From positions 1 to 38,010 of the forward strand of contig JAITPR010000061.1 of the NCBI GenBank assembly GCA_031289315.1: a stretch of DNA of 38,010 nucleotides. The letters are read 5' to 3'. This DNA is from Clostridiaceae bacterium. Its GTDB lineage: Bacteria; Bacillota; Clostridia; Christensenellales; CAG-917. The notes under the pieces are model-generated. The model was not told the origin of the DNA. It made no database searches and worked only from the letters and a program-made list of their open reading frames with translations. Every line of letters begins with the position of its first letter. Position 1 is the stretch's first letter. Position numbers and translations under genes: made by a program. Of this stretch, positions 1 through 38,010 are shown in pieces.

Positions 1-45
1 CGGAGTTCACGACGCAGAAACCGCACGACTTATATTGAACGGGGG

Positions 46-113
46 TCCCCATATCGCCCTTTCAAACGTAAAACTTTAATAAACTATTTGTGCGCTGAAA
101 GGCGTATGGGGGT
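46..113 (+). promoter_or_regulatory. 5' hairpin overlapping the pepF ribosome binding site
   Basis: An imperfect inverted repeat pairs CCCATA-t-CGCC-c-TTTCA with TGAAAGGCGTATGGG, and the G-run of the right arm is also the likely Shine-Dalgarno of pepF. The apical region (AAAACTTTAATAAACTATTTG) is nearly identical to that of a second copy before dnaB at 2736-2801. The stem bases differ between the two copies but pairing is kept. I infer an RNA leader able to mask the ribosome binding site; the ligand or trigger is unknown. Confidence 0.6.
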
Positions 114-122
114 AAATAAAAT

Positions 123-1904
123 ATGAAGGTAAGAGAACGTAAATACACGCCGGAGAATTTAAAGTGGCGGTTAGAAGACATATTCGCGACGGACGCGGCG
201 TGGGAGGCGGAATTTGCCGACCTTTCCGCGCGCTTAGAAGAGCCGTCCGCATTCAGGGGCAGGTTAACGGACAGGGAAGCCGCGCTGGCGTGCTTAAAGT
301 TGCAATCCGAATTGGGCTGGAAATCGGAAAGACTTTACGTATACGCGCGTATGCGTCGCGACGAGGACTCCGCCGCCTCCCTTTATCAGGGCATGAGCGA
401 CAGAACCCGCGGGCTTGCGGTTAAGCTGTCTGCGGCGTTTTCCTTTGCGGCTCCGGAGCTTACCGGGCTTTCCTCCGAAACGCTTGCGGAATGGGCGGAG
501 AGCGCGGAATTTGCCGATTTCTCCTACTTTTTAACGGTTTTGGAAAAGCATAAAAAGCACATTCTGTCCGAAAAAGAGGAGGAGCTTTTAGCCTCCGTAG
601 GCGCGTTTTCCGGTATGTTTCAGACCATATTTTCCATGTTCGACAACGCCGACATACGTTTCGGTTCGGTCACGGACGAAAAGGGCAGAAGCACGGAGAT
701 AACCCACGGCACGTATTCGTTGCTGTTGCAAAGTCCGTCGGAGAGCGTTCGCAAGTCCGCCTTCGAGGCTATGTTCGGGCAATACAAGGGTCACATAAAC
801 ACGCTTGCGCAGGTGTACGCGGGAAACGTCAAGAAGGATTGCTTTTACGCTAAGATGCGCGGCTTCGGCAGTGCGTTGGAGCATTCGCTTTTCGGCGAAA
901 ATACCGACCCGCGCGCGTACCGCAATTTGGTGGACGCGATAGGTAAAAACACCAAATACATGCACCGTTTTATAGCGCTCAAAAAGAAGATTTTACAGAC
1001 CGATACCTTGAATATGTACGACCTCTATTTGCCGCTTGTTGAGAACGCGGAAATTAAGCTTCCGTACGAAAAGGCATACGAGGTGTTCAAAGAGGCGGTT
1101 AAACCGTTAGGTTCGGATTATGCCGCCGTTTTGGACGAGGCGTATAACAACGGCTGGATAGACGTTTCCGAAAACAAGGGCAAGCGTAGCGGCGCGTATT
1201 CGTGGGGCGTGTTCGGCACACACCCGTACGTGCTTTTGAACTATCAGCCCAACAGCCACGCCGTGTTTACCGTGGCGCACGAGATGGGACACGCCATGCA
1301 CACTTATTACAGCAGCGGCACGCAACCGTACGAAAAAGCCGGATACGAGATTTTTGTTGCGGAGGTCGCAAGCACCGTGAACGAGGTGCTTTTGCTTAAA
1401 TACCTCATGAAAACCGCCGATGAAAAATTGAAGCGCTATCTGCTTTCCTATTATTTGGACATGTTCAGAACCACGGTTTTCCGTCAAACGATGTTCGCGG
1501 AGTTTGAGCTTGCCGCCCACACCATGGAGGAAAACGGACAACCGCTTACCGCCGAAAGCCTTTCGGAGGTCTATTACGCCCTCAATAAAAAATACTACGG
1601 CAAAGCGGTAAAGCACAACGATTTAATTCGCTACGAGTGGGCGCGCATACCGCATTTTTACACTAGCTTCTACGTCTACAAGTACGCGACGGGGCTTACG
1701 GCGGCGGTTAAAATTGCCTCCATGATTTTGAGCGGCGATGAGGAAGCCGTGGTAAATTACCGTAAATTCCTATCAGCCGGTGGGAGCATGCCTCCGGTCG
1801 ATGTGCTGAAGCTTGCCGGCGTGGACTTGACCTCTGCCGAACCTTTTGAAGCGGCTATGAAAGAATTTAAATCCACTCTTACAGAGTTGGAGAAAATGAT
1901 TTAA
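123..1904 (+). CDS. pepF: oligoendopeptidase F (M3 family zinc metallopeptidase)
   Basis: This is a cytosolic zinc endopeptidase that degrades short peptides released by other proteases. The 593-residue length is normal for PepF. The M3 zinc-binding motif HEMGH lies near residue 388 in the context TVAHEMGHAMHTYYSS, with the downstream glutamate region FVAEVAST about 26 residues later; together these define the family. The N-terminal part (KYTPENLKWRLEDIF) is the usual helical PepF_N domain. There is no signal peptide. The ATG at 123 follows a G-rich segment (GGGGGTAAAT) that is part of a conserved hairpin. The next gene starts 34 bp after the stop on the same strand, so a pepF-lipoprotein-dnaB transcript is possible. 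The family assignment is secure; the physiological substrate is not visible. Confidence 0.96.
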   Translation: MKVRERKYTPENLKWRLEDIFATDAAWEAEFADLSARLEEPSAFRGRLTDREAALACLKLQSELGWKSERLYVYARMRRDEDSAASLYQGMSDRTRGLAVKLSAAFSFAAPELTGLSSETLAEWAESAEFADFSYFLTVLEKHKKHILSEKEEELLASVGAFSGMFQTIFSMFDNADIRFGSVTDEKGRSTEITHGTYSLLLQSPSESVRKSAFEAMFGQYKGHINTLAQVYAGNVKKDCFYAKMRGFGSALEHSLFGENTDPRAYRNLVDAIGKNTKYMHRFIALKKKILQTDTLNMYDLYLPLVENAEIKLPYEKAYEVFKEAVKPLGSDYAAVLDEAYNNGWIDVSENKGKRSGAYSWGVFGTHPYVLLNYQPNSHAVFTVAHEMGHAMHTYYSSGTQPYEKAGYEIFVAEVASTVNEVLLLKYLMKTADEKLKRYLLSYYLDMFRTTVFRQTMFAEFELAAHTMEENGQPLTAESLSEVYYALNKKYYGKAVKHNDLIRYEWARIPHFYTSFYVYKYATGLTAAVKIASMILSGDEEAVVNYRKFLSAGGSMPPVDVLKLAGVDLTSAEPFEAAMKEFKSTLTELEKMI

Positions 1905-1938
1905 CAACGCCCTATCCTTGAACGGAGCCGTATACGGA

Positions 1939-2718
1939 ATGAAACGCCTGTTTTTATTGATTTTAATAGTCCTGTTAGCGGGGATCTTCGCCGGCTGTGC
2001 GGAGGTCGAATTGCGCAACGACTTTTATTCAAACAAGGTGGTGCAGACGGTTAAAATTACGATAACGGAGGATAATAAGGAGCTGTACGGTTACTCTAAG
2101 GAGGAAATCCTCACCTTAGCCGCGCAGATACTAGGCGACTTCGGAAGAAAGATTACGCGAACCGAGAATTCGATAACGGCGACCAAGGAATTTTCTTCAC
2201 AAGCGGCGCTTGTAGAGGACGTCATAGGTTCGGGGTACACGGCGGCAAGACCTACGGCGGCGACGGCGGGGTTTTTCTTTGATACGTATAAGTCGTATTG
2301 CGTAAGCCGGTTTTCGGATACGAACCAATGGGCGCTTGCGGACTTTATTTTAAACGAGTATTTGGACGACATAAGCATTGCCGAAGAGGAAGCGGTTAGA
2401 TACGCGTTGAGTGCGGAATCGGGAGCCGTGGACTACGTGTTCAAGTATGGTACGCAGTACGGTTCACTCTCCACCAACGGCGAAACGGAAAAAGAGGGCG
2501 GGTTGTACGTACACACGTGGAACATAAAACCGGATACGCAGCTGTACTTTGAGAGAAAATCGGAAAACCAACCGGTTTGGTACGCGTTTTTAATCGGCGG
2601 CGGATTGATTTTCGTCGTTGTCTTATACGCGGTAAGCCAAAGAACAAAAAGAAACGGTCTTAGACCGGCAACCCGTACGGGGACGACGGCTACCGACGGC
2701 GGCAGGAAGAAAGCTTGA
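1939..2718 (+). CDS. putative lipoprotein with C-terminal membrane anchor, unknown function
   Basis: I do not recognise this 259-residue protein. The ATG at 1939 is preferred over an upstream in-frame start because it opens a classical lipoprotein signal: MKRLF, then a hydrophobic core LLILIVLLAG, then the lipobox FAGC with the lipidated Cys near residue 20. The body (about 25-210) is soluble-looking and rich in charged and aromatic residues. A second hydrophobic segment (WYAFLIGGGLIFVVVLYAV) near the C-terminus is followed by a basic cytosolic tail with TKRNG and GGRKK. Topology is therefore predicted as lipid-anchored at the N-terminus, extracellular domain, and a TM helix at the C-terminus. 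This arrangement resembles small clostridial lipoproteins of unknown role. It lies between pepF and dnaB, which does not suggest a function. Confidence 0.8.
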   Translation: MKRLFLLILIVLLAGIFAGCAEVELRNDFYSNKVVQTVKITITEDNKELYGYSKEEILTLAAQILGDFGRKITRTENSITATKEFSSQAALVEDVIGSGYTAARPTAATAGFFFDTYKSYCVSRFSDTNQWALADFILNEYLDDISIAEEEAVRYALSAESGAVDYVFKYGTQYGSLSTNGETEKEGGLYVHTWNIKPDTQLYFERKSENQPVWYAFLIGGGLIFVVVLYAVSQRTKRNGLRPATRTGTTATDGGRKKA

Positions 2719-2735
2719 AAATACTGAAAGGGGTT

Positions 2736-2801
2736 ACCGTACCGCCTTTCGCCTAAGAAAAACTTTGATAAATTATTTGTGCGCCGAAAGGCGTACGGGG
2801 G
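2736..2801 (+). promoter_or_regulatory. 5' hairpin overlapping the dnaB ribosome binding site
   Basis: This is the second copy of the pepF leader hairpin. CCGTA-c-CGCCTTTCG pairs with CGAAAGGCGTACGG with one bulged base. The loop AAAACTTTGATAAATTATTTG matches the pepF copy apart from two changes. The terminal ACGGGGGT is the probable Shine-Dalgarno, about 8 bases before the dnaB ATG. Compared with the pepF copy, A-T pairs have become G-C pairs on both arms, so the pairing is conserved rather than the sequence. Confidence 0.6.
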
Positions 2802-2808
2802 TAAAGAA

Positions 2809-4641
2809 ATGAGTGACAACAACGCCAAAAAAACGAGAAGCGACGCGGGCGCAAACGGCGAACTACGCGCAATGCCCAAAAGGCTAGAGGCGGAACAAGC
2901 GGTTTTAGGGGCGATGTTAATCGACGGCGACGCGGCGGACTCCGTACTTACCGAGCTTCGGGAGGGCGATTTCTACGATATCAGGAACGCGCTTATTTTC
3001 GCCACGGCAAAGAGATTGCAGGAGCGCAACAAGCCCGTGGATACCGTTACCGTTATCGACAGCTTAGACATTGACGGCAAGCTTGAGGATGCGGGCGGCG
3101 TCGCGTACATAGGCGGACTTGCCAATTCGATACCGTCGGCGGCTAACAACGATTATTATTCGGACATAGTGAGGCGCTACGGCGTACTGCGTGAGATAAT
3201 CCGCGCGGGCAATCAAATCGTGCGCTATATATACGAGGAAACGCCGGAGGAAACCGACGCCATTGCCATGGCGGAAAAAGCCGTTTTCAACATATCCGAA
3301 AGCCGCGACCGTACGGAGTTCGTGAGCATTGCGGACGCCGGCGCGGCGGCGATAGAGGAAATCGAAAAAATACAGAAAAACCGCGACGACAGAAACATAA
3401 CGAGGAGCGGCTTCAACAAGCTTGACACCGCCACGGGAGGCTTTAAGCCCGGAGATTTTGTGTTGCTTGCGGCGCGCCCGTCCGTGGGAAAGACGGCGTT
3501 CGCGCTCAACTTTGCGGCGAACGCCGCGTTAAATCAGCACAAGTCCGTGGCAATTTTCTCTTTGGAAATGCCGACCGTTCAGCTTGTTAAAAGAATGCTT
3601 TCATATACGTCAAACGTCAGTTTGAGTAAAATGGGGCGTCCGCAAGCGCTGTCCACGCAGGAGTTCGCGGCGTTACTCAACGCTCACAAGTCGTTGAGCG
3701 AAACCAAAATATTTATAAACGACAGCGGTATGATTACGCCCAGTGAGATACTGTCTAAGTGCCGTCGTTTGAAGCGCGGCAAAAGCGGGCTTGACTTAGT
3801 TATAATCGACTACTTGCAGTTGATGAAAATGCGCAGCGGTTCAGGCGGCGACTACAGCCGTCAGCAAGAGGTCAGCGACATGAGCCGCATGATGAAGATT
3901 TACGCAAAGGAATTAGGCGTTCCGTTCTTTGTACTTTCGCAGATGTCGCGCGGAGTAGAGCAAAGAAACGAACACGAACCAAAACTGTCCGACCTTCGCG
4001 AAAGCGGCGCTATTGAGCAGGACGCGGACATGGTAATGTTCCTTTTCAAGCCCTATCAGTACGACAAAAATCAGGACCCGAACGACGTTACGTTGGTGTT
4101 GGGCAAAAACAGAAACGGTCCGCTTGTAAACATTCCGTTGCATTGGGACGGTGAAAAAACGGCGTTTTCCGAAAAGGAGGAGTCTTCTGAAAACGGAGCC
4201 GCCTCCTACCGTCCGCAAGGCGCAAAGCCGCCTAAGCCCTCAAACGGCGGCGACGATGACGATGGTATGCCGTTTACCGACACCGCGCCTAAATCCGCGC
4301 ACGGTTCCGACGCACCTCCTACATATTCCGCCGACAGTCCTTTTGCGGCGGAAGAGGAGGACGACGTGAAGGCAAAAAACAAAAAAAATTCCGGCAAGCA
4401 AAATCAAGACGGTCTTAAAAAAGTCCTAGCCGCAGAAAACGTTACGTACGGCGGCGATGCGGAGAATTCTCCGTTTAAAGAGGTGGTTTCGGAGGAGCTT
4501 ATTTTAAACGGCGCCAAAAAATCACTTCGGGAACCGCCGTTCGACGGTTCGAAATCCAAACCGAACAGCGTTTTAAACGAGCCGGGCGACCAAGAAATCG
4601 ACGAGCTTAAAAAGCTTGCCAAAAAGGATTTACCGTTTTAA
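2809..4641 (+). CDS. dnaB: replicative DNA helicase DnaB with long acidic C-terminal extension
   Basis: This is the hexameric replicative helicase that unwinds DNA at the fork. The N-terminal DnaB domain is at about 22-125 (LEAEQAVLGAMLIDGDA). The RecA-like motor has Walker A ARPSVGKTAF near 221-230, Walker B LVIIDYLQLM near 325, and the LSQMSRGVEQR and SDLRESGAIEQDADMV motifs. The core ends near residue 450, the normal DnaB length. A further ~160 residues follow that are low-complexity (Pro/Ser/Asp/Glu/Lys-rich). They include DDDDGMPF near 481 and finish with KKDLPF at the C-terminus, both reminiscent of the SSB acidic tip. The start at 2809 is chosen over an in-frame one at 2779 because the latter lies inside the conserved hairpin. 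Helicase identity is certain; the tail function is unknown. Confidence 0.96.
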   Translation: MSDNNAKKTRSDAGANGELRAMPKRLEAEQAVLGAMLIDGDAADSVLTELREGDFYDIRNALIFATAKRLQERNKPVDTVTVIDSLDIDGKLEDAGGVAYIGGLANSIPSAANNDYYSDIVRRYGVLREIIRAGNQIVRYIYEETPEETDAIAMAEKAVFNISESRDRTEFVSIADAGAAAIEEIEKIQKNRDDRNITRSGFNKLDTATGGFKPGDFVLLAARPSVGKTAFALNFAANAALNQHKSVAIFSLEMPTVQLVKRMLSYTSNVSLSKMGRPQALSTQEFAALLNAHKSLSETKIFINDSGMITPSEILSKCRRLKRGKSGLDLVIIDYLQLMKMRSGSGGDYSRQQEVSDMSRMMKIYAKELGVPFFVLSQMSRGVEQRNEHEPKLSDLRESGAIEQDADMVMFLFKPYQYDKNQDPNDVTLVLGKNRNGPLVNIPLHWDGEKTAFSEKEESSENGAASYRPQGAKPPKPSNGGDDDDGMPFTDTAPKSAHGSDAPPTYSADSPFAAEEEDDVKAKNKKNSGKQNQDGLKKVLAAENVTYGGDAENSPFKEVVSEELILNGAKKSLREPPFDGSKSKPNSVLNEPGDQEIDELKKLAKKDLPF

Positions 4642-4834
4642 TTTTTGCCCGTATATCGACGGTTGCGGTTGAACGCCGCGCTATATACGGCGCGTTTGCG
4701 GCGTATAAAAAGTAATGCGGCGCTTTTGCGTCGGAGTGGTAAACGGCTTTTTCGATTGCCGTGCGCCGTTATTAATTACGCGCTTTTAAGGTATTTAATT
4801 TGTTGTGCTTACGGCGCGGCGGCGGGGACAAAAT

Positions 4835-6628
4835 ATGGCGGACGGCTTGACGCGGGCGGATATTTATTCCGAATTCAATTCTCATAAAATCGACGATGAA
4901 AAGCAACGGTTCGATTTTCACGTTACCGGGCGTACGGGGTGGATAAACGACCCGAACGGATTTTCGTGGTACGACGGCAAAATACATCTTTTTTATCAAC
5001 ACAATCCATATTCTAACTCATGGGGTCCCATGCATTGGGGACACGTTACCGGCACCGACTTCGTAAAGTGGAATTACGAAAAAATTGCCTTGACACCGGA
5101 TAATCCCGCCTATGATGCGCAGTTGGGGGCGTTTTCCGGTTCGGCGATTTTTTTTAAGGGGCGGTATTATCTTGTCTATACCGGCTGTAATGTCGGGCGG
5201 CAAACCCAGTGCATAGCGGTCTCCGACGACGGCGTAAGCTTCACCAAATACGCGGGCAATCCGGTGCTTTCCAAAAAGGATTTGCCTAAGGGCGCATCGG
5301 TTGCCAACTTCCGCGACCCTAAGGTTTGGGAAAAGGACGGCACGGTCTACATGATTGTTTCGGCAAAGAATAGGCGGAACGGTCGGTCAAGGCTACTACT
5401 CTACGCCACGGAGAATATGACGGATTGGCAATATAGGGGAGTGGTATTTTCAAATTCAGATAGCAAGTATGCTAATCAATTCGCTATCAAATTCGGCATT
5501 AAGTCCGCTAATAAATTCGGCAGTAAATTTATTAACAGGTTCGCCGGTAAACTAGATAGAAAATCAGATAGCAATTCCGCCGGTAAATCGGACAGCACTT
5601 CCAGTAGCGAATTTATTAACGGGTACGCCGGTAAATCGAATAATCTTTCCGGTTTGGGACGCATGCTAGAATGCCCGGATATTTTTGAGCTAGACGGCAC
5701 TGATGTCTTAATAGTAAGTCCACAAAATATTCCGGGACACAGAAACAAGCATGCAAGCGTATACATTACGGGCAAACTGAACTACGTTGGCGGCGCGCTT
5801 TCGCCCATTGGTAAGAACGCTGATATGCGGTTATTTTCACCCGCGACTACCGACGCTGGCGGCGCGCTTTCGCCCGTTGGTAAGAACGCGGATATACTTC
5901 TGTTTTCGCCCGAAAATACCGACGCTGGCAGTGCGCTTTCAAATGCTAACGGAAACGCCGTGTGCGAAATCGACTACGGGCTGGATTTTTACGCGCCGCA
6001 GACCATGCTGATGCCGGACGGACGCAGGATTATGGTCGCGTGGATGGCGACATGGAACCGCGCTCCGATAAACGCCTTGCTTAAGCACGGCTATGCGGGA
6101 GCGCTTACGTTTCCGCGGGAGCTTACGCTTTTTGGCGGCAGGCTGTATCAAAATCCGGTGAAAGAAATCGAAAATTATTATACCGGCGCATACCGGGCGC
6201 AGGCGGATATTTCCGCCGGAGAAACGCGTTACATAGATGAAATGTCGGGGAAGACGCAGGATATTGCCGTAGAATTTCCGCGCGGCGTGGGCAAAACCGG
6301 CATCAGTGTTTTTGACGACGAAGCCGGAAACGGGCTGAGGGTTTACTATGAAAACGGCAAGGTTTATTTAGATAGGTCCGATGTAATACGGAATTTTTAT
6401 AAATCCGATACGGAAAAAATCTCCTCGTGCGGCGTACCCTCCGACACGCAAAATATAAAAATCCGCTTGCTGACGGATAAATATTCCTGTGAGGTGTTTG
6501 TAAACGACGGTTATTCCGCCATGACGGCTACGGTCGCCCCGTACGAAAATCAGCGGAAAACGGCGGTTTTTTCCGACAATCCCGCCGCCGTATCAATTGT
6601 AAGACATGCGATAACCGTAAATGCATAA
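4835..6628 (+). CDS. GH32 beta-fructosidase (sucrose-6-phosphate hydrolase/invertase type) with repeat insertions
   Basis: This enzyme hydrolyses beta-fructosides such as sucrose or sucrose 6-phosphate. The GH32 signatures are all present: WINDPNG near residue 37 (nucleophile Asp), FSGSA near 101, FRDPKVW near 161 (transition-state Asp) and LECPD near 279 (acid/base Glu). A beta-sandwich C-terminal domain follows (TALTFPRELTL-like region onward). There is no signal peptide, so it probably acts in the cytosol. The ATG at 4835 follows GGCGGGGA at good spacing; an upstream GTG at 4805 lacks one. At 597 residues it is about 100 longer than usual, because of an Asn/Ser/Lys-rich insertion (about 208-274) and a tandem-repeat insertion (about 318-370), both between conserved motifs. 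No sugar transporter or regulator lies beside it. A typical fructan hydrolase is the alternative. Confidence 0.9.
   Translation: MADGLTRADIYSEFNSHKIDDEKQRFDFHVTGRTGWINDPNGFSWYDGKIHLFYQHNPYSNSWGPMHWGHVTGTDFVKWNYEKIALTPDNPAYDAQLGAFSGSAIFFKGRYYLVYTGCNVGRQTQCIAVSDDGVSFTKYAGNPVLSKKDLPKGASVANFRDPKVWEKDGTVYMIVSAKNRRNGRSRLLLYATENMTDWQYRGVVFSNSDSKYANQFAIKFGIKSANKFGSKFINRFAGKLDRKSDSNSAGKSDSTSSSEFINGYAGKSNNLSGLGRMLECPDIFELDGTDVLIVSPQNIPGHRNKHASVYITGKLNYVGGALSPIGKNADMRLFSPATTDAGGALSPVGKNADILLFSPENTDAGSALSNANGNAVCEIDYGLDFYAPQTMLMPDGRRIMVAWMATWNRAPINALLKHGYAGALTFPRELTLFGGRLYQNPVKEIENYYTGAYRAQADISAGETRYIDEMSGKTQDIAVEFPRGVGKTGISVFDDEAGNGLRVYYENGKVYLDRSDVIRNFYKSDTEKISSCGVPSDTQNIKIRLLTDKYSCEVFVNDGYSAMTATVAPYENQRKTAVFSDNPAAVSIVRHAITVNA
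5457..5655 (+). repeat. low-complexity repeat insertion inside the GH32 gene
   Basis: About 200 bp of degenerate repeats encode Asn/Ser/Lys/Phe-rich peptide with recurring FAGK, NAGK, KFG and EFING-like units (for example GGTTCGCCGGTAAACTAG and GGTACGCCGGTAAATCG-type blocks). It separates the strand ending YRGVVFS from the catalytic block GRMLECPD. The frame is open throughout, so the insertion is presumably translated as a surface loop. Base composition is AT-richer than the rest of the gene. Confidence 0.75.
5789..5950 (+). repeat. 69-bp in-frame tandem repeat inside the GH32 gene
   Basis: Units begin at 5789, 5858 and 5927 (the last is partial) with the start GGCGGCGCGCTTTCGCCC. They encode GGALSPxGKNADxxLFSP, ending in TDA. 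The period of 69 bp (23 codons) preserves the reading frame. The repeat lies between conserved strands (ITGKLNYV and IDYGLDFYAPQ), so it lengthens a loop rather than replacing a motif. Confidence 0.85.
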
Positions 6629-6765
6629 AACGGACACACTCTAGCCGTAAGCGGCTGAAGGGTCTTTTTTAACTTAAAAAAGGCATTTTACGCGCGAGTC
6701 TTAATTTATTTTTTGACGTCTAATAACGAAATCTACTAAAAACGGTATCAATATAAAAACCGCGT

Positions 6766-6798
6766 AAAAAGCCGCATTTTATCAGTGCGGTTTTTTTT
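6766..6798 (+). terminator. intrinsic terminator after the GH32 gene
   Basis: GCCGCA / TGCGGT pairs around a 9-base loop and is followed by eight T residues; A-rich sequence precedes it. It lies about 140 bp after the fructosidase stop. A small hairpin at about 6645 (AGCCGTAAGCGGCT) lies between them. The remaining part of the 6629-6853 spacer is AT-rich and shows no gene. Confidence 0.8.
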
Positions 6799-6853
6799 GC
6801 TCCCGTCGTGTCAAGATAGGACATGACAATATAAAAAAACTTGGCATTAAGTC

Positions 6854-6882
6854 TTGATTTATCTACTAAAAGCGTTTATAAT
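6854..6882 (+). promoter_or_regulatory. sigma-A type promoter of the aconitase-family gene
   Basis: TTGATT, a 17-base spacer, and TATAAT lie about 100 bp upstream of the hydratase start. This is a near-consensus housekeeping promoter directly after the preceding terminator, so the downstream gene begins a new transcription unit. Confidence 0.75.
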
Positions 6883-6981
6883 ATACAAGATTATACGCAC
6901 GCGCTTAAACGATAAAAAAGGACGGGCGTGTAAATTGTTATTTTGATTAGGGTGAGTAGTCTACACACCTTGGGAAGGGCT

Positions 6982-9219
6982 ATGGTAAAACTGACTGATT
7001 GCGGAGTTTTTTACATCAACGGCGAATTTGTGCCGGAGACGGAAACTTTTTTGGAAAACCGTGCGGACGCGTACAAGAGGACGATTGCGTACGGTATTTT
7101 AAACGCGCACAACACGGCGGGAGCGGCGGAAAAGGGAAAAGGGTTAAAGCTTAAATTTGACGCTATGGCGTCGCACGACATCACTTACGTGGGTATTATA
7201 CAGACGGCAAAGGCGTCGGGGTTGAAGCAATTTCCGATGCCGTATGTGCTTACGAATTGCCACAACAGCCTATGCGCGGTAGGCGGCACGATAAACGAGG
7301 ACGACCACATGTTCGGCTTGTCGGCGGCGAAGAAATACGGCGGCATATACGTGCCGGCGCACATGGCGGTTATCCACACCTACATGCGTGAGTGCTTCGC
7401 AGGGTGCGGCAAGATGATTTTAGGGAGTGACAGTCACACGCGTTACGGCGCGCTTGGCACGCTTGCCATAGGCGAGGGCGGTCCGGAGCTTGCCAAACAG
7501 CTACTAAACCGCACCTACGACACTACATATCCCGACGTTGTGGCGGTTGAGCTAAAGGGGCGGTTGCGCAAGGGCGTGGGACCGCAGGATGTGGCGCTTG
7601 CGTTAATCGGCGCGGTATTCAAAAGCGGCTTTGTCAAGAACAAGATTTTGGAGTTTGTGGGAGAGGGAATCGACGTTCTTTCCGCGGAGTTTAGGAACGG
7701 TATCGACGTTATGACGACGGAAACGGCGTGCTTGTCCTCCGTGTGGAAGACCGACAGAAAGGTTCAGCACTATTTGGAAATTCACGGAAGAGGCGGCGAT
7801 TACAAGGAGCTTGCCCCCGAAAACGGCGCCTACTACGACGGGCTTATAGAAATTGATTTGAACGCAGTGGAACCGATGATAGCGCTTCCGTTCCACCCCA
7901 GCAACGTGTACAAGCTTGCGGACGTGTTGAAAAATCCCTACGATATTTTCCGGGCGGTCGAAGCGGAAGGCAAGAAAATTATCGGCAATCCGAAAATAAA
8001 TTTCAATCTCACCGATAAGATAGAGCGCGGCTTTGTCAAGGTGTCGCAGGGCATAATTGCCGGCTGTGCGGGAGGTATTTACGACAACATCATCGCCGCC
8101 GAAAATATTTTGCGCGGGTATTCCATAGGCAACGGAGAGTTTACCATGTCGGTGTACCCATCTTCGGTACCCGTTTACAACGCGCTCATGAAAAACGGGC
8201 TGTTGTCCACGTTTGTGGAGGCGGGCGCCATAGTCAAGACTGCCTTCTGCGGTCCGTGCTTCGGCGCGGGCGACGTCCCCGCCAACAACGGCTTCAGCAT
8301 ACGCCACACGACGAGGAATTTCGAAAACCGTGAGGGCAGCAAGCCGGGCGACAATCAGATAGCCTCCGTGGCGCTTATGGACGCGCGCAGTATAGCGGCG
8401 ACCGCCCGAAACGGGGGAATTCTTACGTCGGCGTTGGAGGTTGAGTTTGAGGAAAACAAGCCGCGTTATTTCTTTGACGGCGGCATATACGCGCGGCGCG
8501 TGTTCGACGGATATAAAAACGGCGATGCTTCGCTGCCCTTGTTTTACGGACCGAATATAGCCGATTGGCCGGAAATTGCCGTGCTTGCCGACAATCTTAT
8601 TTTGAAAGTGGCGGCGGCTATAAACGACCCCGTGACCACCACGGACGAGCTTATACCCTCCGGTGAAACCTCCTCCTATAGGAGCAATCCCATGCGGTTG
8701 GCGGAGTTCACGCTGTCGCGCAAATGCCCGGACTACGTAAGCAACGCCAAAAAAACGGCGCAAGACGCGGAGGCGGCGGTTAAAAATAAAAAGCTACCCG
8801 ACGAATACAAAAAGGCGCTTGCCAAAGCCGGCCTAAAGCTTTACGGCAACGTAAGCATAGGCAGTGCGGTATACGCGAAAAAGCCCGGCGACGGAAGCGC
8901 GCGTGAGCAAGCCGCTTCCTGTCAGCGCGTTTTGGGCGGCGCGGCGAACATCGCAAAGGAATACGCCACAAAGCGCTACAGAAGCAACCTCATAAACTGG
9001 GGCATGCTCCCGTTTATTTCCGATACGGCGTTTGAAAAAAACGACATAATAATAGTACCTGACGTGAAAAAACTGCTCAAGGACGGCGCAAGGGAATACG
9101 AGGCTTGCGTGGTACGCGGCACGGAAAGCTTCCCGGCTAGCTTGTGGTTGGATCCGCTCACCGACGCGGAGAGAGAAATAATCGTCAAAGGGTGCTTGAT
9201 TAATTATTACAAGGAATAA
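6982..9219 (+). CDS. aconitase-superfamily hydratase, YbhJ type
   Basis: This is a large aconitase-superfamily hydro-lyase of the YbhJ type, a group of about 750 residues with no firmly assigned substrate. The iron-sulfur and active-site region is visible: [14 protein letters not shown] near residue 90, [20 protein letters not shown] near 155, and [10 protein letters not shown] near 430 with an FCGPC cysteine motif. A swivel-type C-terminal domain follows ([16 protein letters not shown], then [13 protein letters not shown] with the aconitase-like substrate-binding arginines). The preferred start is the ATG at 6982 ([16 protein letters not shown]), which matches the family's N-terminus; a TTG at 6943 is also in frame. 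A citrate/isocitrate or methylcitrate-like reaction is possible, but no other TCA-type gene is nearby. The promoter at 6854 suggests it is separately expressed. Confidence 0.85.
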
Positions 9220-9244
9220 CGGCGGATAGCGGATAAGGCTTTTG

Positions 9245-9423
9245 GGGGAGAATATCCTATGGAAGGTCGTATTTTACAAGGCTTTTTTTCGGTGGGAAAA
9301 CCGATACGGAAAAAGTATTTTTCAAGGCTTTTTTTGGAAAATACCGGACGGAAAGCCATAACTTTATAGGGCTTTCACGGTGGGAATACCGGACGGAAGG
9401 TGGTAACTTCAACTTAATGCGGC
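9245..9423 (+). repeat. degenerate ~45-bp tandem repeat in the hydratase-paaK spacer
   Basis: About four diverged copies start near 9245, 9291, 9336 and 9378. They share blocks such as CAAGGCTTTTTTT, GGGAAAACCGATACGGAA and GGGAATACCGGACGGAAGG. No reading frame is conserved. It fills most of the 273-bp spacer before paaK; I see no convincing promoter there. Confidence 0.65.
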
Positions 9424-9492
9424 GCGTACTTGATTACGCAGGAGGATACCGTTTTGCCTCCCGCCGTACGGTAAATTAAACGGAGAACAACT

Positions 9493-10806
9493 ATGACAGC
9501 AGACATCTTCGATAAAACACACGAGACTATGACCCGCGCGCAAATGCGTGAGTTACAACGCGAAAGACTGATTAAAATAGTCAATTACGCATACAAAAAC
9601 GTCAAATTCTACAAGGATAAGTTTGACGCCGTTAAGCTTAAACCGAAGGACATAAAGGATTTATCCGACATAACGAAAATTCCTTTCACCGTCAAATCCG
9701 ACTTAAGAGATAATTACCCGTACGGGTTATCCGCCGTTCCCATAAACGACATCGTGCGCGTACACGCGTCCTCCGGCACAAGCGGCAAGCCCACCGTGGT
9801 GCTGTACACTCAAAAGGACATCGACATGTGGTCGGAATGCATGGCGCGCCTCATCGCCGCCACCGGCGTTACCTCAAAGGACATCTGTCAAATCTCCTTC
9901 GGATACGGGTTATTCACGGGGGCGTTGGGGCTTCATCAGGGCATGGAAAGGCTAGGCGTAGCCGTCGTGCCGGCGTCCTCGGGCAACACAGAACGGCAGG
10001 TAATGCTCTTAAAGGACTTGCAGGTTACGGTACTGGTGGCAACGCCGTCCTACGGAATGTACATAGGCGAAATGATAGAAAAACTGGGCTATGACTTAAA
10101 GGACTTCAAGCTTAGGATAGGGCTGTTCGGCAGTGAGGCTTCCACGCCGGAAATGCACCGCGAATTGGAAAAGCGTTTAGGCATTTTATCTACGGATAAC
10201 TACGGCTTGTCGGAGATAATCGGTCCCGGCGTGTCGGGGGAGTGCTATTTAAAGTGCGGCATGCACATAAACGAGGACCACTTCTACCCGGAAATCTTGA
10301 ACAAGGACACTCTGGAACCGATTGAAAACGAGTACGGCGAGTTGGTGCTTACCACCTTGACAAAGGAAGGGATGCCGGTCTTGCGTTACCGCACAAAGGA
10401 TTTGACGAAATTAAATTTCACGCCCTGCGAATGCGGACGTACGACGGCGCGCATGGAAAAATTGCGCGGCAGAACCGACGACATGCTGATAATACGCGGC
10501 GTAAACGTGTTCCCGTCGCAGATAGAGTCGGTGCTTATGCCGATTGAGGAAATAGGCGGACAGTACGAAATTATCGTCACTAGAGAGGGTGCGCTTGACT
10601 CATTAGAGGTGCGTTGTGAGGTCGCAGACGTAACGCTTTTAGACAATTACAAGCGACTGGAGAACCTCAAGGATAAAATCAGCAAAAGCTTGAAGGTGAT
10701 TTTACAGCTTGACGCGCGCGTGAAATTGGTGGAACCCATGTCTTTAAAAAGGTACGAGGGTAAAACTAAAAGGGTCGTCGATTTAAGGGATTTGTCGAAA
10801 ATCTGA
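9493..10806 (+). CDS. paaK: phenylacetate-CoA ligase family protein (copy 1)
   Basis: This AMP-forming aryl-CoA ligase activates phenylacetate or indoleacetate with ATP and CoA. The adenylate-forming P-loop-like motif is HASSGTSGKPTVV (about 95-107). Further family blocks are the segment FGYGLFTGALGLHQG, DNYGLSEIIGPG near 235, YRTKDLT near 298, and DDMLIIRGVNVFPSQIE near 330. The C-terminal domain has the expected YEGKTKRV with the catalytic lysine. It is 437 residues, normal for PaaK. The ATG at 9493 follows CGGAGAA. It begins the module paaK-iorA-iorB-paaK-ACT, although a 200-bp palindromic spacer separates it from iorA. Its substrate may differ from that of the second copy; they are clear paralogs but diverged throughout. 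Confidence 0.93.
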   Translation: MTADIFDKTHETMTRAQMRELQRERLIKIVNYAYKNVKFYKDKFDAVKLKPKDIKDLSDITKIPFTVKSDLRDNYPYGLSAVPINDIVRVHASSGTSGKPTVVLYTQKDIDMWSECMARLIAATGVTSKDICQISFGYGLFTGALGLHQGMERLGVAVVPASSGNTERQVMLLKDLQVTVLVATPSYGMYIGEMIEKLGYDLKDFKLRIGLFGSEASTPEMHRELEKRLGILSTDNYGLSEIIGPGVSGECYLKCGMHINEDHFYPEILNKDTLEPIENEYGELVLTTLTKEGMPVLRYRTKDLTKLNFTPCECGRTTARMEKLRGRTDDMLIIRGVNVFPSQIESVLMPIEEIGGQYEIIVTREGALDSLEVRCEVADVTLLDNYKRLENLKDKISKSLKVILQLDARVKLVEPMSLKRYEGKTKRVVDLRDLSKI

Positions 10807-10926
10807 CGGCATAAACGCTTCGTGATACGTTGTCAGAACCCCGCGCACCTTGTTCGTGTACGTCTATGTACTACTCTCGGCGGTGTGCGCGGCTCTTCCT
10901 AGTCTGACTCGCGTTTACGCCGTCAG
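10803..10926. repeat. 124-bp imperfect palindrome overlapping the paaK stop
   Basis: The outer arms CTGACGGCATAAACGC and GCGTTTACGCCGTCAG pair with one mismatch. An inner pair CCGCGCACC / GGTGTGCGCGG and a GTAC-containing centre continue the fold. The left end begins at the paaK stop codon, so the element contributes the TGA. Short direct repeats (CGTCAGCGGAG and AATTATTGTAAG-like blocks) follow up to the iorA ribosome binding site. It could act as a transcription-processing hairpin or be a miniature mobile element; there is no T-run for a classical terminator. Confidence 0.7.
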
Positions 10927-11003
10927 CAGAGTACCGTCAGCGGAGTGATGTAAAAATAAATAATTATTGTAAGATGTAAAAATAATTATTGCAAGGGGAG
11001 TTT

Positions 11004-12746
11004 ATGGTAAAAAGACAGTTAATGTTAGGTAACGCCGCAATCGCGCGAGGTGCGTACGAGGCGGGCGTAAGGGTGGTTTCGGCTTATCCGGGGACGCCCA
11101 GTACGGAGATAAGTGAGGTTATTGCCACATACAAAGAGGTCTACGCTGAGTGGGCGCCCAACGAAAAAGCGGCGTTTGAAAGCGCCGTGGGTGCGGCTTA
11201 CGCCGGGGCGCGCGCCATGGTTTGCATGAAACACGTGGGCGTAAACGTCGCCGCCGACCCCATGTTCACAGTTGCGTACACCGGCATAAACGGCGGGCTT
11301 GTCATAGTCGCCGCGGATGACCCCGGCATGTACTCCTCACAAAACGAGCAGGATTCACGCTTCTATGCAAGGAGCGCGCACATACCCATGTTGGAACCTT
11401 CGGACAGCGGCGAATGCAAGGAATTCACTAAGCTTGCGTTCGAGCTTTCGGAGCGCTACGACACGCCGGTGTTCGTCCGGACTACTACGCGCGTCGCGCA
11501 TTCTCAAAGCTACGTGACGGCGGAGGAGCGCAAGGAGCTTCCGTTAAAGCCGTACGTAAAGAACGTAAAAAAGTATACCATGATGCCGTCTTCGGCGGTT
11601 TTAAGGCATATAGAGGTGGAAAAACGCGAAAACAAATTTAAGGCGGATTTGGCGGAAATAGGTGTTAATACCATAGAAATCAACGATAAAAGCCTTGGTA
11701 TTATTTGTTCCGGCGTGGTGTATCAATATGTCAAGGAGGCTTGTCCGTCCGCGTCCGTGCTGAAGCTAGGCGTGGTATATCCCGTCGATACGGAGCTTGT
11801 GAGGCGTTTCGCGGCAGAGGTAAAGCGACTGGTAGTGATAGAGGAGTTGGAGCCGTTCATAGAGGATACGCTTAAAGCGGCGGGCGTCAAATGTGAGGGA
11901 AAAAATCTGTTTTCACTGCAAGGAGAGATTTCCGCGGCGCTCATAAAAAATAAACTGTACGGCGAAAAAATAAAGACGAATACCGATTACGCACCGCCGC
12001 GTCCTCCCGTGCTTTGCGCCGGCTGTCCGCACCGCGGAGTGTTTTACATACTGTCTAAACTCAAGCTTACCGTAAGCGCGGACATCGGTTGCTATACGCT
12101 GGGGGCGCAGGCGCCGCTTTCGGCGGTGGACACCGTTCTTTGTATGGGGGCAAGTATTGGTATTGCGCACGGCTTTGAAAAGGCGGCGGGGCGCGCGCAG
12201 AGCAACAAGACCGTTGCCGTAATAGGCGACTCCACCTTTATCCACAGCGGTATAACCGGGCTTATCAACGCGGTTTACAACGGCAGTAACATAACGCTGT
12301 TGATTTTGGATAACTCCACAACCGGCATGACGGGTCATCAGGAACACCCTGCCACGGGAAAAACGCTCAAAGGCACGAGTGCCAAAATTCTTGATTTAGA
12401 GGCTATGGTGAAGGCTTGCGGTGCGGAGAGCGTCCGCATTGTCGACGCGTACGACCTTCCCGCCGTGGAAAAAGCCGTAAAGGGCGCAATAGATGAGGAC
12501 GGCGTTTCCGTGGTCATAGCAAAGCGTCCGTGCGCGTTGTTAGGCAAAACGCGCGGCGTTCCCTACGCGATAAGCGAATGCAAAAGGTGCGGCATGTGCG
12601 GCAAAATCGGCTGTCCCGCGATAAGAAAAAATGCGGACGGTACCATGACAATAGTCGCGGAGCAATGCGCCGGGTGCGGAGTTTGCGCGGGGCTGTGTAA
12701 ATTCGGCTGTATAAAAAAACCTGAAAAAAACCTGAAAAAAACCTGA
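11004..12746 (+). CDS. iorA: indolepyruvate:ferredoxin oxidoreductase, alpha subunit
   Basis: This is the large subunit of the enzyme that interconverts aryl-2-oxoacids (indolepyruvate, phenylpyruvate) and arylacetyl-CoA with ferredoxin. The N-terminal pyrimidine-binding domain shows GNAAIARGAYEAGV and SAYPGTPSTEI. The thiamine-diphosphate domain has CAGCPHRG near 339, GCYTLGAQAPL, GDSTFIHSG and DNSTTGMTGHQEHP. Two [4Fe-4S] ferredoxin motifs lie at the C-terminus (CKRCGMCGKIGCP and CAGCGVCAGLCKFGC). The start at 11004 follows AAGGGGAG; an upstream TTG at 10989 lies in front of that site and is rejected. The length of 580 residues is normal. The C-terminal codons and the bases after them form a short CCTGAAAAAAA repeat. 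iorB follows 99 bp downstream. Confidence 0.96.
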   Translation: MVKRQLMLGNAAIARGAYEAGVRVVSAYPGTPSTEISEVIATYKEVYAEWAPNEKAAFESAVGAAYAGARAMVCMKHVGVNVAADPMFTVAYTGINGGLVIVAADDPGMYSSQNEQDSRFYARSAHIPMLEPSDSGECKEFTKLAFELSERYDTPVFVRTTTRVAHSQSYVTAEERKELPLKPYVKNVKKYTMMPSSAVLRHIEVEKRENKFKADLAEIGVNTIEINDKSLGIICSGVVYQYVKEACPSASVLKLGVVYPVDTELVRRFAAEVKRLVVIEELEPFIEDTLKAAGVKCEGKNLFSLQGEISAALIKNKLYGEKIKTNTDYAPPRPPVLCAGCPHRGVFYILSKLKLTVSADIGCYTLGAQAPLSAVDTVLCMGASIGIAHGFEKAAGRAQSNKTVAVIGDSTFIHSGITGLINAVYNGSNITLLILDNSTTGMTGHQEHPATGKTLKGTSAKILDLEAMVKACGAESVRIVDAYDLPAVEKAVKGAIDEDGVSVVIAKRPCALLGKTRGVPYAISECKRCGMCGKIGCPAIRKNADGTMTIVAEQCAGCGVCAGLCKFGCIKKPEKNLKKT

Positions 12747-12845
12747 AAATCCGGGAAATAAAGGGAAATAACAGAAGCGGTGTTTGCGCTTAGGCGGCGT
12801 GAATTCGGCGGTAAAAAATCCGGAAAATAACGGGTTGGAGCTTGT

Positions 12846-13424
12846 ATGAAGATAAAAGAGGTCAATATTTTAATAGTCGGCGTGGGCGGTCAAGGGACGT
12901 TACTTGCGTCAAGAATAATAGGTAAGCTTGCCGGGCTTTACGGGTTGGACGTGAAGCTAAGCGAGGTACACGGCATGGCTCAACGCGGCGGCAGCGTCGT
13001 AACGCACGCCAAAATTGCCGAACGAGTGTATTCTCCCGTGATAGGGGAGGGTTGTGCAGATTTCATTGTGGCGTTCGAAAAGCTTGAAGCGTTGCGCTAT
13101 ACGCAGTATTTACGCGACGGCGGCACGATTATCGTCAACACGCAGGAGATTTTACCCATGCCGGTCATAACCGGGGCGGCGGAATATCCGTCGGATGCCG
13201 TGAAGACGCTAAAGAGGTCGTACGCCGTGATTTCGACGGACGCGCTGGCTATCGCGCTGAAATCCGCCGGAAACGCCAAAGCCGTCAACATTGTGATGTT
13301 GGGCATACTGTTTTCCAAAATGGGAGTTACCCTATCCGACGCGGAAACCGCGCTTGCCGCTTGCGTTAAGCCGGAGTTTTTGGAAATCAACAAAGCGGCG
13401 TTGAAAGCCGGTTACACGCTTTAA
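12846..13424 (+). CDS. iorB: indolepyruvate:ferredoxin oxidoreductase, beta subunit
   Basis: This is the small gamma-type subunit that completes the IorAB heterodimer and helps bind CoA/oxoacid. The N-terminal block ILIVGVGGQGTLLASRIIG is the family signature, followed by SEVHGMAQRGGSVVTH. The length of 192 residues is typical. The ATG follows TTGGAG. Only 28 bp separate its stop from the second paaK, so iorA, iorB, paaK and the ACT gene probably form one transcript. The 99-bp iorA-iorB gap is AG-rich with short repeats and has no promoter I can defend. Confidence 0.96.
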   Translation: MKIKEVNILIVGVGGQGTLLASRIIGKLAGLYGLDVKLSEVHGMAQRGGSVVTHAKIAERVYSPVIGEGCADFIVAFEKLEALRYTQYLRDGGTIIVNTQEILPMPVITGAAEYPSDAVKTLKRSYAVISTDALAIALKSAGNAKAVNIVMLGILFSKMGVTLSDAETALAACVKPEFLEINKAALKAGYTL

Positions 13425-13452
13425 ACGGAAAAACAGATAAGGGAGTAAAATT

Positions 13453-14757
13453 ATGAAATATTTTAACCGCGCCGCGGAAACCATGCCGCGAAGTGAGCTT
13501 CACGCACTGCAAAGCGAAAGACTGAAGGCTTTGGTAAAAAGGGTGTACGAAAACGTACAGCATTACCGCGCGAAAATGGACGCGGTTAAGCTGAAGCCGT
13601 CGGACATCAAGAGCATCGACGACTTACATAAGCTGCCGTATACGACCAAAGCCGACTTGCGCGCGAATTATCCCTTCGGACTGTTTGCCGTGCCTAAGCG
13701 CGATATTGTTCGAATACACGCGTCTAGCGGTACAACCGGCAAGCTTACGGTGGTCGGCTATACCCAAAACGACATACGCGATTGGGCGGAGGGGTGCGCG
13801 CGCGCGTTGGTAATGGCGGGCATGGACGAAAATTCCGTCGTCCACGTATCCTACGGTTACGGTTTATTCACGGGCGGTTTGGGCGCGCACTACGGCGCGG
13901 AGTTATTGGGCGCTACCGCCGTTCCGGTATCGGCGGGCAACACGCCGCGGCAGCTTATGTTGCTAAAGGACTTCGGCGCGGACTGTATTTGTTGCACGCC
14001 GTCGTACGCAATCTATCTTGCGGAAGAGCTTGCCAAAGCCGGCATAAGCAAGAGCGAGCTCAACTTAAAGGCGGGGCTTTTCGGGGCGGAGCCGTGGTCG
14101 GAGGCGATGCGCAAGCAGATTGAAGCCGGCTTCGGAATAAAGGCGTACGACATATACGGGCTTTCGGAAATTTGCGGTCCCGGCGTGGGTGCGGAATGCG
14201 TTACGCAAAGCGGCACGCACATAGCCGAGGACATGTATTATCCGGAAATTGTCGATACCGACACTTTAGAGCCTCTAGGTTACAATAAAAAGGGCGAAAT
14301 TGTGTTTACAACGCTCACCAAAGAGGGGATACCGCTTATCCGCTACCGGACGCGCGACATCACAAGCTTAGACGACGGGGTGTGCGCTTGCGGCAGAACG
14401 CACGTCCGTATGGCAAGGATAGAGGGGCGTTCGGACGACATGCTTATAATACGCGGCGTAAATGTTTTTCCGTCGCAAATAGAAACGGTACTACTTAGCG
14501 CCGGCGACGCGATAGGTCCGCATTACCGGATAGTGGTCGACCGCGCTGATAATTTGGATACCATCGAAATCCAAGTCGAGCTTACCGAAAAGGCGTTCGG
14601 CGACACCGTCAAAAGCATAGAAAAAATAAAGGCGCGCTTAGCCGGAGACATGCAGTCTCATTTAAGCGTGTCGGCAAAGATAACCATTATGGAGCCTAAT
14701 TCGATACCGCGCAGCGAGGGTAAGGCGGTTCGCATAATAGACAACAGAAAATATTAA
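13453..14757 (+). CDS. paaK: phenylacetate-CoA ligase family protein (copy 2)
   Basis: This is the second AMP-forming aryl-CoA ligase of the cluster, 434 residues. Motifs match copy 1 position for position: HASSGTTGKLTVVGY near 94, YGYGLFTGGLGAHYG, DIYGLSEICGPG, YRTRDITSLDDGVCACGRTHVRM and DDMLIIRGVNVFPSQIE. The C-terminal lysine region is RSEGKAVRI. The Shine-Dalgarno GGGAG precedes the ATG. Its tight position after iorB ties it to the IorAB reaction: it either activates arylacetates for reductive carboxylation or acts on the arylacetyl-CoA made by IorAB. Two ligases in one cluster suggest a split of substrates (for example phenyl- versus indole- or hydroxyphenylacetate). Confidence 0.93.
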   Translation: MKYFNRAAETMPRSELHALQSERLKALVKRVYENVQHYRAKMDAVKLKPSDIKSIDDLHKLPYTTKADLRANYPFGLFAVPKRDIVRIHASSGTTGKLTVVGYTQNDIRDWAEGCARALVMAGMDENSVVHVSYGYGLFTGGLGAHYGAELLGATAVPVSAGNTPRQLMLLKDFGADCICCTPSYAIYLAEELAKAGISKSELNLKAGLFGAEPWSEAMRKQIEAGFGIKAYDIYGLSEICGPGVGAECVTQSGTHIAEDMYYPEIVDTDTLEPLGYNKKGEIVFTTLTKEGIPLIRYRTRDITSLDDGVCACGRTHVRMARIEGRSDDMLIIRGVNVFPSQIETVLLSAGDAIGPHYRIVVDRADNLDTIEIQVELTEKAFGDTVKSIEKIKARLAGDMQSHLSVSAKITIMEPNSIPRSEGKAVRIIDNRKY

Positions 14758-14833
14758 ACGCGGCGGCAAACGCGTCTACCGGGCATGCCGTAAAGCATGG
14801 CAAACGGCGGAAAAAATTAAACCGAAACCGAAA

Positions 14834-14847
14834 GCTTGCGCGCAAGC
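14834..14847. promoter_or_regulatory. 14-bp perfect palindrome next to the ACT gene ribosome binding site
   Basis: GCTTGCGCGCAAGC is a perfect palindrome directly abutting AAGGAGG, the Shine-Dalgarno of the ACT gene. It could be an operator or a hairpin that tunes translation of this gene alone. A second small inverted repeat (GCATGCCGTAAAGCATG) lies about 40 bp upstream in the same spacer. Confidence 0.5.
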
Positions 14848-14864
14848 AAGGAGGACTGTGACAA

Positions 14865-15281
14865 ATGTTAGTAAATCAAATAGCGGTTTTTTTAGAGAAC
14901 AGAAAGGGCAGAATGGCGGCATTGTCGGATGCGCTGTCCAAAGAAAAAATCAACCTCATAGAGTTGTTCATCGCGGATACGACGGAGTTCGGCATAGTGC
15001 GCATGATAACCGACGACAATCCGCGCGCACTTAAGGTTTTAAAGGAAAACGGCTTCACCGTTACCAGCAACAACCTCATAGGCGTGGAGGTCGCGGACGT
15101 CCCCGGCGGGCTTGCGTCCATTCTATCCGCGTTCGACGAGAACGGAATAGACATAGAATATCTCTATTCGTTTTCGCGTAAGGAGGCGGGCAAGGCGTTC
15201 ATACTGGTGAAGGTCGCCGACAACGATGCCGCTCTTAAAGCCCTTGCAAAATATAATGTTAAGCCGTTAGGAAAATTCTAA
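14865..15281 (+). CDS. tandem ACT-domain protein of the Ior/PaaK cluster
   Basis: This 138-residue cytosolic protein is made of two ACT-like halves (about 1-65 and 70-138). The first begins VNQIAVFLENRKGRMAALSDAL and the second VEVADVPGGLASILSAFDENGIDIEYLYSF. ACT domains bind amino acids and control metabolic enzymes. Small two-ACT proteins often accompany paaK and ior genes, which makes an aromatic amino acid the likely ligand (inference). There is a strong AAGGAGG 11 bases before the ATG. The last ~50 bp of the gene and following spacer recur once downstream (15311-15356). Confidence 0.85.
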   Translation: MLVNQIAVFLENRKGRMAALSDALSKEKINLIELFIADTTEFGIVRMITDDNPRALKVLKENGFTVTSNNLIGVEVADVPGGLASILSAFDENGIDIEYLYSFSRKEAGKAFILVKVADNDAALKALAKYNVKPLGKF

Positions 15282-15357
15282 TCGGAGCCGCGAAATCCGT
15301 TGAAAGGACGATGTTAAGCCGTCGGGAATGTCTTAATCGGAACGTAAAGTCCGAGTT
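15256..15357 (+). repeat. duplicated 3' end of the ACT gene
   Basis: The block ATGTTAAGCCGTTAGG at 15256 and its spacer recur at 15311 as ATGTTAAGCCGTCGGGAATG, with matching TCTAATCGG / TCTTAATCGG and AAATCCG / AAAGTCCG segments. The period is about 55 bp. The second copy is not needed by either gene. It supplies an artificial in-frame ATG at 15311 in front of alr. Confidence 0.8.
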
Positions 15358-15388
15358 CCGCATAGTATTAAATTCGGGATATTGGTTA

Positions 15389-16630
15389 ATGCCGAATTTG
15401 ACGCTGTTTGTGGAGCTTGAAGCCGTACGCCGCAACCTGATTAGGTTGCGGGAAATTTACGGTACCGGCTTACTGTTCATGGTAAAGAGTAACGCGTACG
15501 GACACGGTATACGTGAGGTTTCCGTTTGTGCGGAGCCGCTTGTGGATTATTTTGGCACGGCGACGGCGGAGGAAGGCGTGATTTTGCGCCGAACGGGCAT
15601 AAAAAAACCGATTTTAGTTTCGGTTTTTAAGGAAAAAGAAGCGGCGCTATTGGCAAAATATTCACTTACCGCGACGCTTACCGGGCTTTCTCAAGCGGAA
15701 GCGCTGGCGCGCGGAGCGGGACTGTCGGGCAAAACGGCGGACGCGCACATAAAAATCGACAGCGGGATGAACCGTTTGGGCGTCAAGAGCGCGAAGGAGT
15801 TTTCCGACCTTGCAAGGTACGCGGAGGCTTCGAAAAGCATACGGCTTTGCGGCTGTCACACGCACATATTCGACGCGTCCGATACCGGCGCCGTCGATAA
15901 GCAGCTACAGTTTTTCCATGAAATCACGGACGGTACGGCGGAGAAATACGCTTCCTCCGGTAGGGAGTTTATCCGGCATATGTCCGGTAGCTTCCCGGCG
16001 CTTACGCGTCAAGACTTGCGGTTCGACATGGTGCGCGCCGGGCTTGCCGCCTACGGAGGAGCCGTCCCCCACTCGGAGGAGTCTGCCGCCTACGAAAAAA
16101 TAATTATCGGCGCAGGCGAAACAAAAACCAAAGCCGGGCTTGCCGCCTACGGAGGACTGGAGAAATCCTCAACCGAAGCCGGGAGTAACGCTACAAACGG
16201 AGGAGCCGTCCCCGAATGCGGAGAATCAGCCCATTCCGTTGTGACGACATTTATCCCGGCGTTGAGCGCGGTAGCCGAGGTGATAGCTTCAAAACGCGGC
16301 AGGGCGGGAGAAAATGCCGGCTACGGAAACAACGTGCTTTCCCGCGATACCAATATAGCTATTGTTTCCGCCGGTTACGGGGACGGCGTTTCCCGTCGTT
16401 TTGCGGGCGGCGACGTGAAAATACGCGGGCAACGGTGCCGTATTTTGGGAGTGCCGTGTATGGATGTGTTGCTTGCCGACACGGGCGGGTTTCTAGCTTC
16501 GCCCGGAGAAACGGCGGTTGTTTTAGACGACGAGTTAAGCGCGGAGTACTGGGCGGAGCTTTCCGGCACGGTACCCTATGAAATACTCTGCGGCTTCCAT
16601 AACCGCGTGAAATATATTTATCTGTCATAG
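15389..16630 (+). CDS. alr: alanine racemase with internal repeat insertion
   Basis: This PLP enzyme interconverts L- and D-alanine for peptidoglycan. The PLP lysine lies in MVKSNAYGHG (Lys33 with this start). Other motifs are KIDSGMNRLGV, CHTHIFDASD, RAGLAAYGG and, in the C-terminal domain, the catalytic tyrosine region VSAGYGDGVSRR and PCMDVLLADTG. I place the start at 15389 (MPNLTLFVELEAVRRNL), the family N-terminus. The in-frame ATG at 15311 lies in a duplicated copy of the previous gene's end. At 413 residues it is slightly long, because residues about 218-285 contain repeated RAGLAAYGG and GGAVPxxEES segments. A clear Shine-Dalgarno is lacking (GGGAT only). A serine racemase is the alternative. 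Confidence 0.9.
   Translation: MPNLTLFVELEAVRRNLIRLREIYGTGLLFMVKSNAYGHGIREVSVCAEPLVDYFGTATAEEGVILRRTGIKKPILVSVFKEKEAALLAKYSLTATLTGLSQAEALARGAGLSGKTADAHIKIDSGMNRLGVKSAKEFSDLARYAEASKSIRLCGCHTHIFDASDTGAVDKQLQFFHEITDGTAEKYASSGREFIRHMSGSFPALTRQDLRFDMVRAGLAAYGGAVPHSEESAAYEKIIIGAGETKTKAGLAAYGGLEKSSTEAGSNATNGGAVPECGESAHSVVTTFIPALSAVAEVIASKRGRAGENAGYGNNVLSRDTNIAIVSAGYGDGVSRRFAGGDVKIRGQRCRILGVPCMDVLLADTGGFLASPGETAVVLDDELSAEYWAELSGTVPYEILCGFHNRVKYIYLS
16033..16235 (+). repeat. in-frame repeat insertion within alr
   Basis: GCCGGGCTTGCCGCCTACGG occurs near 16036 and again near 16134. GGAGGAGCCGTCCCC occurs near 16057 and 16199. These give two partial copies of AGLAAYGG and GGAVP. The copy arrangement suggests duplication of the conserved segment itself, expanding a loop of the racemase. 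Confidence 0.75.
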
Positions 16631-16640
16631 AGAGAAGAAA

Positions 16641-17270
16641 ATGCCTACGAAAAAAGAGCAAAGACAAATGATAGCGGGGCTTATATCGGAGCTTACCGCA
16701 GAGGAACGCGTCGAAAAATCGAAGGTCGTAGCGGAGCAGCTTTTTGCTACGCACGAATATAAGGAAGCGGCGCGCGTTATGTGTTACGTGTCGTTAGAAG
16801 ACGAGGTTGATACCGCGCCCATAATAGAAAAAATGTTGAGTGACGGCAAGGAGGTAAGCGTTCCGGTTATTTCCGGCAACGACATGACCGCCGTGTCAAT
16901 AACGCAAGATACGAAGTTCATGAGCCGAAAATTCGGCGTTAAAGAGCCTTTATGGGGAGTCACCGCGGATTTTGCCGATTTGATAATCGTGCCGCTACGC
17001 GCGTTTGACGGCAACTGTATGCGGTTGGGACGGGGTGGCGGCTACTACGACAGGTATCTTGCCGAACGCCCGTATGCGCACACAATCGGCTTAGCGTTCG
17101 AATTGCAGTACATAAAAAAACTGGCGACGGAAGAACATGATACGGAGCTTGACGCGGTTATAACTGAAAAGCGGGCAATAGGGATTATTGCGGATAGGCG
17201 AGATAAGCCTGAAGCACCTACACGGCATGGCTTCCTAAAACGGCTGTACGACAAACTGACCGATAAGTAA
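16641..17270 (+). CDS. 5-formyltetrahydrofolate cyclo-ligase
   Basis: This ATP-dependent enzyme converts 5-formyl-THF to 5,10-methenyl-THF in one-carbon metabolism. The family signature LGRGGGYYDRYLAE is near residue 130. The N-terminal RQMIAGLISELTAEER is the usual nucleotide-binding start, and PVISGND and VKEPLWG fill the middle. The length of 209 residues is slightly above usual. The extra is at the C-terminus (DRRDKPEAPTRHGFLKRLYD), coded by the first unit of an 84-bp tandem repeat. It lies 10 bp after alr; the ribosome binding site GAGAGAAG is weak, so coupling to alr is likely. Confidence 0.93.
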   Translation: MPTKKEQRQMIAGLISELTAEERVEKSKVVAEQLFATHEYKEAARVMCYVSLEDEVDTAPIIEKMLSDGKEVSVPVISGNDMTAVSITQDTKFMSRKFGVKEPLWGVTADFADLIIVPLRAFDGNCMRLGRGGGYYDRYLAERPYAHTIGLAFELQYIKKLATEEHDTELDAVITEKRAIGIIADRRDKPEAPTRHGFLKRLYDKLTDK

Positions 17271-17358
17271 AAAACGGATAGGCGAGATAAGCCCGAAGCA
17301 CCTACACGGCACGGCTTCCTAAAACGGCTGTACGACAAACTGACCGATAGGTAAAAAA
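17191..17358 (+). repeat. 84-bp tandem duplication at the cyclo-ligase 3' end
   Basis: Unit 1 (17191-17274) codes the last 26 residues and stop of the cyclo-ligase. Unit 2 (17275-17358) is a near-identical copy with only a few substitutions, but it follows the stop and is untranslated. It ends right before the rsmD ribosome binding site. The high identity implies a recent event. Confidence 0.95.
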
Positions 17359-17367
17359 AAGGACGAC

Positions 17368-18339
17368 ATGAGAGTAATAAGCGGAAAATACAGGGGACGT
17401 AAGCTTGCGCCGCCGAAGAACGACGACGTAAGACCTACCGCCGATGTGGTAAAGGAAGCGATTTTCAACATTCTTCAAGGCGAAGCGGACGGCGCACGCG
17501 TCTTGGACTTGTTTTGCGGCAGCGGCGCGCTAGGCATAGAGGCGGTATCACGCGGAGCGGAATACGTTGTTTTTGCCGACGCGTCACCGGAAAGCCTAGA
17601 TTTAACGCGCCGCAATTTAACCGGCATGGACTACAAGGGCAAGCTGTTGCGCGCGGATTTTAAACAAACCTTAAGCACGGTTCCGCCGCCCTTTGACATC
17701 ATCTTTTTGGACCCCCCGTACGCAGGAGGAATGGGTGGCAAGGCGGTGCGGATGATTTTGGAAAGAGGCGTGCTTGCGGACGGCGGAGTAATCATTTGGG
17801 AACGCGCCGCAAGACTGCCGCGCGGACAGGAGGAGGAACCTCTTCCCGTTGAGGAGTTTAAATTATCCGTCGATACTCGCCGCTACGGAAAGACGGAGGT
17901 TCTGCTCATACGGCAAAGCGACCCGGATGCGGACGACACCGAAAACCTTAACGAAAGTGAAACTGACTACGACGACGCGAACACAGAGGAAAGTGAAGGC
18001 GTTGACGAAATAGAAACTGACTACGACGACGCGAATACAGAGGAAACCGACACGCGCGATACGTACGTAATAGAACCGTTCTACGCCGACGCGGACGCGG
18101 AGGAAACCGAAACCGACGCGCCCGACACAGAAGCCGTTGACGAAACCAAGGACGCAAACGAAATAGACATCGAAGCCATTGATGACATGTTAAGCCTTGA
18201 GGATATTGAGCTACCGTTTAAAATCCGCATACCGCGCTGTCGATGCGGCGGGCAATATTGCCATGTATGCGGGCGCAGAATACGCGGAAACGGTGCAAAA
18301 GCCGCTTATCGCACACACATACGGAGAAAGCGGGTATGA
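17368..18339 (+). CDS. rsmD: 16S rRNA guanine-N2 methyltransferase RsmD with acidic, Cys-containing tail
   Basis: The core (1-183) methylates G966-type guanine of 16S rRNA using S-adenosylmethionine. Motifs are MRVISGKYRGRKL, RPTADVVKEAIFNIL, the SAM loop LDLFCGSGALGIEA (46-59) and the catalytic DPPY (115-118). Family members are usually about 185 residues; this one has 323. The tail has a 54-bp repeat encoding ETDYDDANTEE twice, is strongly acidic to about residue 280, and ends in a basic segment with Cys 291, 293, 298 and 301 (C-x-C-x4-C-x2-C), a possible metal site. The stop overlaps the coaD start as ATGA, which argues that the long frame is real and translationally coupled. Confidence 0.93.
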   Translation: MRVISGKYRGRKLAPPKNDDVRPTADVVKEAIFNILQGEADGARVLDLFCGSGALGIEAVSRGAEYVVFADASPESLDLTRRNLTGMDYKGKLLRADFKQTLSTVPPPFDIIFLDPPYAGGMGGKAVRMILERGVLADGGVIIWERAARLPRGQEEEPLPVEEFKLSVDTRRYGKTEVLLIRQSDPDADDTENLNESETDYDDANTEESEGVDEIETDYDDANTEETDTRDTYVIEPFYADADAEETETDAPDTEAVDETKDANEIDIEAIDDMLSLEDIELPFKIRIPRCRCGGQYCHVCGRRIRGNGAKAAYRTHIRRKRV

Positions 18340-18800
18340 CTACGGGCTATGTTACGGGTACCTTCGACCCGGTCACGGAAGGGCATATTTTCTTGCTTCG
18401 CGAGACGGTGCGGCTGTTCGGAAACGCCGTCGCGTTGGTGCTGATAAACCCCGATAAGGCGTGTGAATTTTCCTTGGAAAACCGCATGGAATTTTTGCGT
18501 TTGGCTACGGAGGATATGCCGGAGGTGAGCGTGGCGTTTTACCACGGGTTCGCGGTGGACTACGTAAATTTAAACGGCGGCGGCATCATAGTGCGGGGCG
18601 TGCGCGGCGAAGCCGACTTTGAATACGAGGCGGAAATGGCGCGCGTAAACAAGGAAATCGGAGGAGTGGAAACCTTTATTTTGCATTCTCCGGACGCGCT
18701 TGTACACCTGTCGTCGACGACGGTGAGAGAGGGTATAAGCCGCGGCAATTACGACGGCTTACCCGAAAAGGTCGCCGATGCAATCCAAAAGGGTGCCTAG
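18336..18800 (+). CDS. coaD: phosphopantetheine adenylyltransferase
   Basis: CoaD transfers AMP from ATP to 4'-phosphopantetheine in coenzyme A synthesis. The nucleotidyltransferase motif TGTFDPVTEGH is near residue 7 and the second signature HLSSTTVREGI near 129. Length is 154 residues, against a usual 160. The start at 18336 overlaps the rsmD stop by four bases (ATGA) and has GGAG upstream; an in-frame upstream ATG at 18243 lies inside rsmD and is rejected. rsmD-coaD adjacency is common in Gram-positive bacteria. Its last ~30 bp are duplicated after the stop. Confidence 0.95.
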   Translation: MTTGYVTGTFDPVTEGHIFLLRETVRLFGNAVALVLINPDKACEFSLENRMEFLRLATEDMPEVSVAFYHGFAVDYVNLNGGGIIVRGVRGEADFEYEAEMARVNKEIGGVETFILHSPDALVHLSSTTVREGISRGNYDGLPEKVADAIQKGA

Positions 18801-18838
18801 TCAAAAGCTTGCCGATGCAATCCAAAAGGGCGCCTAAT
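18774..18838 (+). repeat. 37-bp duplication of the coaD 3' end
   Basis: GCCGATGCAATCCAAAAGGG with its following GCCTA stop region appears at 18774 and again at 18811. The second copy is untranslated in the coaD frame and even retains a stop (GCCTAA). Confidence 0.9.
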
Positions 18839-18848
18839 AAAAATAAAA

Positions 18849-18920
18849 GGGTGGGGACAATTTAAGGTGACAAAATATTTTCTTAGTCGGCAAGTCGTCA
18901 CTTCGGGATTGTACACACCC
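18849..18920. repeat. palindromic intergenic element R1
   Basis: The arms GGGTGGGGACAATT...GGTGAC and GTCACTT...ATTGTACACACCC enclose a core with AAAATATTTTC and GGCAAGTC. It belongs to a family (R1 to R5) with related arms and core. It ends 52 bp before the coiled-coil gene. There is no T-run, so it is unlikely to be an intrinsic terminator. Confidence 0.8.
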
Positions 18921-18971
18921 GAAATATAATAACGGCGCGGTATTTACCCGCGCATAAGGAGGAAATCCGCA

Positions 18972-19439
18972 ATGACGGAACGCATAGAGGAGCTTATAAA
19001 CGAGCTTGAAGCCGAAATATATAGGGCAAAACGAGCGGCATTTTCGCAAACGGAGGTGCTTGTGGATCGCCGCGCATTTCTTTCGCTTATAGAGCGCATT
19101 AGGGCGAACATGCCGCCAGTTTTGAGTGAGGCAAGACGGATAGTGGACGATGCCGCGCGCATAAGGCAGGACGCCTTAAACTATGCGGAGGATACCGCGG
19201 CAAAAGCCGAGGAGTACGCCGAAAAGATGATTGACGAGAGCGAAATTCTGCAAAAGGCGGGAGAGGAAGCCCAAAAAATCAAGGCGGAAGCGTTGGAGTT
19301 TTGCGAAGAAAAGGAACGCGAAGCGGTGTATAATATAGATAAGCTTCTGTCGCAGAGTGAAGAATATTTGACACGTGCGGTTTTGGTTTTACGCGACAAC
19401 CGCGACACGCTTCGTAACCGCAAAAAAAGACCGGAATAA
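18972..19439 (+). CDS. small coiled-coil protein encoded downstream of coaD
   Basis: This 155-residue protein has no catalytic motif that I can see. From about residue 50 it is a long Ala/Glu/Lys-rich coiled coil (ARRIVDDAARIRQDALNYAE, then EEYAEKMIDES and EEAQKIKAEALEF). The N-terminal segment VDRRAFLSLIERIRANMPPV resembles the DivIVA/ATP-synthase-b-like proteins that follow coaD in many Clostridia, often annotated loosely as ATPase. No membrane segment is present. The ribosome binding site TAAGGAGG is excellent, and palindromic element R1 lies just upstream. Its 3' end is tandemly duplicated. A role in cell-envelope or sporulation architecture is speculation. Confidence 0.75.
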   Translation: MTERIEELINELEAEIYRAKRAAFSQTEVLVDRRAFLSLIERIRANMPPVLSEARRIVDDAARIRQDALNYAEDTAAKAEEYAEKMIDESEILQKAGEEAQKIKAEALEFCEEKEREAVYNIDKLLSQSEEYLTRAVLVLRDNRDTLRNRKKRPE

Positions 19440-19573
19440 AAACCGGCGCAGTCATAGATAAAGCCGCGTGCAGAAAATTGGTTTTACGCGACAACCGCGA
19501 CACGCTTTGTAACCGCCAAAAAAGACCGGAATAAAAAACCGCGTCACCATAAATAAATCCGTGCGCGCCAAAA
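19383..19573 (+). repeat. ~95-bp tandem duplication at the coiled-coil gene 3' end
   Basis: TTGGTTTTACGCGACAACCG begins at 19383 and again at 19478. Both copies run on through CGACACGCTT, AAAAAGACCGGAATAAAA and an ATAAATCCGTG-like end. The first copy codes the C-terminus; the second follows the stop. They are about 85-90% identical by eye. Confidence 0.9.
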
Positions 19574-19667
19574 AGCGGATTTTTCCAAAAAATGCCGCGT
19601 CGATTTTAAATCCTTAGCTGAAATAAAATCTACGCCGCCGATGAAAAAATTCTTTTAAACTGATTTT

Positions 19668-20672
19668 TTAAATCGGGAAAATTTCTTCCATGGGTTCGGC
19701 TTGCGTTATGTGCTTAAGGCTTTCGTGAAATTCACGCGATACCGCGCTACGCTCAAATCTCACTTCGCGCGGGTGTTCCCGAATGATGCAGTGCAGGAGG
19801 TTAAATTCGTGCACGGAATTAAAATATGAAGCGCCCAATCCTTGCGCGGAATTGCCGCCGCGAGCTATATTAAAATTCCCCGAATTCACTTCCCGTGCCG
19901 CCTTAAAATTTTCTTTCTTTTCATGCAGATGGGTTAAGCCGTGTAAATTAAAGTCATCAACATTCGATTCGTCCGCATTGCAAAAATTCCGCGCGTCCGC
20001 GTTGCGCCGGTTGTGTCCGTCCGTTTTCAAGCCGTTTGTGTTTAAAATTAAGCTATCGGCAAAGGCGGAACCGTCCGCACCGAATACGTCTTCGATTTCC
20101 ATTTTTGAGCGCCCCTTGAACAATGCCACGCGTCCGTCCGCGTCCCGCTTCACCGTGAGCCGCGTCGCGGAAGGTGAGGAGGACGCCATAAACGCCGCCA
20201 TGCCAAACACATCGTCCGCGCCGCCGCCGGAGACGGTTACCAAATTGTTGCAGAGTTCGGCAAGCTCCTCCCAATTGCCGCGCAGCTGTTTTAAGCGGAA
20301 TTCGAAAATGCCGTCCACGGAATAGTCGCTCACCTCGCTAAGCGCGCGGCGGCACACGGCTTCTTCGAATTCGCGGTCGAAGTAAACCAACGCGGAGATG
20401 AGCGTTACGGCGGAATAATCCAATTTGCGGTACTTTATGCCGTCTAAGAAGTATTTAAGTTTAAATTTGTCAAGGTAAAGCCCGGTTAGAATTCCGCGTA
20501 ATTTTTCTTCGATGTCCGCGCCGTATTCGCAAAGCGCGGCAAGATAAATAAAATATCTGCCGCCGCCGTCTTCAACCGCGTAGGATAGGTTTTTAATTTC
20601 ACGGATTTTGGAAACGATATACCCGAATTCCGCCTGCAATTCCTTATCTATACTTACAATACACGACCACAT
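19668..20672 (-). CDS. putative YtxC-like sporulation protein with Asn-rich insertion
   Basis: The 334-residue product resembles YtxC in its middle part: helical segments RYFIYLAALCEYGADIEEKL and YSAVTLISALVYFDREFEE, then YSVDGIFEFRLKQLRGNWEE near 130, which parallels the family block around FxxFRLKxYxxxLE. The C-terminal FNLLHCIIREHPREVRFE fits the family's closing strand-helix. Between them, residues about 205-285 form an Asn/His/Asp-rich stretch (NADARNFCNADESNVDDFN) of low complexity that is probably an insertion. The start at 20672 has no clear Shine-Dalgarno, but a TATAAT lies 12 bases upstream, so a very short leader is possible. The gene is convergent with the coiled-coil gene. Assignment is moderate; it could be an unrelated helical protein. 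Confidence 0.5.
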   Translation of the reverse strand: MWSCIVSIDKELQAEFGYIVSKIREIKNLSYAVEDGGGRYFIYLAALCEYGADIEEKLRGILTGLYLDKFKLKYFLDGIKYRKLDYSAVTLISALVYFDREFEEAVCRRALSEVSDYSVDGIFEFRLKQLRGNWEELAELCNNLVTVSGGGADDVFGMAAFMASSSPSATRLTVKRDADGRVALFKGRSKMEIEDVFGADGSAFADSLILNTNGLKTDGHNRRNADARNFCNADESNVDDFNLHGLTHLHEKKENFKAAREVNSGNFNIARGGNSAQGLGASYFNSVHEFNLLHCIIREHPREVRFERSAVSREFHESLKHITQAEPMEEIFPI

Positions 20673-20961
20673 ACACTGCTATTATATATGTTTGCCGGCA
20701 TAAATATGTGCGTTTTAGCGGCGCTTTTTAAGCGGTTTTAGAAGCAGTTTTAAAACCCGCATTAAAAGCAGAATGGTTGTTGCCACCACGTTGCGGCAAT
20801 ATGGTTGCACGGCGAAGCCCCCGCTTACGGCAATGCGGTTATCGGGCTTTGGAAAAAAGGAATAACAAATGCCTGCATGTCATCGGTGACAGCCCTGTAC
20901 AGTGGTGAAGCCTCTGCAAAATGAAACTTTTCTCAAAAAAATAAAAAAATGAAATTAACTA
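20673..20961. other. gene-free spacer with short HGEAPA-like coding fragments
   Basis: No complete gene is visible. The plus strand has a stop-free stretch of about 50 codons ending near 20922, containing LHGEAPAYGNAVIGLWKKG and then LYSGEASAK before a stop. A related block (CACGGCGAAGCCCCCGC, giving VHGEAPAFNKAIKER) is found near 24340. They may be remnants of a repeated coding unit. No ATG or ribosome binding site supports translation. Confidence 0.4.
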
Positions 20962-20990
20962 TTGACAAAGCTTTGTTTGGGACTTATACT
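20962..20990 (+). promoter_or_regulatory. strong sigma-A promoter of the LRR island
   Basis: TTGACA, exactly 17 bases, then TATACT. Transcription would start near 20998, giving a leader of about 600 bases before the first LRR gene that contains a 44-codon ORF and a tandem repeat. Confidence 0.85.
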
Positions 20991-21153
20991 TTGATATATG
21001 TTGAAACATTTTTCATCGATGTTGTTTTTTTGATAAAGGTGTTTCGATAAAATGACCCAAATGAGGTTATAAACGGATTGAAAATTGGCAACAAAAACTG
21101 GATTAAGAATTGTTGACGGTTGAAATTTGATAAGTGGAGGAGTGAACCTAGAA

Positions 21154-21288
21154 ATGACCGAAAAAATTGAGCAAAGCAAATTAACAAAGAGAGCCGAAAA
21201 AATGATAGGCGTGTCGGACGCCACAACCAACCGAAAGGTAGTCATCGGGAAACCCAGCCAACTAAAAGATAGGCAACGGGAAGCCTGA
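21154..21288 (+). CDS. putative small basic protein, unknown
   Basis: This 44-residue ORF begins MTEKIEQSKLTKRAEKMIG and is rich in Lys, Arg, Glu and Gln. It has a good Shine-Dalgarno (GTGGAGGAG, about 12 bases before the ATG) and lies 160 bp after a near-consensus promoter. No family is recognised. The C-terminal segment TNRKVVIGKPSQLKDRQ is repeated in frame after the stop codon as TNRKVVAGKTQPKDEQ, so the terminus has been duplicated like those of several larger genes here. It may instead be an untranslated leader with accidental coding. Confidence 0.4.
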   Translation: MTEKIEQSKLTKRAEKMIGVSDATTNRKVVIGKPSQLKDRQREA

Positions 21289-21330
21289 ACAAACCGAAAG
21301 GTAGTTGCCGGTAAAACACAGCCAAAAGAT
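21227..21330 (+). repeat. ~63-bp in-frame tandem repeat at the small ORF 3' end
   Basis: CCGAAAGGTAGT occurs at 21231 and 21294, each followed by a CGGGAAA/CGGTAAA block and CAGCCAA...AAAAGAT. The spacing is a multiple of three. The second copy comes after the small ORF stop (TGA at 21286) and continues about 27 codons to a TAG. Confidence 0.75.
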
Positions 21331-21593
21331 GAACAAAAAAACGGAAGCGAACGAGGCAAAACATGCGTGTAGAGATGAATTTAATCGCAAAATGCGCATG
21401 GAGGGGCATTTTTACAGAGAAACAGCCCTCTCAAATCCGCAGAAAAATGGCAAAGAATATGCCGGTTTAGTTTTTGCGTTTGCCCAAAACGCTCTTAATC
21501 AAAGCTACAAAATTAAACTAAATAATAAGGCTAAAGACGGTTTTTCGCGAGCCGATTTTTTGCATTGTAAATCTATATGGAGGTATAGAAATC

Positions 21594-22568
21594 ATGGATT
21601 TGGATTTTGATTTTACAGAGAAAGACAAAAAGATAACAATAACAGGATATAGAGATGACCCGAGTAAAGTGGTAATTCCCTCTGAAATAAACGGCATACC
21701 GGTAGTTTACATCGGAAGCGATATATTTAGAAAAACCCCCATGGTATTGGAAGTTACCATTCCCGACGGCGTGACGAGTATCGAAGAGAATGCGTTTAAA
21801 TCTCCCTATCTAACGCATATACGCGTGGACAGTCGTAATACCGCGTACAAGGATATAGACGGAGTACTGTTTAGCAAGGACGGTAAGCTGATAAAATATA
21901 TGGCGCGAAGGAACGCCACCGAGTATTCTATCCCCAGCGGCACGACGAGTATAGGGAATAACGCATTTTATGAGTGCAAGAGTTTGACGAAGATAAAAAT
22001 CCCGAAGGGCGTTACCGATATCGGAGTGGATGCGTTTCGCAGGTGCGCTAATTTGACGAAGATAGAATTTCCTGCCAACGAGATAAGCATCGGAGTACAG
22101 GCATTTAGAGAGTGTGGACGTTTGGCGGATATAGAATTCCTTGCCAGTGTGCCGAGTATCGGAGTGCAGGCATTTTGTGGATGTAGTAATTTAACGGATA
22201 TAGAATTCCTTGCCAGTGTGAGTATCGGAGTACAGGCATTTTATAATTGTAGCAATTTAAAGGAGATAAAGTTCAATGCCGGTGCGTCTAATATCGGAGA
22301 GCAAGCATTTTATAATTGTAACAATTTAAAGGAGATAAAAATCCCGGAAGGCGTGACGAGTATTGAGCAAAATGCATTTTGTAATTGTAACAATTTGACG
22401 TCTGTGCAAATTCCGTGTAGTGTGACGCATATCAAGAATCGGGCATTTTATTGTTGCGGAGCAATCAAACGTGTACATTATAACGGTTCAAAGAAAGAGT
22501 GGTACAATATAGAGATAGGCGACGACAACCTAGATTTGCTGAAAGTGCAGAGAACTTACGGTCGCTAA
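21594..22568 (+). CDS. BspA-type leucine-rich repeat protein (copy 1)
   Basis: This 324-residue protein is built of LRR_5/TpLRR repeats of 22-23 residues with the pattern IPxGVTSIGxxAFxxCxxLxxI. At least nine units run from about residue 50 to 295. Some are degenerate, such as FLASVPSIGVQAFCGCSNL. The N-terminal 45 residues (KKITITGYRDDPSKVVIPSE) and C-terminal cap (VHYNGSKKEWYNIEIGDDNL) are shared with copy 2. BspA proteins often mediate surface or host binding, but no signal peptide, anchor or membrane segment is present here, so it may stay cytosolic or use another route. The ribosome binding site GGAGG is strong. Base composition is AT-richer than in neighbouring genes, suggesting recent acquisition. 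Confidence 0.88.
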   Translation: MDLDFDFTEKDKKITITGYRDDPSKVVIPSEINGIPVVYIGSDIFRKTPMVLEVTIPDGVTSIEENAFKSPYLTHIRVDSRNTAYKDIDGVLFSKDGKLIKYMARRNATEYSIPSGTTSIGNNAFYECKSLTKIKIPKGVTDIGVDAFRRCANLTKIEFPANEISIGVQAFRECGRLADIEFLASVPSIGVQAFCGCSNLTDIEFLASVSIGVQAFYNCSNLKEIKFNAGASNIGEQAFYNCNNLKEIKIPEGVTSIEQNAFCNCNNLTSVQIPCSVTHIKNRAFYCCGAIKRVHYNGSKKEWYNIEIGDDNLDLLKVQRTYGR

Positions 22569-22789
22569 AGACCGTAGCGGGCAAAATTTAACACATAGTA
22601 CCGGTTATCTCCGGAGCGTCTGTGCGACCTATTTTGTAGGTTTTCAAATACGTGACCGGAGGTATTGACCGGACGGATATTAGTGTTATGCTCCATTTTG
22701 GAAGGTCAAAAGGGAGCATAATAACTTGCTTACAAACCGACGAAACCTTTTGGGTGCGGCGGTTTTAAGTTATTTAATAGGTAAAAAAT
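22569..22789. other. structured spacer between the two LRR genes
   Basis: Several hairpins are visible: ACGGTCGCTAAAGACCGT across the stop of copy 1, ACCTATTTTGTAGGT near 22629, and a long one at 22685-22725 (GTTATGCTCC...GGAGCATAATAAC with inner TTTTG/CAAAA pairing). None is followed by a clean T-run, so I do not call a terminator. It could be a processed leader for copy 2. Confidence 0.45.
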
Positions 22790-23620
22790 ATGAACTTTCA
22801 GTTTGAAGAAAAGAATGGCAAGATAACAATAACGGAATACAGAGATGACCCGATCAATGTGTTAATTCCCTCTAAAGTAAACGGCATGCCGGTAGTTTGC
22901 ATAGGAAGCGATATATTTAGAAAAAATCCCAATGTATTGGAAGTTACCATTCCCGACAGCGTGACGAGTATAGCCAATGATACTTTCAGTGAGTGTCCTT
23001 ATCTAACGCATATACGTGTGGACAGCGGTAATAAAGTGTACAAGGATATCGACGGAGTGCTGTTTAGCAAGGACGGCAAGTTGCTAAAATATATGGCGCC
23101 AAGGAATGCTATAGAGTATTCTATCCCCAGCGGCACGACGAGTATCGGGGATAATGCGTTTTTCGGGTGCAAAAGTTTGACAAAGATAAAAATTCCGCAG
23201 GGCGTAACCAGTATCGGAGATTATGCATTTTACGAGTGCAGTATTTTACAAACCGTGAAAACTTCTAACGGCTTGATTAGTATCGGTAGTTATGCTTTTA
23301 GAAGAAGCGGGTTGATTGAAATAGAAATTCCCGACGGCGTGACTAGTATAAAGGAGCATGCATTTGAGGATTGCAAGAGGTTGACGAAAATAAACATTCC
23401 GGAGGGCGTGACTAATATTGAAGATTTGACATTTGACTGTTGCTGTAGTTTGGAGGATATAGTAATCTCGTGTAGTGTAACGCATATAGGAAAGGCATTT
23501 AATAGTTGTAGCCAAATCAACCATGTACATTATAACGGTTCAAAAGAAGAGTGGTACAATATAGATATAGAAAAAGGCAATCTAAACTTGTTGAAAGCGC
23601 AGAGAACCTACGGTAAATAA
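22790..23620 (+). CDS. BspA-type leucine-rich repeat protein (copy 2)
   Basis: This is a 276-residue paralog of the preceding LRR protein. The first ~150 residues are very similar (for example VVCIGSDIFRKNPNVLEVTI and VDSGNKVYKDIDGVLFSKDG). The middle repeats differ, and there are about two fewer units. The C-terminal cap (VHYNGSKEEWYNIDIEKGNL) is kept. No signal peptide is seen. The Shine-Dalgarno is weak (ATAGGTAAA). It probably arose by duplication, and the changed repeat number suggests slippage or recombination between repeats, as is common in this family. Confidence 0.86.
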   Translation: MNFQFEEKNGKITITEYRDDPINVLIPSKVNGMPVVCIGSDIFRKNPNVLEVTIPDSVTSIANDTFSECPYLTHIRVDSGNKVYKDIDGVLFSKDGKLLKYMAPRNAIEYSIPSGTTSIGDNAFFGCKSLTKIKIPQGVTSIGDYAFYECSILQTVKTSNGLISIGSYAFRRSGLIEIEIPDGVTSIKEHAFEDCKRLTKINIPEGVTNIEDLTFDCCCSLEDIVISCSVTHIGKAFNSCSQINHVHYNGSKEEWYNIDIEKGNLNLLKAQRTYGK

Positions 23621-23687
23621 TAATTGATTGAATTCCTTTGTGTCGAACCATGCCGATAAAGTGCTTTTGCAATTTTTGCCGGCGTGA

Positions 23688-23762
23688 TTTGATTGTGCGC
23701 GGCACGTGCTATATGGCGCCGTGGACGTTCGCCTCGAAGTGTTTGATTGTGCGCGGCACGTG
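23688..23762. repeat. 22-bp direct repeat
   Basis: TTTGATTGTGCGCGGCACGT followed by GC occurs at 23688 and again at 23741, separated by 31 bp. On either strand short peptides are open (VRGTC or ARAAHNQ), but there is no start or ribosome binding site. It lies in the spacer between the LRR genes and tRNA-Leu. Confidence 0.7.
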
Positions 23763-23891
23763 CGAACTGCTTAGGGTGGTTTTTGAGGGGGCAAGCTATC
23801 GACAATCTACGCGCGTTACGTCGCGAAACGCAATCTAAAATAGAGATATAGTTGGACGGGTGGCGCCGTGTTGCACTTGCTTAGACCGCAT

Positions 23892-23934
23892 AAAAAAACG
23901 AACCGATATAGTGATATATCGGTTCGTTTTTTTC
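23892..23934 (-). terminator. intrinsic terminator of tRNA-Leu (bidirectional shape)
   Basis: ACGAACCGATATA / TATATCGGTTCGT pair around a 4-base loop, with runs of A on one side and T on the other. It can stop transcription from both directions: the minus-strand tRNA and anything reading through from the LRR genes. Confidence 0.9.
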
Positions 23935-23937
23935 TTT

Positions 23938-24020
23938 TGGTGCGGACACCGGGACTTGAACCCGGACGGTTGCCCATACGCCCCTCAAACGTACGCGTCT
24001 GCCAGTTCCGCCATGACCGC
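23938..24020 (-). tRNA. tRNA-Leu (anticodon GAG), CCA encoded
   Basis: Reading the minus strand, the molecule starts GCGGTCATGGCGGAA and has the D-arm GGCAGACGC, anticodon loop TTGAGGG (GAG, reading CUC/CUU), a class II variable arm, and T-arm CCGGGTTCAAGTCCCGG, then the acceptor with an encoded CCA. One acceptor pair is a T-T mismatch. The gene is 83 bases long. Confidence 0.95.
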
Positions 24021-24033
24021 GAAAAGTATATTT

Positions 24034-24061
24034 ATTATACCACAAAGCACTGCATTGTCAA
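24034..24061 (-). promoter_or_regulatory. promoter of tRNA-Leu
   Basis: On the minus strand TTGACA and TATAAT are separated by 16 bases and end 13 bases before the tRNA. Both hexamers are consensus, as expected for a stable RNA gene. Confidence 0.85.
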
Positions 24062-24140
24062 TTAAATTGAGCCTATGTAGAAAATTTTACCCTCGTTTAA
24101 TTTCAATTCGCATGCCGTCCTACGAAAAGGAATGGGTATT

Positions 24141-24295
24141 CCTTATTGACGGAACGCTTTATGCGCGTTATTTGGCGGAATGCTTTATGTGCGTTGCGTG
24201 GGGGCGTGGAATAAAGCTGGATGCCGTCGCGCCGAAGTCCGTAGGAACGCTTTATGCGCGTTGCATGAGGGCGTGGCGTAGGAGGGTAGGCACCT
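24141..24295. repeat. degenerate repeats in the tRNA-amt spacer
   Basis: Three related blocks, GGAACGCTTTATGCGCGTT near 24150, GGAATGCTTTATGTGCGTTG near 24177 and GGAACGCTTTATGCGCGTTG near 24243, are followed by GGGGGCGTGG / AGGGCGTGGCG. No gene is supported; an open frame across this region also runs over the tRNA and is discounted. Confidence 0.6.
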
Positions 24296-24410
24296 ATTGA
24301 GGGAAAGATCCCCTAAGACAAAGACGCAAACTTTTACGTCCACGGCGAAGCCCCCGCATTTAATAAAGCAATTAAAGAACGGTAGCCTGATGATTTGATA
24401 CTAATAAATG

Positions 24411-24459
24411 TAAAAGCGCGGAATGCGATAAGAGTTACCTTACGCAGTCCGCGCTTTTA
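24411..24459 (-). terminator. intrinsic terminator after amt
   Basis: AAAAGCGCGGAATGCG pairs with CGCAGTCCGCGCTTTT. Read on the minus strand, the stem is followed by a T-run, as expected for the end of the amt transcript. It is also the first part of the composite repeat at 24411-24522. Confidence 0.7.
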
Positions 24460-24522
24460 GGTTATCAGGGTCAAGCGTCACGCTTGCGGTTTTTCGGTTC
24501 CTTTTGGGCGACCAAAAGGAAC
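24411..24522 (+). repeat. composite repeat, copy A (inverted relative to 28935-29077)
   Basis: Order of parts: GC-rich hairpin with A/T flanks; AGGTTATCAGGGTCAAGC; a GCTTGCGG block; TTTTTCGGTTCC; then the near-palindrome CCTTTTGGGCGACCAAAAGG. The same parts in the same order occur on the opposite strand at 28935-29077. Confidence 0.75.
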
Positions 24523-24538
24523 GCTACTTAAACAATCC

Positions 24539-26296
24539 TTACACGCAGTCTTCGTCTTGGAGGGCGTCATAGCCTTCTTCGCCGGTGCGGATTTTGACGA
24601 TGTTTTCGACGTCGTAGACGAAGATTTTGCCGTCGCCGAAGTTACCGGTACGGAGTACCTTGTTGGCGGTTTCGACTACGAGGGAGACGGGAACCTTACA
24701 TACGACGAGGTCGACTTGCACTTTGGGCAAGAGATTTACATCGACTTCGGCGCCGCGGTAGTGTTCGACGTGACCCTTTTGCATACCGCAGCCCATGACA
24801 TTGGTAACCGTCATGCCGGTGATACCGATAGAATTGAGCGCGATTTTGAGTTCTTCAAACTTAGAGAGTTTGGTAATAATGGACACCTTCGTGAACTTAT
24901 TCTTATCGACGTCGGCGGGTGATACGACTTCGGCATCGGGAGCGTCGCCGGTATCGGCTTCGTTAACTGCGGGGGTGACGGGTTTAGCTGGTGCGTCGTA
25001 GATAAGCCCTTCGCCGTATGTAACGGGGGTAGATACGATTTCAATACCGTCGCTGGTAATGGGCGCGGCGGCAAAGCCGGCGAACGCGGTAGCAAGCCCG
25101 TGCTCGGAGATGTCAAGACCTGCCAGTTCTTCGGTGCGTGACACGCGGAGACCAACGGTTTTCTTAATGAGCAGGAACAGCCCTATCATGACGACGGCTA
25201 CATAAACGGCTACCACAAGTACGCCTAGAATTTGCACGCCGAAAAGCTTTCCGCCACCGCCGTAGAACAGACCGCCGTTGTCTTTAGTGGCGAACAGACC
25301 GACCATAATGGTACCGAACGCGCCGCAAACGCCGTGGACGGATATTGCGCCGACGGGGTCGTCGATTTTGAGTTTTTTATCGAAGAATTCGACGGCGAAC
25401 ACGACGAGGACACCGGCTAGCAATCCGATTATGAAGGCGCCGAACGGGTCTACGACGTCCGCACCGGCGGTTATTGCCACAAGACCGGCAAGCGCGCCGT
25501 TGAAGGTCATGGACACGTCGGGCTTTTTGTATTTAATCCAAGTAACGACCATTGCGGCGATAGCTGCTGCTGCTGCTGCAAGGTTAGTGGTGACGAAAAC
25601 GGAGGACATGGAGAGTATAGCTCCGTCGCCGTCCGCGCCCAGTGTGGAGCCGCCGTTGAAGCCGAACCAGCCGAACCATAAGATGAACACGCCCAATGCA
25701 ACCATTGCCATGTTATGACCCAATATAGCCTTAGGCTTGCCGTCTTTTCCGTACTTACCGATACGGGGTCCGAGTATTTTGGAGCCGATGAGCGCCGCAA
25801 CGCCGCCGACCATGTGGACTACCGTGGAACCGGCAAAGTCGTGGAAGCCTAGCTGTGCGAGCCAGCCGCCGCCCCAAATCCAGTGACCCGATATGGGGTA
25901 TACGACGAGGGAAATGCCGGCGCTGTAAATGATGTATCCGATGAACTTAGTGCGTTCCGCCATTGCGCCGGAGACGATGGTGGCGGCTGTCGCGCAGAAC
26001 ACGGTTTGGAAGATAAGGAACGCCATGGAGGGGTATCCGGCAGCGTAGTTATCCTTGAGAGCAAAGAAATCGGGCGTGCCTATGACGCCTCCCAGAGAGG
26101 TTCCGAACATGAGTCCGAAGCCGAAGAACCAGAAGAGGACGGTGCCGATAGCAAAGTCCATGAGGTTCTTCATGATGATGTTTCCGGTGTTTTTCGCGCG
26201 GGTAAGACCTGCTTCGACCATTGCGAAGCCGGCTTGCATGAAGAACACCAGAGCGGCGGCGATTAGCAGCCAAATTGTGTCTGCCGATGAGTACAT
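24539..26296 (-). CDS. amt: ammonium transporter fused to a PII signal domain
   Basis: Residues about 1-400 are an Amt/Mep/Rh channel. The N-terminus is MYSSADTIWLLIAAALVFFM with about eleven hydrophobic helices, including AGFAMVEAGLTRAKN, GAMAERTKF, STVVHMVGGVAALIGS and ISVHGVCGAFGTIMVG with the pore histidines. After a Pro/Asp-rich linker (about 425-468), residues 470-575 form a complete PII (GlnB/GlnK) domain: SIGITGMTVTNVMGCG, T-loop QKGHVEHYRGAE, LPKVQVDLVV and B-loop GDGKIFVYDVENIVKIRTGEE. The tyrosine that is uridylylated in enteric PII (Tyr51) is Val518 here. It therefore probably senses nucleotides/2-oxoglutarate and gates its own channel. The ATG has AAGGAGAT upstream; glnN is the upstream gene on the same strand. 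Confidence 0.95.
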   Translation of the reverse strand: MYSSADTIWLLIAAALVFFMQAGFAMVEAGLTRAKNTGNIIMKNLMDFAIGTVLFWFFGFGLMFGTSLGGVIGTPDFFALKDNYAAGYPSMAFLIFQTVFCATAATIVSGAMAERTKFIGYIIYSAGISLVVYPISGHWIWGGGWLAQLGFHDFAGSTVVHMVGGVAALIGSKILGPRIGKYGKDGKPKAILGHNMAMVALGVFILWFGWFGFNGGSTLGADGDGAILSMSSVFVTTNLAAAAAAIAAMVVTWIKYKKPDVSMTFNGALAGLVAITAGADVVDPFGAFIIGLLAGVLVVFAVEFFDKKLKIDDPVGAISVHGVCGAFGTIMVGLFATKDNGGLFYGGGGKLFGVQILGVLVVAVYVAVVMIGLFLLIKKTVGLRVSRTEELAGLDISEHGLATAFAGFAAAPITSDGIEIVSTPVTYGEGLIYDAPAKPVTPAVNEADTGDAPDAEVVSPADVDKNKFTKVSIITKLSKFEELKIALNSIGITGMTVTNVMGCGMQKGHVEHYRGAEVDVNLLPKVQVDLVVCKVPVSLVVETANKVLRTGNFGDGKIFVYDVENIVKIRTGEEGYDALQDEDCV

Positions 26297-26406
26297 AGTT
26301 GTATATCTCCTTATAAAAAAGTTTTCGGGTTGGGTGCGGACGTCGACTTCTTTTTACGGATTACCGTATTGGAGGGGGACGCGCCGCGGTTGATAATTTG
26401 CCGTAA

Positions 26407-26443
26407 GGTGTGAATAATTCGTCACTGCGAATTGCCCACACCC
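26407..26443. repeat. palindromic intergenic element R5 (short form)
   Basis: GGTGTGAATAATTCG and CGAATTGCCCACACC pair around a 6-base centre. The right half keeps the full arm of the family including GTCAC; the core seen in R1-R3 is missing. It lies 111 bp upstream of the amt start on the minus strand. The sequence TTATTCACA in one arm fits the DnaA-box consensus TTATNCACA. Confidence 0.7.
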
Positions 26444-26475
26444 ATATATCAAGGCGGTTTTATGCGATTTTGGTA

Positions 26476-26514
26476 ATAAAAAACGGCGCACCTCCCTTTC
26501 GGGAGGCACACCGT
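26476..26514 (-). terminator. intrinsic terminator after glnN
   Basis: On the minus strand ACGGTGTGCCTCCC, loop GAAA, GGGAGGTGCGCCGT, then a TTTTTTATT run. It lies about 85 bp past the glnN stop, so amt is probably transcribed from its own promoter. Confidence 0.9.
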
Positions 26515-26600
26515 TGTGCATTAAAATCGTATTCTTACCGCGTAGTGTTGCACCGTTTAAGTGCGTTTTCGGGTTGAACGCCCGCGAACCGCTGTTCTGC

Positions 26601-28685
26601 TTATACCGAGAACAAAATCTCCGCGTAAGCCGGGAAGGGCCAGTGCTCCGCGCCGACCAAGGTTTCCAGTTCGTCGCCTATGGAGCGTAACTCTTGCATG
26701 GTCACGAACACCTGTTCGCGGAAGAATTTAGCTTCCGCCAGTAAGTCGTGGCAATTCTTTATTTCCAACAATTTGTTTTCCAGTTCTTCCGTCTTGTTGT
26801 AGAAAGCAAGCGTGAGCGCGGAAAGCTTTGTAAGAAGCTTCTTTTCCAATTCCACCGCGTCTACGCCCGCATTTAATTTCATTGCGGCGGTTTTCGCTAT
26901 TTCCTTTTGATACTTTTCGGAGGCGGGCAAAATGTCCTTTTTCGCCATATCAATCATGGCAAGCGCTTCGATTTTTAAAATCTTGCAGTAGGCTTCAACC
27001 ATAATTTCGTAGCGGGAGTGCATTTCGATTTCGGTGAGTATTTTATGCTTTATAAACAGCTTCAGATTCTTTTCGTTGATGAAGTAGGGGAGCGCGTCCA
27101 CGGTGGAACGTAGGTTCAACAGACCGCGCTTTGCCGCTTCCTTTTTCCATTCGTCGGAGTAGTTGTTGCCGTTGAATATGATGCGTCTGTGTTCCTTTAA
27201 CGTCTTCGCGATAAGCTTTTGGAGGGCGGTATTAAAGTCCTTTGCCTTTTCCAACTCATCTGCGAACAGAGCCAGTGACTCCGCGACGATTGTGTTAAGG
27301 ATGTAGTTACACTTTGCGATTGACTGCGAGGAACCCGGCATTCTAAACTCAAACTTGTTGCCGGTAAATGCGAACGGTGAAGTGCGGTTTCTGTCGGTAT
27401 TGTCCTTCGGGAACTGCGGTAACACGCTCACGCCGATTTCCAACGCCTTCTTTTCCAACTGATTCAACGGTTTTTTGTCGACGATACTGTCTACCACGTC
27501 GGAAAGCTCCGTACCCAAAAACATGGATATGATTGCCGGCGGAGCCTCGTCCGCGCCTAAGCGGTGGTCGTTGCCGGCGCTTGCAACGGAAATTCTCAAA
27601 AGGTCTTGATAGTCGTCTACGGCTTTCACGATAGCGGCAAGGAACAGCAGAAACTGCGCGTTCTCCGCGGGTGACGCGCCGGGGTCCAATAAATTAGCCT
27701 TTTCTGTCGCTATCGACCAGTTATTATGTTTACCGCTTCCGTTGATGCCGGCAAACGGTTTCTCGTGCAATAGGTTAATAAGCCCGTGATTTATAGCCAC
27801 CTTCTTCATGGTTTCCATGACGAGTTGGTTTTGGTCGGTGGACAAATTTGTGGTACCGTACACCACGGCAAGCTCGTGCTGCGACGGGGCGACCTCGTTG
27901 TGTTTGGTTTTGGACGGCACGCCCATCTTCCAAAGCTGCTCGTCAAGCTCCGCCATATAGTTTACGATACGGGTCTTGATTGCGCCGAAGTAGTGGTCCT
28001 CAAGCTCCTGTCCCTTAGGCGGTTTCGCGCCCCAAAGCGTACGCCCGGTATAAACTAAGTCCTTGCGTTTTTCAAACAGATCCTTATTAATCAGGAAGTA
28101 TTCTTGTTCGGCGCCCACAGTTGAGATAACGCGTTGCGCCTCATTGTTGCCGAACAGACGCAGTATGCGGAGCGCTTGAGTATTGAGCGCATCCATCGAA
28201 CGTAGCAGGGGTGTCTTCTCGTCCAACGCCTCTCCGCCGTAAGCGCAAAACGCGGTGGGTATGCACAGCACGCCATCCTTGATAAATGCGTATGAAGTCG
28301 GGTCCCATGCCGTGTAGCCGCGCGCTTCAAACGTTGCGCGTATGCCGCCCGAAGGGAAGCTGGATGCGTCCGGTTCGCCCTTTATCAGTTCCTTGCCGGA
28401 GAACTCCATTATCACGCCGCCGTCTTTCGTGGGCGTTATGAAGCTGTCGTGTTTTTCGGCGGTTATGCCGGTCATCGGTTGAAACCAGTGAGTAAAGTGA
28501 GTGGCACCCTTAGAAATTGCCCAGTCTCTCATCGCGCTTGCTACGATGTCCGAAATGCCGGGATCGAGAGGCGCGCCGCGCTGAATGGTTTTTTTCAACG
28601 TCTTGTAGACAGTAGATGGCAGACGCTCCTGCATTGCCTTGTCATTGAAGACAAGTGACCCAAAAAGTTCAGGCACATTTTTCAT
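26601..28685 (-). CDS. glnN: glutamine synthetase type III
   Basis: The enzyme joins ammonium and glutamate to glutamine using ATP. The 694-residue length and the motifs mark the GSIII family: the [17 protein letters not shown] segment near 62, [17 protein letters not shown] near 109, [12 protein letters not shown] near 190 (metal-binding), [12 protein letters not shown] near 260, and [12 protein letters not shown] near 316, which corresponds to the catalytic loop region. The [15 protein letters not shown] and [10 protein letters not shown] blocks follow. The C-terminal ~250 residues are helical, as in other GSIII. The start has CACGGAGG upstream. It lies on the same strand as amt, but each has separate terminators, so the two form a nitrogen-assimilation neighbourhood rather than one simple operon. 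Confidence 0.97.
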
Positions 28686-28709
28686 AAAAATAAGTTACCT
28701 CCGTGTTAT

Positions 28710-28786
28710 AAAAAAAACGCTTACAGGAACAAGCCTAAAAAATTTTAAGCTCCCCGCAGCGTCTTTGCTGTCCGAATGTTTTATAG
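28710..28786 (-). promoter_or_regulatory. glnN leader with possible attenuator
   Basis: Read on the minus strand, the leader has a hairpin CAGC-AAAGAC-GCTG (28757-28770), an AGCTTAAAA/TTTTAGGCT pairing, and then GCTTG-TTCCTG-TAAGC followed by GCG and eight T residues, i.e. a weak terminator-like hairpin, only about 15 bases before the ribosome binding site. The first hairpin's six-base loop has A at position 1 and G at position 4, as in ANTAR-protein targets. Inference only. Confidence 0.4.
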
Positions 28787-28791
28787 GGCTA

Positions 28792-28820
28792 AGTATACAA
28801 TCGACGCGTTGTCTTGTCAA
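28792..28820 (-). promoter_or_regulatory. sigma-A promoter of glnN
   Basis: On the minus strand TTGACA, a 17-base spacer and TATACT, about 105 bp upstream of the start codon. Both hexamers are close to consensus. Confidence 0.88.
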
Positions 28821-28934
28821 GAAAAAGATTGCGCTAAAAGAATATTTTTTCGGAAATTTTTTTTTACCGCTCGCCCACACCCTCATATACCCTATTGCAA
28901 ACACCCAAAAAGTGTGCATGCGGTTATTATTAGA

Positions 28935-29077
28935 GTTTCTTTTGGGCGCCCAAAAGGAACAAACTTGTTATTTTGCTACGCGGCAAAAGAACCAAAAACG
29001 CGCAAGCTTGAAGCTTGACACTGATTACCTGAAAAACGCGGTTGAAACAAGACCCTTGTTTGTCAACCGCGTTTTTA
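28935..29077 (-). repeat. composite repeat, copy B
   Basis: Inverted counterpart of the element at 24411-24522, with the same order: strong hairpin, CAGGTAATCAGTGTCAAGC, GCTTGCGCG, TTTTTGGTTCTTTTG, and the palindrome TTTTGGGCGCCCAAAA. It has about 30 extra bases before the last part. The two copies bracket amt and glnN. Confidence 0.75.
29032..29077. terminator. terminator-like hairpin of composite repeat copy B
   Basis: AAAAACGCGGTTGA pairs with TCAACCGCGTTTTT; an inner AAACAAG/CTTGTTT-like pairing continues the stem. A and T runs flank it on both sides, so it could work in either direction. No gene ends nearby on either strand, which suggests it travels with the repeat. Confidence 0.65.
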
Positions 29078-29110
29078 AATTTATTCAGTGTTAATCTCCG
29101 TTCTTTCGTA

Positions 29111-29154
29111 TTTTTATTTTCTTTACGTCATCTTTTTATTTTCTTTATGTCATC
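29111..29154. repeat. 22-bp tandem repeat
   Basis: TTTTTATTTTCTTTACGTCA plus TC, then the same unit with a single C-to-T change, head to tail. It lies in the gene-free 1.1-kb spacer between glnN and mraZ. Confidence 0.85.
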
Positions 29155-29222
29155 CTCGCCCCTAAAGCGGATTTTGCGCCCTTTTATCCACCAACAAGGA
29201 AAGGTATAGGCTTCGCTTCCGT

Positions 29223-29375
29223 GAACGACGGAAATCCGCTTTACAAAAGCCCGGCGGCTTTGCTTTCAAAGCGACAATCGGCGCGGAAAGCGCTTGCGCG
29301 AACAACGGAAATCCGCTTTATAAAAGCTGTATGCGCATACAGTCGGCGCGAAATGTGTTTGCATGTAGACAACAT
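29223..29375. repeat. ~78-bp degenerate tandem repeat
   Basis: GACGGAAATCCGCTTTACAA at about 29226 recurs at 29304 as AACGGAAATCCGCTTTATAA. Both are followed by AAAGC..., a TCGGCGCG block and a GTGTTTGCATG / GCGCTTGCGCG block. The second unit is more diverged towards its end. No gene is visible. Confidence 0.6.
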
Positions 29376-29391
29376 TCTGCGCAAAGGTCCG

Positions 29392-29587
29392 GTGGACAAA
29401 GGTGGATGCGCGATTGTCCACGTAAATAGGGTCTTTCATGGGTGAATGTGGACAATTTTATATGGCGCAAACAATTTGTGTTTTCGAAGACATAAATTCG
29501 TGGCATTTTGTCAAAGTTTTCGCAAAAAAGTGGCATAAATGAGGAGTTGTCCACAAATGCGTCCACATTTAGGGATAGTTGTCCACC
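29392..29587. other. cluster of six TTGTCCAC-type (DnaA-box-like) nonamers
   Basis: GTGGACAAA at 29392, ATTGTCCACG at 29413, TGTGGACAA at 29448, TTGTCCACA at 29547, GCGTCCACA at 29559 and TTGTCCACC at 29579, on both strands. An A/T-rich block (29625-29710) follows, then the mraZ promoter. The motif differs by one base from the DnaA box TTATCCACA. It may be a DnaA-binding region, a promoter control region for the dcw cluster, or the binding site of another protein. Confidence 0.45.
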
Positions 29588-29708
29588 TAAATTCATTTTA
29601 AATATGCAGAATTCATTTCGCTGACTAATTCAAAAAAAAGAGGAAAAAACCAATAAAAAAGCTCATTTTCGGGTTTAAAAATAATTCGTATTTTTTTTGT
29701 TTTTACCC

Positions 29709-29737
29709 TTGACATTTATTCGTGACTGGGGTATGAT
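29709..29737 (+). promoter_or_regulatory. sigma-A promoter of the dcw cluster
   Basis: TTGACA, a 17-base spacer and TATGAT, ending about 107 bp upstream of the mraZ ATG. The spacer contains GACTGGGG, and one TGGG-type element could be a MraZ contact, but no repeated array of such elements is visible. Confidence 0.8.
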
Positions 29738-29844
29738 AATAACACAAGAACAAGCCGATTTTTTAGGTATCAGAATGGACAGCAATCCCTAATGCTAGTT
29801 TTAATGAGTATCAAGAAAAAAAGGTCGGTTGGAAGCGGAGCAAT

Positions 29845-31050
29845 ATGTTAGGACGATTGGGAATTGAAAGCGTAAACGCCGAAAGTGTGGGAGGAATACC
29901 CCACACTCTTGACGATAAAATGCGCACTAGAATACCGCCCTTGTATAGAAGCTTCGTCAATCCTATGAACGGACAGGTAATCATGAAGCTTACCTTGTCC
30001 GCCAGTATTGAGTTACTTCCTTACGCTAAATTTTGTGAAATCATAAATGTGATTAACAGCATACCGGAGTACGATACGGAGGCTCAACAGGCGGCGCGTG
30101 CAACGCTTGAGCGTATTAAGACCGCCAGAGAGGATGTGCAAGGTCGTTTCGTTATAGACCGCGACCTCGCAAAAAAAGCCGGAATAAATAAAAACATAAT
30201 CTTTACGTCCTCCGGTGAAAGAGTGGAAATTTGGGCGGCGGAAAACTACGGCGAAAATTTTGGCGCCGCGCTGACCAACAAGGAATATAAAGAGCTTTAC
30301 TTAAACACCATGACGCCTTATTTGAAGGTGGCTAAGAAGGTGGAAGCACCGGCTCAACAACCGGTTCAACAACCCGTGGTGTCACAGACATATTATTATC
30401 CGCAGGCTCCGTTGCAATACTACGGTTACAACCCGTACATGCAACAACCATACCCGCCGCAACCGTATCCGCAACAGCCGTATATGCAACAGCCGTACGC
30501 GCCGCAAATACCACTACAAGGGCAACCGATATTCGGAGCGGCTCCCGTACCCTCGCAGGAAGAAAACAACGCGCAAGCGCCGAAACAAGACGGCGACGGC
30601 GTGCAAACACCGCAACAGTTGCAAATGCAACAGTTGCAATCGCAACCATACTACGGCGTGCAACCGTTTGCACCGCAAGGACAACAGCAACCATACTACG
30701 GCGTGCAACCGTTTGCACCGCAAGGACAACCGCAACCGTACTACGGCGCACAACAATTTGTTCCGCAAGGGCAACAACAGCAAGGACAACCGCAACCGTA
30801 TTACGGTGCGCAACAATACGCTCCGCAAGGACAGCCGCAGCAATACATGCCGCAAGGACAAATTATTATGCCGTACACTACTTTATTTGCACCGGAACCG
30901 CAACAAACACAACAAGGCACGCCGTCCGTAACTCCTTTGGTGGCGCAACCCTTTCCGATATACGGCGCGGCTGCGGCATACGCCGCCGTTACGGAACGCC
31001 CGTTTCCGATTTTTCCCGCACATAACGACGGAGGAAACGGCGACAAATAA
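29845..31050 (+). CDS. mraZ: MraZ transcriptional regulator with Gln/Pro/Tyr-rich tail
   Basis: MraZ is the DNA-binding regulator that opens the division and cell-wall cluster. Two SpoVT/AbrB-like halves are visible: PHTLDDKMRTRIPPLYRSF (about 19-37) and VQGRFVIDRDLAKKAGINK (about 98-116), followed by NIIFTSSGERVEIWAAENY, the classic MraZ end. In the first half the usual DxKGR is DDKMR. MraZ is normally about 145 residues; this protein has 401. From about 168 it is low-complexity, rich in Gln, Pro and Tyr (QPYPPQPYPQQPYMQQPY), with four copies of QPYYGxQPFAPQG-type units at about 270-335. The tail resembles prion-like or phase-separating sequence. The position before rsmH supports the identity. 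The ribosome binding site is GAAGCGGAG. Confidence 0.88.
   Translation: MLGRLGIESVNAESVGGIPHTLDDKMRTRIPPLYRSFVNPMNGQVIMKLTLSASIELLPYAKFCEIINVINSIPEYDTEAQQAARATLERIKTAREDVQGRFVIDRDLAKKAGINKNIIFTSSGERVEIWAAENYGENFGAALTNKEYKELYLNTMTPYLKVAKKVEAPAQQPVQQPVVSQTYYYPQAPLQYYGYNPYMQQPYPPQPYPQQPYMQQPYAPQIPLQGQPIFGAAPVPSQEENNAQAPKQDGDGVQTPQQLQMQQLQSQPYYGVQPFAPQGQQQPYYGVQPFAPQGQPQPYYGAQQFVPQGQQQQGQPQPYYGAQQYAPQGQPQQYMPQGQIIMPYTTLFAPEPQQTQQGTPSVTPLVAQPFPIYGAAAAYAAVTERPFPIFPAHNDGGNGDK
30640..30850 (+). repeat. in-frame repeats in the mraZ tail
   Basis: CAACCATACTACGGCGTGCA and variants begin near 30644, 30689, 30734 and 30788, encoding QPYYG(V/A)Q followed by FAPQGQ or YAPQGQ. Unit length is 45-54 bp, always a multiple of three. 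CAA/CAG and CCG codons dominate. Confidence 0.9.
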
Positions 31051-31065
31051 GCCGATTTTTGACCT

Positions 31066-32004
31066 ATGCCGGAATTTTTTCACATGCCCGTAATGCCTAA
31101 GGAGGTTATCTCCGGGCTGAACATAAAAAGTGACGGCGTTTACTTTGACGGGACGTTGGGCTACGCGGGACATGCATTTCAAATAGTCGAGCGTCTTACC
31201 GGCGGGGGAAGATTGATTGCCACCGACAAGGATTCCGAAGCGATAGCGGCGGCGACGAAACGGTTGTCGGGCTATAGCGACAGAGTTACGATTGTCAATT
31301 CGGACTTTAAAAACGCCGCTTCCATACTGGACGGTTTGGGCATTTCCGGATTGGACGGAGTGCTACTGGATTTGGGAATATCCTCACCTCAAATAGATAA
31401 TTTTGAGAGGGGCTTCTCTTATATGCAGGACGCACGGCTGGATATGCGGATGTGCCGCGAACAGTATTTGACGGCTTACCACATCGTAAACGAGTATTCC
31501 GCGGGCGCGCTGACACGTATTTTTGATGAGTACGGAGAGGAAAAGCTGGCGCGGAGAATTGCCGAAAGAATTGTAAAGGAACGCGAAAAGGCGCCCATAG
31601 AAACGACGCTTCAGCTGTCGTCGATAGTGGAGAACGCTTACCCGGCGGCGACACGTTGGAAATTCGGACACCCTGCAAAACGCGTATTTCAAAGTTTGCG
31701 TATAGAGACTAATTCCGAGCTAACCGGACTCTCCGAAACCATAGCGGAACTGATACGTCGGCTGAATAAAAACGGACGCATAGCCGTCATAAGTTTCCAT
31801 TCCTTAGAAGACAAAATTACTAAGCATTGCTTCAAGGATTTTGAAATCGGCTGTATTTGTCCCAAAAATTTTCCGCAGTGCGTCTGCGGTCATAAAAAAG
31901 AAATAGAAATTCTGACAAAGAAGCCCTTGACGGCTTCGGAAGAGGAGTTGAAGGAAAACGGCAGGGCGGCAAGCGCAAAGCTTCGCATAGCCGAAAAGCT
32001 GTGA
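31066..32004 (+). CDS. rsmH: 16S rRNA cytosine-N4 methyltransferase RsmH
   Basis: RsmH (MraW) methylates N4 of C1402-type cytosine of 16S rRNA using S-adenosylmethionine. The N-terminus FHMPVMPKEVISGLNIKSDG and the SAM loop YFDGTLGYAGHA (about 26-37) fit. Also visible are ATDKDSEAI, VLLDLGISSPQID, FERGFSYMQDARLDMRM, HPAKRVFQSLRIETN and FHSLEDKITKHCF. The length of 312 residues is normal. The start lies 15 bp after mraZ without a clear ribosome binding site, so coupled translation is likely. Near the C-terminus the Cys cluster CICPKNFPQCVCG is a normal feature of the family. Confidence 0.97.
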   Translation: MPEFFHMPVMPKEVISGLNIKSDGVYFDGTLGYAGHAFQIVERLTGGGRLIATDKDSEAIAAATKRLSGYSDRVTIVNSDFKNAASILDGLGISGLDGVLLDLGISSPQIDNFERGFSYMQDARLDMRMCREQYLTAYHIVNEYSAGALTRIFDEYGEEKLARRIAERIVKEREKAPIETTLQLSSIVENAYPAATRWKFGHPAKRVFQSLRIETNSELTGLSETIAELIRRLNKNGRIAVISFHSLEDKITKHCFKDFEIGCICPKNFPQCVCGHKKEIEILTKKPLTASEEELKENGRAASAKLRIAEKL

Positions 32005-32134
32005 CAAAATTAAAGAAACTGGAAGTCGTAAGTTTAGTAGTGCGGATTAAACCGCCGAAACGATGCAGACGGCTTATAGCAACCACGGAAGACCCGGCTG
32101 TTGTCGGAAAATAAGCGCAAAGCGGAGGCGTGTT

Positions 32135-32659
32135 ATGAACAACGGAAAAAGATTACCCTTAAACAACCAAAATAACTCCGGTAAGTCAACGAACAAGAGC
32201 GCCGACGCTTATGATTCCGCAGTAATAAAAAGTAAAGCGGAAGAAAAACGCCTAGCGGAAGCAAAGCGTATAGTGGACAGGCGTATGCTTGAAGCCAAAC
32301 GTATAGAAGAGGCTAATCGTATGGCGTATGACGCCGACCGTGCAGCGGAAGCTAACCGTCGTGCGGAGGCCAACCGTAGAGCGGAGGTTAACCGTGCGGA
32401 AGCTAGCCGTAGAGCGGAGGTTAACCGTAAAGCGGAAGCCAACCGTGTGGCGGAGGTTAGCCGCCGTGCAGATGAAGCCCTACGGGCTTCGGTGGCACAA
32501 AATAAGGCGATAGTCGCCGCCAATCCCGATAAGCCAAGGTTTATTTGGGAAAACGAGGACGCCGGCGTACGGTGCGAAACAATCATCGAGTCCGGCACGA
32601 TTGAGGACGTCAAGAGCGCGAAGATTAAGATGCATTTCTTAGTGAACGTGATAACTTAA
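32135..32659 (+). CDS. Ala/Glu/Arg-rich helical protein in the ftsL position, unknown
   Basis: I do not recognise this 174-residue protein. The ATG at 32135 has a good Shine-Dalgarno (GCGGAGG); an in-frame ATG at 32063 does not. Residues about 30-130 are a repetitive charged helix of 5-8 residue units (RRAEANRRAEVNRAEASRRA), encoded by GCGGAGGTTAACCGT-like DNA repeats. The C-terminal ~45 residues (PRFIWENEDAGVRCETIIES) look folded. No membrane segment is present, so despite lying where ftsL usually is, it does not look like FtsL. Other possibilities are a cytosolic scaffold or an extended division-cluster protein. The DNA-level repetition suggests expansion. Confidence 0.65.
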   Translation: MNNGKRLPLNNQNNSGKSTNKSADAYDSAVIKSKAEEKRLAEAKRIVDRRMLEAKRIEEANRMAYDADRAAEANRRAEANRRAEVNRAEASRRAEVNRKAEANRVAEVSRRADEALRASVAQNKAIVAANPDKPRFIWENEDAGVRCETIIESGTIEDVKSAKIKMHFLVNVIT

Positions 32660-32688
32660 CCGCTTAAACGAGCGGCAAGAGTAGGCGC

Positions 32689-32840
32689 AAAACCCTTTAA
32701 AAGGATTGTAAATATGGCAAAAACCGTTGAAATGACGGCGAAAATAAAGTAGTAAAACCCTTTAAAAGGGCGGTAAATATGGCAAAAAAACCGTTTGAAA
32801 GGACGGCAAAATATAAGATTTAAACCCTTTAAATACGGGC
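32689..32840 (+). repeat. ~66-bp tandem repeat with micro-ORFs
   Basis: AAAACCCTTTAAAAGG occurs at 32689 and 32754, and a diverged form at 32822. The first two units each carry GGTAAATATGGCAAAAA-like sequence with a tiny frame: MAKTVEMTAKIK (32714-32752) and MAKKPFERTAKYKI (32779-32823). An AAAGG lies before each ATG. The rest of the 449-bp spacer to the next gene holds element R2 and no gene I can support. Confidence 0.7.
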
Positions 32841-32931
32841 GGACATAAAAATTTTATGCCGCCCAACGGTCTTTGCACGAACTACTTAAAAAGTTTTTGC
32901 GCAAGCTACTTAAAAGGTAAACAAAAAATAA

Positions 32932-33003
32932 GGGTGTGGACAATTCGCTGTGACATAAGATTTCCTTGCATAACAAATCATCACCTAGAATTGTTCACAC
33001 CCC
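32932..33003. repeat. palindromic intergenic element R2
   Basis: GGGTGTGGACAATTC...GTGAC pairs with ATCACCTAGAATTGTTCACACCC-like right arm bases (72 bp in all). The core CATAAGATTTCCTTGCATAA aligns with the R1 core in the same orientation. It ends 106 bp before the next gene. Confidence 0.8.
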
Positions 33004-33108
33004 AAAAATAAAACTACAAGTCCGCGCGCGGTAATTTGACCGCAGGTATTGAACGCCGCCGGTAAAAAACCGGATTAGGCGCATAAAGCAGACGTCGGAG
33101 GCATAAAC

Positions 33109-33966
33109 ATGTTAACGTATAGGAGCAGAGAGTCAAGAGAACCGGAGAGGGTCTCCGATTATTCCAAGGAGAGCGTGCGCACGGATTACGTCCGTGAACC
33201 GGTTGCCGGCAATAAAAACAGCGCGCGTGAGCTTTGGGAGAGGCTTTCCTATTCTAATAATGCGCGCGAAAAAGAGCCGTTTGCTACGGCGCAGGATACC
33301 GGCTACGGAGCCGGCTTAGGCGGTTATGCCGCCGGTAGAGCAGACACCGGTTACGGGCGCGCGCCTCAAAAGCGTACGCGTTTTTCGGGAGCCGAGAGCC
33401 GTAAATTTGCAGACGCAGAGCCTGCACGTACCGCCGATGCCGGATATTATCGCCCGGAGTCCTCGCGTACCGCCGATGCCGCTTACTACCGTGAGCCGTT
33501 AGGCTTCGAACGCGCCGAGTCCTTAGGCTTCGAGCGTGAATTAGGTGCGGAACGCGGTTACGGTGAAGGTGATTATCAAGCGCGCGACTACGGCAAATAT
33601 GAGGAATATTCGCCGTCCGAGCTTAGTATAAAACCGCGCGGCGAAGACGCAAACCCGCGTTTTGACGAGCCGACAAAGAACATCAGACGCGCTTCGTCGA
33701 AAGAGGAACGCGGCAAGATGTCCGTACAGAGCATAGTAGTTTTGGCGGTTTACATAGTCATAGCTATCTCCGTACTGATTCTAATAATAGCCGGCGCGGA
33801 CTTTATAAGCCGCGGCAACAGAGAGGCAATCGACCCGAGCACGCAAGTAACGCAAGCCGACAATTCGTGGGAACATATTCCCGCGCTCACCTCTCCGTAT
33901 CAATATGAAGAAGAAACCAACTGGTTTGACGAGTTTTGTGACGGAGTATCGTCGCTTTTTGATTGA
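33109..33966 (+). CDS. single-pass membrane protein of the dcw cluster, unknown
   Basis: This 285-residue protein has three parts. Residues 1-200 are hydrophilic, Arg/Glu/Tyr/Gly-rich and repetitive (SRTADAAYYREPLGFERAES, with a preceding ARTADAGYYRPES unit), and probably disordered. One strong membrane helix follows at about 206-231 (SIVVLAVYIVIAISVLILII). The short outer part (about 50 residues) ends NWFDEFCDGVSSLFD. The cytosol-in topology resembles FtsL/DivIC, and it sits immediately before the FtsI/SpoVD-type gene, but no outer leucine-zipper coiled coil is present. It may be a lineage-specific divisome partner. The ribosome binding site CGGAGGC is good. I see no family match. Confidence 0.7.
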   Translation: MLTYRSRESREPERVSDYSKESVRTDYVREPVAGNKNSARELWERLSYSNNAREKEPFATAQDTGYGAGLGGYAAGRADTGYGRAPQKRTRFSGAESRKFADAEPARTADAGYYRPESSRTADAAYYREPLGFERAESLGFERELGAERGYGEGDYQARDYGKYEEYSPSELSIKPRGEDANPRFDEPTKNIRRASSKEERGKMSVQSIVVLAVYIVIAISVLILIIAGADFISRGNREAIDPSTQVTQADNSWEHIPALTSPYQYEEETNWFDEFCDGVSSLFD

Positions 33967-34164
33967 CGCGCCGCAGCCCGGGCGTCCCAAAAACAAGGAA
34001 CGCGTGAGAGTTTACCCGCAATTGGGCGGGGGAGCGCTTGCGGGAGAATTGCTTTTGAGGGTGCTACCGGCTTATCCGAAAGACGGAAGGGCGCTAAGTA
34101 TTTAAAAAGCGCGTCCGCGTAGCAACCGCCGAAACCCGTACATAGGTTCTTCGGGAGGGCGCGA

Positions 34165-36090
34165 ATGCGGTCCGATAAAGACAAAAACAAACGAATAAAT
34201 TATTTACCCAAGAGAAGGTTATTAGCGGTGATTGCGCTAGTAACCTTTCTTTTTACCGCGGTTTTTATAAAGCTGGCGTTCGTGGTAGTCGTACAAGGCG
34301 AAGGCTTGCAGCTGCGGGCTTTGGAACAGTGGATGCGCGACGTACCCTTGCAAGCGGCGCGCGGCAAAATCTTTGACAGAAACGGCGTGATTTTAGCCGA
34401 TACGTCCACGCTTTATACGGTTTATATAAGACCTAACGCGGTAAAGGACGCCGACGCTACGGCACACGCGGCTTCCGACGTTTTAGGGATAGACTTTAGC
34501 GCGCTTTTTGAGAGAATAAAAAAGAAGGGCGTTTCGGAAATTACCGTCGCCAAAAACGTGCCTAAGGAGCAAATGGCGGCGCTTAAGGAGCGCGGCGTAA
34601 CGGGTATCTACTATTCGGAAAACAATCTCCGATATTATCCCTACGGAGATTTCATGACGTCGCTTTTGGGCTTTACAAACGTCGACGGAGCCGGGCAAAC
34701 GGGACTTGAGGCGTATTACGAAAAATATCTTGCCGGTGTAAACGGTATGATAATGACGGAAACCGACCTAATAGGTAGGGAGATAAACGGCGGAGCGTCC
34801 TCATACCTGCCATACATAGCCGGATTTGACTTGCAGACTACGCTAGATTACCGCATACAACGGCTTGCCGCCGGAGCCGTACAAAGCGCTATGACTATGT
34901 ACTCCGCGAAGTCGGCGTACGCCGCCGTCATAAATCCGCTTACCGGGGAGGTCTACGCAATCGCGGAAAGTCCCTCATACGATTTGAACAACGTGCCGCG
35001 CGACGATTTGGAACTGCTTTTCGGCGCGTCGAAAAGCGCCGTCGTTTCAAACGTATACGAACCCGGTTCCACGTTCAAAATATTGACGGCGGCAATCGCC
35101 TTAGAAACCGGCGCGTATAATACGGAAAGCCGGTTCTATTGCAACGGTTCGCACGTGGTGGACGGGCAGAAAATCCGCTGTTGGAAAACCAAAGGTCACG
35201 GAAGTATTAGCTACGCGGAAGGGGTGCAGGGCAGCTGTAACGTCGTTTTTATGAATAGCGCGCTTGCGGTAGGTACAAAAACCTTTTATACCTATCTGGA
35301 CAAATTCGGCGTTAACCAAAGGACGGGAATAGATATGAGCGGTGAGGCGTCCGGGCTGCTTATAGCGGAAAACAATGTTAAACGTGTGGATTTGGCGCGT
35401 ATAGGCTTCGGACAGTCAATAGCCGTCACGCCGATAGAACTTATAACGGCGGCTAGCGCGGCGGTGAACGGCGGAGTAAAAATAAAACCGCACCTAATGC
35501 AGTCGGTAAAAGACGGAGAGGGGCGCGTTATTTCCGCCGCGGAAGGCTTTAACGGAGAGCACGTAATAAGCGCAAAAACCTCCGAAACCATGCGCGCGTT
35601 GCTAACGTTGGTGGTAACCGGCGGCAGTGGAAAAAGCGCCTACGTACCCGGCTACACGGTTATGGGCAAGACGGGGACGGCGCAAAAATATGAGGGCGGA
35701 AAAATAGCGCAAGGCAAATATATTTCTTCGTTTTTGGGCTTCTCCTTAGAGCCTGGCAGTGAGCTTGCCGTGCTGGTAATCGTCGACGAACCTCAAGGAG
35801 CCTATTACGGAAGCGTGGTCGCCGCACCGCTTGCAGGGGAAATATTCAAAGGCGTGTTCGCGTACAAGGGCGCCGTGCCGCACTACACGGGGGAGGAGTA
35901 TGCGCTTATAGGCGACAAATTTCTTCTTCCCGACCTCACGGGCATGAGCTATCGTGAGGCGGAAGCCGCGCTTAGAGCCGCAGGGCTTTACTTTGAAACG
36001 GACGGCGAAGGGAGTGTCGTCACGGCACAATATCCCTATCCCGGAACCGTCGTCGATAAGAGAAACTCCGTGCAACTGACGCTAAGCTAA
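34165..36090 (+). CDS. spoVD: penicillin-binding protein 2 / SpoVD-like transpeptidase with PASTA domain
   Basis: This membrane-anchored class B transpeptidase crosslinks peptidoglycan at the septum or in the spore cortex. The order is: an N-terminal membrane helix (RLLAVIALVTFLFTAVFIKL), a PBP dimer region (ARGKIFDRNGVILADTS), then the transpeptidase domain with SxxK in EPGSTFKI (near 300), SCN near 357 and KTGT near 502. A single PASTA domain closes the protein (LPDLTGMSYREAEAALRAAG onward). One PASTA and a length of 641 suit SpoVD or FtsI; I cannot separate the two. The ATG follows GGGAGGG. Its 3' end is duplicated downstream. The neighbours are the membrane protein gene upstream and murE downstream, as in clostridial dcw clusters. 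Confidence 0.93.
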   Translation: MRSDKDKNKRINYLPKRRLLAVIALVTFLFTAVFIKLAFVVVVQGEGLQLRALEQWMRDVPLQAARGKIFDRNGVILADTSTLYTVYIRPNAVKDADATAHAASDVLGIDFSALFERIKKKGVSEITVAKNVPKEQMAALKERGVTGIYYSENNLRYYPYGDFMTSLLGFTNVDGAGQTGLEAYYEKYLAGVNGMIMTETDLIGREINGGASSYLPYIAGFDLQTTLDYRIQRLAAGAVQSAMTMYSAKSAYAAVINPLTGEVYAIAESPSYDLNNVPRDDLELLFGASKSAVVSNVYEPGSTFKILTAAIALETGAYNTESRFYCNGSHVVDGQKIRCWKTKGHGSISYAEGVQGSCNVVFMNSALAVGTKTFYTYLDKFGVNQRTGIDMSGEASGLLIAENNVKRVDLARIGFGQSIAVTPIELITAASAAVNGGVKIKPHLMQSVKDGEGRVISAAEGFNGEHVISAKTSETMRALLTLVVTGGSGKSAYVPGYTVMGKTGTAQKYEGGKIAQGKYISSFLGFSLEPGSELAVLVIVDEPQGAYYGSVVAAPLAGEIFKGVFAYKGAVPHYTGEEYALIGDKFLLPDLTGMSYREAEAALRAAGLYFETDGEGSVVTAQYPYPGTVVDKRNSVQLTLS

Positions 36091-36183
36091 CGCACCCTAA
36101 TAAGGGTGAAGTACGGCGTATCGTAAAAATTGCGGAAAAGCCCGTGCAATTGACGCTAAGCTAACGCACCTTAATAAGGGCGA
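36068..36183 (+). repeat. 74-bp duplication of the spoVD 3' end
   Basis: CCGTGCAACTGACGCTAAGC, the stop TAA and ACGCACCCTAATAAGGG at 36068 recur at 36142 with few changes. The second copy is untranslated. The rest of the 347-bp spacer to murE holds palindromic element R3 and no gene. Confidence 0.9.
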
Positions 36184-36314
36184 CGGACGACAAACATTGA
36201 GAAATTTGCCGAAGAATGTCTGTTTTCGCCTAAGCGTTGCTATCGTTGACGATTTTGTTTAAACTGTATATCCGTTCACCGACCGGGGAGCGTGAAAATA
36301 TCCTCAAAAAAGGA

Positions 36315-36423
36315 GAGAGTGGACAGTTTGCGGCGACAAAATATTTTCGGGCTATTTTAAGGATAAAATTGTCTGAAAATATTTTCTTGCGTGGCAAGTC
36401 GTCACCATGGATTATCCACGCTC
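36315..36423. repeat. palindromic intergenic element R3 (long form)
   Basis: GAGAGTGGACAGTTTGCGGC and a right arm ending ATTATCCACGCTC pair; AAAATATTTTC occurs on both sides of an inner segment, and GGCAAGTCGTCAC matches R1 exactly. It ends only a few bases before the murE ribosome binding site. The right arm contains TTATCCACG, one base off a DnaA box. Confidence 0.8.
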
Positions 36424-36437
36424 AAAAAGGAGTTGCT

Positions 36438-37862
36438 ATGAAACTTAAATATCTATTGGAAGGCGTGGAGACGGTGCGCATGGACGCGGACGTCGAAACG
36501 GAAATTTCCGACATAAAAATTGATTCCCGCGACGTATCCGCGGGCGATATGTTCATATGCCTTGACGGGTGTGAGCATGACGGTCACACATATGTAAGGA
36601 GCATAGAAAAAAAAGCCGCCGTAATAATTGCGGAAAAGGAAATAGCCGCCGCCGCGCCCGTCGTAGTCGTCAAGGATACCCGAGCGGCGTACAGCATAAT
36701 TTCGCAGAATTATTTTTCCAACCCGGCTAAGGCTATGAAGCTTATAGCCATTGTCGGAACAAACGGTAAAACTAGTACCGCACACATTTTAGAAAATATA
36801 TTGTCCTTTGCCGGCATGAACGTGGGCGTGACGGGGACGATAGGTCACAGCTACGGCGGGGTTACGGAGGAGGCGGATTTAACCACTCCCGACCCATATA
36901 AGTTTAATTCCCTATTAAAAAAAATGCGCGATTGCGGCGTCGAAGTTGTGATTTCGGAGGTTTCCGCTCACGCAATTGCCCTGAAAAAATTGCACGGCAT
37001 AGTCGCGGATATGGCGATTTTAACCAATGTGACGCAGGACCATTTGGATTATTTCAAAACCTTTAAGGAGTACGCGGAAACCAAACTGGGTTATTTCAAT
37101 CCGCGTTCCGTCCGCTTGGGTCTTGTCAACATGGACGACGAGTGGGGCAGAAAGCTTGCCGCGCGCGAAAGCGTTCCTATGATAACCTACGGAATGGATA
37201 ACCCGGCGGACGTGTTTGCGATAGAGGTGAATCCCGGAATAGACGGCGTTTCCTTCGTCATGAACGTGTTCGACGAGATACTGGAAATATCGTCCCCCCT
37301 ATACGGCTATTTCAATGTGTACAACCTGATGACGGCAATAACCGCGGCAAAGCTCTTAAGCGTGCCCAGCGACATAATAGTAAAAGCAGTGCGCCGCATT
37401 AAAGAGGTCGAAGGACGGTTCAATATCATAAAAAACAACAAGGGCATAGTGATAATTGATTACGCGCATACGCCGGACGGTCTGCAAAATATACTTTCCT
37501 CTGCGCGCATTATAACTAAAGGACAGCTCATAACCGTGTTCGGGTGCGGCGGGAACCGCGATAAAACTAAACGTCCTCTCATGGGCGGTATAGCATCAAA
37601 GCTATCCGATTATGTGATTGTTACGAGTGATAATCCCCGTTTTGAGGAACCTATAGAAATAATGAAGGACATCGAAGCGGGGCTTAGCGGACGCTATAAG
37701 ATGATACAAAATCGCGCCGAAGCCATTACCTGCGCGCTCTCCGAGATGTCCGAAGGCGATACCGTCGTGATCGCCGGTAAGGGCGCCGAAAAGTATATCG
37801 AGATTAAAGGCGAAAAAAAACGTTACAGCGACTTCGATGTGGTTCGCAGAACCAAATCGTAA
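36438..37862 (+). CDS. murE: UDP-MurNAc-tripeptide synthetase MurE (meso-DAP type)
   Basis: MurE adds the third amino acid to the cytosolic peptidoglycan precursor. The Mur-ligase P-loop VGTNGKTSTAH is near residue 111. Further conserved blocks are LTTPDPY, SEVSAHAI (with family SHAL-type region), NVTQDHLDYF near 205, EGRFN and IDYAHTPDGL near 335. The substrate motif DNPR (SDNPRFEEP) marks meso-diaminopimelate rather than lysine. Length from the chosen start is 474 residues. The ATG at 36438 follows AAGGAG; a longer frame from 36237 crosses element R3 and is rejected. It ends about 30 bp before element R4. It follows spoVD as in many Gram-positive dcw clusters. Confidence 0.96.
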   Translation: MKLKYLLEGVETVRMDADVETEISDIKIDSRDVSAGDMFICLDGCEHDGHTYVRSIEKKAAVIIAEKEIAAAAPVVVVKDTRAAYSIISQNYFSNPAKAMKLIAIVGTNGKTSTAHILENILSFAGMNVGVTGTIGHSYGGVTEEADLTTPDPYKFNSLLKKMRDCGVEVVISEVSAHAIALKKLHGIVADMAILTNVTQDHLDYFKTFKEYAETKLGYFNPRSVRLGLVNMDDEWGRKLAARESVPMITYGMDNPADVFAIEVNPGIDGVSFVMNVFDEILEISSPLYGYFNVYNLMTAITAAKLLSVPSDIIVKAVRRIKEVEGRFNIIKNNKGIVIIDYAHTPDGLQNILSSARIITKGQLITVFGCGGNRDKTKRPLMGGIASKLSDYVIVTSDNPRFEEPIEIMKDIEAGLSGRYKMIQNRAEAITCALSEMSEGDTVVIAGKGAEKYIEIKGEKKRYSDFDVVRRTKS

Positions 37863-37891
37863 GAGTTTTAATATAGTTCTTTGGTTCTTTC

Positions 37892-38010
37892 GGGAGTGGA
37901 CAATCCGCGGTGACGACTTTTGGCTAAGAAAATCTTTTCGACTCTTTTTAGTCTAAAACCGTCTGAAATACTCGTACGTAGCGGTGCTACGTCCTGTGCT
38001 TTCAGACAAT
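37892..38010. repeat. palindromic intergenic element R4 (cut by the window end)
   Basis: GGGAGTGGACAATCCGCGGT then GACGACTT and CTAAGAAAATCTTTT match the reverse complement of R1. The sequence then continues with GTCTGAAA...TTTCAGACAAT, related to the middle of R3. The second arm is beyond the window. Confidence 0.65.

Follow-up and report, generated by a model that had tools for sequence, protein, structure and literature searches.

MraZ is a widespread bacterial regulator, and its homologues form rings. The MraZ chains of Mycoplasma pneumoniae and M. genitalium (1n0e, 9qlg, 9r4j, and 9sz7) are 160 to 166 aa long, too short for a tail of the kind described here. The M. genitalium mraZ promoter is reported to carry AAAGTG[T/G] repeats (PMC8475190). 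A low-complexity stretch on a conserved transcription factor is reported for Clostridium botulinum Rho, which terminates transcription and has a prion-like domain (PMC4703818 and PMC6400439). Like the protein described below, Rho has a low-complexity stretch whose evolutionary coverage is low. However, the MraZ tail is rich in proline and tyrosine and poor in asparagine.

The window that we analyzed is an entire contig of 38,010 bases from a draft Clostridiaceae assembly (63 contigs, 89.6% complete). Its mraZ is the first gene of the dcw cluster, ahead of rsmH, with a gap of 15 nt between the mraZ stop and rsmH and a normal dcw order (Table 1). The encoded protein has 401 residues. The original prediction held that no MraZ of this kind had been described, and a literature search of open-licence PMC papers showed none among the papers listed.

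Table 1. Features of the mraZ region, in window positions
Feature	Position	Strand	Basis or remark
Cluster of GTGGAC/GTCCAC words, both orientations, candidate distal operator	29392..29586	.	
AGGGA-N7-CCAC element, 138 nt before the -35	29571..29586	+	Upstream of mraZ in six relatives too
Promoter-like site TTGACA-17-TATGAT (11/12), without GTGG boxes at the -35	29709..29737	+	
mraZ with C-terminal extension	29845..31050	+	401 aa, ATG start, stop included, single frame
MraZ core, residues 16-140	29890..30264	+	
First DxxxR motif, DDKMR, residues 23-27	29911..29925	+	Met where N/G usual
Second DxxxR motif, DVQGR, residues 97-101	30133..30147	+	
Predicted C-terminal helix, residues 146-164	30280..30336	+	Approximate end point of relatives
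Q/P/Y-rich low-complexity tail, residues 165-401 (237 aa)	30337..31047	+	Composition; pLDDT
Five 15-bp units, NPYMQ/QPYPP/QPYPQ/QPYMQ/QPYAP	30430..30504	+	TRF and unit comparison
45-bp repeat unit 1, QPYYGVQPFAPQGQQ	30643..30687	+	
45-bp repeat unit 2	30688..30732	+	
45-bp repeat unit 3	30733..30777	+	
45-bp repeat unit 4	30793..30837	+	
rsmH (mraW)	31066..32004	+	TIGR00006, 353 bits
FtsL-position protein, with 208 aa of Tyr/Arg-rich sequence ahead of a single predicted transmembrane segment	33109..33966	+	

The MraZ core and its C-terminal tail

A family HMM search with TIGR00242 matched the 401-aa protein at 48 bits (E value of 1.1e-12), below the cutoff of 98.35, and in a Pfam search of the same protein the MraZ family matched the second repeat only (20.9 bits versus 23). 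Just 1 of 43 genomes of the same taxonomic family passes the TIGR00242 cutoff, so the low score is a family-wide shortfall. D23-R27 and D97-R101 are invariant in alignments with 29 and with 65 relatives, and the protein keeps D23, K25, R27, P31, D97, R101, E128, and W130. When the monomer structure was predicted, the core took a MraZ fold with high confidence. We conclude that the protein carries a real MraZ part, divergent but complete, with a predicted fold. The family match, the alignment, and the predicted fold bear out the original view of a MraZ that continues into a long Gln/Pro/Tyr repeat tail. No second MraZ gene was found in the same draft genome. The database gene call for this protein (P0001) starts at Met41 and has 361 aa. 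We rejected that start because it would delete the first DNA-binding repeat (29845-29964), which aligns with relatives. Met41 is therefore probably a wrong start, and we kept the start at 29845.

Residue 26, in the loop of the first motif, is Met. The original prediction had correctly read KMR there but took KGR as the usual form, whereas either N or G normally stands at that residue, N being the commonest. A motif search of 232 fetched proteins for the first D-x-K-x-R found N at the variable residue in 146, G in 78, K in 4, H in 1, and M in none. Three had no motif, one of them the window's own database record with its shortened N terminus. Met was at this position in none of the 231 other fetched MraZ proteins. 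Alignments gave G in 19, N in 8, D in 1, and S in 1 of 29 same-order relatives and N in 35, G in 29, and H in 1 of 65 database relatives. Met at residue 26 is unusual, yet G cannot be called the standard residue.

The tail, at 237 aa slightly longer than the 230 residues first proposed, consists mainly of Q (59 residues, 25%), P (44, 19%), Y (24, 10%), A (22, 9%), and G (20, 8%), with 2% asparagine. It contains 32 aromatics and 13 charged residues, 9 acidic and 4 basic (K and R, including a single Arg). Block means of pLDDT are 47 to 78 for residues 171 to 200 and 38 to 53 from residue 201 onward. By the FoldIndex formula, the tail scores -0.069 versus 0.159 for the core, with the last two 51-aa windows scoring as ordered (0.10 and 0.06). 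The tail is predicted to be disordered.

The tail contains two kinds of repeat, a 15-bp QPYxx unit in the first part and a 45-bp QPYYG...PQGQ unit in the second. TRF reported them as arrays at 30441-30497 (78% matches) and 30642-30776 (88% matches). QPYYG and PQGQ are retained in all four 45-bp units, and differences between units are mostly silent (pN of 0.089, pS of 0.493, and a ratio of 0.18), with none at codon position 1 in any pair. The five 15-bp units are less constrained (pN/pS of 0.43). Against a null that preserves the transition share, five unit pairs, which are not independent, gave p values of 0.045, 0.037, 0.019, 0.10, and 0.012. These comparisons lend modest support to a tail that is translated and whose protein sequence is under selection. 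Because no homologue examined carries the tail, the estimate draws on a few internal repeats.

The tail among relatives and in its own genome

Normal-length MraZ proteins of the same family and order sit at the same operon position and are 24 to 32% identical to the window protein by alignment. They differ from it in having G, N, D, or S at residue 26, usually a tandem GTGG box upstream (see below), and a short C terminus. Only 26 to 46 residues follow the conserved E-x-W in 36 relatives, whereas 271 follow it here. Open frames are 149 to 221 aa in 34 other matching genomes of the family, compared with 427 aa for the window, and 132 to 293 aa in 141 others of a phylum sample. The search of the order matched 332 of 396 genomes, and frame lengths come from the stronger matches listed. 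Ten long-frame cases were fetched, with four more phylum frames of 201 to 205 aa left out. We rejected the ten as further tailed MraZ proteins, because at most 28 residues lie past the family match in nine and 63 in the tenth. That tenth (L099, same order) has a hydrophilic extension that is not rich in Q/P/Y and no tandem GTGG box upstream.

Database searches gave the same picture. MraZ is 132 to 180 residues long in 231 of the 232 fetched proteins, and the window's own protein was the only one longer than 180 aa among the best 120 of 1,830 and the best 120 of 218 matches. A search restricted to 220 to 702 aa, covering proteins that share words with the divergent window MraZ (332 candidates), also returned the window's own protein alone. 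Structural alignment gave no match bearing on the tail. A contig search added four distant loci with 29 to 36% identity (one from Salinimicrobium and three from Bacteroidota), which were left out of the comparisons.

Absence of the tail from close relatives had been named at the outset as an observation that would count against the prediction, and taken literally this is what we found, since no examined relative has it. However, the relatives searched all come from outside the genus of the window organism, and the most identical database protein among the matches listed (P0134) shares 42% identity across 74% of the core. For these reasons, the absence is better explained by a lineage-specific tail than by an error.

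We also compared the tail with the rest of its genome, using a 299-kb sample (L050-L069) and 400 kb from 12 relatives. TRF coverage is 2.8% in the former and 0.86% in the latter, where single relatives range from 0.2 to 2.9% (highest in G004). Stretches of 80 aa with at least 35% Q+P+Y occur in 3 of 202 open reading frames (ORFs) of the genome's own sample, all three with membrane segments by eye, and in none of 349 ORFs of the relatives' sample. The MraZ tail reaches 69% over 80 aa, the richest among 233 ORFs of the own-genome sample and the window together. In two other proteins of this sample, a Q/P/Y stretch connects a zinc ribbon to a membrane segment (both assigned by eye), so in this genome such stretches serve as linkers too. 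Such zinc-ribbon membrane proteins (L053) resemble the tail in their low-complexity QPPYGG/QPYYG-type stretches, but theirs are short linkers in membrane proteins, whereas the MraZ tail is 237 aa long on a DNA-binding protein. From the TRF coverage and linker counts, repeat growth and Q/P/Y linkers are habits of this genome. Within the sample, the MraZ tail is the extreme of that habit. Elsewhere in the window, 21594-22568 and 22790-23620 each encode a leucine-rich-repeat protein of the BspA type, and 69-bp DNA repeats lie inside the former gene.

The upstream region and the dcw cluster

We scanned the 300 nt upstream of mraZ for a tandem GTGG-N6-GTGG box, on the plus strand and from chosen start codons. 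The window has none there at up to one mismatch. In the first 36 relatives, the box is exact in 20 and present at one mismatch in 34 (shuffles, 0.6% and 10%). Those 36 loci were returned for the best matches, and two of them (L036 and L037) are near-identical; 18 further matches had no locus, one of which (G036) entered by the order search. Ten further relatives, their loci originally fetched for frame length and three of them from the wider phylum, have the box exactly in 3, at one mismatch in 7, and not at all in 3. Combined, the box is exact in 23 of 46 relatives and present at one mismatch in 41. The five without it (L004, L009, L096, L098, and L099) are tail-less or short-tailed, so box loss is not tied to the tail in general. 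By a count from the listing, GTGG directly follows a TTG-type -35 in 21 of the first 36 relatives. These GTGG words agree with the AAAGTG[T/G] repeats described for Mollicutes (PMC8475190), whereas the tandem box is missing from the 300 nt upstream of this mraZ.

The promoter-like site of the window was found by a scan in which shuffles yield about as many sites. Upstream of it lies an AGGGA-N7-CCAC element that was spotted by eye before being searched for. It is at -274 of mraZ here, at -194 to -221 in five relatives, and at -333 in a sixth (L035), in which its spacing to a -35 does not fit. In the five (L003, L005, L007, L014, and L018), it stands 140, 141, 152, 162, and 143 nt from the TTG hexamer nearest the start. 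These six are the relatives out of 36 that have it near the promoter; L010 has another at -1497. Because the spacing to the -35 is 138 nt here and 140 to 162 nt in five relatives, the window promoter is likely homologous to theirs, with the GTGG boxes lost.

Farther upstream, GTGG/CCAC words are clustered. There are nine at 29380-29600 versus 1.9 expected, a number reached in none of 1,000 shuffles, although the cluster was noticed first and the statistics were done afterwards. Six are GTGGAC/GTCCAC within 220 bp, and none of 20 other own-genome stretches (299 kb) has more than two of these in such a span; counting plain GTGG/CCAC, 7 words per 220 bp are reached in three of the other stretches. 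The cluster includes an exact GTGG-N6-GTGG at 29392. Genome-wide, GTGG-N6-GTGGNNA is not clearly enriched (8 versus 5 in the control). The cluster may belong to another protein. DnaA boxes were considered for the GTGGAC words, and the dnaA locus (3.5 kb) has one TTATCCACA and one further TTATCCAC. No small RNA reached the gathering score in the region upstream of mraZ, and a weak CrcZ match there (15 of 95 bits) was taken as chance.

Downstream of mraZ, the cluster continues with rsmH, a repeat ORF, the FtsL-position gene, a gene for a spoVD-like, PASTA-containing penicillin-binding protein, and murE. The repeat ORF (32063-32659, 198 aa) has AEANRRAEVNR-type Ala/Glu/Arg repeats and no Pfam family, and no counterpart is listed at that place in the 13 relatives with an FtsL-position protein. 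Those 13 are among 15 relatives fetched (L106, L107, L109-L116, and L118-L120); L108 and L117 have no clear candidate. The part before the predicted transmembrane segment is 62 to 240 aa long in these counterparts, with 1 to 14% Y and 6 to 15% R. In the window protein, it has 208 aa, 13% R, and 8% Y. In the window protein and 4 of the 13 counterparts, the chain ends close to NWFDxxCD, and Pfam FtsL was passed by 1 of 9 FtsL-position proteins tested (L119, 26.8 over 22.9 bits). Outside the dcw cluster, 24539-26296 is a single 585-aa ORF for an ammonium transporter fused to a P-II regulatory domain, beside a type III glutamine synthetase.

Proposed role of the tail and alternatives

The reading that we prefer, at roughly three chances in ten, is that this is a lineage-specific MraZ whose disordered Q/P/Y tail acts as a multivalent sticky brush, clustering MraZ on DNA. 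In this repeat-rich genome, the tail would have grown through tandem duplications and later been preserved by protein-level constraint. Its aromatics, in an almost uncharged Q/P background, could be stickers. If this MraZ forms rings, many tails would sit together on each, and ring-to-ring contacts through them might let MraZ act from scattered GTGG sites 120 to 320 bp upstream of the -35. These sites would stand in for the lost promoter-proximal box. The ring display of a phase-separating sequence in the original prediction is likewise an inference.

It is quite possible, if not probable, that the tail is instead a tolerated repeat expansion without a role, in which slippage extended the 3' end of mraZ and left MraZ function unchanged. 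The high tandem-repeat coverage, the presence of the tail in one genome alone among those examined, and a MraZ domain that already ends in a variable region (as in L099) would all fit. However, the QPYYG and PQGQ kept in every 45-bp unit, with mostly silent differences and no first-position changes, argue for more than neutral growth; the 15-bp units are less constrained. We consider it rather unlikely that MraZ was released from autorepression, so that box loss, Met in the first loop, and a drifting protein left the tail as a by-product. The lack of a tandem box, a Met seen in no other fetched protein, and a promoter-like site matching at 11 of 12 positions speak for such a release, but the eight conserved residues are kept, the core is predicted with high confidence, unlike a decaying protein, and 5 of 46 relatives lack the box as well. 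An improbable alternative makes the tail a docking arm for the FtsL-position protein. It would bind that protein's Arg/Tyr-rich segment, which is probably cytoplasmic, and so would tether MraZ to the divisome and couple dcw transcription to division. The two genes are 2.1 kb apart in one cluster, and a Tyr/Phe-rich tail with one Arg would suit an Arg- and Tyr-rich partner. Against this, the complementarity is one of composition alone, and the FtsL-position protein also occurs in 13 relatives whose MraZ has no tail. Very unlikely, in our judgment, is a condensate regulator. Here MraZ, its promoter-proximal operator lost, would have acquired a Tyr-rich tail that gathers MraZ rings with the Arg/Tyr-rich cytoplasmic chain of the FtsL-position protein, whose gene lies three genes downstream. 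Transcription of dcw would then read out how much divisome has assembled.

There is a slim chance that the tail makes this division regulator a bacterial prion or amyloid switch comparable to C. botulinum Rho. Proline disfavors amyloid, and an amyloid prion is unlikely because the tail is 19% proline; it is also poor in asparagine. On the other side is the glutamine bias (59 Q in 237 residues versus a frequency of 0.05), whose P value of 8e-25, from a simple binomial rather than fLPS, lies beyond the fLPS threshold of 1e-10 reported for N/Q-rich sets (PMC6400439). The label prion-like in the original prediction suits this extreme bias but not the proline and asparagine contents. We give least credence to an error of assembly or gene calling that fused MraZ to a different coding sequence, a possibility that the original prediction had itself raised as fatal. 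The window is a whole contig of an incomplete draft, but the gene is one frame with no stop, the repeat differences are mostly silent, the operon spacing to rsmH and the dcw order are kept, and the genome yielded no second MraZ. A join of two genes was rejected on the first three of these points.

Beyond the proposed clustering of MraZ by its tail, the Tyr/Arg-rich FtsL-position protein, with its counterparts in 13 relatives, gives the dcw cluster another low-complexity component. A tailed MraZ with a rearranged promoter offers a natural test of whether a disordered tail can alter a ring-forming bacterial repressor.
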